64,000 nt of DNA from Pelagibacteraceae bacterium AG-426-G02. GTDB lineage: Bacteria; Pseudomonadota; Alphaproteobacteria; Pelagibacterales; Pelagibacteraceae. Both the position numbers and the translations under genes were made by a program. Under the pieces are notes generated by a model that had not been told where the DNA came from, did not search any database, and saw nothing but the letters and a program-made list of their open reading frames with translations. The first letter of the stretch is position 1. Every line of letters starts with the position of its first letter. The stretch is taken from the NCBI GenBank assembly GCA_003213155.1, contig QCNQ01000001.1:1-64000 (forward strand), written 5' to 3'. Shown here one piece after another: positions 1 through 64,000 of the stretch.

Positions 1-1
1 A

Positions 2-328
2 AGTTTAATTAATAATGCAGTTATTGGTTCAAACACAGGATATGAGAAGACACTAGAATTGGTAGGTGTTGGGTATCGAGCTGCTTTAAAAGGCAATCAA
101 TTAAATCTACAATTAGGTTATAGTCATGATATTAATTTTGATATTCCAGAAGGGATTAAAATCAATGTTGAAAAACAAACAACCTTAAAAATAAGTGGTG
201 CTGATAAACAACAAGTAGGTGCAATTGCATCTAAACTAAAAACTCTCAGAAAAATTGAACCATATAAAGGTAAAGGTGTGAGAGAAAAGGGTCAACATAT
301 TTTAAAAAAAGAAGGAAAGAAGAAATAA
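2..328 (+). CDS. rplF: 50S ribosomal protein L6 (uL6), 5' truncated by window edge
   Basis: Large-subunit protein uL6, which binds 23S rRNA near the factor-binding site. Only the C-terminal 108 codons are present; the reading frame is open to the left edge, so the start lies outside the window. The frame reads S-L-I-N-N-A-V-I-G and then the L6 signature [11 protein letters not shown], followed by the family ending EPYKGKGV and a lysine-rich tail. Its stop codon shares a base with the rplR start (TAATG), as expected in the spc operon. Identity is firm. Confidence 0.97.
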
Positions 329-684
329 TGAAATTGGATACTAGTAAAAGAAAAAGATTTAGAGTTAGTAACAAAGTTAAAAATGTTGCTTCTAACGACA
401 GGTATAGACTAAGTATTTCTAGATCATCAAAGAATATTTCTGCACAAATAATTGATGATATGAAAAATGTTACTTTATTATCAGCATCATCAATTGAAAA
501 AGATATTAAGTCTGGTGAAAAAGTAAATAAAACTGAATTATCTAAGATTGTAGCTGAAAAGTTAGCAAAAAAAGCACAAGAAAAAAAAATTACCAAGATT
601 TACTTTGACAGAGGTATTTATAAATATCATGGAAGAGTGAAGGTTTTTGCGGAAACCTTACGTAAAAATGGAATGGAATTTTAA
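328..684 (+). CDS. rplR: 50S ribosomal protein L18 (uL18)
   Basis: uL18, the 5S rRNA-binding protein of the central protuberance. The 118 aa product is the usual bacterial length. It begins with a basic stretch ([12 protein letters not shown]) and keeps the family features [18 protein letters not shown] and, near the end, [18 protein letters not shown] followed by an [10 protein letters not shown] terminus. It overlaps rplF by one base and ends one base before rpsE, so it is translated within the spc operon. Confidence 0.98.
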
Positions 685-685
685 T

Positions 686-1201
686 ATGGATAATAATAAA
701 GATAAAAAAACTGACGATATTTTAGAAAAATTAGTTCACATTAATCGAATAACAAAAGTTGTAAAAGGTGGACGTAGATTTGGTTTTTCAGCACTAGTAG
801 TTGTTGGAAACCAGTCAGGTAAAATTGGAATAGCTCACGCTAAAGCAAAACAAGTGCCAGATGCTATAAAAAAAGCAAATGAAATGGCAAGAAGAAAGCT
901 TATTCATATACCTCTTCGAGAAGGTAGAACTATTCACCATGATGTTAAAGCTAAAGATGGATCTGGCAGAATTGTATTAAGAGCAGCTTCTAAAGGAACA
1001 GGTATCATAGCTGGAGGTCCTGTTCGAGCTGTGTGTGAGGTTTTAGGAGTAAAAGATATTGTTGCAAAATCAATGGGTACATCAAATGCCCACAATGTGA
1101 TCAGAGCTACAATGAAAGCACTATTGAAACAAAATTCACCAAAACAAATATCTTCAATAAGAAATAAAAAGATTTCAGAGATAATAGAAAAAAGAGGATA
1201 A
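686..1201 (+). CDS. rpsE: 30S ribosomal protein S5 (uS5)
   Basis: uS5 acts in decoding fidelity and 30S assembly. I place the start at ATG 686 (171 aa), one base after the rplR stop; an upstream in-frame ATG at 647 would overlap rplR by 38 bases and add residues unlike S5. The N-terminal S5 domain is visible as [20 protein letters not shown] and the C-terminal domain as [18 protein letters not shown]. Directly followed by rplO with a TAATG overlap: rpmD, which normally sits between them, is absent here. Confidence 0.97.
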
Positions 1202-1653
1202 TGATTAAATTAAATAACAGAAATAAAATAAATAAAAGTAAACTTAGAGTTGGTAGAGGTATCGGTTCTGGAAAGGGCAAAACATCTGGTAGAGGTGTAA
1301 AAGGTCAAAAATCCAGATCTGGTGTAGCAATTAAAAGTTTTGAGGGTGGACAAATGCCACTATACAGGAGACTTCCAAAAAGAGGATTCAACCCTATTAA
1401 TAAAAAAACAATTGCTATATTAAATCTAGATAAAATCCAATCTTATATTGATAAAAAAAATATTAAAACTACAGATACACTGAATTCAAATTTACTAAAA
1501 AAACTAAAATTAATAGATCAAAATTCAATAAAATTAAAAATTTTAGGATCTGGAGCCATTAAAGATAAGATTAATATTGAGGCAGATCTTGCATCAAAGT
1601 CTGCTGTTGAAAAACTTGAAAAAATTGGTGGCTCAATACAATTAAAAAAATAG
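1201..1653 (+). CDS. rplO: 50S ribosomal protein L15 (uL15)
   Basis: uL15, a late-assembly 23S rRNA-binding protein. The 150 aa product has the glycine/basic N-terminal extension ([20 protein letters not shown]), the family block [17 protein letters not shown], and a C-terminal domain ending with a [11 protein letters not shown] helix. Its ATG overlaps the rpsE stop by one base, and secY follows after 9 bases, so translation is probably coupled through the operon. Confidence 0.98.
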
Positions 1654-1662
1654 TTTGATTTA

Positions 1663-2943
1663 ATGAGCGCGTCATCATCAAGTTCTGATTTAAGAAATAG
1701 AATAATATTTACACTTGCTATTTTAGTGGTTTATAGATTTGGTACTTTTGTACCTTTGCCAGGAATAGATCCTGAACAACTCAAAATAATGATGGAAGGA
1801 AATCAAAAGGGCTTATTAGGAATGTTTAATGTTTTTGCTGGTGGTGCAGTGAGTAGAATGGCTATTTTTGCATTAGGAATCATGCCATATATCTCCTCAT
1901 CAATCATTGTTCAACTATTAACAGGTGTTTCTGATTATTTCAAAAATTTAAAATCACAAGGAGAAACTGGTAGAGCAAAAATTACTCAGATAACTCGTTA
2001 TGGAACTGTTTTACTTGCGACAGTTCAAGGTTATGGATTAGCAGTAGGATTAGAAGCTTCGCCAGGATTAGTGATTAATCCAGGTGTTTTTTTTAAGATT
2101 TCAACTGTCACCACAATTGTCTCTGGGACTATTTTTTTAATGTGGCTAGGAGAACAGATCACCCAAAGAGGAATTGGTAATGGTATATCTCTTATTATTT
2201 TCGCTGGTATTGTTGCAGAAATTCCAAGAGCTTTAGTTACCACTTTCGAACTTGGTAGAACAGGAGCAGTCTCTACATTAATGATCTTAGCTTTATTTGT
2301 TTTGTTAATCTTAACAATTTTATTTATTGTTTTTATGGAGAGAGCTTTGAGAAAAATACTAATAAATTACCCTAAAAGACAAGTTGGTAATAAAATGTAT
2401 GGAGGAGAGTCATCTCATTTGCCACTTAAGATTAATCAAGCTGGAGTAATTCCTGCAATCTTTGCTTCGGCATTATTACTATTACCAGTAACTTTTTCAA
2501 ATTTTAATTTTTCTGATAATGAAACTTTTTTAAATGTAAGTTCATATTTTACTCAAGGACAACCTTTGTATATGTTGCTTTATGCATCAGGAATAATATT
2601 TTTTACCTTTTTTTATACATCGATAACTTTTAATCCAACAGAAACAGCTGACAATTTGAGAAAATATGGTGGTTTTGTACCTGGGATAAGACCTGGAGAA
2701 AGCACAGCAATTTATATCGATAATATTTTAACAAAGTTGACAACAATCGGGGCTTTATATTTAACTTTAGTTTGTTTAATGCCTGAGTTTTTAATTGCTA
2801 ATTATCCAATTCCTTTCTATTTGGGGGGTACATCAATTTTAATTGTAGTTGTTGTTGCAATCGACACTGTTACGCAAATACAAACAAGATTAATGAGTTC
2901 TCAATACGAACAATTGATTAAAAAAACAAAATTCGGAAGATAA
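1663..2943 (+). CDS. secY: Protein translocase subunit SecY
   Basis: Central channel of the SecYEG translocon in the inner membrane. The 426 aa product is normal length with about ten hydrophobic segments. Visible signatures are YRFGTFVPLPGID near the N terminus, MPYISSSIIVQLLTG, and the large cytoplasmic loop region MERALRKILINYPKRQVGNK that contacts SecA and the ribosome. It lies between rplO and adk, the common alphaproteobacterial order; no rpmJ follows it. Confidence 0.98.
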   Translation: MSASSSSSDLRNRIIFTLAILVVYRFGTFVPLPGIDPEQLKIMMEGNQKGLLGMFNVFAGGAVSRMAIFALGIMPYISSSIIVQLLTGVSDYFKNLKSQGETGRAKITQITRYGTVLLATVQGYGLAVGLEASPGLVINPGVFFKISTVTTIVSGTIFLMWLGEQITQRGIGNGISLIIFAGIVAEIPRALVTTFELGRTGAVSTLMILALFVLLILTILFIVFMERALRKILINYPKRQVGNKMYGGESSHLPLKINQAGVIPAIFASALLLLPVTFSNFNFSDNETFLNVSSYFTQGQPLYMLLYASGIIFFTFFYTSITFNPTETADNLRKYGGFVPGIRPGESTAIYIDNILTKLTTIGALYLTLVCLMPEFLIANYPIPFYLGGTSILIVVVVAIDTVTQIQTRLMSSQYEQLIKKTKFGR

Positions 2944-2946
2944 TTT

Positions 2947-3510
2947 GTGAATATAATCCTATTTGGACCTCCCGGTGCTGGAAAAGGAACACAAGCAAAA
3001 TATTTAGTTAAAAAGATAAATGGTTTTCAAGTTTCAACAGGTGATATGTTAAGGGATGAAATCAAGAAAAATTCTGAAATAGGAAAAAAAATAATCAATG
3101 ACATGAACGATGGTAAATTTGTAAGTGATGAAATTGTAAACGAATTAATTAAAAAAGTTATTTTTGATAAAAAATATGAAAACAAACTTATCTTTGATGG
3201 ATATCCTAGATCATTAGAACAAGCTAAAAATTTAGAAACTATTTTAGAAAGTTCAAATCAAAAGATTGATTATATTTTTTTTCTTAATGTCCAAAAAGAA
3301 GTAATAATTAAACGAGTTGAAAAAAGAAAAACTTTAGAAAAAAGATCTGATGATGACTCCAATATTATTTTAAAAAGATATGATACCTATATGGATATGA
3401 CACGCCCCGTTTTAGATTTCTATTCCAAAAATTCAAACTTTTATGAAATAGATGGTGCGCTTAAAATAGAACAAATAACCGCTAAAATAGATGCTTTTCT
3501 TAATGTTTAA
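2947..3510 (+). CDS. adk: Adenylate kinase, short-lid form
   Basis: Converts AMP plus ATP to two ADP in the cytoplasm. A GTG start is chosen at 2947, three bases after secY, because the P-loop GPPGAGKGTQAK begins at residue 7, as in the family. The AMP-binding FDGYPRS motif is present. At 187 aa it is the short form: the lid after RVEKRKTLEKRSDDD is reduced and has no zinc-finger cysteines. Normal for many alphaproteobacteria. Confidence 0.96.
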   Translation: MNIILFGPPGAGKGTQAKYLVKKINGFQVSTGDMLRDEIKKNSEIGKKIINDMNDGKFVSDEIVNELIKKVIFDKKYENKLIFDGYPRSLEQAKNLETILESSNQKIDYIFFLNVQKEVIIKRVEKRKTLEKRSDDDSNIILKRYDTYMDMTRPVLDFYSKNSNFYEIDGALKIEQITAKIDAFLNV

Positions 3511-3514
3511 GACA

Positions 3515-3542
3515 TTGACTTTGAAAGAACTTCTTATATAAA
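3515..3542 (+). promoter_or_regulatory. Candidate sigma-70-type promoter ahead of rpsM
   Basis: TTGACT at 3515-3520 and TATAAA at 3537-3542 with a 16-base spacer resemble -35 and -10 boxes. They lie in the 55-base gap between adk and rpsM, one of the few gaps in this ribosomal cluster, where a separate alpha-operon promoter is expected. Predicted transcripts would have a leader of about 17 bases with no clear Shine-Dalgarno. Pattern only; no transcription data. Confidence 0.42.
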
Positions 3543-3565
3543 AGGCTAAATTTATCTCAAAAATT

Positions 3566-3949
3566 ATGGCTCGTATTGCAGGAATAAATATCCCACAAAA
3601 TAAATTAGTTCAAGTAGGGCTTACTTATATTTATGGTATTGGTGATAAATTTTCAAAACAAATTTGTACATCACTAGCAATCCCTAAAGAAAAAAGAGTG
3701 AACCAACTTACTGATGATGAAATTTTGAAAATAAGAGAATACATTGATCAAAATTTTAAAGTTGAGGGAGATCTTAGAAGAGATTATTCGCTGAGCATAA
3801 AAAGATTAATTGATTTAGCTTGCTATAGAGGTTCGAGACATAGAAAAAAATTACCTGTAAGAGGTCAAAGAACTAGATGTAATGCTCGAACGAGAAAAGG
3901 AAAAGCTATTGCAATAGCTGGAAAAAAATTAACACCACTTAAGAAATAA
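3566..3949 (+). CDS. rpsM: 30S ribosomal protein S13 (uS13)
   Basis: uS13 sits in the head of the small subunit and contacts the P-site tRNA and intersubunit bridges. The 127 aa product begins [20 protein letters not shown] and has the conserved helix-hairpin [14 protein letters not shown] and the C-terminal RNA-binding tail [20 protein letters not shown]. It opens the alpha operon rpsM-rpsK-rpoA-rplQ; rpsK begins two bases after its stop. Confidence 0.98.
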
Positions 3950-3951
3950 AC

Positions 3952-4401
3952 ATGGCAAAACCAGAAAAAAAAGACAATAAAGAATTGAGTCAAGATAAGT
4001 CGCCAAAAAAAGCAGTTAAAAGTTCTTATTCAAAAAAAAAGAAAACTAAAAAGAATATCTTAAATGGAATTGCATATGTTCAATCAACTTTTAATAACAC
4101 AATTATTTCTATCGCTGACACTAATGGAAATGTAATTTCATGGGCATCAGCTGGTCAAAAAGGTTTTAAGGGTTCAAGAAAATCAACTCCATATGCAGCG
4201 CAAATAGCTGCAGATGCTGCTGCATCTAAAGCCTTAGAGTTTGGCATGAAAACTTTATCTGTGGAGGTTAAAGGTCCTGGTTCAGGCAGAGAAACAGCAT
4301 TAAGAGCGTTACAAGCAAGAGGATTTAGAATTTTATCAATTAAAGATACAACACCGATGCCACATAATGGTACTAGGCCACCAAAAAAAAGGAGAGTTTA
4401 A
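3952..4401 (+). CDS. rpsK: 30S ribosomal protein S11 (uS11) with lysine-rich N-terminal extension
   Basis: uS11 lies on the 30S platform near the E site. The conserved core begins at about residue 35 ([18 protein letters not shown]) and ends in the family tail [12 protein letters not shown]. The first 30 or so residues are an extra, mostly lysine, serine and aspartate stretch, which makes the protein 149 aa against about 129 in E. coli. Basic tails on ribosomal proteins are common in AT-rich genomes. Overlaps rpoA by one base. Confidence 0.97.
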
Positions 4402-5429
4402 TGGATGTAGAAAATGTAAATGTGAAAAATTGGAAATCATTAATCAAACCTGCAAAACTTGATGTTAAAATAAGTGATGATTTAACTCACGCTACAATTA
4501 TCGCTGAACCATTAGAGAAAGGTTATGGCTTAACACTTGGTAATTCACTAAGAAGAATTTTATTGTCCTCAATCAGAGGGGCTGCTGTGACTTCAATTCA
4601 AATTGATGGTGTACTCCATGAATTTACATCTATCAAAGGTGTAAGAGAAGATGTTACTGATATTGTATTAAACGTTAAATCTCTAGCGTTAAAATGTGCT
4701 GCTGAGGGAACAAAAAAACTCGTATTAGATGCTAAAGGACCTGGTGAAATAAAAGCATCTGACATTACATCAGTTCCCGATGTTGAAATTTTAAATCCTG
4801 ACTTAGTTATTTGTAATTTGGATGAAAATACTCACTTCCATATGGAAATGAATGTTAATACTGGAAAAGGTTATGTTCCAGCTGATTTAAATAAACCGGA
4901 AGAGCCACCTTTAGGTTTAATTGCAATAGACTCATTATATAGCCCCGTTAAAAAAGTTTCCTATTCTGTAAGTACTGCAAGAGAAGGTAAAGCTTTAGAT
5001 TATGATAAATTAACGATGGAAGTTGAAACAAATGGATCAATTTCTGCCGAAGATGCAGTTGCTTATTCTGCAAGAATTTTTCAAGATCAATTAAAAATGT
5101 TTATTAATTTTGATGAACCTGTAGAAGCTCCAGTTAAAGAAGTTTCAACAGAGCCTGAATTTAATAAAAATTTATTAAGAAAAGTAGACGAGCTTGAACT
5201 ATCTGTTAGATCAATGAATTGTCTTAAAAATGATAATATAATTTATATTGGTGATTTAGTTCAAAAATCTGAGGGTGAAATGTTAAGAACACCAAATTTT
5301 GGAAGAAAATCGTTAAATGAAATAAAAGAAGTTTTGACTGGTATGTCTCTTTATTTAGGTATGGAAATCCCAAATTGGCCACCAGATAATATTGCAGAAA
5401 TGTCTAAAAAATTAGAGGAAAGTATCTAA
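4401..5429 (+). CDS. rpoA: DNA-directed RNA polymerase alpha subunit
   Basis: Dimerising scaffold of RNA polymerase. The 342 aa product shows the N-terminal domain ([19 protein letters not shown], then [17 protein letters not shown]), a flexible linker at about 240-260, and the C-terminal DNA- and activator-binding domain ([14 protein letters not shown], then [17 protein letters not shown]). Starts on the last base of the rpsK stop and ends on the first base of rplQ, the classic alpha-operon arrangement. Confidence 0.98.
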
Positions 5430-5872
5430 TGAGACATGGAATGGCAAATAAGAAGTTAAACAGAACTTCTGAACACCGAAAAGCGCTACTTAAAAACATG
5501 CTTAATTCGTTAATAAAATATGAGCAAATTAAAACAACTTTACCAAAAGCAAAATTTTTAAAGCCTCAAGCTGATAAAATAATTACATTAGGTAAAAAAG
5601 ATAGTTTGCATAATACTAAAATTTTGATTTCTCAATTGCAGGATATTAAATCAGCTAATAAAGTAAAAAAAACTTTGTCTAAAAGATATGAAAAAAGAGC
5701 TGGTGGTTATACAAGAATTATCAAAGCTGGTTTTAGATACGGAGATAATGCGCCTATGGCTATAATTGAATTTGTTGATAGAGATATTCAAGCCAAAAAA
5801 GTTGATAAAAAAAAGAAAGATCCAGCAAAAGAAGTTGAAAAAAAAGAAGATAAGAAAGCTGTCACAGCATAA
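5429..5872 (+). CDS. rplQ: 50S ribosomal protein L17 (bL17)
   Basis: bL17 of the large subunit, near the exit tunnel. It begins [20 protein letters not shown] and has the conserved block IKYEQIKTTLPKAKFLKPQAD, and RYEKRAGGYTRIIKAGFRYGD in the second half. About 25 residues at the C terminus are a charged lysine/glutamate tail beyond the ordinary fold (147 aa in total). Last gene of the alpha operon; the next gene starts 19 bases later. Confidence 0.97.
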   Translation: MRHGMANKKLNRTSEHRKALLKNMLNSLIKYEQIKTTLPKAKFLKPQADKIITLGKKDSLHNTKILISQLQDIKSANKVKKTLSKRYEKRAGGYTRIIKAGFRYGDNAPMAIIEFVDRDIQAKKVDKKKKDPAKEVEKKEDKKAVTA

Positions 5873-5891
5873 ATAAAAGCCTTAAATATTC

Positions 5892-6803
5892 ATGATTAGA
5901 AGTTTTATCGTTGAGTCAACGTGTAATAACATGCGTATTGATAGATGGTTAAGAAATAAATTAGGAAAAGTACCGCAAAGTCTTATTGAAAAGAGTTTAA
6001 GGTTAGGAAAAATTAAAATAAACAAAAAAAAAATAAAAAGCTCTTTTAAGATTAAAACAAATGATAAAATAGAACTCTTCAATTTTAATTTTAAAGAAAA
6101 AATTAAATACAAAAAAAAACAATTCAATCCATCCATTGAGGTAATAAAATCTAACGAAGATCTGATCATAGATAACAATGAAGATTTTATTGTTTTAAAT
6201 AAAAGTGCAGGAATATCGGTTCAAGGGGGAACTAAGTCAAAAAAAAATCTAGTAGATATATTTGCAAAAAGTGAAATATTTCAAGGAACAAAACCATTTT
6301 CTGTTCATAGATTAGACAAAGATACCTCAGGTGTTTTTATTATTGCGAAAAATAGACAAACAGCCCAACTATTGACCTCTTTATTTAGATTAAGAAAAGT
6401 ACACAAAACTTATTTGGCAATATGCAATGGAGAAATTGAAAAAGACTCAGGTGAATGGAATGATAATTTGATAAGGTACGACAATGGAAAAAAGATTACA
6501 GAAAAAGCTAAAACAATTTTTAAAGTGATAGATAAAAATACCAATGCTAGTTTAGTAGAAATGAAACCAATCACAGGAAGAAAACATCAATTGCGAAAAC
6601 AATTATTTAACATAGGGCATTCAATTTTTGGTGATAAAAAATATAATTCATCTGTTTCTTCGAAAGGTATAAATAAAGATTTAATGCTTCATTCCTATCA
6701 AATAAAATTTATGATTAATAAAAAAAAATATACTTACAAAGCCTTATTACCAGATTATTTTAATAAGTTGTTAAAAACTAAAAGATTAAATTTTTCAAAT
6801 TAG
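5892..6803 (+). CDS. RluA-family 23S rRNA pseudouridine synthase (RluC/RluD-like)
   Basis: Converts specific uridines of large-subunit rRNA to pseudouridine. The 303 aa product has an N-terminal S4 RNA-binding domain (about residues 10-65, with [20 protein letters not shown]) and a catalytic domain with the family motif [16 protein letters not shown], whose aspartate is the nucleophile. The [13 protein letters not shown] segment is typical of RluC/RluD types, but I cannot tell which positions it modifies. Its 3' end overlaps the convergent lipB gene by 26 bases. Confidence 0.9.
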
Positions 6804-7407
6804 TTTTAAATATTTCAATTAACTTATCTTTTAACTCATCATAATTTTGATCTTTAATTTGTTTGAGATTAGTAATACCTTTATCTTTAATTCCACAAGG
6901 AATTATTGCATCATATTTTTTTAAATTGTTATTAATATTGATAGAAAAACCATGATAGGCTATCCATTTACTTACTCTGACACCAATTGCAGCAACTTTT
7001 TTTATAGTTGAATTATCATTATACCAAATACCAATATTTTCTTTATCAGCAAATGTATCAATGTCATAGAGTTTTAGGGTTTCAATAATTGATTTTTCAA
7101 TTACAGAAATGAATTTTCTAATATCTTTTTTACCTTTCTTTAAATCAATTACAAAATAACAAATTAGTTGTCCTGGTCCATGATAAGTAATTTTACCACC
7201 TCTATTGGTTTTTATAATATCTATAGATTTATCTATTATCTCATTTTCATTATAGCTTGTTCCTGATGTATAGATATGATCGTGTTCTAAAACCCAAATT
7301 AAATCATTCACTTTTTTAAGATCGATATCTTTAAGTCGATTTTCCATAAATGATATCGCGTCTTCATATTTTACTGGATTTTGGGACTTTTTAATTTCTA
7401 TAGTCAT
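6778..7407 (-). CDS. lipB: Octanoyl-[acyl-carrier-protein]:protein N-octanoyltransferase
   Basis: Moves octanoyl groups from ACP to the lipoyl domains of 2-oxoacid dehydrogenases and GcvH, the first step of lipoate synthesis. The 209 aa product keeps the signature [13 protein letters not shown], the lysine-containing [13 protein letters not shown] block, and the catalytic cysteine at about C171 in [14 protein letters not shown]. Convergent with and overlapping the pseudouridine synthase gene; divergent from mgtE across 60 bases. Confidence 0.96.
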
Positions 7408-7467
7408 TTAAAAATTGTATTCTTTTTATTTTGTATTAAAAGATCCGTCTAAATAATAGGTGTATTT

Positions 7468-8841
7468 ATGACTTTAATAAAAAAAATTAAAGATAAAAAA
7501 GTCAATTTTGAATTTAATAAAGAATATATAAAAGTTGTAACAGATAAAATTAGCTCAAATGATGCATCTTTTATAACCAGATCTTTTGAAGAAATGCATC
7601 CTGCTGATGCTGCTGATATCATTGAACATTTAAGTCAAAATGACAGAGAAAGTTTAATAAAACTAAATAATTTTAAAATTGATCCAGAAGTATTTGTTGA
7701 ATTAAATGAGTCTGTTCAATCGGAAATCATTAAATATCTTTCGTCAGATGCAATTGTTAGAATATTAAAAAATTTAGAGTCTGATGACGCCATAGCCATT
7801 TTAGAAAATGTTGATGAAAAAGATAAAAATTCGATATTAAGTTTATTACCCCCAAAAGATCGATTTGCATTATTAGAAGGTCTTAGTTATCCAGAAGATA
7901 GTGCTGCTAGGATAATGCAAAGAGAGTTTACAGCAATCCCAAGTAATTGGTCGGTAGGACAAACTATTGATTATTTAAGAGAGAATAAAGATTTACCAGA
8001 AGAATTTTTAGAAATTTACATTGTTGATGAAAATTTTAAACCTATTGGTGCTGTGCCATCTTCAAAAGTATTAAGAACACCTAGGGAAACAAAAATGTCT
8101 ACAATTATGGATGACTCAATTTTTTTAGTTCCAGTGGATATGGATAGAGAAGAAGTTGGTAACTCATTTGAAAATTATGGTTTAAACTCAGCTTGTGTCG
8201 TAGATAAAAATAATAAACTTGTAGGAATGATAACTTCTGATGATGTACTAACAGTTTTAAAAGAAGAGGCTGAGGAAGACGCTTTAAGATTAGCTGGTGT
8301 TGGTGACGAAGAAATTACAGATGGTGTTATCACAAAAACTAAAAGACGATTTAACTGGTTACTATTAAACTTATTTACAGCATTTCTGGCTACATATTGT
8401 ATTAGTTTATTTGGTGCAACAATTGAACAAATGGTTGTCTTAGCATTTTTAATGCCAATAGTTGCATCGATGGGTGGTAATGCAGGTATGCAAACTTTAG
8501 CAGTCACTGTTAGAACTTTAGCAACAAATGATTTAACAAAAAATAACTTTAATCAAAACATTATTAAGGAATTTAATATTGGCATTCTAAATGGAATAAT
8601 TTTTGCTGTGATAAGCTCTTTTATTGTTCAAGTCTGGTTTCAAGATTACCAATTATCATTAATAATATCGATCTCAATGATTTTGACAATGGTAGTGGCA
8701 GGTTTATTTGGAATACTTGTTCCAGTCACGTTAAAAAAAATGAAAATTGATCCAGCAATTGCCTCTAGTGTTTTTGTAACAACAATAACTGATGTAATAG
8801 GTTTTGTTTCCTTTTTAGGTGTTGGGGCTTATTTTTTATAG
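7468..8841 (+). CDS. mgtE: MgtE-type magnesium transporter
   Basis: Inner-membrane Mg2+ channel gated by cytoplasmic Mg2+. Order of domains in the 457 aa product: an N-terminal helical domain rich in acidic residues (EEMHPADAADIIEHL), two CBS domains at about 140-265 (for example DNKLVGMITSDDVLTVL), and a C-terminal membrane domain of five predicted helices with the pore segment MPIVASMGGNAGMQTLAVTV. Full length. It ends 4 bases before the convergent panC stop, with no visible terminator. Confidence 0.96.
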   Translation: MTLIKKIKDKKVNFEFNKEYIKVVTDKISSNDASFITRSFEEMHPADAADIIEHLSQNDRESLIKLNNFKIDPEVFVELNESVQSEIIKYLSSDAIVRILKNLESDDAIAILENVDEKDKNSILSLLPPKDRFALLEGLSYPEDSAARIMQREFTAIPSNWSVGQTIDYLRENKDLPEEFLEIYIVDENFKPIGAVPSSKVLRTPRETKMSTIMDDSIFLVPVDMDREEVGNSFENYGLNSACVVDKNNKLVGMITSDDVLTVLKEEAEEDALRLAGVGDEEITDGVITKTKRRFNWLLLNLFTAFLATYCISLFGATIEQMVVLAFLMPIVASMGGNAGMQTLAVTVRTLATNDLTKNNFNQNIIKEFNIGILNGIIFAVISSFIVQVWFQDYQLSLIISISMILTMVVAGLFGILVPVTLKKMKIDPAIASSVFVTTITDVIGFVSFLGVGAYFL

Positions 8842-8845
8842 AATT

Positions 8846-9655
8846 TTAAAAATTATCAATCAACCTTATATTATTAATATAAAAAGATACAAAAATTTTT
8901 GAATTTCTTAATTTATTAGAAATTTTTAGATTTCTAATATTTCTTAATTCGAGATATTCAATTTTAACATTTTGTAATTTATTTATTTCATTTCTAGTTT
9001 TACTAAGTGTTTTTTTAATATTTGATCGCATATTTAACTTTCTTTTAAGTTTCATAATATTGGTAATTAATTTAGTAGCCAAATTTTTTTCACGTTTTCG
9101 TAATAATAAATTTCTGGAAGATAATGCTAATTTGTTTCTTTCTCTAATTGTTCTACATCCTATTATTTTTGAAGAGTGTTTTCTTAAATATTTTTTTAAA
9201 AGATATAATTGTTGAAAATCTTTCTCTCCCATAAAAATTTTTTGAGGATTGATGTTTTCAATTAGGCGTTCCATTACATCAATTACACCCTCGAAATGTC
9301 CTTTTCTGTACTTAGCACATAATATCTTGTCTTTTTTTGAAATTATAATCTTTGAGGATCTCTTTACTCTATAAATTTCCTTAGCACTTGGTAAATATAC
9401 GTAATTAACCTTAAGTCTTTTTAAAACTAATAAGTCCTTTTTTCTATTTCTTGGATATTTCTTAAAATCATTTTTATTATTAAATTGTTTTGGATTTACA
9501 AATATACTTACAATAGTTTTACTACATTTTTTTTTGGATTGTTTAATCAAAGATATATGGCCTTTATGAAGACTTCCCATGGTAGGTACAAAACCTAAAT
9601 TAGACACATTTTCTAATGCCTCATTTAAATCATTATTATTTAATAAAATTTTCAT
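8846..9655 (-). CDS. panC: Pantoate--beta-alanine ligase (pantothenate synthetase)
   Basis: Joins pantoate and beta-alanine with ATP to make pantothenate, the precursor of coenzyme A. I set the start at 9655 (269 aa) because residues after it align with the family: FVPTMGSLHKGHISLIKQSK holds the HxGH nucleotide-binding motif, FMGEKDFQQL and ALSSRNLLL follow. A longer frame to 9820 would run into the divergent galU gene. Very lysine-rich. Only 34 bases separate it from galU, so the two share a compact divergent promoter region. Confidence 0.95.
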   Translation of the reverse strand: MKILLNNNDLNEALENVSNLGFVPTMGSLHKGHISLIKQSKKKCSKTIVSIFVNPKQFNNKNDFKKYPRNRKKDLLVLKRLKVNYVYLPSAKEIYRVKRSSKIIISKKDKILCAKYRKGHFEGVIDVMERLIENINPQKIFMGEKDFQQLYLLKKYLRKHSSKIIGCRTIRERNKLALSSRNLLLRKREKNLATKLITNIMKLKRKLNMRSNIKKTLSKTRNEINKLQNVKIEYLELRNIRNLKISNKLRNSKIFVSFYINNIRLIDNF

Positions 9656-9689
9656 TTGTATAAAACTTTTTAATAAGTAAAACATTTGA

Positions 9690-10505
9690 ATGATTAAACA
9701 AGCAATTATTCCTTTAGCTGGTTTGGGCACACGTTTACTTCCATTAACCAGTGTATTTCCAAAAGAACTTTTACCTATTAATGGTAAACCAGGAATTGAA
9801 TACATTCTAGATGAGTGCATTGATGCAGGTATTAAAGAGGTTATTTTTATAATTTCAAATAAGAAGAAAATGATAAAGACTTATTTTTATAATGATAATT
9901 TTTATAAAAAGATTATTAAAAAAAAGAAGGATAAAAGAATAAAGGATGAATACAAAAAAATTTTAAAATATAAAAAAATGATAAAATTTGTTTATCAAAA
10001 CAAACCACTTGGCACTGGTGATGCCGTTTTAAAAACAAAAAAATTCATAAAAGATAATTTTTTTTTAATGTTGTTACCAGATGATCTTATTATTAAAAAA
10101 AATTGTTCTAAATCAATGATAAAGATTCATAAAAAATATAATGCGTCTGTAATGGCCAGTATGAATGTTAGAAAAAATAATGTTTCGAGATGGGGAATTT
10201 ATAAGTTAAAAAAAAAAATAAATAAGAATAATTATTTTATCTCAGATGTTATTGAAAAACCTTCTATTAAAAAAGCACCATCTAATAAAGCGGTTATTGG
10301 TAGATATATTTTACCCAGAGAAATTTTTTCAAAATTACTTACACAAAAACCAGGTAAAGGAGGAGAAATACATATTACAGATGCTATCCAAACATTAATT
10401 CAAAATCGTAAAAAATTCATTGCGCATAATTTTTCTGGAAAATATCTTGATTGTGGAAGCATGAGTGGTTACATCAAATCAACTTTAAAGATAGCTCAAT
10501 CATGA
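9690..10505 (+). CDS. galU: UTP--glucose-1-phosphate uridylyltransferase
   Basis: Makes UDP-glucose from UTP and glucose-1-phosphate. The 271 aa product starts with the nucleotidyltransferase signature PLAGLGTRLLPLTSVFPKEL and keeps the NKPLGTGDAVL, LLPDDL and GGEIHITDAIQTL blocks typical of GalU rather than RfbA. Its stop overlaps the ugd start (ATGA), so UDP-glucose production is coupled to its oxidation to UDP-glucuronate by the next gene. Confidence 0.95.
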   Translation: MIKQAIIPLAGLGTRLLPLTSVFPKELLPINGKPGIEYILDECIDAGIKEVIFIISNKKKMIKTYFYNDNFYKKIIKKKKDKRIKDEYKKILKYKKMIKFVYQNKPLGTGDAVLKTKKFIKDNFFLMLLPDDLIIKKNCSKSMIKIHKKYNASVMASMNVRKNNVSRWGIYKLKKKINKNNYFISDVIEKPSIKKAPSNKAVIGRYILPREIFSKLLTQKPGKGGEIHITDAIQTLIQNRKKFIAHNFSGKYLDCGSMSGYIKSTLKIAQS

Positions 10506-11800
10506 AATTGTGTATGATTGGTACTGGTTATGTAGGTTTAGTAAGCGGAGTGTGTTTCGCTGATTTAGGAAATGATGTAATTTGTGTAGATAATAATGTT
10601 GATAAAATAAATTTACTTAAAAGAGGAAAGATTCCAATTTATGAACCTGGTTTATCAGAATTAGTAATAAAAAATTTTAAGAATAAAAAATTAAATTTTT
10701 CTACAGATTTAAAAAAATCAATTAAAGACTCAGACATAATTTTTATTTGTGTTGGTACACCAACTAAAAAAGGCAGTAGTTCAGCAGATTTAAGTCAAAT
10801 TTATAAAGTTTCTAAAGAAATAAGTTCCTCAATTAATAAATTTAAAATTATCATAACAAAATCAACAGTTCCTGTGACGACAGGAGATGAAATTGAAAAA
10901 ATATTATCTAAAAAAAATAGTAAAAAGAAATTTTCTGTTGTTTCAAATCCTGAATTTTTAAGAGAAGGAGAGGCAATAAGAGATTTTGTTTATCCTGATC
11001 GTGTAGTTATAGGAACTAATGATAAAAAAGCAGGTAGAATTTTGAAAAATCTTTATAGCCCACTTATTTCTAAGGGTGCTTCTTATTTACAAACTTCTAG
11101 AAGAGCCGCAGAATTGATTAAATATGCCTCTAATGCTTTTTTGGCAACAAAGATTACTTTTATAAATGAAATAGCTAATTTATGTGAAAAAACTAACATT
11201 AACGTTGAGGATATATCAATAGGTATGGGATTGGATAAAAGAATAGGCAGTCGATTTCTCAGAGCAGGACCTGCTTATGGTGGATCTTGTTTTCCTAAAG
11301 ATACAAAAGCCATTATTACAACAGCAGATAAATTTAAAACAAACTTATCAGTAATAAAATCAGTAATTAAGTCAAATGAAAATAGATCTAAAATTTTATT
11401 AGATAGAATCAATAGAATTTTAAAAAGGAAAATTAAAAATAAAATAATTACCTTTTTAGGAGTTACATTTAAAGCTAATACAGATGATATGAGAGACTCT
11501 TCAAGTTTAAAAATGATACCATGGTTATCAAAAAAAGGAGCAATTATAAAATATTTTGATCCAACTGGTTATAAAACTGAATTTATGAAGTTTAAAAATG
11601 TAATTAATAAAACTTCAATAAAAGATGCTGTTTATGGGACTGATCTTGTTATTATTCATACTGAGTGGAATGATTTTAAATCAATTAATTTTAAAAGTTT
11701 AGTTAAAGGTAAGAAGTTTATGATTTTTGATATGAGAAATATTTATTCTTCATCAAAAATTAAAAGCCAAGGTTTTAAATATTTTAGTGTTGGAAAGTAA
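10502..11800 (+). CDS. ugd: UDP-glucose 6-dehydrogenase
   Basis: NAD-dependent oxidation of UDP-glucose to UDP-glucuronate, a precursor for acidic surface sugars. The start at ATG 10502 (432 aa) puts the Rossmann motif IGTGYVGLVSG at the N terminus; an in-frame ATG at 10451 lies inside galU. The catalytic cysteine is in GPAYGGSCFPKDTKAI and the C-terminal UDP-binding domain includes GVTFKANTDDMRDSSSL. Overlaps galU by 4 bases; convergent with the RidA-family gene, only 3 bases apart. Confidence 0.96.
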   Translation: MKLCMIGTGYVGLVSGVCFADLGNDVICVDNNVDKINLLKRGKIPIYEPGLSELVIKNFKNKKLNFSTDLKKSIKDSDIIFICVGTPTKKGSSSADLSQIYKVSKEISSSINKFKIIITKSTVPVTTGDEIEKILSKKNSKKKFSVVSNPEFLREGEAIRDFVYPDRVVIGTNDKKAGRILKNLYSPLISKGASYLQTSRRAAELIKYASNAFLATKITFINEIANLCEKTNINVEDISIGMGLDKRIGSRFLRAGPAYGGSCFPKDTKAIITTADKFKTNLSVIKSVIKSNENRSKILLDRINRILKRKIKNKIITFLGVTFKANTDDMRDSSSLKMIPWLSKKGAIIKYFDPTGYKTEFMKFKNVINKTSIKDAVYGTDLVIIHTEWNDFKSINFKSLVKGKKFMIFDMRNIYSSSKIKSQGFKYFSVGK

Positions 11801-11803
11801 AAT

Positions 11804-12271
11804 CTAGTTTAACTCAAATATTGCATCTACTTCAACCGAAACGCCTAATGGTAAACTATTTGTGCTTACAGCAGCTCTGGTATGCATACCTGCATCTCCA
11901 AAAATTGAAGCTATCAAATCAGATGCACCATTTATTACTTTAGGTTGATCAATAAAGTCATCTGTTGAATTTACAAATCCTGTTAATTTTACACATGATT
12001 TTATTTTTGATAAATCATTGTCGCACGCTTTTTTAACTTGGGCAATAATACTTAACGCGCATCTCTTAGCAGCATTGTAACCAGCCGTGACATCCAATTC
12101 TTTACCAATTTTCCCTTTAATTAATTCACCATTATCATCAATAGAAATTTGTCCTGATATGAATAACATTTTTCCTGTAATTTTTGTTGCAACATAATTG
12201 CCAACTGGTGCTTTTGCTTCAGGAAGCTTTATATTAAGTTCTTTAATTTTATCTTCAAAGTTCATAATCAA
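11804..12271 (-). CDS. RidA/YjgF family enamine/imine deaminase-like protein
   Basis: RidA proteins hydrolyse reactive enamine/imine intermediates released by PLP enzymes. The 155 aa product has the fold's conserved pieces FISGQISIDDNGELIKGKIG and the arginine motif THTRAAVSTNSLPLGVSVEV (here M-H-T-R-A-A-V). It is longer than canonical RidA (about 128 aa) and resembles the longer subfamily with an N-terminal ELNIKLPEAKAPVGNYV segment; substrate unknown. An alternative start lies at 12265. Begins directly after the small secreted gene, probably the last gene of the ruvX-to-ridA operon. Confidence 0.88.
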   Translation of the reverse strand: MIMNFEDKIKELNIKLPEAKAPVGNYVATKITGKMLFISGQISIDDNGELIKGKIGKELDVTAGYNAAKRCALSIIAQVKKACDNDLSKIKSCVKLTGFVNSTDDFIDQPKVINGASDLIASIFGDAGMHTRAAVSTNSLPLGVSVEVDAIFELN

Positions 12272-12523
12272 TTAATTTTTTTTAATTTTAGTTGTAACTT
12301 TATTAAATATTTTTTTTGTACCTTCTTTAATTTGATTTGTTTTTTTAATAGACCCTTCTTTAACTTGATCTTTCTTTTTGACAGCACCTTCTTTAATATT
12401 TTTGGCTGTACATGCTAAATACTCCTTCGAAAGTTTTTTCATCCCAGAGCATTTATGTTCATCAGCAATTAGAATATTTGTGGAAAATAAATAAAATATT
12501 GAAATTATAAATATTTTTTTCAT
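12272..12523 (-). CDS. Small secreted protein with KEG-rich repeats, function unknown
   Basis: Not recognised as a named family. The 83 aa product has a signal peptide (MKKIFIISIFYLFSTNILIA, then DEHKC), two cysteines in the mature part, and a short repeated pattern KEGAVKKKDQV, KEGSIKKTNQI, KEGTKKIFNKV, an 11-residue repeat that would form a basic amphipathic helix. It overlaps the end of topA by 4 bases and touches the next gene, so it is made from the topA transcript. Probably periplasmic. Confidence 0.7.
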   Translation of the reverse strand: MKKIFIISIFYLFSTNILIADEHKCSGMKKLSKEYLACTAKNIKEGAVKKKDQVKEGSIKKTNQIKEGTKKIFNKVTTKIKKN

Positions 12524-15105
12524 TTTTTTTTCTTACCTTTTGATTTTTTACTCTTATCGTATTCTTTTCTTTTCTCAATCAATATTAAAGCTTCTTCCAT
12601 CGTTAATTCAGTGGGATCTTTTTCCTCAGGAATAGTTGCATTGAGTGATTTATATTTTATATATGGTCCATACTGACCTTTCATGACTCTAACAGGTTTT
12701 TTATCCTCGGGATGTTCTCCCAAATCTTTAATCATAGAAGAGGACATTCGACCAGGTTTAGCCTCAGCTATTAATGTTATTGCTCTATTTAAACCTATAG
12801 AAAATATTTCCTCTACATTTTCTATTCTTGCTGATTTATTTTCACATTTTAAGTAAGGACCAAATCTTCCAACATTTAGTGTAATCTCTTTTTGATTATC
12901 TGGATTTATTCCTAAAGATTTAGGTAGCGAGCATAAAAATTGAGCTTTTTCCAAATTAACACTTTCTAATTCTAATCCTTTTGGTATTGAAACATTTTTT
13001 AAAAGTTCATTAACATCTGACTTTAATTTTTTATTTTTTTTCTTTTTCTTACTAATTTTTTCAACTTCTATATCAGATGGGATTTTCTCGTATTGAAGGT
13101 AAGGGCCAAATCTACCATTTTTCAAATATATATCATTTCCATTTTCATGTTTTCCTATAAATTTTGGTTCAGCTAATTGTGCTTGAGCAGCAGCTTTTGC
13201 TTTAGATAAGGGTCTTGTAAATTTACATTCTGGATAATTTGAACACCCTATAAAAGCGCCACCTCTGAAACTATTCTTTAAACTAAGTGTTCCAGAACTA
13301 CATAATTGACATTTTCTTACTACTTTACCCTCATTATCCTTATCAAAAATTAATTCACCTAGACTATCATTGAGTAAATCCAACACTTCTCTAGTTCTTT
13401 TTTCTTTCACTTCCAAAACATTATTATTGAAGTCTTTCCAAAAAAGTTCCAAAACTTTAATCCAACTTTCTTTGCCAGTAGTGATCTCATCAAGTTGATC
13501 TTCTAATCCTGCTGTAAAGTTGTAATCTACATATTTTGAGAATAATTTTTCTAAAAAGGCTGAAATTAATTTACCTCTATCTGTAGGAAAAAATCTTTTA
13601 TTCAATATCTCTGCATAACCTCGATTGGCAATAGTAGAAATAATACTTGCATACGTAGAAGGCCTCCCGATACCAAGCTCCTCAAGCTTTTTAACTAAAC
13701 TAGCTTCGGAATATCTTGGTGGTGGTTGTGTATAATGCTGTTCATCTATTAGCGCCTCAATATTAATAGGTCCTTTAGACACAGCAGGTAAAATATTTTC
13801 ATCATCATCTTTACCTTGATTATTATAAATCTTTAAGAAACCATCAAATTTTAAAACTGATCCACTGGCTTTACAAATTGTATCATTATTATCTGACGTT
13901 ATGGTGATAGTATTTCTATCAAATTTGGCTGACTCCATCTGAGAAGATAAAGCTCTACTCCAGATAAGATCATAAAGTTTATTTTGATCTGTGCTTAGAT
14001 ATTTTTTAACACTTTCAGGAGTTCTAATAATATCAGTAGGTCTGATGGCTTCGTGAGCTTCTTGCGCATTTTTAGCTTTTTTGCCAGAATAATTCAAAAC
14101 ATCTTTAGGCAAGTATTCATTACCAATTTCTTTTTGGATAAAGTTTCTGAAACTTGTAATAGCATCTTTAGATAAATTAGTTCCATCAGTTCTCATATAA
14201 GTAATTAAGCCAATTGTTTCACCTTCTATTTCTATACCTTGATAAAGTTTTTGGGCAATTTGCATTGTTCTAGATGCACCAAAACCTAGTCGACTCGATG
14301 CGGTTTGTTGAAGAGTTGAAGTTGTAAATGGTCCAGACGGATTACGATTTACTATTTTGCTAGAAATATCAGTTATACTAAATTTTTTTTTATTAATACT
14401 TGATATGGCTTTATCTATTTCTTCTTTATTTCTAAATGAAAATTTTTCAATTTTATTGTTGTCAAGTTGACTAATACTAGCAGTGAAATTTTGATTTGCA
14501 GTATCAGCAAATTTAATACTTAAAGTCCAAAATTCCTCAGGTTTAAAAGACTCAATTGCATGTTCTCTCTCAGTAATTAATTTTAAAGCAACAGATTGAA
14601 CTCTTCCTGCAGATTTTGAACCTGGAAGTTTCGTCCAGAGGATTGGGGATATATTAAAACCAACCAAGTAGTCCAAGGCTCTTCTAGCCATATACGCATC
14701 GACTAGTAATGGTTCAATTTGCCTAGGATTTTCAATTCCTTGAATAACAGCTTTTTTGGTTATTTCATTAAATACAACTCGTTCAATTTCTTTATCTTTT
14801 AAAAGTTTTTTTTCATTCAAATATTCTTTGACATGCCAAGCAATTGCCTCACCTTCACGATCAGGGTCAGTTGCTAATATAATTTTAGATGAGTCTTTAG
14901 CTGCATCAGTTATTTCTTTTAAATATTTTTTTGAAAAACTATCAACTTCCCATTCCATTTTAAAATCTTGATCTGGATTGACAGAACCATTTTTTGACGG
15001 CAAATCCCTTATATGACCATAACTTGCTAAAACTTTATAATTATCACCTAGGTATTTGTTAATAGTTTTTGCTTTAGCAGGACTTTCTACAATGACCAAA
15101 TTCAT
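12520..15105 (-). CDS. topA: DNA topoisomerase I
   Basis: Type IA topoisomerase that relaxes negative supercoils. The 861 aa product has the TOPRIM domain (VIVESPAKAKTINKYLG at the N terminus and ATDPDREGEAIAWHV), the catalytic tyrosine at Y303 in GLITYMRTDG, and after about residue 590 a four-cysteine zinc ribbon (C-x2-C, then C-x4-C) followed by three Trp/Gly-poor repeats of the form GRFGPYLQYE, the alphaproteobacterial tail. Ends in a poly-lysine run. Full length; downstream of plsY by 36 bases. Confidence 0.97.
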   Translation of the reverse strand: MNLVIVESPAKAKTINKYLGDNYKVLASYGHIRDLPSKNGSVNPDQDFKMEWEVDSFSKKYLKEITDAAKDSSKIILATDPDREGEAIAWHVKEYLNEKKLLKDKEIERVVFNEITKKAVIQGIENPRQIEPLLVDAYMARRALDYLVGFNISPILWTKLPGSKSAGRVQSVALKLITEREHAIESFKPEEFWTLSIKFADTANQNFTASISQLDNNKIEKFSFRNKEEIDKAISSINKKKFSITDISSKIVNRNPSGPFTTSTLQQTASSRLGFGASRTMQIAQKLYQGIEIEGETIGLITYMRTDGTNLSKDAITSFRNFIQKEIGNEYLPKDVLNYSGKKAKNAQEAHEAIRPTDIIRTPESVKKYLSTDQNKLYDLIWSRALSSQMESAKFDRNTITITSDNNDTICKASGSVLKFDGFLKIYNNQGKDDDENILPAVSKGPINIEALIDEQHYTQPPPRYSEASLVKKLEELGIGRPSTYASIISTIANRGYAEILNKRFFPTDRGKLISAFLEKLFSKYVDYNFTAGLEDQLDEITTGKESWIKVLELFWKDFNNNVLEVKEKRTREVLDLLNDSLGELIFDKDNEGKVVRKCQLCSSGTLSLKNSFRGGAFIGCSNYPECKFTRPLSKAKAAAQAQLAEPKFIGKHENGNDIYLKNGRFGPYLQYEKIPSDIEVEKISKKKKKNKKLKSDVNELLKNVSIPKGLELESVNLEKAQFLCSLPKSLGINPDNQKEITLNVGRFGPYLKCENKSARIENVEEIFSIGLNRAITLIAEAKPGRMSSSMIKDLGEHPEDKKPVRVMKGQYGPYIKYKSLNATIPEEKDPTELTMEEALILIEKRKEYDKSKKSKGKKKK

Positions 15106-15141
15106 AAACTACAAACTACCCAAAAGCTTTAGATAGTCAAT

Positions 15142-15720
15142 TTAATAAATTTTTGTCTTAGTTTCTTCTTTATTTATCAATCTTTTAATATTTTCTCTGT
15201 GAGTAAAAAAAATCAAGATAAACATGATCGTAAAAAAAATTGCCTGATTAAGCTGAGTGGAAATTAATAGGTAGATTGGAATAGATATTGAAGCTACTAA
15301 AGATGATAGTGATGAAAATTTTGAAATAAAAAAAGTTATAAACCAACATATAGAAAATATAATTCCAAAATATAAATTTATAGCAAATAAAATACCAACA
15401 TAGGTAGCAACACCTTTGCCACCTTTAAACTTAAGCCAAATTGGAAATACATGACCTAAAAAGGCACATAAAGATGCAATATATAAAAAATCTTGGTAGA
15501 AAATTTTTACATAAACAACTGGAATAATTGCTTTTAAAATATCAAATGCTAACGTGAAATAACCAATACTTTTGTTACCAGTTCTTAAAACATTAGTAGC
15601 TCCAATATTACCAGATCCGATTTCCCTTATATCTTTTTTTAAAAATATCTTTGTAAGTATATATCCAAAAGGTATCGAGCCCATGAGGTAGGAAATGATA
15701 CCTATCAAAAAAATATCCAT
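15142..15720 (-). CDS. plsY: Glycerol-3-phosphate acyltransferase PlsY
   Basis: Inner-membrane enzyme that transfers an acyl group from acyl-phosphate to glycerol-3-phosphate, the first step of phospholipid synthesis. The 192 aa product has about five membrane segments and the family motifs GSIPFGYI, REIGSGNIGATNVLRTGN and KFKGGKGVATYVG. Its partner plsX, which supplies acyl-phosphate, is at 53.2 kb in the same window. One base separates it from the dihydroorotase-like gene. Confidence 0.96.
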   Translation of the reverse strand: MDIFLIGIISYLMGSIPFGYILTKIFLKKDIREIGSGNIGATNVLRTGNKSIGYFTLAFDILKAIIPVVYVKIFYQDFLYIASLCAFLGHVFPIWLKFKGGKGVATYVGILFAINLYFGIIFSICWFITFFISKFSSLSSLVASISIPIYLLISTQLNQAIFFTIMFILIFFTHRENIKRLINKEETKTKIY

Positions 15721-15721
15721 A

Positions 15722-17008
15722 CTAAAGCTTAAATAATTCTTTTCCTTTTACAAATGTATTCGTGACCTTACCTTGGAGTTTTTTGTCTTCAATTGAGGTA
15801 TTTTTTGATTTTGAAACCAATTTTTCTTTTTTTACAATCCATGGTTTACTTATATCTACAACACAAAAATCTGCATCATTACCAATGGAGAGGTTGCCTT
15901 TATCTATTTTAAGAATTTTTGCAGGATTTGAAGTAAGCGCTTTAATTAATGTTTCTAATTTTAAAGATCCATTATGATATAACTCTAAACTTAAAGATAA
16001 TAGAGTTTCTATACCTGACGCCCCTGTCGCAGCTTGAGAAAATGTTAATCTCTTTGACTCTTCATCTTCAGGTTTGTGATCTGAAACAATCACATCTATT
16101 AATCCATCCTTTAATCCTTCCACTAAAGCAATTCTATCTTCCTCACGCCTCAATGGTGGAGATAATTTTAAAAAAGTTCTAAAATCACCTATATCATTTT
16201 CATTCAAAGAGAGATTATTTATCGAAACACCGGATGTGAATTTTACGATTTCTTTCCTATATTTGATTACTTCAATAGATTTTTGCGACGATAATTGAGA
16301 AATATGATATCTGCATTTTACTTTTTCAAGTAAAGTAAGATCTCTTTCAATCAAAATTCTTTCTGCGATCTCAGGAATACCTGACAATCCTAATTTAGAT
16401 GCGATAATGCCTGAATTTATCATCCCATTTTTTGCAAGTTCATAATCTTCTGCATGTTGCATTATTAAACAGCCAATATCTTTTGCAGAATTCATTATCC
16501 GAGACATTAGTCTGGGATTTTGAATAGTTTTAATGCCATCAGTAAATGCTATTATACCTTTACTTTGGAGAAGACCAAATTCTGTCATATTGTTTCCTTC
16601 AATATTTTTTGTAAGTGATGCACACGGAAAAATGTTTATTCGAGATTTATCTCTTCCTCTTCTTTTTAAAAAATCGACTATAGATACGTTGTCTATTATC
16701 GGATCAGTATTTGGCATTGTTACCACAGAAGTTACGCCACCAGCTAAAGCAGCATTACTTAAGGTTCTAAAATTTTCTTTATATTCATAGCCTGGTTCAC
16801 CAACAAATACTCTCATGTCAACTAAACCTGGAAATATATATTTTCCTTTTAAATCAATTGGTTTTTCTCTTGAAGGAAGATTATTTGTATTCACTTTTTT
16901 TCCTACGGCTTCTATCTTACCTTCTTCAGAGATTATAAGACCACCTGTTTCGTTAATTGAATTGTGTGGGTCAATAATATTAGCGTTTATAAAATATTGT
17001 TTTTTCAT
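15722..17008 (-). CDS. Dihydroorotase homologue lacking the HxH metal ligands (PyrC-like/PyrX)
   Basis: Amidohydrolase-fold protein of 428 aa beside pyrB. Catalytic type I dihydroorotases carry D-x-H-x-H before the REPG motif; here the same place reads GLVDMRVFVGEPG, with R66 and F68 where both zinc-binding histidines should be. Other landmarks remain (MQHAEDYE, CRYHISQLSS, VSDHKPEDE). Homologues of this kind next to pyrB are known as non-catalytic partners of aspartate transcarbamoylase; I infer that role here. A catalytic dihydroorotase should be elsewhere in the genome. Confidence 0.88.
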   Translation of the reverse strand: MKKQYFINANIIDPHNSINETGGLIISEEGKIEAVGKKVNTNNLPSREKPIDLKGKYIFPGLVDMRVFVGEPGYEYKENFRTLSNAALAGGVTSVVTMPNTDPIIDNVSIVDFLKRRGRDKSRINIFPCASLTKNIEGNNMTEFGLLQSKGIIAFTDGIKTIQNPRLMSRIMNSAKDIGCLIMQHAEDYELAKNGMINSGIIASKLGLSGIPEIAERILIERDLTLLEKVKCRYHISQLSSQKSIEVIKYRKEIVKFTSGVSINNLSLNENDIGDFRTFLKLSPPLRREEDRIALVEGLKDGLIDVIVSDHKPEDEESKRLTFSQAATGASGIETLLSLSLELYHNGSLKLETLIKALTSNPAKILKIDKGNLSIGNDADFCVVDISKPWIVKKEKLVSKSKNTSIEDKKLQGKVTNTFVKGKELFKL

Positions 17009-17950
17009 TTAAGTACAAAAAATCTTTAAACAGGCCATTCTTACTGCAACTCCTAGTTCTACTTGTTCTTTAATTACGCTTTTATTGATATCATCAGCTA
17101 AATTAGTATCTATCTCAATACCTCTATTCATTGGACCTGGATGCATGATTAATGCGTCAGCTTTTGCATGTTCTAATTTATCTGGTGTAAGACCATAATA
17201 TTCATAATATTCTCTGTTAGATGAGAGATAAGAACTTGTCATTCTTTCATTTTGTAATCTTAACATCATTACAATATCACAATCTTTTAATCCTTTTTTC
17301 ATATCGGTGAATGTATTAACACCAAATTTTTCTATTTCCTTTGGCATCAAGTTTGTGGGAGCAATTATATTTACTTCTGCTCCTAACATATTCAGTAAAT
17401 AAATATTGGATCTTGCAACTCTTGAATGCAAGATATCCCCACAGATGGCAATTCTTAAACCTTCAATTTTTTTTTTTCGATTTATAATTGTCAGAGCATC
17501 TAATAAAGCTTGAGTAGGGTGCTCTCTTCTTCCATCTCCAGCATTTAAAACCGCACAATTAACTTTTTGAGAAAGTAGATTACATGCGCCAGAGTCTTGG
17601 TGTCTTATTACAATAATGTCAGGATGCATAGCATTTAGTGTCATTGCTGTATCAATAAGAGTTTCACCTTTTTTAATTGCAGAATTACTTATATTCATTG
17701 ACATCACGTCAGCTCCAAGTCTTTTTCCTGCTAATTCAAATGAACTTTGAGTTCTTGTTGAGGGTTCAAAAAATAAATTAATCTGTGTTTTTCCTCTTAG
17801 TGCATCAATTTTTTTATTTTTACTTTGGTTTACTTTTATAAAATCATGAGCTTCATCAAGTATTAGATTAACATCATTTATAGATAAATCTTGAATACCT
17901 AACAGATGTTTTTGAGAAATTTTAATAGCTTTATTTGTTTTAATTGCCAT
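17009..17950 (-). CDS. pyrB: Aspartate carbamoyltransferase catalytic chain
   Basis: Carbamoyl phosphate plus aspartate to carbamoyl-aspartate, the committed step of pyrimidine synthesis. I choose ATG 17950 (313 aa, beginning [13 protein letters not shown]), because the upstream extension to 17989 has no family similarity. The carbamoyl-phosphate site [20 protein letters not shown] and the aspartate loop ([10 protein letters not shown]) are intact. No pyrI regulatory gene is adjacent; instead the non-catalytic dihydroorotase homologue follows immediately and may be its structural partner. Confidence 0.96.
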
Positions 17951-17992
17951 TAAAACCAACTCTATAGCTATAAAGTTGTATAATAGCAAGTA

Positions 17993-18448
17993 TTAATTGT
18001 TCAAAAAATCTATTGCTCCTTGCAATATAAAAGCAGCAGCATTTTCATCAATTTTTTTTTCTCTTTTACTCACATTAACATCTAATTGACTGGAAAGATT
18101 AAATGCACCAACAGTTGATAGTCTCTCATCCCATAAACAAACTGGAATATCAATGTTCTTTTCAATATACGTAGAAACATCTTTTGCTGATTGAGAAGAT
18201 TTGCCAGAAGAGCCATCCATATTTAAGGGGTTTCCTATTATGACTCCCTTTATGTTGTTTTCGAAGATTATTGATTTAAGTTGATCTACAAGGTACTGAG
18301 ATGATTTTTTTTCTATAGTTATAAAGGGTGTGGCAATTAATTGTTTTTCGTCACAAATTGAAACTCCTATTCGTTTTGAACCAAGGTCTAAGCCTATCAA
18401 TCTGCACTTATCTAAGTGATTTTTTTTAAATTCCTCTAATGTGATCAT
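17993..18448 (-). CDS. ruvX: Putative pre-16S rRNA nuclease YqgF/RuvX
   Basis: RNase H-fold protein implicated in 16S rRNA 5'-end maturation. The 151 aa product begins its fold with RLIGLDLGSKRIGVSICD (first acidic residue), then GVIIGNPLNMDGSSG and LWDERLSTVGA, and ends with a conserved ENAAAFILQGAIDFL helix. First gene of the minus-strand run ruvX-pyrB-pyrC-like-plsY-topA; divergent from gatC with 50 bases between. Confidence 0.93.
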   Translation of the reverse strand: MITLEEFKKNHLDKCRLIGLDLGSKRIGVSICDEKQLIATPFITIEKKSSQYLVDQLKSIIFENNIKGVIIGNPLNMDGSSGKSSQSAKDVSTYIEKNIDIPVCLWDERLSTVGAFNLSSQLDVNVSKREKKIDENAAAFILQGAIDFLNN

Positions 18449-18498
18449 ATTGTATATTTTTAACTTAAATGATAGTTTGCGTCATACCTAAATAGCAT

Positions 18499-18786
18499 AT
18501 GAGTATAGATCTTAAAACAATAAAACACATATCTAAATTATCAAGAATTTCTGTTGATGAAAAAAGGGCAGAAAAATTAGCTGATGATTTGAATTCAATT
18601 TTTGAATTTATTGAAAAGCTCAATGAATTAAAAACAGATGATGTAAAGCCACTAACATCAATAGCCGAAACAACTTTAAAGTTCAGATCTGATGAGATCA
18701 AAAGTAAAAATATTAGAGAACAAATAATTAAAAATTCTCCTGAAGATAATGAGGATTATTTTGTTGTACCAAAGGTAATTGAATAA
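18499..18786 (+). CDS. gatC: Asp-tRNA(Asn)/Glu-tRNA(Gln) amidotransferase subunit C
   Basis: Small stabilising subunit of GatCAB, which amidates mischarged Glu-tRNA(Gln) or Asp-tRNA(Asn). The 95 aa product shows the typical start (KTIKHISKLSRISVDEKRAE), the LNSIFEFIEKLNELKTDDVKPL helix-loop and a C-terminal DYFVVPKVIE. Its stop overlaps the gatA start by one base. All three subunits are contiguous here, which suggests this lineage lacks a direct route to at least one of Gln-tRNA or Asn-tRNA. Confidence 0.96.
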   Translation: MSIDLKTIKHISKLSRISVDEKRAEKLADDLNSIFEFIEKLNELKTDDVKPLTSIAETTLKFRSDEIKSKNIREQIIKNSPEDNEDYFVVPKVIE

Positions 18787-20243
18787 TGTCAGACATTACA
18801 AAACAATCTTTAACAGAATTAGTGGAGAATATTAAAAAAAAGAAACTTTCTTCAACAGATGTGACCAAAGCATTTATTCAAAGGTCTGAAAAGTCTAGTG
18901 AGTTAAATACTTATATCACAGATGATTTTACATCGGCTTTAGATAAAGCAAAAAAGTTTGATCAGAAACCAAATCTAGATTTAAAATTACCTGGTATACC
19001 TATGGCAGTTAAAGATTTGTTCTGCACAAAAAATGTTAAAACAACTGCTGGTAGTAAAATTTTGAATAATTTTGTACCAACTTATGAGTCTACAGTTACT
19101 GAAAATATCTGGAATGAAGGTGCAATACTTCTAGGTAAATTAAATTGTGATGAGTTTGCAATGGGTTCATCTAATGAGACAAGTCATTTTGGAAACGTAC
19201 AAAACCCTATTGATAAGAATTTAGTTCCTGGTGGATCATCGGGTGGTTCAGCATCAGCAGTTGCTGGACAATTAAGTCCAATCACAATTGGTACTGATAC
19301 TGGAGGATCTATTAGACAACCAGCTTCATTTACTGGAATTGTAGGTTTAAAACCAACATACGGAAGTTGCTCACGATATGGGATAGTTGCTTTTGCTTCC
19401 TCATTAGATCAGGCAGGACCAATGGCCCAAAATGTAAAAGATTGTGCTTTATTGCAAGAAGTAATCAGTACATATGATTCAAAAGATTCTACTTCAATTA
19501 ATTTTAAAAGAAATCATTATAGCAAGGAACTTACAAAAAATATAAAAGGAAAAAAAATTGGAATTCCAAAAGAATACAGAGTTGATGGTATGCCTAAAGA
19601 AATAGAGGATCTTTGGCAAAAAGGTATTCAATACGTAAAAGATTGTGGCGCTGAAACAATCGACATATCACTTCCACATACAAGTTATGCTTTACCAACT
19701 TATTATATTGTTGCTCCAGCAGAGGCATCTTCTAATTTAGCAAGATATGATGGTGTAAAGTATGGATACAGAGCCAAAGGTGAAAATTTAATTGATATGT
19801 ATGAAAAAACTAGATCTGAAGGCTTTGGTGCAGAAGTTCAAAGAAGAATTATGATTGGAACTTATGTATTATCATCTGGTTATTATGATGCATACTATCT
19901 TAAAGCTCAAAAGGTGAGAAAACTAATCAAAAATGATTTTGACGAAGCATATAAGAAAGTTGATGCAATTTTAACGCCATCAACACCTAGCTCAGCTTTT
20001 AAAATAGGTGAAAAAACAAATGATCCAGTTTCGATGTATTTAAATGATATATTTACAGTACCAGTTAATTTGGCAGGCCTACCTGGTATATCAATTCCTG
20101 CAGGACACGATACAAAAGGTTATCCTCTGGGGTTACAAATTATCGGTAAAGCCTTTGATGAACAAAATATATTAAACATTGCTTTTGCTATGGAGGAGAA
20201 AATAAATTTTAAAAACAAAATTACTGATTGGTGGATTAAGTGA
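18786..20243 (+). CDS. gatA: Asp-tRNA(Asn)/Glu-tRNA(Gln) amidotransferase subunit A
   Basis: Glutaminase subunit that releases ammonia for the GatB kinase/transamidase. The 485 aa amidase-signature protein has the Ser-cisSer-Lys triad: lysine in [11 protein letters not shown], the glycine/serine-rich [16 protein letters not shown], and the nucleophilic serine in [12 protein letters not shown]. Normal length. It overlaps gatB by four bases (GTGA), so the two are translationally coupled. Confidence 0.97.
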
Positions 20244-21715
20244 ATAAAAAAAATACAGAATATTTGATTAATCGGAAAGATAATCAATATGAAGTTGTAA
20301 TTGGATTAGAGGTACATGCTCAAGTATTATCCGAGTCAAAACTATTTTCTTCTTCTTCAACTAAATTTGGTGCAGAACCAAATACACAAGTAAGTTTAGT
20401 TGACGCTGCATTTCCAGGAATGCTACCTGTAATAAATGAATTTTGTATTAAACAAGCTATTAAAACTGGCATTGGTCTTAATGCAAAAATTAATAAACGC
20501 TCTGTATTTGATAGAAAAAATTATTTTTATGCTGATTTACCTCAAGGATATCAAATATCACAATTTAAAGATCCAATAGTAGGTGAGGGCAAAGTTATTT
20601 TGGATATGCCTAATGGTCAAAAAGAAGTAGGTATAGAAAGATTACATCTAGAACAAGATGCTGGAAAAAGTATTCATGATCTTGACCCACAAAATACTTT
20701 TGTAGATTTAAACAGATCAGGGGTAGCTTTAATGGAAATAGTGAGCAAGCCTGATCTAAGATCCCCAGATGAGGTTAATGCTTACATCAAAAAATTACGA
20801 TCTATAATGAGGTATCTAGGAACTTGTGATGGAAATATGCAAGAAGGCTCTTTAAGAGCGGATGTGAATGTTTCTGTAAGACCAAAAGGCTCAAAAGAAT
20901 TTGGCACTCGATGTGAAATTAAAAATGTTAATTCAATTAAGTTTATGCAAATGGCAATAGAATATGAGGCTAATCGCCAAGTTGATTTAATAGAAGAGGG
21001 CAAAACTATTGATCAAGAAACAAGACTTTTTGATACAAAAAAAAATGAGACAAGATCAATGAGATCAAAAGAAGATGCTCATGATTACAGATATTTTCCT
21101 GACCCTGATTTATTACCTTTGGAGGTATCGGAAAAATTTATTGAAGAACTTAAAAATGATATTCCAGAGCTTCCGGATGACAAAAAGAAAAGATTTATTG
21201 AAGAGTTTAAATTGTCTCCTTATGAAGCCAATATTTTAGTGTCTGATATTGATACTTCAAAATACTTTGAAGAAGTTGTAGCTAAAATGGGCAAGAACAA
21301 AGATATTAAGTTAGCAGTCAACTGGATTACAGGAGAACTATTTGCTGTTTTAAATAGCAAAGGTTTAGAAATTTCTCAAAGTCCGGTGAGCGCTAAGAAC
21401 TTTGCCATATTGATAAATCTAATTAAGAATGGAACTATTTCTGGAAAAATAGCAAAAACTGTTTTTGAATTAATGATTGATGGAGATAAAGATCCACAAA
21501 AAATTGTTGAAGAAAAAGGATTAAAGCAACAAAGTGATCCAAAGGCTTTAGAAGTTTTAATTGACAAAATAATTAGTGAGAACAGGGAAAAAGCTATAGA
21601 ATATAAACAAGGTAAAGAAAAATTATTTGGTTTTTTTGTGGGTCAAGCAATGAAGGCATCTGGTGGAAAAGCAAATCCTCAATTGATCAATGAGATCCTG
21701 AAGAAAAAATTATAA
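20240..21715 (+). CDS. gatB: Asp-tRNA(Asn)/Glu-tRNA(Gln) amidotransferase subunit B
   Basis: Subunit that binds the mischarged tRNA, phosphorylates the side chain and amidates it. The GTG start at 20240 overlaps gatA. Domains in the 491 aa product: the catalytic cradle ([52 protein letters not shown]) and a C-terminal YqeY-like helical tail ([20 protein letters not shown]) that contacts tRNA. Full length. Confidence 0.97.
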
Positions 21716-21719
21716 GGTT

Positions 21720-22370
21720 ATGGGTTCAGACCTTAATATCACAAAGCATTTACAAGATTATATACTAAAGAATGGTTTGAAATTACATCCAATTCAAAAA
21801 GAAATAATAGACTATAACTTATCGCTTGGTGATATTAAAAGAATGCAAATATCTATTTCCCAATGTCAATTTTTACATTTAATTATTAAGATCTCCAAAA
21901 TTACAAAAGTCTTAGAGATAGGAACTTTTACAGGGTTAAGCACGTTGTCTATGGCTTTAGCATTACCAGACGAGGGAAGTATAATTGCTTTAGATAAAAA
22001 TGAAGAAACAAATAAAATTGCTCAAAATTTTTTTAAAAAAGCTAATCAAAATCACAAAATTAAAACAATAATTAAACCAGCGTTAGAAAGTTTGATGAGT
22101 ATTAGAAATGAAAAATTTGATCTAGTTTTTATTGATGCTGATAAAATGAATTACCAAAAATATTATGAAATTTCACTAGATCTATTGAATAAAGAGGGTT
22201 TAGTAATTATTGATAATGTTTTATGGCATGGAGAAGTTGTTAACAAAGATATAAATGACAAATATACGAAAAGTATTAGAGATTTAAATCATTTTATTTC
22301 AAAGGACAAAAGAATTGAAAAGGTCATGGTGCCTTTTGGAGATGGAATGACTGTCTGTAGGAAGATTTAA
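21720..22370 (+). CDS. SAM-dependent O-methyltransferase (caffeoyl-CoA/catechol type fold)
   Basis: Class I methyltransferase of 216 aa. Motif I is KVLEIGTFTGLSTLSMALAL, the metal/SAM aspartate block is FDLVFIDADKMNYQKYYE, and VIIDNVLWHGEVV is the family's metal-binding NVLWxG motif. These place it in the divalent-metal-dependent O-methyltransferase family, whose bacterial members act on catechol-like substrates; the actual substrate is unknown. It starts 4 bases after gatB and shares a base with the next gene, so it rides on the gat operon. Confidence 0.88.
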   Translation: MGSDLNITKHLQDYILKNGLKLHPIQKEIIDYNLSLGDIKRMQISISQCQFLHLIIKISKITKVLEIGTFTGLSTLSMALALPDEGSIIALDKNEETNKIAQNFFKKANQNHKIKTIIKPALESLMSIRNEKFDLVFIDADKMNYQKYYEISLDLLNKEGLVIIDNVLWHGEVVNKDINDKYTKSIRDLNHFISKDKRIEKVMVPFGDGMTVCRKI

Positions 22371-23278
22371 TGTTCACTATATTCGGATTTTATAAATTTC
22401 AAAAAATAAACAATTTAAAAAAATATCAAAAAATATTGAATAATCTTTTAGTTAATAAAAATATATATGGATCAATTATTGTATCAGAAGAAGGTTTAAA
22501 TGGATCTATATCTGGAAAAAATAAAGATATTAAAGCTACAATTATTAAATTAAAAAAAATTTTTAGTATTAAAGAATTTGATAGTTTCAATAATTCAAAA
22601 AGTAAATTTAAACCTTTCCACAAATCTAAAGTGAAAATTAAAAAAGAAGTCGTTCCAATGGATATTATGATATCAAATAAAATTAAAAAAAAGAATACTC
22701 ATATTGAACCAACAAAGTGGAATGAATTAATAAAAGATAAGAAAACTTTTTTATTAGATGCAAGAAAACCTTTTGAGCATAAGGTTGGTTCTTTTAAAAA
22801 ATCGGTAAATCCAAATATAGACAACTTTAGAGATTTCCCAAAATACTTGAAAAAGTTAAAAAAAGATCAACCAATAGCAATGTTTTGCACCGGTGGAATT
22901 AGGTGTGAAAAAGCCTCTGTGTTTTTAGAAAAAAAAGGTTTTAAAAAAATTTATCAATTAAAGGGTGGAATTTTGAATTATTTAAAAAAAATCAAACAAA
23001 AAAATAGTTTATGGAAAGGTGAGTGTTTTGTATTTGACAATAGAGTAACTCTAAAACATGGATTAGTACAAGGAACTTATTCAATTTGCGGTGGATGTAG
23101 ACAACCAATTTCAACTAAAGATAAAAAATCTAAAAGATATGAGGAGGGTGTAACTTGTCCTAATTGTATTGATAAACTCTCAAAAAACCAAAAATCTCGT
23201 TTTAGAATGAGACAAAGTCAGATATACAAAGCAAAGCAATCTGGAAAAAAATATATTTTTCAAAAAGAATTTAAATAA
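22370..23278 (+). CDS. trhO: tRNA uridine(34) hydroxylase, rhodanese family
   Basis: YceA/TrhO proteins hydroxylate U34 of certain tRNAs with oxygen, toward 5-oxyacetyl-uridine modifications. The 302 aa product has the N-terminal ferredoxin-like domain (SEEGLNGSISG), a rhodanese domain (LLDARKPFEHKVGSF) with the active cysteine in IAMFCTGGIRCEKAS, and a C-terminal zinc-type cysteine set (SICGGCRQP, then TCPNCID). Unusually lysine-rich. One-base overlap with the methyltransferase gene. Confidence 0.92.
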   Translation: MFTIFGFYKFQKINNLKKYQKILNNLLVNKNIYGSIIVSEEGLNGSISGKNKDIKATIIKLKKIFSIKEFDSFNNSKSKFKPFHKSKVKIKKEVVPMDIMISNKIKKKNTHIEPTKWNELIKDKKTFLLDARKPFEHKVGSFKKSVNPNIDNFRDFPKYLKKLKKDQPIAMFCTGGIRCEKASVFLEKKGFKKIYQLKGGILNYLKKIKQKNSLWKGECFVFDNRVTLKHGLVQGTYSICGGCRQPISTKDKKSKRYEEGVTCPNCIDKLSKNQKSRFRMRQSQIYKAKQSGKKYIFQKEFK

Positions 23279-23286
23279 GGATAATT

Positions 23287-24657
23287 TTGTCTAAATCAAT
23301 AAAATTAACAAAAGATCCAATTTGGACACTATTGAGAAGAGTTACGATACCTGCAAGTGTAGGCTCATTGTTTCAAACATTTTATAACTTAGTTGATACT
23401 TGGTTTGCAGGTAGAATCTCTGCAGAAGCAATAGGTGCAATTGCGAAATCGTTTCCAATATATTTTACCATTATAGCTGTTGGTGTTGGATTAGGCGCTG
23501 CAACTAATGCTTTAATTGGTAATTCAATCGGTGAAAAAAAAATAAGAGTTGCATCATTATATGTGGCTCAGTCTTTAATATTTGCAATATTAGTGTCAAT
23601 AATTGTTACAATATTTGGTTTAAATGCATCAAATTATCTTTTAGGTGTCATGGGCTCTGATGAAGCTGGGATAATTTTAACGAGAGAATATTTAGATATT
23701 ATTTTCTACGGAACTTTTATTGTATTGATACAGATATCTTTAAATGGAACTCTGAATGCTCAAGGTGATACCAGAAGTTATAGAAATGTATTGATATTTA
23801 GTTTTTTCCTTAACATTTTTTTAAATCCTCTTTTTATATGGGGATATGGATTTATCCCAGGATTTGGAATAGCTGGCCTTGCTATTGCTACTGTAATTTC
23901 TCAATCGATAGGAACAATCTATTTAGCTTTTAAGGTTAATAATTGTCAAATAAGGAATTACCTTAAACCTCAATGCTTTATTCCAAAATTTGAATATTTA
24001 AAATCATTAACAAACCAAGCTGTACCAGTAATGTTCAGTATGTTGTTTATTGGTGTAGGTATATTTAACATCTTATATTTCATAGGTAAATTCGGGGATT
24101 TAGCAACAGCTGGTTATGGTGCAGCATTAAGAGTAGAGCAAGTTTTTTTATTGCCTGTTATTGGTTTAAATACTGCAGTCCTTTCAATCGGAGGACAAAA
24201 TTTTGGTGCAAAAGCCTATAATAGAATAAGAGAGCTTTATACTAAGGCTTTATTTTTTGGAATATCATTTATGACTGTTGCTGGAGTAATAATTTTTTTT
24301 GGGGCTGAATTTTTCGTATCCTTATTTACTGATAATCAAGAAGCAGTTATGAGTGGAGCTACTTATCTCAAGGTTGCAGCTTTAATTGGACCAATTTATC
24401 CAGTTTTCTTTATTACTACAGCAGTATTTCAAGCTGTTAAAAAACCTTTGTATAGTCTCTATTTGAGTATTTTAAGATTAACTGCGTTTCCTTTTTTAAG
24501 TTTATGGTATGTGATAAATATAAGAGGTGGTGATTACGAAGATATTTTTTATACTATTATGGTGACTAATTGGGCTATGGGAATTGCTGTTTTAATATTT
24601 ATTGGGTATTTTCTAAATAATGTATTTAAACAAAATAAAGCTATTTTTAGTTATTAG
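23287..24657 (+). CDS. MATE-family multidrug/metabolite exporter
   Basis: Na+- or H+-coupled inner-membrane exporter. The 456 aa product has twelve hydrophobic segments in two halves; typical sequences are RVTIPASVGSLFQTFYNLVD in helix 1, LNGTLNAQGDTRSYRN at the central loop and AAVFQAVKK-like VFQAVKKPLYSLY late. A TTG start at 23287 is chosen since an AAGG Shine-Dalgarno lies 6 bases upstream. Substrate unknown. Its 3' end overlaps the nuclease gene by 38 bases. Confidence 0.9.
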   Translation: MSKSIKLTKDPIWTLLRRVTIPASVGSLFQTFYNLVDTWFAGRISAEAIGAIAKSFPIYFTIIAVGVGLGAATNALIGNSIGEKKIRVASLYVAQSLIFAILVSIIVTIFGLNASNYLLGVMGSDEAGIILTREYLDIIFYGTFIVLIQISLNGTLNAQGDTRSYRNVLIFSFFLNIFLNPLFIWGYGFIPGFGIAGLAIATVISQSIGTIYLAFKVNNCQIRNYLKPQCFIPKFEYLKSLTNQAVPVMFSMLFIGVGIFNILYFIGKFGDLATAGYGAALRVEQVFLLPVIGLNTAVLSIGGQNFGAKAYNRIRELYTKALFFGISFMTVAGVIIFFGAEFFVSLFTDNQEAVMSGATYLKVAALIGPIYPVFFITTAVFQAVKKPLYSLYLSILRLTAFPFLSLWYVINIRGGDYEDIFYTIMVTNWAMGIAVLIFIGYFLNNVFKQNKAIFSY

Positions 24658-25099
24658 TTTTTTCCTATCCTCTTTTTTCTTAAATCTAAAAGATGTTAAA
24701 TCATATGAAATCAAAGTTGTTGATGGTGATACTATACATTTAAATGGAGAAAAAATTAGATTTAGTGGAATTGATACACCTGAATTAAAACAAACCTGTA
24801 GTAAGAATAATCAAATAATTTTTTGTGGGATTGAAGCAAAAAAATTATTAATTAATAGAATAGGAAATAATGAGATAAAATGTGTTGAAGAGGGTAAGGA
24901 TCAGTATAAAAGAATTTTAGCTGAATGTTTTGTAAATAATACCAGTTTATCAAGTTATTTAGTTAAAGAAGGTTATGCTTTTGCATATAGAAAATATTCA
25001 AAGAAATTCATACCTGATGAGAACTATGCAAGATTAAATAATTTAGGAATGTGGTCTATGAAATTTGAATATCCTTGGGATTGGAGAAAAAAAAATTAA
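24620..25099 (+). CDS. Secreted staphylococcal-nuclease-like protein (SNase/Tnc domain)
   Basis: Predicted extracytoplasmic nuclease of 159 aa. After a signal peptide (about residues 1-28) the SNase domain begins: VVDGDTIHLNGEKIRFSGID, then TPELKQ; the catalytic positions correspond to D in DGDT, D and T in IDTPE, R in QYKRILAEC (here KDQYKRI) and a later Y-R-K segment. In oligotrophs such nucleases may help recover phosphate, but that is inference. Starts within the MATE gene; its end overlaps the convergent permease gene by 4 bases. Confidence 0.88.
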   Translation: MYLNKIKLFLVISFFLSSFFLNLKDVKSYEIKVVDGDTIHLNGEKIRFSGIDTPELKQTCSKNNQIIFCGIEAKKLLINRIGNNEIKCVEEGKDQYKRILAECFVNNTSLSSYLVKEGYAFAYRKYSKKFIPDENYARLNNLGMWSMKFEYPWDWRKKN

Positions 25100-25827
25100 T
25101 CTTTTTGTAATTTCTTCTCTAATTTTCTAACTAAAAAAGAAACAACCAAAATTAAAACAAGATACTCGAGAATTAAAAATGTATAAATTTCTAGCGGCCG
25201 ATAAGTTGTCACAACTAATTCGTTTGCTTTCCTTGTTAAATCTCCAATACCAATTATTGACACGAGTGATGACATTTTAAGAACATAAACGAACTGATTA
25301 CCTATAGCTGGTAAAATATTCTTTATTGCTTGAGGTAAGATAACTAATCTTAATTTTCTAAAAAAACTTAATCCCAAAGAACTTCCCGCTTCCCATTGTG
25401 ATTTTTTAATTGAATTAATTCCTGCTCTAAATATTTCTGCCTGAAAAGCACTTTCACTAATTGAAAGAGCAATGATACCAGAAACAAAAGGACTAAAACT
25501 TATACCTGTCATAATTGGTAAACCATAATAAATCCATAAAATCAAAACTAGTAAAGGAATTGCTCTTACAATCTCCACATATCCAATATTGAGATAGGTT
25601 AAAATTTTACTCTTAGCTAGTGATGGAATAGCAACTAAAAGACCAAGAATAATTGAAATAATTATAGAGACTATACTAATATAGATAGTGGTTGTTAAAC
25701 CACTTAATAAAAACTTTAAGTTAGTTAATCCTTCAATATTGTTTGGAGATAAGATTAACCAATTTAATTCACTTTTACCACATGAAGTTAATGGGAAAAT
25801 TAAGAGTAAAAAAAATAAATTTCTCAC
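25096..25827 (-). CDS. ABC transporter permease, polar amino acid (HisM/GlnP) family, with lipobox-like N terminus
   Basis: Inner-membrane subunit of a type-3 amino acid importer. The 243 aa product has five membrane helices from about residue 40 onward and the EAA loop FRAGINSIKKSQWEAGSSLG that docks the ATPase. Oddly, it begins MRNLFFLLLIFPLTSCGK, a signal sequence with a lipobox-like LTSC ending at C16, which permeases do not normally have. It follows the binding-protein gene by 40 bases. No ATPase gene is next to it in the window. Confidence 0.88.
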   Translation of the reverse strand: MRNLFFLLLIFPLTSCGKSELNWLILSPNNIEGLTNLKFLLSGLTTTIYISIVSIIISIILGLLVAIPSLAKSKILTYLNIGYVEIVRAIPLLVLILWIYYGLPIMTGISFSPFVSGIIALSISESAFQAEIFRAGINSIKKSQWEAGSSLGLSFFRKLRLVILPQAIKNILPAIGNQFVYVLKMSSLVSIIGIGDLTRKANELVVTTYRPLEIYTFLILEYLVLILVVSFLVRKLEKKLQKD

Positions 25828-25867
25828 TCTTCAAGTTATAAAGAATTAAAAATTAATTACTAATTTT

Positions 25868-26635
25868 TTATAAACTCTTTAAATTATATTTAGCTAATAA
25901 CTTAGTGAAGAACCCTGAGGATTTTTTATCTTTAATCCATTTATTTACATAGTCGTTCCACTTAGTATCACCTTTTGGCACCATCATTGCTAAAAAAGCT
26001 GGATTTTTTCCACCATCTGGAACAATTGCTAATTGAGGATATTTGATAACCAATTTATTTGCTTCTGTTGAACTTGTAATATTACCATCAGCTCTACCTG
26101 CTAATACCTCTTGAAAGTCTCTAGCTGGAGCTTCAATTGAGTTTAATTTTGATTTTGGAAAAAATTCTTTAGCTTTTTCTTCTTGAGAAGTACCAAGCGT
26201 AGTTGCTATTGTTACATTCTCATTATTTAGAGAGTCCCAAGTAGGGAATTTTTTTAAGTTCTTTTTAAGGACTAGTGGTACAGTAGCATATTTGTAATAA
26301 GTATCAGTAAATCCTGCTACTTCAGCTCGTTTTGGAGTTTTTGTTACACTTGTTGAAATATCATACCTTGCTGATGTTATACCTGAGACAATAGTTTTCC
26401 ATTCTGCTGGTACAAATTCAATCTTTACACCCATATCTTTTGCAAGTTGATTCATGACATCAATATCAAAACCCTTATATTTATTAGTAGCCGGATCCTT
26501 AACTGTCATGGGATCCCAATCTCCAGTAGTGCCAACTTTTAATACACCTGATGATAGTATTTTATCTAAATTTGAGTCTGCATTAAGTGAGAGTGGTAAA
26601 AAGGTAAATAATATTAATAATAATAATTTTTTCAT
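25868..26635 (-). CDS. ABC transporter periplasmic substrate-binding protein, family 3
   Basis: Periplasmic receptor for the permease downstream. The 255 aa product has a signal peptide ([19 protein letters not shown]) and the SBP_bac_3 fold: [36 protein letters not shown], and the central [20 protein letters not shown]. The family binds amino acids or related small acids; some close relatives are cyclohexadienyl dehydratases, but the adjacent permease favours transport. It lies 38 bases downstream of soxG on the same strand, so it may be transcribed with sarcosine oxidase. Confidence 0.88.
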
Positions 26636-26673
26636 AATTTGAAGAATTATATTATTTTTTTTATTATTGAGAT

Positions 26674-27237
26674 CTATAATCTTGACGCACTATCATTCAT
26701 CCATGAAAATAAATGATCTGAAAAGGATCTTCTCACAAATAAATTTACATCGTTAATGTCCTGATTATGAACAATTATATCAATTTTTGTCAAAATTGTT
26801 TGAGTTACAAGGCCTTTTTTGGATTTAAAATCATTAAAATTAAACGGAGATCCAGTTTCAAATAAATCAAAAATTTTATCACCTTTAAGATTTATTAATA
26901 CAAATTGGTCTGTGACATCAGTTACAGCACCCAAATTTGTTTTACAAATATTTTTATTGAGTAATTTTTCTACATCATAATTATTATTATCTGATTTTAA
27001 AATTTCATTTGAAAAAATCATCCATTCATCTGGGCTTAACCAAAGAGCTGTTAATTGATCACTTCTTGAGGAAGTATTTGCTTCATTTGGCAAAAGTAGA
27101 TTTAATGATTTTCCAACTGCAGATAAAAACTGTCTTTTTTTTCCTCTAATAATAAGTTTCATGACAGGTTTTATTTCTCTCATTTGCAAACCTGGATAAG
27201 ATTTATCATTTTCAATTACATTTGAATAATTAAGCAT
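26674..27237 (-). CDS. soxG: Sarcosine oxidase gamma subunit
   Basis: Smallest conserved subunit of heterotetrameric sarcosine oxidase; it packs against the folate-binding domain of the alpha subunit. The 187 aa product shows the family blocks [27 protein letters not shown] and a C-terminal [18 protein letters not shown]. It overlaps soxA by 8 bases and is last in soxBDAG. Assignment rests on both motif and operon position. Confidence 0.9.
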
Positions 27238-30235
27238 TTAATCTTTTGTTCTCCTTGTCTAGGAATACCGGATCTGTAACCGTTACATTGATTTGTTTTT
27301 TTTCCATTGGAATTATTAATTTTTGACCCATCATATTTTTTCCACCCTTAACTACTCCAAGAGCAATAGATTTTTTTAAATTTGGACTAAAATAACTAGA
27401 GGTAACATGACCTAACATTTCTATTGGTGTTTTATTCATATCTGCAACAATTTGTGCCCCTTCTTCTAATATTTCTTCTGGATTGTCTGTGATAAGACCT
27501 ACTAATTGTTTCCTATCTTCCCTAATAGTATCTGATCTATATAAAGATCTTTTACCTATAAAATCAAATTTCTTTTTACTAACTATCCAATCCATTTGTA
27601 AATCAATTGGTGTCATAGTTGCATCTGTGTCTTGACCGGCTATGATAAATCCTTTTTCCGCTCTTAATAAATGCATTGTTTCAGTCCCATAGGGAGTAAT
27701 ATTAAATTCCTTTCCTGCCTCCATGCAATTTTCCCATACCGATTTAGCGTAATTGGCCTGAATATTGATTTCGTAACTTTGTTCACCAGTAAAACTTATT
27801 CTCATAACTCGACATTTCACTTTACCAATTTTTGAATTCTTAAATGACATATGAGGAAAATCTTTATCTGATAAATCGATTTCAGGTATTACTTTTTGTA
27901 TTATCTTTTTACTATTAGGACCACAAACACTAATAGTTGCGTAATGGTCAGTTACAGATGTCAAATACACATCTAGCTCAGGCCATTCTGTTTGAAGATA
28001 ATCTTCAAGTTTACCTAAAACTGTAGCAGCACCACCAGTTGTCGTTGTCATAATATAATGATTTTCGTCTAATCTGGTAGTAACACCATCGTCATAGACC
28101 ATGCCATCTTCGTTCAGCATTAAACCATATCGACATTTTCCAATCTCAAGTTTTGACCAAGCGTTGGTGTAAACTCTATTTAAAAATTCAGAGGCATCAG
28201 TACCTTGAATATCAATTTTACCTAACGTGGATGCATCTAATATGCCTGCACTATCTCTTGCAGCTTTACTCTCTCTTTGAACAGCTTCGTGCATGTTTTC
28301 ACCATTCTGTGGATAATACCAAGCTCTTTTCCATTGTCCCACATTCTCAAATTCAGCTTTGTTTTCAAAATGCCATTCGTGAATTGGTGTTTTTCTTATT
28401 ATATCAAAATATTTACCAACATTTCTTCCAACGATAGTACCAAATGTAAGAGGAGTGTAGGGTGGTCTAAATGTTGTAGTACCAAGTTCACCCATTTTAG
28501 AAGACGCTGTTTCGGAAATTATTCCTAAGGCATGCATATTCCCAAGTTTACCTTGATCTGTACCCATACCTGTTGTTGTATATCTTTTAACATGTTCAAT
28601 AGACCTGAAACCTTCTCTTAAAGCTAATTTAATATCTTTGGCTGTTGCATCGTTTTGAAAATCTACAAATGATTTAGTTTTCCCTACAATTTTATTCGAA
28701 GGCAATAACCAAATATTTCTTTTTGATTTGTTAAATGCTGAATATATTTCAATATTTTCGTATTCGGTTTTTTTGATATTTAAAAATTCTTTGAGTAATT
28801 TGGGCGTATTAATTAATATTTCATCTAAAGTAAAATCACCATTACAACTTCCGATACTCATCTGATTTGATGGATAAGTATTTGGAATAAAAACTTGATC
28901 ATCATCTCTAAATTTAAGTTTTCCACCCGATTGAGTAAATAGATGAACTGCTGGTGTCCAACCTCCTGAAATACCTAAACTATCGCATGAAATATTTTCT
29001 TTTGATCCTATAACCTTTTGACCATCTTTAGATAATTTCATTATAGAGACACTATTTATTCTTTTGTATCCAAATGTATCTACAATTGTGTAACCTTTAT
29101 AAATCTTAATATTGTTTTTTTCAGTTTCTTTAATAAGTTTAGAATCAATTTCTTCTCTATTGTCAATTATCGCTTGTACTTTAATCCCTTTTTGAATTAA
29201 ACTTATTGCAGTTTCATAAACGCTATCATTATTGGTAAATAAAATATTTTTCTCTCCACATGCTACACCAAATAAATCTGCATATTTTTTTATAGCAGAT
29301 GAAAGTAATATCCCTGGGCGATCGTTATTGTCAAAAATTAAAGGTCTTTCTATAGACCCTGTGGCTGTAATAACTTTTTTAGCGCGTATTTTAAGTAATC
29401 TTTGACGAGTTTTATTTTCTCTTTGTTCAAGTGGCAAATGATCAGTTAAATTTTCTCTTGCTAATAAAAAATTATAACCATGAAAAGCAGCAACACTTGT
29501 TCTGGTTTTAATTTCTAAATTTTCAATTTTTTTTACTTCATTGATTTCCTTTTCTAACCATGAAGCTGAATTTTGATTGTTAATTTTAAAAAATTCTGAG
29601 TCTTGATAAATTGTAGAACCACCTAAATATGATTTTTCCTCAACCAATAGTGTTTTAAAACCACTTTTTGCTGCGGTTTTTGCTGCGATAAGTCCTGAAA
29701 TACCTGCACCAATAACTAATACATCGCAATGAATGTATTTGTGCTCATATATGTCAGGGTCTGGAACATCAGGTGATTTTCCTAAACCAGCAGACTTTCT
29801 AATAAAATATTCATATTTTTCCCAAAAACTTGCTGGCCACATAAAAGTCTTGTAGTAAAAACCTGCAGGTAATAATGGACTTAAAAAATTGTTTATACCT
29901 CCAATATCAAACTTTACACTAGGCCAACAATTTTGACTTGTAGCAACAAGACCCTCATATATTTCTATTTCAGTAGCTCGTACATTTGGTTCTGTTCTTG
30001 AAGTTCCATTATGAAGTTGAACAATGGCGTTTGGTTCCTCTGACCCAGCAGTCATAATTCCTCTAGGTCTATGGTATTTAAAACTTCTACCAACTAGGTG
30101 GATGTTATTAGCCAATAGGGCAGAAGCAAGTGTATCACCTTTAAATCCATAATAAGTTGTACCATTAAATTTAAATGAAATTCGATATGTTTCATCAACT
30201 AATTTACTACTTTTAACTCTTAAATTTTTTGTCAT
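27230..30235 (-). CDS. soxA: Sarcosine oxidase alpha subunit
   Basis: Catalytic complex subunit that carries NAD+ and the tetrahydrofolate domain; the enzyme oxidises sarcosine to glycine and passes the methyl carbon to folate. Domains in the 1001 aa product: N-terminal 2Fe-2S-like fold (residues 1-100, with SFKYHRPRGIMTAGSEEPNA), a Rossmann domain (CDVLVIGAGISGLIAAKTA at about 170), and from about 600 a GcvT-type aminomethyltransferase domain (RDSAGILDASTLGKIDI, GEQSYEINI). Full length. Confidence 0.95.
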   Translation of the reverse strand: MTKNLRVKSSKLVDETYRISFKFNGTTYYGFKGDTLASALLANNIHLVGRSFKYHRPRGIMTAGSEEPNAIVQLHNGTSRTEPNVRATEIEIYEGLVATSQNCWPSVKFDIGGINNFLSPLLPAGFYYKTFMWPASFWEKYEYFIRKSAGLGKSPDVPDPDIYEHKYIHCDVLVIGAGISGLIAAKTAAKSGFKTLLVEEKSYLGGSTIYQDSEFFKINNQNSASWLEKEINEVKKIENLEIKTRTSVAAFHGYNFLLARENLTDHLPLEQRENKTRQRLLKIRAKKVITATGSIERPLIFDNNDRPGILLSSAIKKYADLFGVACGEKNILFTNNDSVYETAISLIQKGIKVQAIIDNREEIDSKLIKETEKNNIKIYKGYTIVDTFGYKRINSVSIMKLSKDGQKVIGSKENISCDSLGISGGWTPAVHLFTQSGGKLKFRDDDQVFIPNTYPSNQMSIGSCNGDFTLDEILINTPKLLKEFLNIKKTEYENIEIYSAFNKSKRNIWLLPSNKIVGKTKSFVDFQNDATAKDIKLALREGFRSIEHVKRYTTTGMGTDQGKLGNMHALGIISETASSKMGELGTTTFRPPYTPLTFGTIVGRNVGKYFDIIRKTPIHEWHFENKAEFENVGQWKRAWYYPQNGENMHEAVQRESKAARDSAGILDASTLGKIDIQGTDASEFLNRVYTNAWSKLEIGKCRYGLMLNEDGMVYDDGVTTRLDENHYIMTTTTGGAATVLGKLEDYLQTEWPELDVYLTSVTDHYATISVCGPNSKKIIQKVIPEIDLSDKDFPHMSFKNSKIGKVKCRVMRISFTGEQSYEINIQANYAKSVWENCMEAGKEFNITPYGTETMHLLRAEKGFIIAGQDTDATMTPIDLQMDWIVSKKKFDFIGKRSLYRSDTIREDRKQLVGLITDNPEEILEEGAQIVADMNKTPIEMLGHVTSSYFSPNLKKSIALGVVKGGKNMMGQKLIIPMEKKQINVTVTDPVFLDKENKRLNA

Positions 30236-30238
30236 TGA

Positions 30239-30514
30239 TTATTTAACTGGTGGTTTTTCACCCATTTTGTAAACGGCTTTAATTTCATCATTTGATGTAT
30301 CTCTCACCATGTTAAACCATTTTCTACAACCATGAATGTGGTTCCATCTTTCGAATTGAATACCTTTAATATTTTTTCTCATAAATAAATATTCTGCCCA
30401 TTGATCGTCACTTAATTCAGTTGGTTGTTTAGGCCTAACAATATGAGCTTCTCCACCAGCTTTAAATTCACTTTGTTCTCGTTCACCACAAAAAGGACAA
30501 TTAATTAAAAACAT
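30239..30514 (-). CDS. soxD: Sarcosine oxidase delta subunit
   Basis: Zinc-containing small subunit of sarcosine oxidase. The 91 aa product has the ligands C-x2-C at residues 6-9 (NCPFCGERE) and H-x-C in HIHGCRKWFNMVRDT, and the family segment WAEYLFMRKNIKGIQFERW. It overlaps soxB by one base and precedes soxA by three bases, the conserved soxB-D-A-G order. Confidence 0.95.
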   Translation of the reverse strand: MFLINCPFCGEREQSEFKAGGEAHIVRPKQPTELSDDQWAEYLFMRKNIKGIQFERWNHIHGCRKWFNMVRDTSNDEIKAVYKMGEKPPVK

Positions 30515-31767
30515 TAGTGTGCTACAGCTGCTGCACCATGTTCGTCCACAAGGTCACCACTTACAAATCTATTCAAATTAAATGCAGCATTAAGTTTGTG
30601 CGGTTCATCGTTGGCTATTGTATGCGCAAACAAATCTCCAGAGCCAGGTGTAGCTTTAAATCCTCCCGTTCCCCAACCACAATTAAAATATAAACCTTTG
30701 ATTGATGTTTTACTTATAATTGGGCTTGCATCTGGACAAATATCTACAATTCCACCCCATTGTCTTAACATTCTCATACGACTAAAGATAGGGTATAACT
30801 CTAAAATTGCATTTAATGTCCCCTCAACAATATCATGACTTCCTTTTTGTGAGTACGATACGTAATCATCAGTTCCTGCCCCGATTACTAATTCACCTTT
30901 ATCTGATTGACTAACATATGCATGAACAGCATTTGACATAACAACTGTATCTATGATTGGTTTCACAGGCTCTGAAACTAAAGCTTGGAGCGGTTTACTC
31001 TCTAATGGCAACCTTAATCCAGCCATATTAGCTATCACACTAGAGTGACCTGCAGCTACTACACCAATTTTATTTGTTTTAATAAATCCTTTTGTAGTTT
31101 CAATACCTTCAACTGCATCGCCATTTCTCTTAATACTTTTCACCTCACAATTCTGAATTATATCCACACCCATTTCATCTGCACCACGTGCATATCCCCA
31201 TGCAACTGCATCATGTCTTGCGGTTCCAGCTCTTTTTTGTAAAGTTCCACCTAATACAGGGTATCTTATATCTGGAGATGTATTTATTATTGGACAAAAT
31301 TTTTTAACTTCTTCAGTATTTAAATATACTGCATCAATACCATTAAGTCTGTTAGCATGGGTTCTTCTTTTTAAATCTCTTACATCTTGAAGATTATGAG
31401 CAAGATTCATTACTCCTCTTTGACTAAACATTACATTGTAGTTTAATTCTTGAGAAAGGCCTTCCCATATTTTTAGAGCGTGATCATAAAGACCAGCACT
31501 TGCGTCCCATAAATAATTAGATCTTATAATTGTAGTGTTTCTTCCTGTATTCCCACCACCAATCCAACCTTTTTCAACAACAGCAATATTTTTCATATTA
31601 TGTTTTTTTGCGAGATAGTAAGCTGTTGCTAAACCATGGCCACCACCACCAATAATTACCACATCATATTCTTTTTTTGGCTCAGGGTCTTTCCATGCTT
31701 TTTCCCAATTTTCATGATAAGAAAAAGCATTTTTAATAAGCGAAAATATTGAATACTTATTTTTCAT
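30514..31767 (-). CDS. soxB: Sarcosine oxidase beta subunit
   Basis: Subunit with the noncovalent FAD and covalent FMN where sarcosine is oxidised. The 417 aa product has the dinucleotide motif [20 protein letters not shown], the [17 protein letters not shown] block, and a C-terminal [17 protein letters not shown] flavin segment. First gene of soxBDAG, 64 bases from the divergent tRNA-Ser gene. SAR11 bacteria are known to use such enzymes on the glycine betaine/sarcosine route; I see no riboswitch in the short upstream spacer. Confidence 0.95.
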
Positions 31768-31784
31768 AATTAATGAATAATTAC

Positions 31785-31812
31785 TTTATTAATGTTGATT
31801 ATTCAATACAAT
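31785..31812 (+). promoter_or_regulatory. Possible promoter for tRNA-Ser
   Basis: TACAAT at 31807-31812 is one base from the -10 consensus and a weak TTTATT at 31785-31790 lies 16 bases upstream. The predicted start, near 31819, would be about 13 bases before the tRNA. The -35 match is poor and the spacer also has to contain the soxB promoter on the other strand, so this is tentative. Confidence 0.28.
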
Positions 31813-31831
31813 CAAAGGCGACAAATTTCTT

Positions 31832-31923
31832 GGAAGAGTGGGTGAGAGGCTTAAACCAGTCGTTTGCTAAATGACCGTGCGAGGAAACTTGTACCGAGGG
31901 TTCGAATCCCTCCTCTTCCGCCA
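31832..31923 (+). tRNA. tRNA-Ser (anticodon GCU)
   Basis: Full cloverleaf: acceptor GGAAGAG pairs with CTCTTCC, discriminator G at 31920 and encoded CCA at 31921-31923. The anticodon arm is GTCGT-TTGCTAA-ATGAC with anticodon GCU at 31866-31868, reading AGC and AGU. A long variable arm (GTGCGAGGAAACTTGTAC region) marks it as class II serine tRNA, and the T arm has GAGGGTTCGAATCCCTC. The lytic transglycosylase gene ends 4 bases downstream on the other strand. Confidence 0.96.
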
Positions 31924-31926
31924 TTA

Positions 31927-34137
31927 TTAAAACAAGGGATTATTCTTAAAGAAATCTTTCATTGCAATTGGCTGTTGTTCAAGCACGTATCTATAAACAT
32001 TGTAGTTTTCCAATACTCTTTGGACATAATTTCTAGTTTCTTTAAATTTAATTAATTCAATCCAGTCGATATAATCAATTTGATTTTTTTGAGGATTTTT
32101 GTTTATTTTTTTCCAATATCGAACTCTTTTTGGTCCAGCATTGTAAGCAGCCACTGCAAATGGATAAGCACCGTCATATTCAAGAATTAATCCTGCTATA
32201 TAATGTGACCCTAGGTTAATATTATATTCTGCATCAGTAGTTAACCTAGATTTTGAATAAGGAAGTTTTGCCTGCTTAGCAACTAGTTTAGCAGTGTAAG
32301 GCATTAATTGCATTAAACCTTTTGCACCAGCATGACTATTGGCACTTAAATCAAACTCACTCTCTTGTCTTATGATTGAAAGAATGAAAGCATTATCTGG
32401 AATTTTTCTTCCATTAATATATTTGGGTGTGCTTATGATTGGGTAATTATATTTGTTGTGAAATCTTTTTTCATAGGATGCTATTTTAGAAATTTGAATA
32501 GCAAAATCAAATCGTTCTATATTTGTTGCAAGTTCAGCTGCTAAAACCTCACTACCACTACCAACATCATCATTAGCCAAATGTCTTAGTATATGCTTAG
32601 CATATTTATCTTCATCTAATTCATCAAGTAAATATATCAATTTGACTAAATCTTTTTTAAAAAAATAATCACGATATTCTTTTTTAATAATCATGTCTTT
32701 TGAAAGCTCAAATTTTTCATTTGGACTAATTTCCATAAATGCCAATTGACCGTAATAAGTGGTCAAATAATTTGTTGCTTCTTTAAACCATTTATAAGAT
32801 AGATCTTTATCACCAAGTTTTTTATAAGTTTTACCTAACCAATATGCACCTCTAGCTGTACTAATAGGGTATCCAACATTATTATAAAAATTTTCAAAAT
32901 GTTCTTTGGCTAATACTGGATCATCTAGAAAACTTAATGCAATCCAACCACTCATCCACTCAGCAGCAGCAAATTCAGGTCCATCATTCATTCCATGGTT
33001 ACTGGCAATTTTATAAGCTAATTCATATTTTTTTTTATATATTAATGATCTAGAAATTATTTCTCTTTCTATCCACCATTTATCCGGACGAACTAAGTAA
33101 TCTTTTGTGTTTTTTATCTTTAGAAGAATTTCAACAGAACTATCAACTCTTCCTCTTTTTCTTCTCCATTTTAATCTATCGTAATTTAAACCAGCATCAT
33201 TTTTAAGATTAGATGGAACTTTAGAAATAGCATTATCGACACCATACGATTTACTCATCAATAGTTGTCTCGCTGTATATAATAGTTCATAATCTTTAGG
33301 TAAATATCTTAATAGTCGTTTTAAGTCCCAGTATTTATTATTCCAAGCAAGATATTCTGCTCGTTTAATATAATCGTCTGCATTAAGATATTTCTTAAAT
33401 TTTTTACGATAAAATCTTAAATCTGTTTTAGACAATTCAGCTGATATCCAGCCTTCTTTAATGAATCTTATTCCTTTTTCCTTATTACCATTAAGAATAA
33501 AACTTTCACCCAATATCATTTTACCAAAACCACTTAAAGGTTCCGCAGGACCAAACCATTCTATAATTTTTCGTGGACTAACTTTTTCTGTAGAAAGTTT
33601 ATGCTCTGCTAAATATTTTATTCTTCCAATTCTAGGATAATCTTCATTTGAATCTATAAATGTTTTATAATCATAATAAGAAGCTTGATTTCCCTTTGTA
33701 AGTAAATGCCTCCATTGAATAAAGTCATATATAGATTTATCTTTAGCTCTTTTGGCAGTTTTAATTGCAGCTGTCCAACTAGCTTTTTTCATTTCGGAAA
33801 TTGCTTTTTTTGCTAATGCAAAATCTTTTTTACGATAATATTTTGATATCTTTATTTCTGTTGTTTTTTTTGTTCCAGCGATTAATGGTTTTTTTTTGGG
33901 AAGTATCAGTCCACTTATCTTCTTTTCTGGCTTAGATTCAATTTTTTTTTCTATCTCTTTTGTTACTATTTTTGGTATTGGTTTGGGTAAGGGTTTCAGT
34001 ACATCTATTAATAATTTTTTTTGTGTTAGCTCATCAGATTGGATAGGTTTTTTTAATGGGATTATGTCAGATTGAGCTATAGTTTGTAGACCGAATAAAT
34101 TAATCAATACTATCCAAAATAAGATTTTTTTAATCAT
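31927..34137 (-). CDS. slt: Soluble lytic murein transglycosylase
   Basis: Periplasmic enzyme that cleaves peptidoglycan to 1,6-anhydro-muropeptides. The 736 aa product has a signal peptide (ends near AQSD), a proline/lysine-rich linker (PLPKPIPKI), a long alpha-helical solenoid of about 450 residues, and a C-terminal SLT domain: ILSIIRQESEFDLSANSHAG with the catalytic glutamate, GLMQLMPYTAKLVAK and FAVAAYNAGPKRVRYW. Ends 4 bases from tRNA-Ser; divergent from dapA across 43 bases. Confidence 0.93.
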   Translation of the reverse strand: MIKKILFWIVLINLFGLQTIAQSDIIPLKKPIQSDELTQKKLLIDVLKPLPKPIPKIVTKEIEKKIESKPEKKISGLILPKKKPLIAGTKKTTEIKISKYYRKKDFALAKKAISEMKKASWTAAIKTAKRAKDKSIYDFIQWRHLLTKGNQASYYDYKTFIDSNEDYPRIGRIKYLAEHKLSTEKVSPRKIIEWFGPAEPLSGFGKMILGESFILNGNKEKGIRFIKEGWISAELSKTDLRFYRKKFKKYLNADDYIKRAEYLAWNNKYWDLKRLLRYLPKDYELLYTARQLLMSKSYGVDNAISKVPSNLKNDAGLNYDRLKWRRKRGRVDSSVEILLKIKNTKDYLVRPDKWWIEREIISRSLIYKKKYELAYKIASNHGMNDGPEFAAAEWMSGWIALSFLDDPVLAKEHFENFYNNVGYPISTARGAYWLGKTYKKLGDKDLSYKWFKEATNYLTTYYGQLAFMEISPNEKFELSKDMIIKKEYRDYFFKKDLVKLIYLLDELDEDKYAKHILRHLANDDVGSGSEVLAAELATNIERFDFAIQISKIASYEKRFHNKYNYPIISTPKYINGRKIPDNAFILSIIRQESEFDLSANSHAGAKGLMQLMPYTAKLVAKQAKLPYSKSRLTTDAEYNINLGSHYIAGLILEYDGAYPFAVAAYNAGPKRVRYWKKINKNPQKNQIDYIDWIELIKFKETRNYVQRVLENYNVYRYVLEQQPIAMKDFFKNNPLF

Positions 34138-34180
34138 AATCTTTTACTATATGAATCTACAATGTATGTTATAAGTATTT

Positions 34181-35062
34181 ATGTTTAAAGGATCAAATGT
34201 TGCTTTAGTCACCCCGTTTAAAAATGATAAACTTGATGATGAGACATATATTAATTTAATTCATTTTCATATCCAAAATGGGACAAATGGATTAGTTCCA
34301 GCAGGAACAACTGGTGAGTCACCAACTTTAAGTCATGATGAACATGAAAGAGTGATTGAGTTATGTGTAAAAGAAAGTAATGGAAAATTACCAGTTTTTG
34401 CAGGTACAGGATCGAACTCTACAGAGGAGGCTATTTCACTTACAACTCATGCAGAAAAAATTGGAGCCACAGGCGCTCTTATTGTAACACCTTATTATAA
34501 CAAGCCAACACAAGAAGGCTTATACCAACATTATAAAGCAATAAATGACAAATGTGGAATACCTATAATAATTTATAATATTCCTGGGAGATCGGTTATT
34601 GATATGTCAGTTGATACTATGGCTAGATTATTTGAATTGAAAAATATTATTGGTGTTAAGGATGCAACAGGAGACCTAAATAGGGTTGAACAAACTTTAA
34701 AAAAGATGGGAAACGAATTCATTCAATTAACTGGTAATGACGATAATGCTTTAGAATTTAATAAAAGAGGTGGAGTGGGAGCTATAAGTGTTACTGCAAA
34801 TATTGCTCCAAAACTTTGTTCTGATTTTCAAAAATTTTCAAAATCTGAAAATAATGATGAAATTAAAGAGGCTGAAAAAATTGATAAAATATTACAACCT
34901 CTTCATCATGCAATGTTTGTCGAAAGTAATCCAAGTCCAGTAAAATACGCAGCAAAATTATTAAATCTTTGTGATGATAATGTAAGACTACCTCTTGTAA
35001 AAGTGACAGCTGAAACTAAGGATATCGTTAAAAAAGCACTTCATTCTGCAAAACTAGTTTAA
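34181..35062 (+). CDS. dapA: 4-hydroxy-tetrahydrodipicolinate synthase
   Basis: Condenses aspartate semialdehyde and pyruvate, the first step of the lysine/diaminopimelate branch. The 293 aa TIM barrel has [15 protein letters not shown], the tyrosine motif [22 protein letters not shown], and the Schiff-base lysine at K160 in [10 protein letters not shown]. First gene of a ten-gene plus-strand run through recO; smpB follows with a one-base overlap. Confidence 0.96.
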
Positions 35063-35532
35063 TGAAAAAAAAAACCAATAGTGGTTTAAAAATAATTTGT
35101 CTTAATAAAAAAGCTAGTTTCAATTATTTTTTTGAGGATTTGTTTGAAGCAGGTATTGTCTTAAAAGGTTCTGAAATAAAATCAATTCGTAATGGTAAAG
35201 TTAACATAGCAGATTCTTACGCAATAGAAAAAAAAGGTGAAATAGTCTTGATAAATTCACATATTGCATCTTATAAGCAAGCTAGTTATTCAAACCATAA
35301 TCCAACCGATGAAAGAAAATTGTTATTAAATAAGAGAGAAATTAATAAACTAATTGGGAAAATGCAAAGAGACGGGCTTACAATAGTACCTACAAAAATG
35401 TATTTTAAAAAAGGAAAAGCAAAATTAGAGTTAGCTGTAGCCAAGGGTAAGAAACAATTTGATAAAAGAGCAGTAAAAAAACAAAGAGACTGGAATCGTG
35501 ATAGAGCAAGATATATTAGAAAATCAAGTTAA
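35062..35532 (+). CDS. smpB: SsrA-binding protein SmpB
   Basis: Binds tmRNA and brings it to stalled ribosomes for trans-translation. The 156 aa product has the OB-fold core ([39 protein letters not shown]) and the basic C-terminal tail [20 protein letters not shown] that enters the empty mRNA channel. The tmRNA gene itself is not in this window as far as I can recognise. The folK start lies within its last 35 bases. Confidence 0.96.
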
Positions 35533-36010
35533 TCCTGTCTATTTAGGTATAGGTTCTAATCTTGGAAATAAAATCAATAATATTGAATTAGCTAAATCAA
35601 AATTAATTCTTAATGATATTATGATAGTAAAATCATCAAGCTATTATGAGAGTTTGTCTTGGCCTGATAATAACAATCCTAAATTTTACAATGTTGTAGT
35701 TAAGGTTCTAACTAAATTATCACCTTTTGAATTAATAAGTGTTTGTAAAACTATTGAAACAGGCCTGGGACGAAAGAAAAGACTTCGAAATGCTCCTAGA
35801 GAGTGTGATATTGATATAATTGATTTTAATAGAAGAAAAATGAAAGGTGAATTAAATCTACCTCATTCAAGAATGCATAAAAGAAATTTCGTACTTTTTC
35901 CATTATTTGAGATAGATAAAAATTGGAAACATCCAGTTTCAAAACATTCCATAAAAAAACTATTATTATCATTAAAAAATAGAGACATTAGGTCTATTAA
36001 ACAAATTTAA
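35498..36010 (+). CDS. folK: 2-amino-4-hydroxy-6-hydroxymethyldihydropteridine pyrophosphokinase
   Basis: Pyrophosphorylates the pterin precursor in folate synthesis. The frame allows a GTG start at 35498 (170 aa), 35 bases inside smpB; no closer ATG, GTG or TTG exists before the conserved [17 protein letters not shown]. Other signatures are [19 protein letters not shown] and the catalytic [16 protein letters not shown]. The next gene, rel, starts 20 bases later. Confidence 0.93.
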
Positions 36011-36030
36011 TTTAGTGATATAGTGTTTGA

Positions 36031-37776
36031 ATGCTTAATTCTGAAGATTTAATAAATAAAGTAAAAATTTATAACAAATTTTTAAACCCTGAAAAACTGA
36101 ATAAAGCTTATGATTTTGCTGTTAAAGCACATAGTAATCAAAAGAGAGCTTCAGGTGACCCATATTCAGTACATCCAATAGAAGTCGCAAATATCCTAAC
36201 AGATCTCAAATTAGATAGCGCTACTATTACTACTGGTTTATTACATGATACAATCGAAGATACCTACGCTACTTACGAGACCATTAAAGGAGAATTTGGT
36301 GAAGAGGTTGCAGATTTAGTTGATGGTGTTACAAAAATTTCAGTTTTTGAAAACACCGCAACCACAAACTCAAAAGCAGAAAACTTTAGAAAACTTATTT
36401 TAGCAACCTCAAAAGATATAAGAGTTTTGTTAGTTAAAATTGCAGATCGTTTACATAACATGAGAACGATAAAAGCTATCACTAAAGAAGATAAAAGAAA
36501 AAGAATTGCACAAGAGACAATGGAAATTTATGCACCATTAGCTGATAGAATGGGAATGCATAGAATTCGTGATGAGCTAGAAGATTTATCTTTTGAGGTT
36601 TTGAATAATGATGCAAGAACACTAATTCAAAATAGATTAGATGAAATCAAATCTGACAAAAAAGATATTTTCGAATCTCTTTCTATTGAAATCAACACTT
36701 TGTTAAATGACAATAATATACAATCTAAAATTTATGGAAGAGGCAAAACACCTTTTTCAATTTGGAGAAAAGTTCAAAAGAAACGAGTTTCTCTTGAGCA
36801 AATAACTGATATTATTGGATTTAGAATAATTTTAAAAAATATTGATGATTGTTACAAAACTTTAGGGATAATACATAAAGAATACAATTGTATACCTGGC
36901 AAATTTAAAGATTATATCTCTTCACCTAAAATTAATGGTTATAAATCAATTCATACCGCAGTTATTGGATCTAATAAAAAACCCATAGAAATTCAAATTA
37001 GAACAACAGAAATGCATGATTTCGCTGAAAGAGGTATTGCTTCACATTGGCAATATAAATCCTCTGAGAAATTTAATTCTTTAACTTGGAAAGAATATGA
37101 CTGGTTAAAAGATTTAGTAGAAATCATTGAAAAAAATGAAAATCCAGAACATTCGTATGAATATACAAAACTACAAATGTTCCAAGAAAATGTATTTTGT
37201 TTTACACCAAAAGGATCGGTTATTAAATTACCAAAAGATGCTACTCCAATTGATTTTGCATATGCCGTACATACTAAAATAGGAGATACCGCAATCGGAT
37301 GTGAAATTAATGGTAATAAAAGTGAACTCCAAACTATTTTAAGAAATGGAGATCGAGTTAAAATTATTACCTCTAAAAATCATTCACCATCATTGCATTG
37401 GATCCCAATAACAAAAACAGGAAAAGCAAGGGCAGCTATAAGACGTTATTGGCATGAAAAGGGAGAAAGAAAAGAGGAAAGAGTAAAAAAGTACAATACT
37501 ACTTTATGGATATCTTTACCAGATAAACCCGGTCAGCTTGGTAATGTTAGTTCATTAATCGGAGAGCATAAACTGAATATTTCAAACCTTGTGATGGCAG
37601 GCAAAAACCCTAACTATATAAATTTTAAATTCCAATTAATCATAAGAGATTTAAAAAATTTCACTAATTTTATTGCAGAGCTAAAACAAAAAGGTATAAA
37701 ATTTAAGATAATTAGACACGAAGATAAAAGAAATGCTTTCACACAAAAAATCCTTAGATATTTTAAGAAAAACTAA
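36031..37776 (+). CDS. rel: Bifunctional (p)ppGpp synthetase/hydrolase, compact Rel/SpoT
   Basis: Makes and degrades the starvation alarmone (p)ppGpp. Domains in the 581 aa product: HD hydrolase (GLLHDTIEDTYATYETI, with H-D and E-D pairs), synthetase (GRGKTPFSIWRKVQKKRVSL, SSPKINGYKSIHTAV), TGS (ENVFCFTPKGSVIKLPKDA) and a C-terminal ACT domain (LWISLPDKPGQLGNVSSLIG). It is over 100 residues shorter than typical long RSH proteins, mainly between TGS and ACT, where the helical and zinc-finger parts are reduced. Both catalytic domains look intact. Confidence 0.92.
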   Translation: MLNSEDLINKVKIYNKFLNPEKLNKAYDFAVKAHSNQKRASGDPYSVHPIEVANILTDLKLDSATITTGLLHDTIEDTYATYETIKGEFGEEVADLVDGVTKISVFENTATTNSKAENFRKLILATSKDIRVLLVKIADRLHNMRTIKAITKEDKRKRIAQETMEIYAPLADRMGMHRIRDELEDLSFEVLNNDARTLIQNRLDEIKSDKKDIFESLSIEINTLLNDNNIQSKIYGRGKTPFSIWRKVQKKRVSLEQITDIIGFRIILKNIDDCYKTLGIIHKEYNCIPGKFKDYISSPKINGYKSIHTAVIGSNKKPIEIQIRTTEMHDFAERGIASHWQYKSSEKFNSLTWKEYDWLKDLVEIIEKNENPEHSYEYTKLQMFQENVFCFTPKGSVIKLPKDATPIDFAYAVHTKIGDTAIGCEINGNKSELQTILRNGDRVKIITSKNHSPSLHWIPITKTGKARAAIRRYWHEKGERKEERVKKYNTTLWISLPDKPGQLGNVSSLIGEHKLNISNLVMAGKNPNYINFKFQLIIRDLKNFTNFIAELKQKGIKFKIIRHEDKRNAFTQKILRYFKKN

Positions 37777-38320
37777 TGCATTATTAGAGGGACATTTTGT
37801 TTTATCTTCTGGATTACACTCTTCAAAATATATTCAATGCGCAAAACTATTAAGTTTTCCGCATAAGGCAGAGAAAATTTGTAAATCTTTAGCCGGAAAA
37901 ATTAAGAAAAAATTTAAAAACTTCGACTTAATTTTATCACCAGCAATGGGTGGTATAATAATCGGTTATGAAATTGGTAGACTGCTTAAAAAAGAAACTA
38001 TTTTCTGTGAAAGAGTAAAAGGGAAATTTCAATTAAGAAGAGGTTTTCAAATTAAAAAAGGATCAAAAGTATTAATTATTGAAGATGTTATAACCACAGG
38101 CAAATCAAGCATGGAATGTGTAAAATTGATTAAAAATTCAAAGGCAAAACTAATTGGTTTTGCAACAATTATTGATAGATCATCAAAAAATAATTTAAAG
38201 ATAAAAAAAAATATAGTTTCACACCTCAAAATTTCTGTTCCAACTTATAAAAAGAACAACATTCCAAATGAGTTGAAATTAATTCCAATTTCAACGCCAG
38301 GAAGTAGATACACGAAGTGA
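37733..38320 (+). CDS. pyrE: Orotate phosphoribosyltransferase
   Basis: Adds ribose-5-phosphate from PRPP to orotate. The 195 aa product starts at ATG 37733, inside the last 44 bases of rel, and its N terminus matches the family (LLEGHFVLSSGLHSSKYIQC). The PRPP-binding loop is VLIIEDVITTGKSSMECV, and the active-site AMGGIIIGYEIGR is present. Stop overlaps the pdxJ GTG start. Together with pyrB at 17 kb it belongs to de novo UMP synthesis. Confidence 0.94.
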   Translation: MLSHKKSLDILRKTNALLEGHFVLSSGLHSSKYIQCAKLLSFPHKAEKICKSLAGKIKKKFKNFDLILSPAMGGIIIGYEIGRLLKKETIFCERVKGKFQLRRGFQIKKGSKVLIIEDVITTGKSSMECVKLIKNSKAKLIGFATIIDRSSKNNLKIKKNIVSHLKISVPTYKKNNIPNELKLIPISTPGSRYTK

Positions 38321-39033
38321 GACGTCTTGGAGTAAATATTGATCATATAGCAACCCTGAGAAATGCTAGAGGTGAATTACATCCAGATCCGATATTTGCA
38401 GCTAAATTTGTTAAGAAAGCAGGGGCTGACTCAATAACAATTCATCTTCGTGAGGATAGAAGACATATAAAAGATAATGATGCAAAAAAAATTTGTTCTT
38501 TAAAAAATATTTTAGTTAATTTGGAAATCTCAACTAACTTAAAAATGATAAGTAAAGCGTTAAAAATAAAACCAAATTATATTTGTTTAGTGCCAGAAAA
38601 TAGAAAAGAAGTTACCACGGAGGGAGGTTTAAACTTAAATAAAAATAAAAATAAAATTAAAAATATAATTTTGAAATTTAAAAAGAAAAAAATTAGAACA
38701 AGTTTATTCATAAATCCATCACTTAATGATATCAAAACCTCATATAAACTAGGATCTGATTGTGTTGAAATTCATACAGGTAGACTTTCTAGATTAGTTA
38801 AATTGAAGAAGAATTATTCTAAAGAGCTTAATAGAATAAAAAAATGTTCAATTATTGCAAAGAAAATTGGTTTAGAAGTTCATGCTGGTCATGGACTTGA
38901 TTATAAAACAACTGAATTATTATCTAGATTTAAAGAAATAGAAGAATTCAATATAGGACATTATTTAATCGGTGAGTCGGTTTTTTTTGGTTTGTCCAAA
39001 GTAATAAAAAAATTCAAAAAAATTATTAAATAA
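38317..39033 (+). CDS. pdxJ: Pyridoxine 5'-phosphate synthase
   Basis: Condenses 1-deoxyxylulose-5-phosphate with 3-amino-2-oxopropyl phosphate to form vitamin B6 phosphate. The GTG start at 38317 (GTGA overlap with pyrE) gives 238 aa beginning RRLGVNIDHIATLRNARGEL, the family signature. ITIHLREDRRHIKDND, VEIHTGRLS and EVHAGHGLDYKTT follow in order. Next gene acpS starts 5 bases later. Confidence 0.96.
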   Translation: MRRLGVNIDHIATLRNARGELHPDPIFAAKFVKKAGADSITIHLREDRRHIKDNDAKKICSLKNILVNLEISTNLKMISKALKIKPNYICLVPENRKEVTTEGGLNLNKNKNKIKNIILKFKKKKIRTSLFINPSLNDIKTSYKLGSDCVEIHTGRLSRLVKLKKNYSKELNRIKKCSIIAKKIGLEVHAGHGLDYKTTELLSRFKEIEEFNIGHYLIGESVFFGLSKVIKKFKKIIK

Positions 39034-39038
39034 CAGAA

Positions 39039-39425
39039 ATGAAAATATTAGGAATTGGAGTTGATATAGTAAAAAATAGACGATTTCAGCCTTTAATTAG
39101 AAACCAAAAATTTATAAAAAGAACTTTTGGACCAAATGAACTTAAATTTTCTAAAAATAAAGTTAATAGATCAAACTTTTTTGCAAAAAGATTTGCAGCC
39201 AAGGAAGCTCTATCAAAATCATTTGGTACTGGAATTAGAGATAATCTAAGTTTTAAAGATATTGAAATTTTAAATGATAAAATGGGTAAACCTTTTTTCT
39301 ATAAATCAAAAAAAATTGATAGAATTATAAAAAAAAAGTTCAAAATTAAGAAATATGACTTGTTTCTTTCACTATCTGATGAAAAAGATCATTCAATAGC
39401 GTTTACAATTTTGGTTAAAAGATAA
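39039..39425 (+). CDS. acpS: Holo-[acyl-carrier-protein] synthase
   Basis: Attaches the 4'-phosphopantetheine arm of CoA to ACP. The 128 aa product has the two metal/CoA motifs GIGVDIVKNRRF (D8) and FAKRFAAKEALSKSFGTGI. It shares a base with lepB. The pdxJ-acpS-lepB-rnc order is widespread in Proteobacteria. Confidence 0.95.
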   Translation: MKILGIGVDIVKNRRFQPLIRNQKFIKRTFGPNELKFSKNKVNRSNFFAKRFAAKEALSKSFGTGIRDNLSFKDIEILNDKMGKPFFYKSKKIDRIIKKKFKIKKYDLFLSLSDEKDHSIAFTILVKR

Positions 39426-40159
39426 TGTTAGATAAAAATTTCTTTAAAGAAAACATAAAAACTTTATTTTATGCATTAATTATTGCTATTTTTATTAGAT
39501 CTATATTTCTCCAACCATTTTATATACCATCTTCATCCATGGAGCCTAATCTGTTAGTTGGAGACAGATTATTTGTAACTAAATATTCATATGGATATAG
39601 CAAACATTCATTTCCATTCAGTCCTCCTATTTTTACAGGAAGAGTAATGTTCAGTGAGCCAAAAAGGGGAGATGTTGTAGTATTCAAAACTCCTGCAGAT
39701 AATAGAACTGACTACATAAAAAGATTAATTGGTTTGCCCGGAGACCAAGTACAATTTATTAATTCAAATTTGTATATAAATAACTCAGAGGTTTTAAAAT
39801 CCAGAATCTCAGAAAGTGATAAAATATTCTGTGGAAATAGAAACATTGATGTATTTACTTTTGAGGAAATTTTACCTAATGGAAAAAAACATAAAACTGT
39901 TTACTTAAAAGATTTTACTTTTAAAAATTCAGATAAATTTATAGTTCCAAAGGATCACTACTTCTATTTAGGAGATAATAGAGATTGTTCTAAGGATAGT
40001 AGATATTTATCAAGTGTAGGATATGTACACAAAGATAATCTTGTAGGAAAGGCCCAATTTATTTTCTTCTCATCAGATAGATCTGTTGGAAGTATTTTTT
40101 CATTTTGGAAATGGAACAAATCAATCAGATTTGATAGATTCTTCCAAAAGATCAAATAA
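39425..40159 (+). CDS. lepB: Signal peptidase I
   Basis: Inner-membrane serine protease that removes signal peptides. The 244 aa product has one N-terminal membrane helix (about 13-29), then the nucleophile S38 in YIPSSSMEPNLLVGD, the general-base lysine in YIKRLIGLPGDQVQ, and the box GDNRDCSKDSRYL near residue 180. It is the only signal peptidase in the window and would process the several Sec-type precursors here. One-base overlap with rnc. Confidence 0.96.
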   Translation: MLDKNFFKENIKTLFYALIIAIFIRSIFLQPFYIPSSSMEPNLLVGDRLFVTKYSYGYSKHSFPFSPPIFTGRVMFSEPKRGDVVVFKTPADNRTDYIKRLIGLPGDQVQFINSNLYINNSEVLKSRISESDKIFCGNRNIDVFTFEEILPNGKKHKTVYLKDFTFKNSDKFIVPKDHYFYLGDNRDCSKDSRYLSSVGYVHKDNLVGKAQFIFFSSDRSVGSIFSFWKWNKSIRFDRFFQKIK

Positions 40160-40827
40160 TGAAAATTAATTATCAAACTTTAGAAAAAAAGATTAAGATC
40201 AATTTTAAAGACAAAGATTTGTTAGTTAGATCATTAACTCATAAAAGCTATAGCAAAGAAATTAATAACGAAAAATTAGAATTTTTAGGAGATCGTGTCT
40301 TAGGATTAGTAATTGCAAAAAAACTTTTGGAAATTTACCCCAATGAAAAAGAAGGTATATTAGATAAAAAGTTTGCATCTTTAGTAAATAAGAAAACTTG
40401 TTTACAAATCGCAAAAAAAATTAATCTTGATAAGTATATTTTAACTTTAGATATTAAGAAAAAGAAAAATAAAATAGAGGATAAAGTTGTTTCTGATTGT
40501 TGTGAAGCATTAATAGGATCTATCTATCTAGATAAAGGTTTTAATTCTGTAGAAAAATTTATTTTAGAATTATGGTCAGAAAATATAAAAGATAGTGTTA
40601 TTACTCAAATAGATGCAAAAACAAAATTACAAGAATTCTCTTTAAAAAGATTTAAAAAATTACCTATTTATAAACTTATTTCAAATACTGGACCAAGACA
40701 TAAACCTCTTTTTAAAGTTGGTGTAAAATTAATTGATACTAAGTTTTTTTTAGCAGAGGGTAGTTCAAAAAAAGATGCTGAACAAAATGCTGCTATTAAA
40801 TGTTTACAAAATCAGAGTAAATTATGA
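40159..40827 (+). CDS. rnc: Ribonuclease III
   Basis: Cleaves double-stranded RNA, including rRNA precursors. The 222 aa product has the nuclease signature NEKLEFLGDRVLGLVIAKKL with the metal-binding acidic residues, the second acidic cluster DCCEALIGSIYLDKGF, and a C-terminal double-stranded RNA-binding domain (KLQEFSLKRFKKLPIYKLI to AEQNAAIKCL). It overlaps recO by 4 bases; era, normally between rnc and recO, is missing here. Confidence 0.96.
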   Translation: MKINYQTLEKKIKINFKDKDLLVRSLTHKSYSKEINNEKLEFLGDRVLGLVIAKKLLEIYPNEKEGILDKKFASLVNKKTCLQIAKKINLDKYILTLDIKKKKNKIEDKVVSDCCEALIGSIYLDKGFNSVEKFILELWSENIKDSVITQIDAKTKLQEFSLKRFKKLPIYKLISNTGPRHKPLFKVGVKLIDTKFFLAEGSSKKDAEQNAAIKCLQNQSKL

Positions 40828-41504
40828 TATGGGACGATATTGGATTTTTATTGAATAAAAATAGATATAATGAAAATTCATTAATATCAGAAATTTATAC
40901 TAAAAATTTTGGTAAAGTAAGTGGCATTATTTTCGGTGGAACTTCAAAAAAAATTAAGAACTATCTTCAAATAGGAAATAAACTATATGTAAATTATAAT
41001 TCTAAAAATGAAAATAGCATGGGTTATTTTAAAGTAGAGATTCAAGAAGCTTTATCTCCATTATATTTTGATAATCAACAAAAATTAACTTGTATTTCCT
41101 CAGCTATGAATTTGGTTAAATTACTTACTGCTGAGTCACAAAAAAATGCAAAGATATTTTCTTTGTTAGAAGAATTTTATGTTTTATTGAAATCTAAAGA
41201 CTGGATAAAAAATTATATCTTTTGGGAGTTGGAATTATTTAAATCTCTAGGCTATGACTTAAATTTTGAGAATTTAGTTAATGAAAAAATTATTGGTGAT
41301 CAAAAACAATATATATCGAAATCATCAACAGAAAAAAGAATTATACCTAATTTTTTAATAGATAAAAACAACTCAACTGAAGATATAGAATCTTTACTAA
41401 CAGGTCTTAAATTGTTGAGTGATTATCTTGAAAAGTCAATTTTAAAGCCAAATAACCTAAACCAACCAATCAGCAGATTGCAATTTATTAATACTTTAAA
41501 ATAA
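40824..41504 (+). CDS. recO: DNA repair protein RecO
   Basis: RecF-pathway mediator that loads RecA on SSB-coated gaps. The 226 aa product has an N-terminal OB-fold (WDDIGFLLNKNRYNENSLIS, then GKVSGIIFGG) and a helical C-terminal domain; the zinc cysteines of some RecO proteins are missing. Similarity is modest, as usual for RecO, so the call also relies on its place after rnc. Convergent with hemB; stops abut. Confidence 0.85.
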   Translation: MIWDDIGFLLNKNRYNENSLISEIYTKNFGKVSGIIFGGTSKKIKNYLQIGNKLYVNYNSKNENSMGYFKVEIQEALSPLYFDNQQKLTCISSAMNLVKLLTAESQKNAKIFSLLEEFYVLLKSKDWIKNYIFWELELFKSLGYDLNFENLVNEKIIGDQKQYISKSSTEKRIIPNFLIDKNNSTEDIESLLTGLKLLSDYLEKSILKPNNLNQPISRLQFINTLK

Positions 41505-42494
41505 TTATTGAATAATTTGGTCTAATCTATCAGCGTAATAACTAACAATAGCATTAGCTCCAGCTCTTTTAAAAGAAATAAGACTTTCTAAAATAATGTT
41601 TCGATCAGTTAAATCATTTTTAATTCCATGTTCTAATAAAGAATATTCACCTGAGACTTGATATGCCATAACTGGAATCTTAAAGTTTTCTTTAACTTTT
41701 TTAATTATATCAAGATATGGTAGTCCAGGTTTAACCATAACCATATCAGCTCCTTCTTTTATATCCAAAGCAACCTCTCTTAAGGCTTCATCACTATTTC
41801 TATAATCCATTTGATAATTCTTTTTATTTCCTTTTAATAAGTTTTTTGAACCAACTGCATCTCTAAATGGGCCATAAAAACTTGAAGCATATTTAACAGC
41901 ATAAGAAAGTATTTGTGTCATTTTAAAATTATGTTTGTCTAGGTACTTTCTAATTTCACCAATTCGACCATCCATCATGTCGGATGGTGCTAAAACATCA
42001 CAACCCATTTGTGCTTGCAATAAAGATTGATCTAATAAAATTTTTATGGTTTCGTCATTTAACACATATTTGTTTTGTAAAAGTCCATCATGACCATGTG
42101 AAGTATATGGATCTAATGCAACATCACACATTATTCCAATCTCATTTTTATATTTATTCTTTATTCTTTGTAGTGCCCTACAAACCAGATTATTTTCGTT
42201 AAGAGCCTCGGTACCTAAGTCGTTTTTTTTTCTTTTTTCAGTGTATGGAAACAAGGCAATCATAGGTATGCCTTTTTTAATAGCTCTGTCTACTATATTA
42301 TTTAATTTATCGATTGTGTACCTGTAAACACCAGGCATAGATTTAATAGATTGTTTTTTATTTTTTCCATCAATTAGAAAAATGGGTAAAATAAAATCAT
42401 TAGGTGTAAGATTATTTTCTTCAATTAACCTTCTTGACCAATCAGTTTTTCTATTGCGTCTAAGTCTCAATGATGGGAATTTTCCTGTAATCAT
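41505..42494 (-). CDS. hemB: Delta-aminolevulinic acid dehydratase (porphobilinogen synthase)
   Basis: Condenses two 5-aminolevulinates in haem synthesis. The 329 aa product has the Schiff-base lysine K255 in MVMVKPGLPYLDII and the second-lysine region YAVKYASSFYGPFRDA. The metal loop reads DVALDPYTSHGHDG, with aspartates in place of the cysteines of zinc enzymes, which marks the Mg2+-dependent class common in alphaproteobacteria. Divergent from the following oxygenase-like gene across 91 bases. Confidence 0.96.
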   Translation of the reverse strand: MITGKFPSLRLRRNRKTDWSRRLIEENNLTPNDFILPIFLIDGKNKKQSIKSMPGVYRYTIDKLNNIVDRAIKKGIPMIALFPYTEKRKKNDLGTEALNENNLVCRALQRIKNKYKNEIGIMCDVALDPYTSHGHDGLLQNKYVLNDETIKILLDQSLLQAQMGCDVLAPSDMMDGRIGEIRKYLDKHNFKMTQILSYAVKYASSFYGPFRDAVGSKNLLKGNKKNYQMDYRNSDEALREVALDIKEGADMVMVKPGLPYLDIIKKVKENFKIPVMAYQVSGEYSLLEHGIKNDLTDRNIILESLISFKRAGANAIVSYYADRLDQIIQ

Positions 42495-42585
42495 GTTTAA
42501 ATTTATTTAAAATATGCGACAAATGTTATATACAAATATATCTTAAAACAGATATTAAACAACATCAGGAGACAATATATTACAA

Positions 42586-43176
42586 ATGAATTTAAATTTT
42601 AACGATTTTCAAAAACAAGATATTAAGTTTGATGTAAACAAACTTCAAAATGCTTATAAAGAATTATTAACCATCAAGGGTTTTTCAGGAGTTGATGGTG
42701 TTTCAAATTTTGGTGCCATTTCATTAACACAAATACCAGGTGATCCAGACTCTATTAAAGGTAATAAAGCAAGAGGTGTGTTCTGGACTAAACCAGATTC
42801 TTCAGGAAAAGAAGCTATGAGAGATGAAATGATTGATGAATCTGCTTATTCTGAATTTATTGAAGATTACAAACATACTTATTTTAAAGAGGTGTTTGAT
42901 GTGCTTTCCTCAAAGTATAAATTAGGACGTGTAAGAATTTTATTAAAGGAGCCAAGATCAACTTTAAGTTGGCACAGAGATCCGGAGCCAAGACTACATA
43001 TTCCAATAATTACTAACCCGGGCTCTATAATGGTTATTGATAATGTTGCAAAACATATGCCTGCAGATGGATCTGTTTGGATTACTAATAATACTAAATA
43101 TCATAATGCATTCAATGGGGGAGAGGAAAATAGAATCCATTTAGTTGCATGTGTTTTAGATTACAAATTTAACTAA
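42586..43176 (+). CDS. Aspartyl/asparaginyl beta-hydroxylase-like 2-oxoglutarate/Fe(II) oxygenase
   Basis: Cupin-fold dioxygenase candidate of 196 aa. The iron ligands are visible: H-x-D in STLSWHRDPEPRLHIPI and the distal histidine in GEENRIHLVACVLDY, with an arginine for 2-oxoglutarate just before it. The family includes Asp/Asn beta-hydroxylases and L-proline hydroxylases; substrate here is unknown. An AGGAG lies 14 bases before the ATG, rather distant. It stands alone in its own transcription unit, followed by rpiB after one base. Confidence 0.78.
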   Translation: MNLNFNDFQKQDIKFDVNKLQNAYKELLTIKGFSGVDGVSNFGAISLTQIPGDPDSIKGNKARGVFWTKPDSSGKEAMRDEMIDESAYSEFIEDYKHTYFKEVFDVLSSKYKLGRVRILLKEPRSTLSWHRDPEPRLHIPIITNPGSIMVIDNVAKHMPADGSVWITNNTKYHNAFNGGEENRIHLVACVLDYKFN

Positions 43177-43177
43177 T

Positions 43178-43603
43178 TTGAAAAAAATATTTATTTCTTC
43201 AGATCACGCTGGGTATAATTTGAAAGAACAAATTAAAAAAAAGTTTCTAAAAAAATACAATTTCCATGATCTTGGGACTGATAATTCAAAAATCTCGGTA
43301 AATTACCCGGACTATGCTCATAAATTATGTAAAAAGGTCAGCGTTAACTCAAAAAATATGGGTATTTTAGTTTGTGGTTCAGGTATGGGAATGTCAATGG
43401 CTGCAAATAAACACAAAAAAATTCGAGCTGCGATGTGTTATTCAATAAAAAACACAAAATTATCTAGATTGCATAACAACGCGAATATTATAACATTAGG
43501 ATCTAGATTGACAAAAAAAAATACTGCCTTTAAATGTATTGAAGCTTTTATTAATACTAAATTTGAAGGTGGTAGACATAAAAAAAGAGTAAAAAAAATA
43601 TAA
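43178..43603 (+). CDS. rpiB: Ribose-5-phosphate isomerase B
   Basis: Interconverts ribulose-5-phosphate and ribose-5-phosphate. TTG start at 43178, giving 141 aa that begin [20 protein letters not shown]; the catalytic region [17 protein letters not shown] and the anion-binding [13 protein letters not shown] follow. LacA/LacB-type sugar isomerases share the fold, but length and motifs favour RpiB. In many alphaproteobacteria rpiB precedes glyA, as here (8 bases apart). Confidence 0.92.
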
Positions 43604-43611
43604 GGAAAAAA

Positions 43612-44925
43612 ATGTCAAGTGAAACAAAATATATAAATTCTTCTTACCAAGATTTTTTTGAAAAAAGTCTTTCAAAATCTGATCCAGATTTATTTAAGGC
43701 AATAAATGATGAGTTAATTAGACAACAAAATCACATTGAGTTAATAGCTTCTGAAAATATAGTTTCACAAGCTGTATTAGAGGCTCAAGGATCAGTTCTA
43801 ACAAATAAATATGCGGAAGGATATCCAGGTAAAAGATATTACAATGGTTGTGAACATGTAGATGTAGCAGAACAACTGGCACTTGAAAGAATAAAAAAAC
43901 TTTTCAATTGTAAATACGCAAATGTTCAACCTCATTCAGGTGCTCAAGCAAATGGTGCTGTATTTTTGGCTTTGTTAAAACCAAACGACACCTTTTTGGG
44001 TATGAGCTTAAATTCAGGAGGTCACATAACTCATGGATTGAAAATTTCAATGTCGGGTAAATGGTTTAATGCAATAAGTTATGACGTAGATAAAAAATCT
44101 GAACTAATTGATTATGATAATGTTGAGAAACTTGCTCTAGAACATAAACCAAAATTAATTATTGCTGGTGGTAGTGCGTATTCAAGAGTAATTGATTTTA
44201 AAAGATTTAGAGAAATTGCTGATAAAGTTGGTGCATATCTTATGGTAGACATGGCTCATTTTTCTGGTTTAGTAGCCGGCAAAGGATATCCAAATCCTTG
44301 TGACTATGCACATGTTGTAACATCCACAACCCATAAAGTATTCAGAAGCGCACGTGGTGGAATTATTTTATCAAATGATTTAGATCTTGGAAAAAAATTT
44401 GATACAGCTGTTTTTCCTGGTTATCAAGGTGGTCCCTTAATGCATATCATTGCTGCCAAAGCTGCAGGTTTTTTTGAAGCATTAAAACCAGAGTTTCAAA
44501 CTTACATAAAGAATGTTTTAGCAAACGCTAAAATGTTAGCGGAAACTTTAAAAAATAATGGATTTAAAATATACTCAGGTGGCACAGATACACATTTAAT
44601 GTTAGTTGACTTGAGACCTTTTGGTGTAAAAGGAAATATAGCTTCTGAGAGTTTATGTAGAGCCAATATTACTTGTAATAAAAATGGAATCCCTTTTGAT
44701 ACAGAAAAACCAATGATAACCTCAGGTATTAGACTTGGTTCACAAGCTGCTACAACAAGAGGATTTGGCTTAAAGGAATTTGAAAAAGTAGGTGAATTAA
44801 TAACTAAAGTAATAAAAGGATTATCTAAAAATTCAGAAGATAATAGTCAAATAGAGGAAGAAGTTAGGAAAGAAGTAATAGATTTATGCTCTTCATTTCC
44901 AATCTATAAAAATTTGAATAGATGA
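43612..44925 (+). CDS. glyA: Serine hydroxymethyltransferase
   Basis: PLP enzyme interconverting serine and glycine with tetrahydrofolate. The 437 aa product has the [14 protein letters not shown] start block, [38 protein letters not shown], and the PLP lysine K242 in [15 protein letters not shown]. An AAGG Shine-Dalgarno lies 6 bases upstream. It links to sarcosine oxidation at 27-32 kb, which yields glycine and a folate-bound one-carbon unit. No glycine riboswitch fits in the 8-base upstream gap. Confidence 0.97.
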
Positions 44926-45380
44926 TTTGTTCAATATGTAAGAAAGGTGAGACCTCAGTTGTAGACTCACGTCCAACAGAGGATGGCACCGCTATACGTA
45001 GAAGAAGATTGTGCGTGTGTGGTGCGAGATTTACTACTTTTGAAAGAGTTCAATTTAGAGAATTAATGGTTGTAAAAAAAAATGGAAGGAAATCAGCTTT
45101 TGATAGAGATAAACTTGCAAAATCAATTTACATTGCACTAAAAAAAAGACCTTTAGATACTGAAACTGTTGAAAAATTTATAAGTCGGATCTCTAGATCG
45201 CTTGAGGAACTCGGTCAAAATGAAATCTCAAGCAATACAATAGGAACGATGGTCATGGAGGGTTTAAAAGAGCTTGATCCAGTTGCTTATGTTAGATTTG
45301 CATCTGTTTATAGAAATTTTAGAGAAGAACAAGATTTTGTACAATTTGTGGACAAACTAGATGTCTACAAAAAAAGATAA
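44922..45380 (+). CDS. nrdR: Transcriptional repressor NrdR with a shortened zinc-ribbon
   Basis: ATP/dATP-responsive repressor of ribonucleotide reductase genes. The 152 aa product has an N-terminal zinc ribbon, then an ATP-cone ([33 protein letters not shown]). The first cysteine pair is C3-x2-C6, but the second is [14 protein letters not shown], i.e. C31-x-C33, one residue shorter than the C-x2-C of E. coli NrdR. The frame is intact. Overlaps glyA by 4 bases and ribD by 20, the usual alphaproteobacterial glyA-nrdR-ribD order. Confidence 0.95.
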
Positions 45381-46464
45381 ATTTTCAACTCAAGATAAAA
45401 ATTTTATGAAATTAGCTTTAAATTTGGCTAATGCGCGAAGAGGTTTAACAGGAAACAATCCTTCAGTTGGATGTGTAATTGTAAAAAATAATAGAATAAT
45501 ATCTATAGGACAAACAGGCTTTAATGGTAGACCACATGCGGAACATAATGCTATTTTAAATTCCTCAGAAAATTTAAAAGACTCAAAAATGTATGTTACT
45601 TTAGAGCCATGTAATCATTATGGAAAAACTCCACCCTGTACTAAAAATATTATAAAGAATAAAATCGGAGAAGTTTACTATTCAATCAATGACATTGATT
45701 TAAAAGTAAAAGGCAAAAGTTATTCAATATTAAGAGAAAACAAAATTAGAGTTAAAAAGGGGCTTTTAAGAAAAGATGCAGAAAATTTATACAGATCTTA
45801 CTTTTTTAATAGAAAAAAGAAACTACCATATGTAATTGGAAAAATTGCAGTATCAAAGAATAAGATCATTTACAGCGAAATATCAAAGAGAATTACAGAT
45901 AAAACTTCTGATAAATTGACTCATTATTTAAGATTTAAAAGTGATGGTATAATGATTTCTAGCAAAACATTAAATATAGATAATCCAAAACTTAATTGTA
46001 GGTTGGAGGGTTTTAGTCAATTCTCTCCAAAAAGAATTATTCTAGACAGAAATTTACAAATTGATTTGAAAAGTTATCTAGTTAAATCTATAAAAAATAA
46101 AAATACTATAATTTTCCATAATTCTAACGATAAATCAAAGATAAAGCTTTTAAAAAAGAGAGGTGCTATTTTGATAAAACAATCTACAGATAAATACAAA
46201 AATTTGGATCTAAAAAAAATTCTAAAAGACCTATATAAAATGGAAATAAGAAATCTATTAGTAGAAGGTGGAGATATATTAACAAAAAATTTCCTTCAAA
46301 AGAAATTATTTAATGAGTTTTATATGTTTAGAAGTTCGAAAAAATTATCTAAAAACAAAAAACATATTAATTTTACATCTTTCAGCATTTTAAATACCAA
46401 ATATAATAAACATAAAATTAACTCTGAATTAGCTAGCGATAAATTAACTATTTACAAAAATTAA
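45361..46464 (+). CDS. ribD: Bifunctional riboflavin biosynthesis deaminase/reductase RibD
   Basis: Deaminates then reduces the pyrimidine intermediate of riboflavin synthesis. The 367 aa product has an N-terminal zinc deaminase (PHAEHNAIL, then [13 protein letters not shown]) and a C-terminal reductase ([34 protein letters not shown]). Both domains look complete, though the reductase half is lysine-rich and divergent. Starts inside nrdR; ribE follows by one base. Confidence 0.95.
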
Positions 46465-46465
46465 A

Positions 46466-47059
46466 ATGTTTAATGGAATTATTTTCAACAAAGGTTCAAT
46501 AACAAAAATAATTAAAAGACCAAAAGGAATAAATATTTTTGTAAAATCTAATCTAAAACTAGGTTTAAAAGATATAGGTGTTTCTGTAGCTTGTGATGGA
46601 GTTTGTCTTACTCTCATTTCAATAAAAAAAAGAATTATGGAATTTTATTTATCAAATGAAACTATTAAAAGATCAAAATTTAGATACATAAAGTTAAATG
46701 ATAGAATTAATCTAGAGCTTCCTCTTAAATATGGTCAAAAAATTTCAGGGCATATTTGTCAAGGACATGTTGATACTATTGGAAAAATATTATCAGTAAA
46801 AAATATTGATAAATCTTATCTATTTGATTTTGAAATTAATAAAAAAGAGAGAAAAAATATTATAGAAAAAGCTTCAATTAGTATAAATGGTATATCATTA
46901 ACGATTTCTAAAGTGACGAAAAAAGGTTTTCAAATTTGGATAATTCCTCATACTTATAAATTAACAAATCTATCATCTCTTAAAAAAGGTAATTTAGTTA
47001 ACGTAGAAATAGATATTCTTTCAAAATACGTTAGAAACTATTTTTATGAAAAAAAATAA
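46466..47059 (+). CDS. ribE: Riboflavin synthase alpha chain
   Basis: Dismutates two molecules of dimethylribityllumazine to riboflavin. The 197 aa product has two tandem lumazine-binding barrels: the first starts MFNGIIFNKGSITKI with VSVACDGVCLTLIS, the second includes GHICQGHVDTIGKIL and ASISINGISLTISKV. Length is normal. Overlaps the next gene by 14 bases. Also called ribC in some species. Confidence 0.95.
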   Translation: MFNGIIFNKGSITKIIKRPKGINIFVKSNLKLGLKDIGVSVACDGVCLTLISIKKRIMEFYLSNETIKRSKFRYIKLNDRINLELPLKYGQKISGHICQGHVDTIGKILSVKNIDKSYLFDFEINKKERKNIIEKASISINGISLTISKVTKKGFQIWIIPHTYKLTNLSSLKKGNLVNVEIDILSKYVRNYFYEKK

Positions 47060-48146
47060 TTATTCGTCAATAGAAACCATAATAAATGTAGCAAGAAAAG
47101 GGGGTATGTACATTTTAGTTGATGATGAAAAAAGAGAAAATGAAGGTGATTTAGTTATGTCAACTTCGGATACAAATGCAAAGAATATTAATTTTATGGC
47201 TAAATATGGAAGAGGTCTTATTTGTTTAGCCTTAGATAGTCTTCAAGCTAAAAGATTAAATTTATCTTTAATGTCACCTGTAAATCAATCAAGAAATCAG
47301 ACAGCATTTACAATTTCAATAGAAGCAAAAAAAGGTATCACAACTGGGATATCAGCAAAAGATAGAGCAAAAACTATAAAAATAGCTTCAAAGAAAAATG
47401 TGAGTAAGAAAGACATAGTATCACCTGGCCATGTGTTTCCAATAATCGCAAAAGATGGTGGTGTTCTTGTAAGAGCAGGTCACACAGAGGCCTCTGTGGA
47501 TATTTCAAAGTTAGCTAAAAAGAATAATTCAGCAGTCATTTGTGAAATAATGAATGAAGATGGAACAATGGCTAAGGGTCAAGCACTTTTAAATTTTGCA
47601 CAAAAACATAAACTTAAGATTGGTAAAATTGAAGATCTAATTTCTTATCGATTAAAAAAAGAAAAATTAGTAAAATTAAAAAAATCTTCTGATATCAAAG
47701 TAAAAAATCAAAAATTTAAGATCAAAATATATGAGAATCTTTTAGATGGATCAGAACACTTTGCTCTCATAAAAGGATCTCTAAAAAGATCTATCGTACC
47801 ACGTGTTAGAGTTATTTCATCAAATGTAGTTTATAATTATCTTATAAGTCAGAAACTTCCCAATTCATTTGATAAAACAATAAACTATTTTAAGAAATAC
47901 AATAATTGTGTGCTAATCTTTATTAAAGATACTAACTTAAATTCGGTCACTCAAACGCTTAAAAGTTTTAGAAATAAAAGTCTTAAAAAGAAAGGTAAAG
48001 ATAATCTTATAAGAAATTATGGTATAGGTGCTCAAATTATTAAAGATTTAAAAATCAAAAAGATGATATTAATTACTAGAACACCAAAAAAAGTTATTGG
48101 ATTAGAGGGTTATAACATTAAGATAACCAAACAAGAATTGATTTGA
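47046..48146 (+). CDS. RibB domain fused to a degenerate RibA-like domain (RibBX type)
   Basis: The N-terminal half (about 1-205) is a 3,4-dihydroxy-2-butanone-4-phosphate synthase: ILVDDEKRENEGDLVMS, SPGHVFPIIAKDGGVLVRAG, HTEASVDISKLA and CEIMNEDGTMAKG are intact. The C-terminal 160 residues match GTP cyclohydrolase II in overall layout (YGIGAQIIKDLKIKKM) but lack its zinc-binding cysteines and the H-S-E-C block; the equivalent reads PRVRVISSNVVYNYL. GTP cyclohydrolase II activity is therefore unlikely. Such RibBX proteins are known in Proteobacteria. Confidence 0.9.
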   Translation: MKKNNYSSIETIINVARKGGMYILVDDEKRENEGDLVMSTSDTNAKNINFMAKYGRGLICLALDSLQAKRLNLSLMSPVNQSRNQTAFTISIEAKKGITTGISAKDRAKTIKIASKKNVSKKDIVSPGHVFPIIAKDGGVLVRAGHTEASVDISKLAKKNNSAVICEIMNEDGTMAKGQALLNFAQKHKLKIGKIEDLISYRLKKEKLVKLKKSSDIKVKNQKFKIKIYENLLDGSEHFALIKGSLKRSIVPRVRVISSNVVYNYLISQKLPNSFDKTINYFKKYNNCVLIFIKDTNLNSVTQTLKSFRNKSLKKKGKDNLIRNYGIGAQIIKDLKIKKMILITRTPKKVIGLEGYNIKITKQELI

Positions 48147-48532
48147 TGAAAAAAATTTTAATAGTCACAGCAAATTATTATAAAGATATTTCTTTGGGTT
48201 TGTTAAATAGTGCAAAAAAAAATCTTCCAAGAAGTTTTAATGTAAAAATAATTAAAGTTCCTGGGGTGTTTGAGATACCTGTAACCATCTCAAAACATTT
48301 AAAAAAATTTGATGCTTTTATTGCCCTTGGATGTGTTATTAAAGGTCAGACTCCACATTTCGATTTCATATCTCAATCCTCAACCAATGCTATTATGGAT
48401 TTAGCTATTAATTCAAAAAAACCTATAGGAAATGGAATTCTAACTTGCTTAAATATGAAACAAGCAAAGGCCAGAAAAAAAAAGGGTGCTGAGGCAGCAG
48501 AAGCAGTTGTTTCAGTTTTATCTCAAAAATGA
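48146..48532 (+). CDS. ribH: 6,7-dimethyl-8-ribityllumazine synthase
   Basis: Makes the lumazine precursor of riboflavin from the RibB and RibD products. I take ATG 48146, which overlaps the previous stop (TGATG), rather than the TTG one codon earlier. The 128 aa product has IIKVPGVFEIPVTISKHL, IALGCVIKGQTPHFDFI and GNGILTCLNMKQAKAR. It is shorter than the usual 150 aa because the N terminus is trimmed. Overlaps nusB by 4 bases. Confidence 0.95.
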   Translation: MKKILIVTANYYKDISLGLLNSAKKNLPRSFNVKIIKVPGVFEIPVTISKHLKKFDAFIALGCVIKGQTPHFDFISQSSTNAIMDLAINSKKPIGNGILTCLNMKQAKARKKKGAEAAEAVVSVLSQK

Positions 48533-48933
48533 AACCAAAGTATAGCCCAAAAAATAACCCTAGAGTTATTATCATTCAAAAATTATATGGTGTTTTGTTT
48601 AATAACGACGACAAAATTGAATTTCCAAAACATAGATTTAAAAAATTTATAAAAGATATTGTTTTAGGCACAATTGAGCGAGATGAAATTATTGTAGATG
48701 AATTAGATAAAAATTTAGGTGATAGTTTTAATTTATTTAAGTTAGATAAGATATTTCAAGTTATCTTAAAATCTGCAACATATGAAATTTTATATAAACC
48801 TAATGTATCAATAAGAATAATCATTAAAGAATATCTAGATGCATCTAATCTCTTTTTAAATGACTCTCAAACAAAATATTTAAATGCATTATTAGATAAT
48901 GCTGCAAAAAAATTAAGATCAACAAATGCATGA
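48529..48933 (+). CDS. nusB: Transcription antitermination factor NusB
   Basis: Binds boxA RNA with S10 in rRNA antitermination. The 134 aa all-helical product keeps PRVIIIQKLYGVLF at the N terminus (the family's R-x-x-A-x-Q-x-L-Y pattern), KSATYEILYKPNVSIRIIIK and EYLDASNLF. It is weakly conserved, but the ribH-nusB-thiL context is standard. Overlaps thiL by 8 bases. Confidence 0.9.
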   Translation: MKPKYSPKNNPRVIIIQKLYGVLFNNDDKIEFPKHRFKKFIKDIVLGTIERDEIIVDELDKNLGDSFNLFKLDKIFQVILKSATYEILYKPNVSIRIIIKEYLDASNLFLNDSQTKYLNALLDNAAKKLRSTNA

Positions 48934-49885
48934 ATTTGAGATAATCAAAAAATATTTTTCAAAACTCTCTTTAGATAATAAAAATTCACTTAAATTAAAT
49001 GATGATGTTTTTTTCGATAAATCAAAAGAATTAGTTATTTCTGTAGATACTTATATAGAAAAATCACATTTTTTTAATTTTAAAGATCCTGATTTAGTTA
49101 TTAAAAAAATTCTAAGATCCTCTATCTCTGATTTGATTTGCAAAGGTGTTAAACCAAAATACTATTTTATTTCAGGCTCTGGAAATAAAAAAACATTTAC
49201 AAAATTGAATTTAAGTAAAATTTCTCAATCACTAAAACAAGAACAAAAAAAGTTTGGAATACATATTTCAGGGGGAGACACTGTTTTTTCAAATAAATTG
49301 AGCTTTACAATAATTTCTGTGGGTTTTTCCCCAAATATAATATTCAGAAATAAAGCAAAATTTAATGATGATATCTATGTAACTGGTAACTTGGGTGATA
49401 GTTTTATGGGCTTAAAAATATTAAAAAAAAATCTTTCTTTAAAAAAAAAACTAAATAGATATTTTCTTAAGAAATATTACCTTCCAGAATTACATATAAA
49501 TTTAACAAAAAAATTATTTGATTTCGCGAATACCTCTATAGATATTTCCGATGGTCTTTTTGCCGATTTAGATAAATTAATTAATAAACAAAAATTATCT
49601 TATAAAGTTAATATTTCAAATATTCCAATATCTAAAAATCTAAAAAGAATAATACTTTCAAAAAAATTAAAAAAAATTAATTTCATATCTAAAGGTGATG
49701 ATTATCAGATATTATTTACTGCCTCTAAAAAAAAGTCCAGAATCATCGAAAGAACGTTTAAATCTCTAGGTATTAAGATTTCAAAAATTGGAAATATTTC
49801 TTCGGGTGGTCAAAAATCACAAATTATTGATGAAAAAGGGAATAAAATTGCCATTAAAAATAAAGGTCATTTTCATAATTTTTAA
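48926..49885 (+). CDS. thiL: Thiamine-monophosphate kinase
   Basis: Phosphorylates thiamine monophosphate to the pyrophosphate cofactor. The 319 aa product follows the family layout: acidic LNDDVFFDKSKELVISVDTY, SISDLICKGVKPKYYFISGS, GIHISGGDTVFS, and the C-terminal SIDISDGLFADLDKL and FISKGDDYQILFTA. It is divergent and lysine-rich but the metal-binding aspartates are present. A weak terminator-like hairpin begins at its stop codon. Confidence 0.92.
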   Translation: MHEFEIIKKYFSKLSLDNKNSLKLNDDVFFDKSKELVISVDTYIEKSHFFNFKDPDLVIKKILRSSISDLICKGVKPKYYFISGSGNKKTFTKLNLSKISQSLKQEQKKFGIHISGGDTVFSNKLSFTIISVGFSPNIIFRNKAKFNDDIYVTGNLGDSFMGLKILKKNLSLKKKLNRYFLKKYYLPELHINLTKKLFDFANTSIDISDGLFADLDKLINKQKLSYKVNISNIPISKNLKRIILSKKLKKINFISKGDDYQILFTASKKKSRIIERTFKSLGIKISKIGNISSGGQKSQIIDEKGNKIAIKNKGHFHNF

Positions 49886-49916
49886 AAGTTATTTATTGCC
49901 TTTTATAGCTTTTTTT
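49883..49916 (+). terminator. Weak terminator-like hairpin after thiL
   Basis: TAAAAG at 49883-49888 pairs with CTTTTA at 49900-49905 (11-base loop), and a seven-T run follows at 49910-49916. The stem is only six base pairs and AT-rich, and the T run is offset by four bases, so it may not terminate efficiently. It is in the right place, between the rib/nusB/thiL run and hppA. Confidence 0.3.
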
Positions 49917-49967
49917 GTATTGTCCGATTTTTAATAACTAACAACCAACAACGTAATTAAGGTTTAT

Positions 49968-52073
49968 ATGACATCAACCATTGAGACTATTCTTTTATAT
50001 ACTATTGGTACTGGATTATTATCTATAGTTTATGGATATTTAACTGGAAAAAATATTTTAAATTCAAGTGCTGGAAATTCTAAGATGCAAGATATTGCTT
50101 CGGCGATACAAATTGGAGCAAAAGCTTATCTCGCTAGACAATACAAAACAATTGCTATTGTTGGTGTAGTTGTTTTAGTTATTGTAAGTTTCGCTTTTAA
50201 TATGCTTGTTGGTTTAGGTTATCTTATTGGTGCAACTTTATCAGGGATAGCTGGATATGTGGGAATGTTAGTTTCAGTTCAAGCAAATGTTAGAACTGCT
50301 GAAGCATCTAGAAAAGGATTGGCTAGTGGTCTATCAGTAGCCTTTAAATCCGGAGCTGTCACTGGAATGTTGGTTGCTGGTTTGGCCTTATTATCGATTG
50401 CTGTTTATTACTATTTATTATTAAAATTTAATGTTGATGAGAGAGAAATTGTAAATGCATTAGTTGCACTTGGGTTTGGTGCATCATTAATTTCTATTTT
50501 TGCAAGACTTGGTGGAGGTATTTTCACTAAGGGTGCTGATGTTGGAGCTGATTTAGTTGGAAAAGTAGAAGCTGGTATACCAGAAGATGATCCGAGAAAT
50601 CCTGCTGTAATAGCTGATAACGTTGGTGATAATGTGGGTGATTGTGCTGGAATGGCTGCTGATTTATTTGAAACTTATGCGGTAACTATTGTTGCCACAA
50701 TGGTTTTGTCTTCTATATTTTTTCCAGGAGATTTATCAATGATGATTTATCCACTTACAATCGGTGGGGCTTGTATTTTAACTTCAATTATTGGAACTTT
50801 TTTTGTTAAACTTGGTAGAAGTAAAAATGTGATGGGAGCTTTATATAAAGGATTTGTTGTATCAGCCTTAGCTTCTTTGGTTATTTTATATCCAGTTACT
50901 GATTATGTTCTAGGTTTAGAAAATTCTTATGATTTAAATAATAAATCATTTTCTGGAATGAGCTTATATTATTGTGGAGTGATAGGATTGGTTATTACAG
51001 GATTACTAATTTGGGTAACAGAATATTATACAGGAACTAACTATAGACCTGTGAAAAGCGTTGCAAGCTCCTCTACTACTGGACATGGTACAAACGTAAT
51101 TCAAGGTTTGGCAATTTCATTAGAGGCTACAGCTATTCCAGCATTAATAATTGTTGCTGGTATTTTACTTACTAACCATATCGCTGGGTTATATGGTATA
51201 GCAATTGCTGTAACAACTATGTTGGCATTAGCAGGAATGGTTGTTGCTTTAGATGCTTATGGACCAGTTACAGATAATGCTGGTGGTATTGCTGAAATGT
51301 CTAAATTACCTAATAATGTTAGAAAAACAACAGATGCATTAGATGCTGTTGGAAATACTACGAAAGCAGTTACAAAAGGTTATGCTATTGGATCTGCTGG
51401 GTTAGGGGCTCTAGTTCTTTTTGCAGCATACACTGAGGATATTAAACATTTTTCAAAAGAAGTCGGCTCAAAATTAGAGGGAATAGTTGTAACTTTTGAT
51501 TTATCCAATCCTTATGTTGTTGTTGGTCTACTTATAGGTGGAATGTTGCCTTATTTATTTGGATCTATGGGGATGCAAGCAGTTGGTAGGGCAGGTGGTG
51601 CTGTTGTGATAGAGGTTAGAAGACAATTTAAGAAATATCCAGGTATCATGAAAAGAAAACAAAAACCGGACTATGCAAAATTAGTTGATTTATTAACTGT
51701 AGCTGCAATTAAAGAAATGATTATTCCATCATTATTACCAGTATTATCTCCAATCGTTTTATATTTGATAATATTTGCAATCGGGGGCCAAGTTGCTGCA
51801 CTAGCATCTGTTGGTGCAATGTTGTTGGGTGTTATTATCACTGGTTTATTTGTTGCAGTTTCAATGACAGCAGGTGGGGGTGCATGGGATAACGCTAAAA
51901 AATATATTGAAGATGGAAATCATGGTGGAAAAGGTTCAGAGGCTCATAAAGCTGCAGTAACAGGTGATACAGTTGGTGATCCATATAAAGATACAGCGGG
52001 TCCAGCAGTAAATCCAATGATCAAAATAACTAATATTGTTGCTTTACTTTTACTAGCAGTTATCGCTGGCTAA
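49968..52073 (+). CDS. hppA: K+-independent proton-pumping membrane pyrophosphatase
   Basis: Pumps protons across the inner membrane using pyrophosphate hydrolysis. The 701 aa, about 16-helix protein has the substrate loops [39 protein letters not shown] and [20 protein letters not shown]. The motif [10 protein letters not shown] has lysine at K466, the residue that distinguishes K+-independent from K+-dependent enzymes (alanine). An 82-base gap precedes it, so it is probably transcribed alone. Its end overlaps the convergent bamE gene by 14 bases. Confidence 0.97.
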
Positions 52074-52545
52074 TTTCTTTTCTTTTTTCTTCCCTCACGC
52101 CAAGAGGATCATTTATTTTTTGTCTCATACTAGACATAAAATCATAAATAAAAGAATTTCTAGCAAATGTGGCCTGTGTTGTATCTTCTGCAACTTTTAT
52201 ATTATTCATATCTTTTAAATTATAAAACTCTTTTTTCTTTAAAATTCCATAATTATCTATTTCAAGAACCAGTACATCATTTTTAAAAATTTTCATTTTA
52301 CCTAGATTCTTCAATCTAGATTGAGTTTGTTTCCTCTCAATATATATCCATACATCGTTGTCAAATTTACTCCTTGTTGATGGAGTTCCTAAAATTTCTC
52401 TTATATCGTTACTTGTTGATTGATTAATAATTAATTGTTTTTGTTTTTTTTCGAGAAAAGGAATACCATGATGCTTTACAACTTTTTTAAAAGAACAATT
52501 TGATACTACTAATGCAAAAAAAAATATATATAATATTTTATTCAT
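52060..52545 (-). CDS. bamE: Outer-membrane assembly lipoprotein BamE (SmpA/OmlA)
   Basis: Component of the BAM complex that inserts beta-barrel proteins. The 161 aa product has a lipoprotein signal with lipobox VVSNC (C17) and the SmpA fold: a helix then [33 protein letters not shown] and [16 protein letters not shown]. Its start codon overlaps, on the opposite strand, the start codon of the next gene. In many alphaproteobacteria bamE is divergent from this same partner. Confidence 0.9.
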
Positions 52546-53011
52546 GTCTGAAAGCTATATTAATGTTTATAATAATTTAATCAATTACTCTAGAAATAAA
52601 GATTTATATAAATCTCTTGATCGAGAAGATAATTTTTCAGATCGTTTAACTCTTTTTCTTATCCATTTTGCTTTCTTTTTAAAAACCTACAAAAATAAAG
52701 AAAATAAGGATATTTTACAAAAAATTTATGATTTTAATTTTAGGCAATTAGAATTAAGCATACGAGAAATAGGATATGGAGATCAATCAATTAATAAAAA
52801 AATGAAAATTTATTTGAATTTATTTCATGCCATTGTTTCAGAAATTCACTTTTGGGATAAATTAGATAAAAATGAAAAATCAAAAAAACTATCTTCTTTT
52901 TTGGAGGATTTTAAAGAAATTGATATTTTAGTTGATTATTTTGATGATTTTTCAATGAATTTAACGAAAAAAACTTTGAATTTTTTTTTAAAAAGTGTAA
53001 TTAGTCCATAA
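52544..53011 (+). CDS. Ubiquinol-cytochrome c chaperone (CBP3) domain protein
   Basis: CBP3-type proteins help assemble cytochrome b of the bc1 complex. The 155 aa product contains the family's characteristic run [20 protein letters not shown] at about residue 65-85, flanked by helices ([28 protein letters not shown]). Annotated from motif and from the conserved divergent pairing with bamE. ATG 52544 overlaps the bamE ATG by two bases on the other strand, so no 5' leader space exists in between; a start further in cannot be excluded. Confidence 0.8.
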
Positions 53012-53013
53012 TT

Positions 53014-53196
53014 ATGGCAGTACCTAAACGAAAACAAACACCTTCAAGAACTGGTATGAGAAGGGCACAAAATATGAAATTCTCACCAAAAAATATAATT
53101 GAAGATAAAAAATCTGGTGAATATAGATTGTCTCATCATTTAGATTTAAAAACTGGAATGTACAAAGGTCGTCAAGTTTTAGATCCAGAAGAATAA
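53014..53196 (+). CDS. rpmF: 50S ribosomal protein L32 (bL32)
   Basis: Small large-subunit protein. The 60 aa product begins [19 protein letters not shown], matching alphaproteobacterial L32, and ends [13 protein letters not shown]; the zinc cysteines of some L32 proteins are absent, as usual in this group. It precedes plsX by 11 bases, the common rpmF-plsX pairing that couples translation and lipid genes. Confidence 0.97.
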
Positions 53197-53207
53197 TAGA
53201 TATTTAA

Positions 53208-54209
53208 ATGTTAGATTTAACTAAAATTGCAGTTGATGCAATGGGTGGTGATGGATCACCTAAAAAAATTATTGACGGTATTGTCCATAGTCATAAGTTG
53301 AATAAAAAAAATTTTTTTAAAATCTTTGGTAACAAAATTAAGATTGATTCGCTCATCAAAGATAAGTTGAGTAAGGATTTCTACGAAATAATACACACAG
53401 ATAATGTTGTTAAAAGTACAGATAGCCCTCTTGAAGCAGCTAAAAGGGGCAAAGATACAAGTATGTGGCTTGCGATTGAAAGTGTAAAAAAAAAAGAAAC
53501 TGATATTGTAATATCTGCAGGAAATACTGGTGCATTACTTGTTATCGCTAAATTAAATCTTAAAATGATTGAAAATATTGATAAACCTGCATTATCAGCA
53601 TTATGGCCAAACAAAAAAGGTATGAGTGTTGTTTTGGACTTAGGTGCTAATATTGAATGCAGTTCAAAAAATTTGGTTGATTTTTCAATTATGGGAGCAT
53701 CCTTATATAAATCTCTTTATCCCAATGAAACTCCAAATACAGCTTTATTAAATATTGGTTCAGAAGAGTTTAAAGGTAATGAAATTATTAAAGAAACTTT
53801 TCATGTACTAAATGAAAAAAAAACTAATAATTTTAATTTTTCAGGTTACATTGAAGGCAATGAACTAATGGATGGCAATGTTAATGTAATTGTTTCTGAT
53901 GGTTTTACTGGTAATGTTGCCCTTAAAACAGCAGAGGGAACAGCAAATTTTATTACAGATGAACTTAAAAAAGTTTTTAAAGACTCAATTTTAGGTAAAT
54001 TATCGGCAATATTGAATTTCTCAAATCTAAATAGATTCAAAAAAAGATTAGATCCTAGACTTTACAATGGTGCGATTTTTATTGGCCTAGACTCGCCGGT
54101 TGTAAAAAGTCATGGAGGAACAGACTTTATTGGTTTTTCAAATTCATTAGAAGTATGTAGTAGAATCGTTAAAGGTAATTTAATCAATAAAATTAGAGAA
54201 AATATCTAA
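53208..54209 (+). CDS. plsX: Phosphate acyltransferase PlsX
   Basis: Converts acyl-ACP to acyl-phosphate for PlsY (15.1 kb). The 333 aa product begins KIAVDAMGGDGSPKKIIDGI and keeps VVKSTDSPLEAAKRGKDTSM, VISAGNTGALLVIAKL, VLDLGANIECSSKNLVDFS and VVKSHGGTDFIGFSNSLE. Full length. fabH usually follows plsX in alphaproteobacteria, but here ihfA starts after three bases. Confidence 0.97.
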   Translation: MLDLTKIAVDAMGGDGSPKKIIDGIVHSHKLNKKNFFKIFGNKIKIDSLIKDKLSKDFYEIIHTDNVVKSTDSPLEAAKRGKDTSMWLAIESVKKKETDIVISAGNTGALLVIAKLNLKMIENIDKPALSALWPNKKGMSVVLDLGANIECSSKNLVDFSIMGASLYKSLYPNETPNTALLNIGSEEFKGNEIIKETFHVLNEKKTNNFNFSGYIEGNELMDGNVNVIVSDGFTGNVALKTAEGTANFITDELKKVFKDSILGKLSAILNFSNLNRFKKRLDPRLYNGAIFIGLDSPVVKSHGGTDFIGFSNSLEVCSRIVKGNLINKIRENI

Positions 54210-54212
54210 CTA

Positions 54213-54518
54213 ATGAGAATTAATTTAACGAAAAAGGATCTTGTTAACTCAATATACATGCAAGTTGGATTTTCAAAACAAATTACTGAAAATTTAGTGG
54301 AAGAATTTTTTTATATAATAGTTTCGAATTTACGCAAAAAAAAAACTGTAAAAATTTCAAAGTTTGGGACATTTTTGATCAGATCTAAGAATTCTAGAAT
54401 TGGAAGAAATCCAAAAACCAAAGAGGAAACAGAGATTTCTAAGAGAGATGTTGTTTTATTTAAACCATCAAAGGAATTCAGAGAATACCTAAATAATAAC
54501 GGAAAGAATACAACCTAA
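54213..54518 (+). CDS. ihfA: Integration host factor alpha subunit
   Basis: DNA-bending nucleoid protein of the HU/IHF family. The 101 aa product has LTKKDLVNSIYMQVGFSKQI, the strap VKISKFGTFLIRSKNSRIGR, then NPKTKEETEISKRDVVLFKP with the NPKT DNA-intercalating turn and the FKPSKEFREYLN ending. IHF rather than HU is chosen for the NPKTKEE arm and the plsX-ihfA context. It ends 45 bases before tRNA-Glu. IHF is also a typical accessory factor for tyrosine integrases. Confidence 0.93.
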   Translation: MRINLTKKDLVNSIYMQVGFSKQITENLVEEFFYIIVSNLRKKKTVKISKFGTFLIRSKNSRIGRNPKTKEETEISKRDVVLFKPSKEFREYLNNNGKNTT

Positions 54519-54524
54519 TAATAC

Positions 54525-54553
54525 TTGATAAACATTGAATTTTGCAATAGAAA
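54525..54553 (+). promoter_or_regulatory. Candidate promoter for tRNA-Glu
   Basis: TTGATA at 54525-54530 (five of six -35 bases) and TAGAAA at 54548-54553 (four of six -10 bases) are separated by 17 bases. A transcript would start near 54560, four bases before the mature tRNA. Position and spacing are good; the -10 is imperfect. Confidence 0.4.
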
Positions 54554-54563
54554 GCTGAAATTC

Positions 54564-54638
54564 GGTCCCTTCGTCTATCGGTTAGGACACGTGGTTTTCA
54601 TCCTCGAAAGAGGGGTTCGATTCCCCTAGGGACCGCCA
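54564..54638 (+). tRNA. tRNA-Glu (anticodon UUC)
   Basis: Acceptor GGTCCCT pairs with AGGGACC, discriminator G at 54635, and encoded CCA at 54636-54638. The D arm TCGTCTATCGGTTAGGA is typical of tRNA-Glu, and the T arm is AGGGGTTCGATTCCCCT. The anticodon TTC is at 54597-54599 in the loop TTTTCAT; the anticodon stem has one T-T mismatch. It marks the left edge of an accessory-looking segment. I searched by eye for a second copy of its 3' end up to 60 kb and saw none. Confidence 0.95.
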
Positions 54639-54643
54639 CATTT

Positions 54644-54892
54644 ATGATATTTTATGTTTATATGCTTAAGAGCATAAATAATAAAATTATTAAAACTTAT
54701 GTTGGATATACAAATAACCTCAATTTAAGACTTAAAAAACACAATTCTAATAAAGGAGCAAAGTCAACTCGAGGTTTTAAGTGGAAAATTATCTATAAAA
54801 AAAAATTTTATGATAAAAGATTAGCCATGTCATTTGAATATAGATTAAAAAAAGACAAAAAAAAAAGAAAACACTTACTTAGTATAAGTTAA
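54644..54892 (+). CDS. GIY-YIG endonuclease-domain protein
   Basis: Stand-alone GIY-YIG domain of 82 aa, 5 bases after the tRNA-Glu CCA. Visible motif elements are FYVYMLKS (the GIY-equivalent), TYVGYTNNLNLRLKKHN (the YIG-equivalent plus the conserved arginine) and a glutamate in MSFEYRLKKD. This short UPF0213/YhbQ-like type is widespread; some have nuclease activity, but cellular role and substrate are unknown. It ends one base before the glycosyltransferase. Confidence 0.85.
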   Translation: MIFYVYMLKSINNKIIKTYVGYTNNLNLRLKKHNSNKGAKSTRGFKWKIIYKKKFYDKRLAMSFEYRLKKDKKKRKHLLSIS

Positions 54893-54893
54893 T

Positions 54894-56999
54894 ATGAAAA
54901 TCGCATCAATATTACCATATAAAGAAAACTATACACTAAAAGGAGCTGGAGCAGTTGCTCTATGGATCAGTGATTTTGTAAGAGATTCTAAATATAAGAA
55001 AGATACTTACATTATAGGTAGTACAAAAAACAAAAATTATTTAACAAAAAATTACATAAATATAGATAATATTAATTCGAAACTTAATAGTACAACTAAA
55101 GAGTATTCAAATAAAATTATTAATAAAATCAAAAATTTAAATTTTGATGTTTTAGAATTACATAATAGACCAATTATGGTTAATGAATTTTTTGGAAAAT
55201 TAAATTCAAAAATTATATTATATTTTCATAATGACCCAACTACGATGAAAGGTGCTAAATCGGTAAATGAAAGAATCTATCTATTAAAAAATGTTGATAA
55301 AATTATTTTTATCTCAAAATGGATAAAAAAAAAATTTTTTGAAAATTTACCAAATTTATCAGATAACAAAACTCAAATAATTTATCATAGTATCGATCCA
55401 ATAAGAAAAAATCCCAAAAAAAATAAACAAATAATTTTTGTAGGAAAATTAAATGAATCTAAAGGATATGATCTGTATTGCAAATCAATGTTTAAAATTT
55501 TAGATCGATATAATGATTGGTGTGCTATTTCAATAGGTGAAGAAAGAAGATTTCAAAATTTTCCTACTCATAAAAGACACTTTAATCTTGGTCAAATTCC
55601 ACATAATAAAGTTTTAGATTATTTAAGCAAATCTGAAATTGCTGTTATTCCCTCAAGATGGGAAGAACCATTTGGAAGAACTGCATTAGAAGCTTCTTCG
55701 CGGGGCTGTGCAACAATAATCTCTGGTACCGGTGGTCTTGCTGAGACAACAGATTATGCGATAAAACTCAAAAAATTAGACACTAAAAATATTGAGAGTG
55801 AAATTATAAGACTTATTAAAAATGATAAATTAAGAAAAAATATTCAAATCAAAAGTAAAAAATTTGTTAAACACAAATTGAAAAATAATTCTCAAAAAAT
55901 TGATTATATGAGAAATTCACTATTTCCTTTCAAAAAAATTAATATTAATAAAAATAAATTAAGAATTTTAAATATCTATAATTTAGCACAAAAATTAAAT
56001 CATAGAATTTATAACCTGTCATTAGGTAAAAAATTTACTAATGGTTTTATTAGAAATGGTCACGATGTTATCGAAATTAGTGATAGAGATTATGTTAGAC
56101 TAAATAAAAGTATTAATCTATTTGGAGCTAGAGAAAAATTTCATAGTTATTTAGTCGAAACTTTTAAAAATTACAACCCAGATTTAATTATTTTTGGACA
56201 TTCAGATAACGTAAATCAAGAAATCTTATCTGATTTTAGATCAATTAATAAAAAAATAATTATCTCTCAATGGAATGAGGATCCATTGATGAATAATTTA
56301 CCAGATACTCATGAAAATATTAATAAATTGAGTAAATTTTTTCCAATAGTAGATCATTCATTCATTACAACTAATCCTACTACACTAAATCTATCTAAGA
56401 AATATATTAAAAAAGTTCATTTTTTTATGACACCTGTGGATAGAAATATTGAATGTTTTGATGTTTACAATCTTAAACCTTCTAATGATGTTTTTTATGC
56501 AATGAGTCATGGGGTTAATCGTGCAACTTTAAAAATTGGAAAAACAGATAGCAGAGTCATTTTTTTAGAAAAACTTATTAAAAAAATTAATGGAATTAAA
56601 TATGATTTTTATGGAATTGGAAAGCAAGAACCTGTTTGGGGTAATGAATTTTATAAATCATTAGTTAATTCAAAAATGGCCTTAAATCTTAGTAGGGGAG
56701 AACCTACAAAACATTACTCGAGTAATAGAATTGCCTCGCTTATGGGAAATGGATTACTAGTTTTTATTGACAAAAAAGTAAAAATGGGAACTTTTTTTAA
56801 TTCAAATGAAATAGTTTCTTATAATGACGTCAGTGATCTTGCTGAAAAAATAAAATTTTATAAGAAAAATGATAAATTAAGAATTAAAATTGCTAAAAAA
56901 GGCAAAGAAAAATATTTCAAACTATTTAATGAAGTAAAAATTGCAAAATATATAGTTAATAAATCTTTGGGTAATAAAGCTTCCTTAATTGATGACTAA
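54894..56999 (+). CDS. Two-domain glycosyltransferase (GT4-like plus CgeB/GT1-like)
   Basis: A 701 aa cytoplasmic protein of two GT-B-type units. The first (about 1-345) has QIIFVGKLNESKGYDLYCKS and the nucleotide-sugar site VIPSRWEEPFGRTALEASSR, typical of GT4. The second (about 355-690) has EISDRDYVRLN, MSHGVNRATLKIG, ALNLSRGEPTKHYSSNRIAS and a closing NEIVSYNDVSDLAEKIKFY, resembling CgeB-like glycosyltransferases. Substrate unknown; a surface polysaccharide role is inferred from the methyltransferase next to it (8-base overlap). Confidence 0.85.
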   Translation: MKIASILPYKENYTLKGAGAVALWISDFVRDSKYKKDTYIIGSTKNKNYLTKNYINIDNINSKLNSTTKEYSNKIINKIKNLNFDVLELHNRPIMVNEFFGKLNSKIILYFHNDPTTMKGAKSVNERIYLLKNVDKIIFISKWIKKKFFENLPNLSDNKTQIIYHSIDPIRKNPKKNKQIIFVGKLNESKGYDLYCKSMFKILDRYNDWCAISIGEERRFQNFPTHKRHFNLGQIPHNKVLDYLSKSEIAVIPSRWEEPFGRTALEASSRGCATIISGTGGLAETTDYAIKLKKLDTKNIESEIIRLIKNDKLRKNIQIKSKKFVKHKLKNNSQKIDYMRNSLFPFKKININKNKLRILNIYNLAQKLNHRIYNLSLGKKFTNGFIRNGHDVIEISDRDYVRLNKSINLFGAREKFHSYLVETFKNYNPDLIIFGHSDNVNQEILSDFRSINKKIIISQWNEDPLMNNLPDTHENINKLSKFFPIVDHSFITTNPTTLNLSKKYIKKVHFFMTPVDRNIECFDVYNLKPSNDVFYAMSHGVNRATLKIGKTDSRVIFLEKLIKKINGIKYDFYGIGKQEPVWGNEFYKSLVNSKMALNLSRGEPTKHYSSNRIASLMGNGLLVFIDKKVKMGTFFNSNEIVSYNDVSDLAEKIKFYKKNDKLRIKIAKKGKEKYFKLFNEVKIAKYIVNKSLGNKASLIDD

Positions 57000-57696
57000 A
57001 TTTTTTAAAAATTTATATCGATTATTATCAATCGGATCACCTATATTTATTATTTTAAATTATATAAGAAACTTTTTACCCAATTATAAAACGAAAAAAA
57101 AATCAAAAAAAATTGAGAATATAATTTATGAAAAATTTCAAAGTGTAAATTATAATGAGAAATGGTTTTGTAATAATCTCTATTATTTATCTACTAATTT
57201 AAAAAATTCCAAAAATGTTAAAAATATACTTGAGATTGGTTCTTACGAAGGAAGAAGTGCAATTTTTTTTTTAAAAAATTTCTCTGACAGCAAAATAACT
57301 TGTGTTGATACTTGGGCTGGAAGTGATGAACATAGCAGTGTTAATTTTGAATTAATTGAGAAAAACTTTGATCTAAATACATCATTTTATCAATCAAATA
57401 ATACTTTGATAAAACACAAAATGACATCTAATGAATTTTTTAAAGAAAATCATAAATATTTTGATTTAATCTATGTTGATGGTGATCATTCTTCTGATCA
57501 AGTTAAAATTGATTTAATTAATTCTTGGAATGCTTTAAAAAATGGTGGTTTTTTAGTGTTAGACGATTATATGTGGTGGTACTATAAAGATCTAAAAAAA
57601 AATCCATCAACTCCAATAAATGATTTTATTAAAACAAATATTTCAAATATTTCAAAATTAGTTGTTTGGCAACAAGTAATAATTCAAAAAACTTAA
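56992..57696 (+). CDS. Class I SAM-dependent methyltransferase
   Basis: A 234 aa product from ATG 56992, which overlaps the glycosyltransferase gene by 8 bases. After a hydrophobic N-terminal segment (SPIFIILNYIRNFLP), motif I is NILEIGSYEGRSAIFFLKNF, then TCVDTWAGSDEHSS, YFDLIYVDGDHSSDQVKID and GGFLVLDDYMWWYYKD. This is a Methyltransf_24-like domain, often in glycan or surface-polymer clusters. Substrate unknown. Its stop abuts the stop of the convergent recombinase gene. Confidence 0.85.
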   Translation: MTKFFKNLYRLLSIGSPIFIILNYIRNFLPNYKTKKKSKKIENIIYEKFQSVNYNEKWFCNNLYYLSTNLKNSKNVKNILEIGSYEGRSAIFFLKNFSDSKITCVDTWAGSDEHSSVNFELIEKNFDLNTSFYQSNNTLIKHKMTSNEFFKENHKYFDLIYVDGDHSSDQVKIDLINSWNALKNGGFLVLDDYMWWYYKDLKKNPSTPINDFIKTNISNISKLVVWQQVIIQKT

Positions 57697-58650
57697 TTAT
57701 AATTTTACTTTATTCAAAGCATTATTTTTAAAGATATTTGCTTCTTTTATGTATCTTCTCACCATTTGTGTTGTTTTGTGACCAGTCATTTTCATAATAC
57801 TCCGTTCATCAGCACCAGCTTCTGCAGCAACAGTTGCAAAACCCGATCTTAAACTATGACCTGCAAAATTTTTATTATCGATTCCTGCTAAATTTAAATA
57901 ATTTTTCATTAATAAAACTACTGATTGGTCGGTTAATCTTTTTTCTGTTAATGATGACCCTTTAGAAAATCTTCTAAAAATAGGTCCAGATTTAATTTTA
58001 GAAATTTCTAGCCACTTTTTAAGATTGACTACAGGGCAATAGTTTTCGTTAGTAAAGTAGGGTAGCCCTTTTAGCATTCCTTCACCAAATTGATCTGTTT
58101 TTGATCTTCTGATAGTGATTTTAAGACCTTCAGGAACGAATTCCAAGTCTTCATAATCAATTGAAATAAGTTCAGTTCGTCTAAATCCGCCTCCGAAGCC
58201 GACTAAGATAATAGACTTATCTCTATACTTCTTTAAATCCTCGATTTTTTGTTCATTTATTACATTAATTATTGATTTTAAATGATTGATTAATATGGGT
58301 TTTTTACCTTTTTGAATGCTTCCTTTAACTCTTCTTATTCCCATTAAATTTTCAACAATTATAGGATGTTTGGTGTCTAGATAATGCCCTTTAAGTTTAT
58401 GAACCATGCTAATTGATACCAAGCGTCTTCTTAAAGTACTTATTTTGGAATTTTTAGAAAGGTGCGTAAGGTATAATGAAACTATTTTAGGCTCTGAAGG
58501 TAAAGAATTTAGACCATGCTTAGCACAAAAAGCTCCAAAATCCTTAAAGTCTGATTTATAGGCTCTTAGAGTGTTATTTGACTTTGAACTTCTGAGGTTA
58601 TTCAAAGTTGCCTCATGAAGAGATTTTAAATCAGTTGTCAGTTCATTCAT
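57697..58650 (-). CDS. Tyrosine site-specific recombinase (integrase/Xer family)
   Basis: A 317 aa DNA strand-exchange enzyme. The N-terminal SAM-like core-binding domain (about 1-100: NTLRAYKSDFKDFGAFCAKH) precedes the catalytic domain with arginine in GGFRRTELISIDYEDL, lysine in IRRSKTDQFGEG, HSLRSGFATVAAEAGADERS, the second H in MTGHKTTQMVRR, and nucleophile Y300. All six catalytic positions are present. The tail resembles phage/plasmid integrases more than XerC or XerD. A 33-bp inverted repeat lies 4 bases upstream of its start. Confidence 0.92.
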   Translation of the reverse strand: MNELTTDLKSLHEATLNNLRSSKSNNTLRAYKSDFKDFGAFCAKHGLNSLPSEPKIVSLYLTHLSKNSKISTLRRRLVSISMVHKLKGHYLDTKHPIIVENLMGIRRVKGSIQKGKKPILINHLKSIINVINEQKIEDLKKYRDKSIILVGFGGGFRRTELISIDYEDLEFVPEGLKITIRRSKTDQFGEGMLKGLPYFTNENYCPVVNLKKWLEISKIKSGPIFRRFSKGSSLTEKRLTDQSVVLLMKNYLNLAGIDNKNFAGHSLRSGFATVAAEAGADERSIMKMTGHKTTQMVRRYIKEANIFKNNALNKVKL

Positions 58651-58654
58651 AAAA

Positions 58655-58687
58655 TTACTATTGATAACAATTAATTATCACTAGTAA
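58655..58687. repeat. 33-bp inverted repeat, probable recombinase core site or operator
   Basis: Left arm TTACTATTGATAA (58655-58667), spacer CAATTAA (58668-58674), right arm TTATCACTAGTAA (58675-58687). The arms are inverted copies that differ at one of 13 positions. Two arms of 11-13 bp around a 6-8 bp spacer is the format of tyrosine-recombinase crossover sites (dif, loxP), and the inner ATAA...TTAT ends recall dif. It begins 4 bases from the recombinase start codon, so it could also be an operator. Function is inferred. Confidence 0.6.
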
Positions 58688-58731
58688 TATATCAAGTGAT
58701 TTTTAATGTCAATAGTTTAAATATAAAAATT

Positions 58732-58908
58732 ATGGGTTCAATTGATGGAGAAATTCCTGCTGTATGGTTTTTAATTACATCTGTAGGATTTATTATTTTA
58801 AGTTCAATTCAGTATAAAAATCATGGCAAAAGCATAGAAACTATTTTTTTATCTATCTTGGCAATCTTATTTTTAATCAGCTATTTTATCTTAGTTTTCA
58901 AAGCTTAA
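58732..58908 (+). CDS. Small two-helix membrane protein, function unknown
   Basis: Not recognised. A 58 aa product from ATG 58732 (MGSIDGEIPAVWFLITSVGF); a GTG at 58696 in frame would add 12 residues. It has two hydrophobic segments (about residues 9-22 and 36-57) joined by a polar loop QYKNHGKSIE, so an inner-membrane hairpin is likely. It lies between the recombinase inverted repeat and the folded non-coding stretch. Small size makes the coding call moderate only. Confidence 0.5.
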   Translation: MGSIDGEIPAVWFLITSVGFIILSSIQYKNHGKSIETIFLSILAILFLISYFILVFKA

Positions 58909-59000
58909 TTTATCCCCAATATTCACAGGAATTGCTATAAATTTTCAGAATCAATTAAAAGGTGATACAGCTTCAAAATCATATCTGTTAACATGTAAAT

Positions 59001-59190
59001 GAATTAAGGGGCAACCCTTAACTGGCCAATTGGGCAAAAGCCGAGAGGTACAAATCCAAGGGGCAGAAAGTTCTGCAAAGCATCGCTGAACATGCAGAAC
59101 GGGAGGCATGGCGGTAGCGCATCAACGACGTGCCAAAACAACTGTTCTTTGCACCTTTAAAAGTGCAAGGAAACAGGGGTTTCTGAGGAA
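59001..59190 (+). ncRNA. Candidate structured RNA, family not recognised
   Basis: By hand count 94 of 190 bases are G or C, against roughly a quarter to a third in neighbouring sequence, with no good reading frame. Hairpins seen: TTAAGGG/CCCTTAA with a GCAA tetraloop (59004-59021); GTTCTGCA/TGCAGAAC (59070-59077 with 59093-59100); GGCATG/CGTGCC (59105-59110 with 59129-59134) enclosing GCG/CGC; and a 13-bp stem with one bulge (59142-59154 with 59163-59176). A GNRA loop favours the plus strand. I found no match to tmRNA, RNase P, SRP, 6S or common riboswitches. It ends at the alkyltransferase ribosome-binding site, so it may be a leader. Confidence 0.6.
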
Positions 59191-59192
59191 AA

Positions 59193-59468
59193 ATGCATCT
59201 TAAAGGCACTAAATTTCAATTAAAAGTCTGGAAATACCTTAAAACTATACCAAAAGGTAAAATAAGAACATATAAACAAGTTGCTGCTGCTATAAACAGC
59301 CCTAAATCAGCTAGAGCTGTTGCTAATGCTTGTGCTAAAAACCCATATGCCCCAAAAATACCTTGTCATAGAGTGATTAGATCTGATGGAGCTCTTGGAG
59401 GTTACTCAGGTAGAGGTGGAATCAAGCAAAAGCTCAAATTACTAAGATCTGAAAAAGTAGCTATTTAG
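59193..59468 (+). CDS. Single-domain methylated-DNA--cysteine alkyltransferase
   Basis: O6-alkylguanine repair protein reduced to the catalytic C-terminal domain (91 aa). It has the DNA-recognition helix region TYKQVAAAINSPKSARAVANA and the active-site motif IPCHRVI with acceptor C58, so it is of the alkyltransferase type and not a tryptophan-containing ATL. The Ada-like N-terminal domain is missing, and the upstream frame is closed by TGA at 59184, so it is not a cut-off longer gene. GAGGA lies 3 bases before the ATG. Confidence 0.9.
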   Translation: MHLKGTKFQLKVWKYLKTIPKGKIRTYKQVAAAINSPKSARAVANACAKNPYAPKIPCHRVIRSDGALGGYSGRGGIKQKLKLLRSEKVAI

Positions 59469-59930
59469 AGTTATTTTAAACCTTTTTTAAGTTAAAAAAG
59501 CCAGTAAAATAAACGTTTTTTTACCTTTTTTTGAGATTACTTTACAAATAACATAATTCACCCTTCGGTTGTACCATATATTAACATATACGAAAAATAG
59601 ACCCATCTATGGGCGTTTAAATGCTATATTCAATTAGTGCATCGCTCTACTATTCAACTATATCAATGCTTTTGGACTGCCCTATTTTTTTGAAATTTTC
59701 ATGACCACAATCGAAAAAAGTCCTTATTTTAAAAGGATATTTGATGGTTTTCTTAATTTGCCATAAATCCCAACTTTTGCAGCACATATGAGGGTGATTT
59801 TAACATTCAATGGTCTAAAATATTCAAAAATTTTTGTTATTTATATTTTTAATAAAAATACAATAAATACAATAGTTTATAATAAGTACTTAATGTAATA
59901 CTTTAGATAATAGTAAATAAATATTACCTT
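59469..59930. other. 462-base stretch without a recognisable gene
   Basis: No open frame of useful length on either strand. Just after the alkyltransferase there is an AT-rich palindrome (CTTTTTTAA at 59482-59490 against TTAAAAAAG at 59492-59500), which could be a weak transcript end. Further on I see only short hairpins, for example CCCA-TCTA-TGGG near 59602-59613. The rest is AT-rich sequence between the plus-strand alkyltransferase and the 3' end of a minus-strand transporter. It is the longest gene-free stretch in the window. Confidence 0.7.
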
Positions 59931-60782
59931 TTATTTTACTTTTTTAACTAAGTTCTCTCTTCTTGAGATGTAGATACCACTTAATACAATAATAAACAAA
60001 CCTAAGAAAGTCCAATTATCAGGGAAATCACTAAAGAAATAATAGCCTATAACTATGTTAGTAATGATCTCAAAATAACTAAATGGAGCTAATTTTGAAG
60101 CATCAGCGTATTTTAGAGATAATATTAGAAATAAGTGACCTACGCAGGCAAATACACCAATAGCAGCCATCATTGACCACTGATTAATTGTTGGCTTTAT
60201 CCAAACAAAAGGCATTACACATGAAATAATAACAGCCCCTACTACACCAGTTAACAATAAAGTTAATAAAGGGTTGTCTGAAGTACTTAACTTACGAGTA
60301 ATAATTAAATAAAATCCATACATTATTCCTGTTCCAAGCGCAGCAATACTTGCTAAATTAATTTCTACAAAACCAGGTCTTATAACAACCAAGGATCCTA
60401 TAAATCCTATAATTACAGCTGACCATCTTCTAAATCCAACCTTCTCACCTAAAAAAATTGGAGAAAAAGCTGTAACAATCAAAGGTGCAACAAACGCCAA
60501 AGTTAATGCTTTTGCTAAAGAGATTACTGAAATGGCATAAAAGAAACAAATATTTGCTGTTAAAAGTATTAAGCCTCTTATAAATTGTAGCTTTGGTTTG
60601 TCTGTCCAAACAAGATTTTCTCGAAAAAAGAAAAACATAATTGGTAAAGTGAACGCCACAGTAAAAAAATATCTTGCCCAAGTGATTTGTAATACGGGTA
60701 ATTCTGCACTTAAATATTTAGCAAAACCATCCATAATTGGAAGCATTACCCACGCTAAAAGATTAAATGTAATAGCCTTCAT
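59931..60782 (-). CDS. EamA-domain drug/metabolite transporter
   Basis: Inner-membrane permease of the DMT superfamily, 283 aa with about ten helices in two EamA repeats (about 5-130 and 140-275). Typical pieces are ITWARYFFTVAFTLPI, SLAKALTLAFVAPLIVTAFS, FIGSLVVIRPG near the end of repeat 1 and KYADASKLAPFSYFEIITN in repeat 2. Substrate not predictable. It follows the AEC transporter gene by 16 bases on the same strand. Confidence 0.9.
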   Translation of the reverse strand: MKAITFNLLAWVMLPIMDGFAKYLSAELPVLQITWARYFFTVAFTLPIMFFFFRENLVWTDKPKLQFIRGLILLTANICFFYAISVISLAKALTLAFVAPLIVTAFSPIFLGEKVGFRRWSAVIIGFIGSLVVIRPGFVEINLASIAALGTGIMYGFYLIITRKLSTSDNPLLTLLLTGVVGAVIISCVMPFVWIKPTINQWSMMAAIGVFACVGHLFLILSLKYADASKLAPFSYFEIITNIVIGYYFFSDFPDNWTFLGLFIIVLSGIYISRRENLVKKVK

Positions 60783-60798
60783 ATAAGAAGGATATAGA

Positions 60799-61701
60799 TT
60801 AATTAAAGTATTTTAAAGCAAAGAATACAACAATTGGAATAGTTATAAAAGACATGAGTGTTGACACAACAATAGTACTAGCAACACTATCAACAATTTT
60901 TTTAGGTGAATAAATTGATGCAACAAGATAATTAAGAACCGCGCTAGGCATTGAACATTGTATCAGTAATACACCAGCTGCGAACCCTTCTAGACCAAAA
61001 TATAATATCAATAAATAACCGATAATAGGTCCAACAATTACTCGGCCTAAAGAAGAAAATATTGCCTTGTTAAGTGAAAAAACTTTAAGTCTTGTTAGTG
61101 CTATTCCTAATGACATCAAAATTAAAAATATCGTGGCATACATTAATAAAAAAGTAGTATTTTCTATAAATCCTGGAAGTTCATAATCGTAATAAAGTAA
61201 AAAAACTGCAATAATGATTGCATAAAAAGGTGGGCTTTTTAGTATGACTTGTAAACTAAATTTTCTATCTGCTAAAAAAACACCTAATGTAAAGTGACAC
61301 AAAATGATTAAAGCAGAAATAGCGGCTGAAACACCAAGACCTTGAGACCCGTACGCGAATAAACATATTGGTAAACCCATATTACCAGTATTAGGCATTG
61401 TTAAAGGCGGAAGTTCTCTTATTATATCTTTAGTATTCAAAAGAAATAATATGATTATTCCAACAATAATGAACCCAACAATTGCAATTGCATAGTACCA
61501 AAAATAGTTAATAAAAATACTAAATGATATATTTACTGGATTTAATGCATAAATAATCATTGCCGGTGTACCAACATTTGCAGCAAAATTAGTGATAAAT
61601 GTAGTGTCAATTTTAGGATTTTTTTTGCCGAGATAATATCCAATACCCACAACAAAGAATACTGGAAACAAAACTTCAAAAAGTTTTATATAAATATCCA
61701 T
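60799..61701 (-). CDS. AEC (auxin efflux carrier) family transporter
   Basis: Inner-membrane carrier of 300 aa with about ten helices. Family features are the N-terminal FPVFFVVGIGYYLGKK, NFAANVGTPAMIIYAL, the conserved PNTGNMGLPICLFAYG in the middle and QCSMPSAVLNYLVASIY in the second half. Bacterial AEC proteins move malonate, malate or other small acids; substrate here is unknown. Its start overlaps the hom stop by one base, so it could export or import a metabolite tied to amino acid synthesis, but that is inference. Confidence 0.9.
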   Translation of the reverse strand: MDIYIKLFEVLFPVFFVVGIGYYLGKKNPKIDTTFITNFAANVGTPAMIIYALNPVNISFSIFINYFWYYAIAIVGFIIVGIIILFLLNTKDIIRELPPLTMPNTGNMGLPICLFAYGSQGLGVSAAISALIILCHFTLGVFLADRKFSLQVILKSPPFYAIIIAVFLLYYDYELPGFIENTTFLLMYATIFLILMSLGIALTRLKVFSLNKAIFSSLGRVIVGPIIGYLLILYFGLEGFAAGVLLIQCSMPSAVLNYLVASIYSPKKIVDSVASTIVVSTLMSFITIPIVVFFALKYFN

Positions 61702-62993
61702 TAATTATAGAGTCTAATTAAAGTTGGAAATTTAAGAATATTTTTATTTTTCTTAAAAATTGATAGACAATTTTTTATATTTTTTTCAGTAGTTTTATGG
61801 CTTATAATAACAATTGTAGCCTTCTTATTTTTCTTATCAGGAGTTTGAATAATTCTTTTTACTGAGATCTTAAATTTAGATAATCGATTTGTTATTAAAG
61901 ATAAAACGCCCTGTTTATCCTTAACCTCAAATCTAAGATATAATGAATTAGAATAATTTTGATTGTTAAAGGGTTTTATAGATTTTCTTTTATTATAAGA
62001 AATTCCAAAAGGGGGTTTAATATTTCCTCTCAAAATTGATAATAAATCTGATAATAAAGATGATGAGGTTGGTCCAGGACCAGCCCCCTCTCCTTGTAAA
62101 ATACTTTGACCTACTGGTTTGCCCTCCGTAATAACCGCATTCATTACACCATTCACATTTCCGATATATGAGTTTTTACTCACTAAACATGGATGTACTG
62201 TTTCAAATAATTGATTATTAATAATTTCAGAAATCCCAAGTAATTTTATCCTCAAACCTAATTGATTTGCTATTTTAATATCTTCTAGCTTAATGTTTTC
62301 AATTCCTTCCATTATACACTTACTTTTTGATATTTTGATATTAAATGAAAGCGCTGATAAAATTCTAATTTTAGCAAAAGCATCGAAACCATTAAGATCT
62401 AATTTAGGATTACCTGGTTCAGCATAACCAAGTACCTGAGCTTTCTTTAAAACTTTTTCAAAACTTTCGTTACTATTTTCCATCTCTGATAAGATATAAT
62501 TAGTTGTCCCATTTAAGATTCCATAAACTTTTTTAATCTTATTAGTTGCTAAACCCTCCTTAATAGTTCGAAGAATTGGAATTCCTCCAGCAACAGAAGC
62601 CTCGAACTCTAGATTTACTTTATTCGTTTCAGCTAGTTTAGCTAAATGGTCCCCATGTTTAGCAATTAATGCTTTATTTGGCGTTATTACATTTACTTTA
62701 TTTTTCAAAGCGTATTCTACTATCTTTTTGGAAATACCATCAGATAAACCAATACATTCAAATAAAATATCTATTTTTTTTTCTTTAAAAATTTTTAAAG
62801 GATTTGAATAAAAAATTTTTTTATCTATGTTAAACCGTCTTTTTTTATTTTTATTTTTAGCAGATATAGCTACAATATTTATTTTTTTTCCAGTTTTTAT
62901 CTCTATTTCTTTCTTCTTTGAATTTAATTCATTGTACAAAAATATTCCGACCTGACCCAATCCAACTAGTGCAATATTTATATTTTTATTCAT
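61701..62993 (-). CDS. hom: Homoserine dehydrogenase
   Basis: Reduces aspartate semialdehyde to homoserine for threonine and methionine synthesis. The 430 aa product has the N-terminal NAD(P) domain (IALVGLGQVGIFLYNELNSK), NVITPNKALIAKHGDHLAKLA, the catalytic region GILNGTTNYILSEMEN, YAEPGNPKLDLNGFDAFAKI, and a C-terminal ACT domain (YLRFEVKDKQGVLSLITNRL) for feedback control. Monofunctional, not fused to aspartokinase. Its start abuts the lipoprotein gene stop. Confidence 0.96.
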   Translation of the reverse strand: MNKNINIALVGLGQVGIFLYNELNSKKKEIEIKTGKKINIVAISAKNKNKKRRFNIDKKIFYSNPLKIFKEKKIDILFECIGLSDGISKKIVEYALKNKVNVITPNKALIAKHGDHLAKLAETNKVNLEFEASVAGGIPILRTIKEGLATNKIKKVYGILNGTTNYILSEMENSNESFEKVLKKAQVLGYAEPGNPKLDLNGFDAFAKIRILSALSFNIKISKSKCIMEGIENIKLEDIKIANQLGLRIKLLGISEIINNQLFETVHPCLVSKNSYIGNVNGVMNAVITEGKPVGQSILQGEGAGPGPTSSSLLSDLLSILRGNIKPPFGISYNKRKSIKPFNNQNYSNSLYLRFEVKDKQGVLSLITNRLSKFKISVKRIIQTPDKKNKKATIVIISHKTTEKNIKNCLSIFKKNKNILKFPTLIRLYN

Positions 62994-63214
62994 TAGTTAA
63001 TATCTGGAAATTTACTTTTTTTGATATAATTATTAATATAAATTTCATACTCTTCAATTGTCATTAATCTAATATCATTTGATTTTTTTATTATTTCGGT
63101 CAGTTTGTTATTATCATTTTTTTTATCACTTTTCTCATTCCAATATTTAGAGTCAATGTTAAATGAACATGCGTTTAAAAATATGAAGAGAGCTATAAAT
63201 AATAATCTATTCAT
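62993..63214 (-). CDS. Small predicted lipoprotein, function unknown
   Basis: Not recognised. A 73 aa product with a signal sequence and lipobox FLNAC (C16), followed by a short, charged mature part (KYWNEKSDKKNDNNKL, then LMTIEEYEIYINNYIKKS). It overlaps argC by 4 bases (ATGA) and hom by one base, so it is expressed from the same transcript as two amino acid biosynthesis genes. Small lipoproteins of this kind occur beside biosynthesis operons in SAR11-like genomes; role unknown. Confidence 0.7.
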   Translation of the reverse strand: MNRLLFIALFIFLNACSFNIDSKYWNEKSDKKNDNNKLTEIIKKSNDIRLMTIEEYEIYINNYIKKSKFPDIN

Positions 63215-64000
63215 TTAAAACCAGCATCTTTTGGAAAATTAAATTTCATATTCATATTTTGTATTGCTTGACCCGCTCCCCCTTTAATAAGATTATCAAT
63301 AGCAGAAAGTATAATTATCTTATTCTTATTTTTTGATTTACAAACAGATATATTGCAATTATTCGTATTAATTACATCATTTGTGCTTATTAATTTGTCT
63401 TTATTTAATATTTTTATAAAATTTGCTTTTTTATAATATTTTTTCAACGTGTTTAATATTTTTGATACTGAAGAAGTCTGATTAAGCTCAACATAAATTG
63501 TGCTTAAAATGCCTCTAAACATAGGTGATAAATGTGGAGTAAAATCAAATTGAATATTTCCTTTAACGCATCTCTTGATCATTTCTTCAATTTCAGAATT
63601 ATGTCTGTGTGATGCAACACCATAAGCACTTAAAGATTCATATAAATTTTTATCTTTATATTTTTTGTGTACACCTCTTCCAGCACCAGAATATCCTGAT
63701 TTTGAGTCAATTATAATATTATAATTTTTTATTAATCTATCTTTTAATAAAGGTATCAAAGGTAATAGAATAGAAGTCGGATAACATCCAGGACAAGAAA
63801 TAATTTTATAATCTTGAACTTTTTTACCTGTAATTTCAGGTAAAGAATAAATACTATTCTTAATATTATATTTTGCTTTATGATTTTTTTTATACCATTT
63901 TTTGTAATCTAAAGCTTTTTGAAGCCTAAAATCTGCGGCAAGATCAATTAAAACGTTTTGTTTATTCAAATATTTTGAAATTACTTGTGCTTCTCCATTG
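63211..64000 (-). CDS. argC: N-acetyl-gamma-glutamyl-phosphate reductase, 5' truncated by window edge
   Basis: Third step of arginine synthesis. The frame is open to the right edge (63999), so the N-terminal NADP domain is outside. What is visible, about 262 residues: the family block NGEAQ then LIDLAADFRLQKALDYKKWY, YSLPEI, the active-site cysteine in IISCPGCYPTSILLPLIPL, SGYSGAGRGVHKKYKD, SAYGVASHRHNSEIEE and DNLIKGGAGQAIQNMN at the end. No defect seen. Confidence 0.96.
   Translation of the reverse strand, partial: NGEAQVISKYLNKQNVLIDLAADFRLQKALDYKKWYKKNHKAKYNIKNSIYSLPEITGKKVQDYKIISCPGCYPTSILLPLIPLLKDRLIKNYNIIIDSKSGYSGAGRGVHKKYKDKNLYESLSAYGVASHRHNSEIEEMIKRCVKGNIQFDFTPHLSPMFRGILSTIYVELNQTSSVSKILNTLKKYYKKANFIKILNKDKLISTNDVINTNNCNISVCKSKNKNKIIILSAIDNLIKGGAGQAIQNMNMKFNFPKDAGFK

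Follow-up and report, generated by a model that had tools for sequence, protein, structure and literature searches.

A GC-rich, apparently noncoding stretch upstream of an alkyltransferase gene in Pelagibacteraceae bacterium AG-426-G02 raises the question of whether it specifies a structured RNA and, if so, whether that RNA stands alone, serves the adjacent gene, or is left over from a mobile element. The stretch lies in a window of 64,000 nucleotides, which is the whole of the DNA that was analyzed. The initial annotation counted 94 G/C bases among the 190 at positions 59001 to 59190. That count is exact, compared with a window mean of 28.5%, and the interval is among the most GC-rich of its length in the window: just 8 of 63,811 sliding 190-nt segments hold at least 94 G/C, and all of them start within 58999 to 59010. 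The hairpins reported for the interval, including one with a GNRA cap and one of 13 bp with a single bulge, are all present, and there are five when the terminator is counted. The predicted minimum free energy of 58997 to 59192 was -66.5 kcal/mol, whereas the mean for shuffled sequences was -49.43 (sd 4.04), giving a z score of -4.23, and 0 of 200 shuffles folded as low.

An Rfam scan answered the question of identity. The RF02035 model matched over its full length (positions 1 to 141 of 141), and on this evidence the GC-rich stretch is a copy of IMES-2, a structured RNA of SAR11 that was catalogued before. A confident Rfam match removes the novelty that had been proposed for the RNA. The proposal that it is a structured RNA holds, given the folding energy, the full-length match, and the compensatory changes described below. 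The elements of the RNA are as follows.

58997 to 59136, + strand: IMES-2 RNA core (Rfam RF02035, 144.8 bits versus a gathering score of 54.7, E 1.3e-37)
59004 to 59021, + strand: P1 hairpin with a GCAA (GNRA) loop (Rfam structure; 99.5% of cells paired)
59022 to 59066, + strand: P2 bulged hairpin with a GAGA tip, also GNRA (Rfam structure)
59070 to 59100, + strand: P3 hairpin with a 15-nt loop (both sides changed in 8 of 8 pairs)
59080 to 59088, + strand: 5' side of the pseudoknot, in the P3 loop (covariation; 13 loop combinations in 51 sequences)
59105 to 59134, + strand: P4 hairpin with loop GGUAGCGC... (both sides changed in 5 of 9 pairs)
59115 to 59122, + strand: 3' side of the pseudoknot, in the P4 loop (covariation; the same 13 combinations in 51 sequences)
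59142 to 59184, + strand: intrinsic terminator, hairpin 59142 to 59176 with tail GGGGTTTC (conserved in the tails of relatives)

The model places the 5' edge at 58997, 4 bases ahead of the start first given. The earlier failure to fit the stretch to tmRNA, RNase P, SRP RNA, or 6S RNA was borne out: at the locus there was no Rfam match to the first three, IMES-2 alone reached its gathering score, and 6S RNA (RF00013) was found neither in a scan of the whole window nor in a permissive local scan. A conserved reading frame, which would have spoken against an RNA, was also looked for. Each frame was open through the IMES-2 core in at most 1 of 34 sequences, and a coding reading was rejected on that ground.

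The IMES motifs reportedly come from one 2009 Nature paper, and another 2009 Nature paper is said to concern small RNAs of the ocean. Among the papers that a literature search listed, none was seen to treat IMES-2 or RF02035 RNAs, and the word "IMES" is absent from PMC2864571 and PMC5069720. The SAR11 motifs that Meyer et al. 2009 described (PMC2704228, as far as the available portion of that paper goes) are GC-rich intergenic structured RNAs, found by the same reasoning from base composition as in the initial annotation. Most of those motifs precede a fixed gene, whereas IMES-2 does not, and the same portion of the paper holds no description of IMES-2. IMES-2 is an orphan RNA of an already known family.

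The secondary structure is supported by compensatory change among SAR11 relatives, the test that the initial annotation had suggested. The alignments were made from representatives (53 of 151) that a similarity cutoff had selected, with divergent members added, and 52, 34, and 51 sequences were aligned. The larger sets of 149, 153, and 166 sequences used below retain near-identical members, so counts made on them are not independent events. Three loci were dropped before counting, L121 (a chance match in Clostridia), L182 (a chance match), and L098 (a broken RNA). In L098, IMES-2 passes in mid-P3 into tyrosine recombinase coding sequence; this junction probably arose as a chimera during amplification of a single-cell genome, the alternative being an insertion.

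Across the 48 pairs of the Rfam helices and the proposed pseudoknot, most of which are already in the Rfam structure, 93.0% of cells were paired in 52 sequences and 26 of the 48 pairs had changes on both sides. None of 500 shuffles was as high on any of five measures, and sliding the registers of the same alignment brought the paired cells down to 32.0 to 41.1%. The P1 tetraloop was GCAA in 45, GUGA in 2, GUAA in 2, and GCGA in 1 of the 50 sequences counted; the 51st (L303, whose 5' end is cut) has GCAA too, by eye. In P2, changes on both sides affected 6 of 11 pairs in the lower part and 3 of 4 in the tip, whose loop in relatives, by reading rather than counting, is mostly GAGA; a few have GCAA, and genus g285 has UUCG. 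A mismatch between purines is conserved in P4, as G-A in 50 of the 52 sequences and as A-G in the other 2.

The copy examined here shares with the RF02035 description the full-length covariance-model match, the four hairpins, and the conserved loops. It differs in that the Rfam structure line has the P3 and P4 loops unpaired and the model stops before the terminator. Covariance models cannot hold pseudoknots. We propose that the P3 loop GUAGCGCUA pairs with the P4 loop UAGCGC-A-UAC. In 51 sequences the core of this pairing was 93.8% paired, 33 cells were changed on both sides versus 8.7 in shuffles, and the covariation score was reached by 0 of 500 shuffles. Two of the five measures, double-changed pairs (250 of 500) and further pair types (269 of 500), were not above shuffles because both sides vary in only 3 of the 6 pairs. 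The outer pair was unpaired in 12 and the inner pair in 7 of the 51 sequences, and in an extended form of nine pairs the outer three are less regular.

A motif shared by the two loops could mimic such pairing, because UAGCGCUA is palindromic. However, this artifact is disfavored because the loops of divergent members vary but stay complementary through nonpalindromic swaps (GAACUA/UAGUUC, GUUCUA/UAGAAC, GUGCUA/UAGCAC, GCACU(U)/(U)AGUGC, and UCGCUG/UAGCGA). Covariation thus supports the view that the large P3 and P4 loops form a kissing pseudoknot. IMES-2 is probably a compact folded RNA, because its two big loops would pair with each other and P1 carries a GNRA loop.

The 13-bp hairpin with a single bulge, CTGTTCTTTGCAC...GTGCAAGGAAACAG, is identified as the terminator hairpin from its conservation. 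A stem of at least 8 pairs was found in 148 of 149 tails of relatives, and in 142 of these an 8-mer after it held 5 or more T (a cruder earlier script gave 129 T-rich tails); the sequence after the stem is mostly GGGTTTTTT or similar. The copy in the window, with 4 T, is one of the 6 that have the stem but fewer T, and a general terminator scan did not flag it. Its tail is also that of a near relative, L018, and the eroded T-tail may make termination weaker in these two.

Three further elements lie ahead of the RNA.

58910 to 58927, + strand: pair of DnaA-box-like sequences, TTATCCCCA and ATATTCACA (retained ahead of IMES-2 in all three gene contexts)
58952 to 58967, + strand: conserved box CAAYNANNARGTGATA, an imperfect inverted repeat (ATCA/TCAC...GTGAT) and probable regulator site (conservation)
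58986 to 58994, + strand: possible extended -10 element TGTTAACAT (pattern TGnTAnnnT; upstream alignment)

The first two of these elements are supported by counts across relatives. The upstream pair, which resembles tandem DnaA boxes, recurs in all three contexts as TTATCC[C/A]CA followed by a second ATTnACA. The pattern TTATCCNCA, which was derived from the very sequences counted, occurred with no more than 1 mismatch upstream of the RNA in 130 of 166 regions versus a mean of 11.4 in shuffles, and the other 36 needed 2 mismatches. Two tandem boxes within 1 mismatch were present in 19 of 53 upstream regions versus 0.03 in shuffles. The exact TTATNCACA is rare in sampled DNA from three of these genomes (28 times in 848 kb), yet 11 of the 53 representatives have it upstream of the RNA. 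Box 1 in the genus of the window is mostly TTATCCCCA, one position off the usual DnaA box. We infer that DnaA is perhaps the protein that binds the pair.

With at most 1 mismatch, the inverted-repeat box was found in 128 of the 166 upstream regions (0.05 on average in shuffles), and in all 152 regions where it has no more than 2 mismatches it starts 43 to 46 nt before the RNA. In L116 the box is a full inverted repeat (TCACCTATTAGGTGA). The distance from the DnaA-like pair to this second box is mostly 31 or 40 to 42 bases, spacings that are roughly one helical turn apart. The possibility that the CAAC...GTGATA box is a general promoter element was rejected: a search for CAAYNAWWARGTGATA across 10 genomes gave 7 matches, of which 4 were this box upstream of IMES-2 and the other 3 lay, by eye, in coding or unrelated DNA. 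The candidate -10 element is weak, and its distance of about 21 nt from the box is not the standard spacing of a sigma-70 promoter. A simple sigma-70 promoter scan of the region gave 3 sites versus 4.0 in shuffles, nothing above chance.

The genes and sites that flank the RNA in the window are the following.

57697 to 58650, - strand: tyrosine recombinase, a probable single Xer-type enzyme (PF00589, E 3.2e-19)
58657 to 58685, + strand: dif-like palindrome of 29 bp, ACTATTGATAACAATTAATTATCACTAGT (genomes of relatives, GC skew)
59193 to 59468, + strand: alkyltransferase-like protein of 91 aa with DNA-binding domain PF01035 (E 2.6e-33; TIGR00589, 103.4 bits versus a cutoff of 46.4)

A small membrane-protein-like gene (MGSIDGEIPAVWF...) without a Pfam match is also present at 58696 to 58908 on the + strand, and in relatives similar frames are flanked by the palindrome on one side and by IMES-2 or the alkyltransferase gene on the other. 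The alkyltransferase is a single-domain protein, PF01035 being its sole Pfam match, and it retains what we take to be the PCHR motif of O6-methylguanine methyltransferases.

The recombinase is the sole PF00589 match in its own assembly, which is 83% complete. One PF00589 protein was found in 7 of 10 genomes and two in the other three. The closest NCBIfam models (XerD, XerA, XerC, and XerS) all scored far below cutoff. At up to 3 mismatches the palindrome was found in 19 of 25 genomes, with one site in each except for an extra 3-mismatch site in G661 and in G490, and a reversed control pattern gave 4 matches in the same 25 genomes. No site at this threshold was found in G880, G162, G806, G818, G037, and G038. 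Among 109 loci with the recombinase upstream of IMES-2, the palindrome was present within 1 mismatch in 85. Because the remaining 24 have no copy closer than 4 mismatches, the palindrome is either not universal or outside the stretch examined. In the 148-kb contig that carries the window, cumulative GC skew peaks in the 56- to 60-kb bin, which holds the palindrome. Judged by this skew, the locus lies at the replication terminus, and an origin of replication at the locus was rejected on the same basis. The plain reading is a probable single-recombinase dif/Xer system like XerS/difSL or XerH/difH. In the available part of Carnoy and Roten 2009 (PMC2731167), Pelagibacter ubique is stated to have no dif/Xer system, and the single-recombinase dif-like site proposed here would bear on that statement.

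The neighborhoods of IMES-2 in relatives indicate that the RNA is independent of the genes around it. Among 153 loci, 116 lie by the recombinase, alkyltransferase, and transporter group, 34 follow an mnmA-like gene, 1 has labels of both, and 2 (genus g5) are elsewhere; the neighbor names in the mnmA and g5 contexts come from reading translations, not from database matches. A membrane-protein gene is convergent downstream in most loci of the mnmA context. Since the upstream boxes and the terminator travel with the RNA through three unrelated neighborhoods, IMES-2 is, on this comparative evidence, a free-standing RNA gene, the first of the options raised in the initial annotation.

IMES-2 is confined to SAR11 in these searches and is absent from many SAR11 genomes, an absence supported by two different models. 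In the genus of the window, RF02035 was found in 198 of 399 genomes under strict filters, leaving 201 without a match, and among genomes of the genus with completeness of 90% or more and contamination of 5% or less it was found in 28 of 57. IMES-2 is therefore not essential in this genus, because about half of the genomes are without a match. A model built here, R1, matched 206 of 297 genomes of the SAR11 family, in 12 of 14 genera; 3 of the 206 are chance matches, which leaves 203. One genome that carries the RNA, G843, is a single contig. A scan of 385 genomes of the class recovered only the genome of the window and two others of the same family, and IMES-2 was found in 0 of 24 genomes of another family of the order. 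Among 80 contigs listed for a P1 pattern, 79 belonged to Pelagibacteraceae, Pelagibacterales, or Pelagibacter and 1 was a chance match in Clostridia, in line with a marine origin.

A divergent IMES-2 in the Rfam-negative genomes was considered and rejected: across 22 of them in the genus, most of which are incomplete and three of which (G012, G271, and G361) are single contigs, the best R1 match had an E value of 0.1. Four weak R1 matches (L311 to L314), in three other genomes of the genus that are the chance matches among the 206, were by reading coding DNA, three at one junction of ribosomal-protein and polymerase genes and one elsewhere. The family nearly always has a single copy of IMES-2, although G893 has two matches. 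SAR11 bacteria are thought to recombine much. In a recombinase gene tree of 43 rows, 12 of them without the RNA, the pattern of absence needs 8 changes, at least 4 of which are forced by well supported branches. Read only as the tree of a single gene, it suggests that IMES-2 was lost or exchanged more than once.

Taken with the elements described above, the reading to which we assign a probability of roughly 0.62 is that IMES-2 has its own gene, running from promoter to terminator, and yields an RNA of about 180 to 190 nt with four hairpins and a kissing contact that acts in trans via a protein. Transcription would most likely start near 58997 from the extended -10 promoter. Promoter activity would be set by a regulator on the CAAC...GTGATA box and perhaps also by DnaA at the two boxes upstream. 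Transcription would end at the hairpin at 59142 to 59176, and the RNA would fold as four hairpins with the large loops of P3 and P4 paired. From the sequence we infer both the promoter and the protein partner, as well as any function: the RNA would act as a protein-binding structured RNA rather than as an antisense RNA. Action through a protein is favored because the loops that would otherwise be free for targets are used inside the molecule.

The main rival is an antisense small RNA whose exposed conserved loops would pair with mRNAs and so control them, in the manner of Hfq-dependent small RNAs. The conserved upstream region, the U-tailed terminator in most relatives, the size of about 190 nt, and the dispensability of the RNA would all suit such a role. 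However, the two large conserved loops covary with each other, and P1 and P2 are closed by tetraloops. Typical small RNAs consist of a seed and a terminator, and a long conserved structured core is unlike them. We therefore consider antisense action unlikely. A 6S-like RNA that would mimic an open promoter, bind RNA polymerase, and replace a missing 6S RNA would be free-standing and of similar length (the RF00013 model has 187 positions), and it would fit the finding of RF00013 in 0 of 20 genomes of the order by a search that found it in 5 of 14 control genomes. This very unlikely role is at odds with the IMES-2-negative genomes, 10 of the 20, which are also without a 6S match, and with an architecture of four hairpins and a kissing contact that is unlike one long stem with a central bubble. 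6S RNA has an architecture different from that of IMES-2. As a separate observation, the same counts indicate that SAR11 bacteria either have no 6S RNA or have a very divergent one.

A cis-regulatory leader of the alkyltransferase-like gene, as the initial annotation had also suggested, is largely refuted by context and highly improbable. That gene is near the RNA in 77 of 116 recombinase-context loci (an undercount, since frames overlapping the RNA were dropped), and the eroded terminator tail in the window makes read-through possible. Nevertheless, in most relatives the terminator precedes the gene, and in G025 (L066) a different small gene sits between the two. The fixed position upstream of one gene that marks a leader or riboswitch is replaced by three contexts, two of which do not have the alkyltransferase gene close by, and in the 34 loci of the mnmA neighborhood the next gene is on the opposite strand in about 30. 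Moreover, 7 of 27 genomes of the genus that bear the alkyltransferase gene have it without the RNA (G006, G012, G019, G022, G024, G028, and G062). On this comparison IMES-2 does not serve the neighboring gene. It is scarcely credible that the conserved entity is a DNA site at the terminus that serves proteins of replication or segregation, with the RNA fold incidental. The locus in the window is indeed at the GC-skew peak and 312 bases from the dif-like palindrome, but G-U pairs, GNRA loops, and covariation are features of RNA. In addition, the RNA and the palindrome lie far apart in G820 (at C1:250,340 and C1:68,150, respectively), and 0 of 35 loci with mnmA-context genes show the palindrome in the stretch examined, although that context keeps the boxes. 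The last suggestion of the initial annotation, a remnant of a mobile ribozyme or element, found no support and has as little to commend it. Three genomic contexts and patchy presence would be expected of such an element; however, each of the 21 genomes that were positive in one scan had a single match, 0 viral contigs had the exact 24-base pattern, blastn gave no phage match, and no element ends or associated protein were seen, whereas the unit from promoter to terminator is conserved.

A replication-coupled regulatory RNA is a more specific version of events, and one that we regard as doubtful. Its promoter would be read by DnaA, at tandem boxes phased about 31 or 40 to 42 bases from the site of a second regulator. 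The compact kissing-loop RNA would then be produced in time with the cell cycle and act on a protein, and this would take place in the most abundant heterotrophs of the ocean.

Few bacterial groups on Earth are as abundant as SAR11. The kissing pseudoknot, the upstream DnaA-box-like sites, the inverted-repeat box, and the probable promoter are worth adding to what is known of the IMES-2 family. With an outline of the gene (its start region, end, and pseudoknot), its independence from neighbors, and its presence or absence across SAR11 in hand, a direct test of IMES-2 would now be possible.
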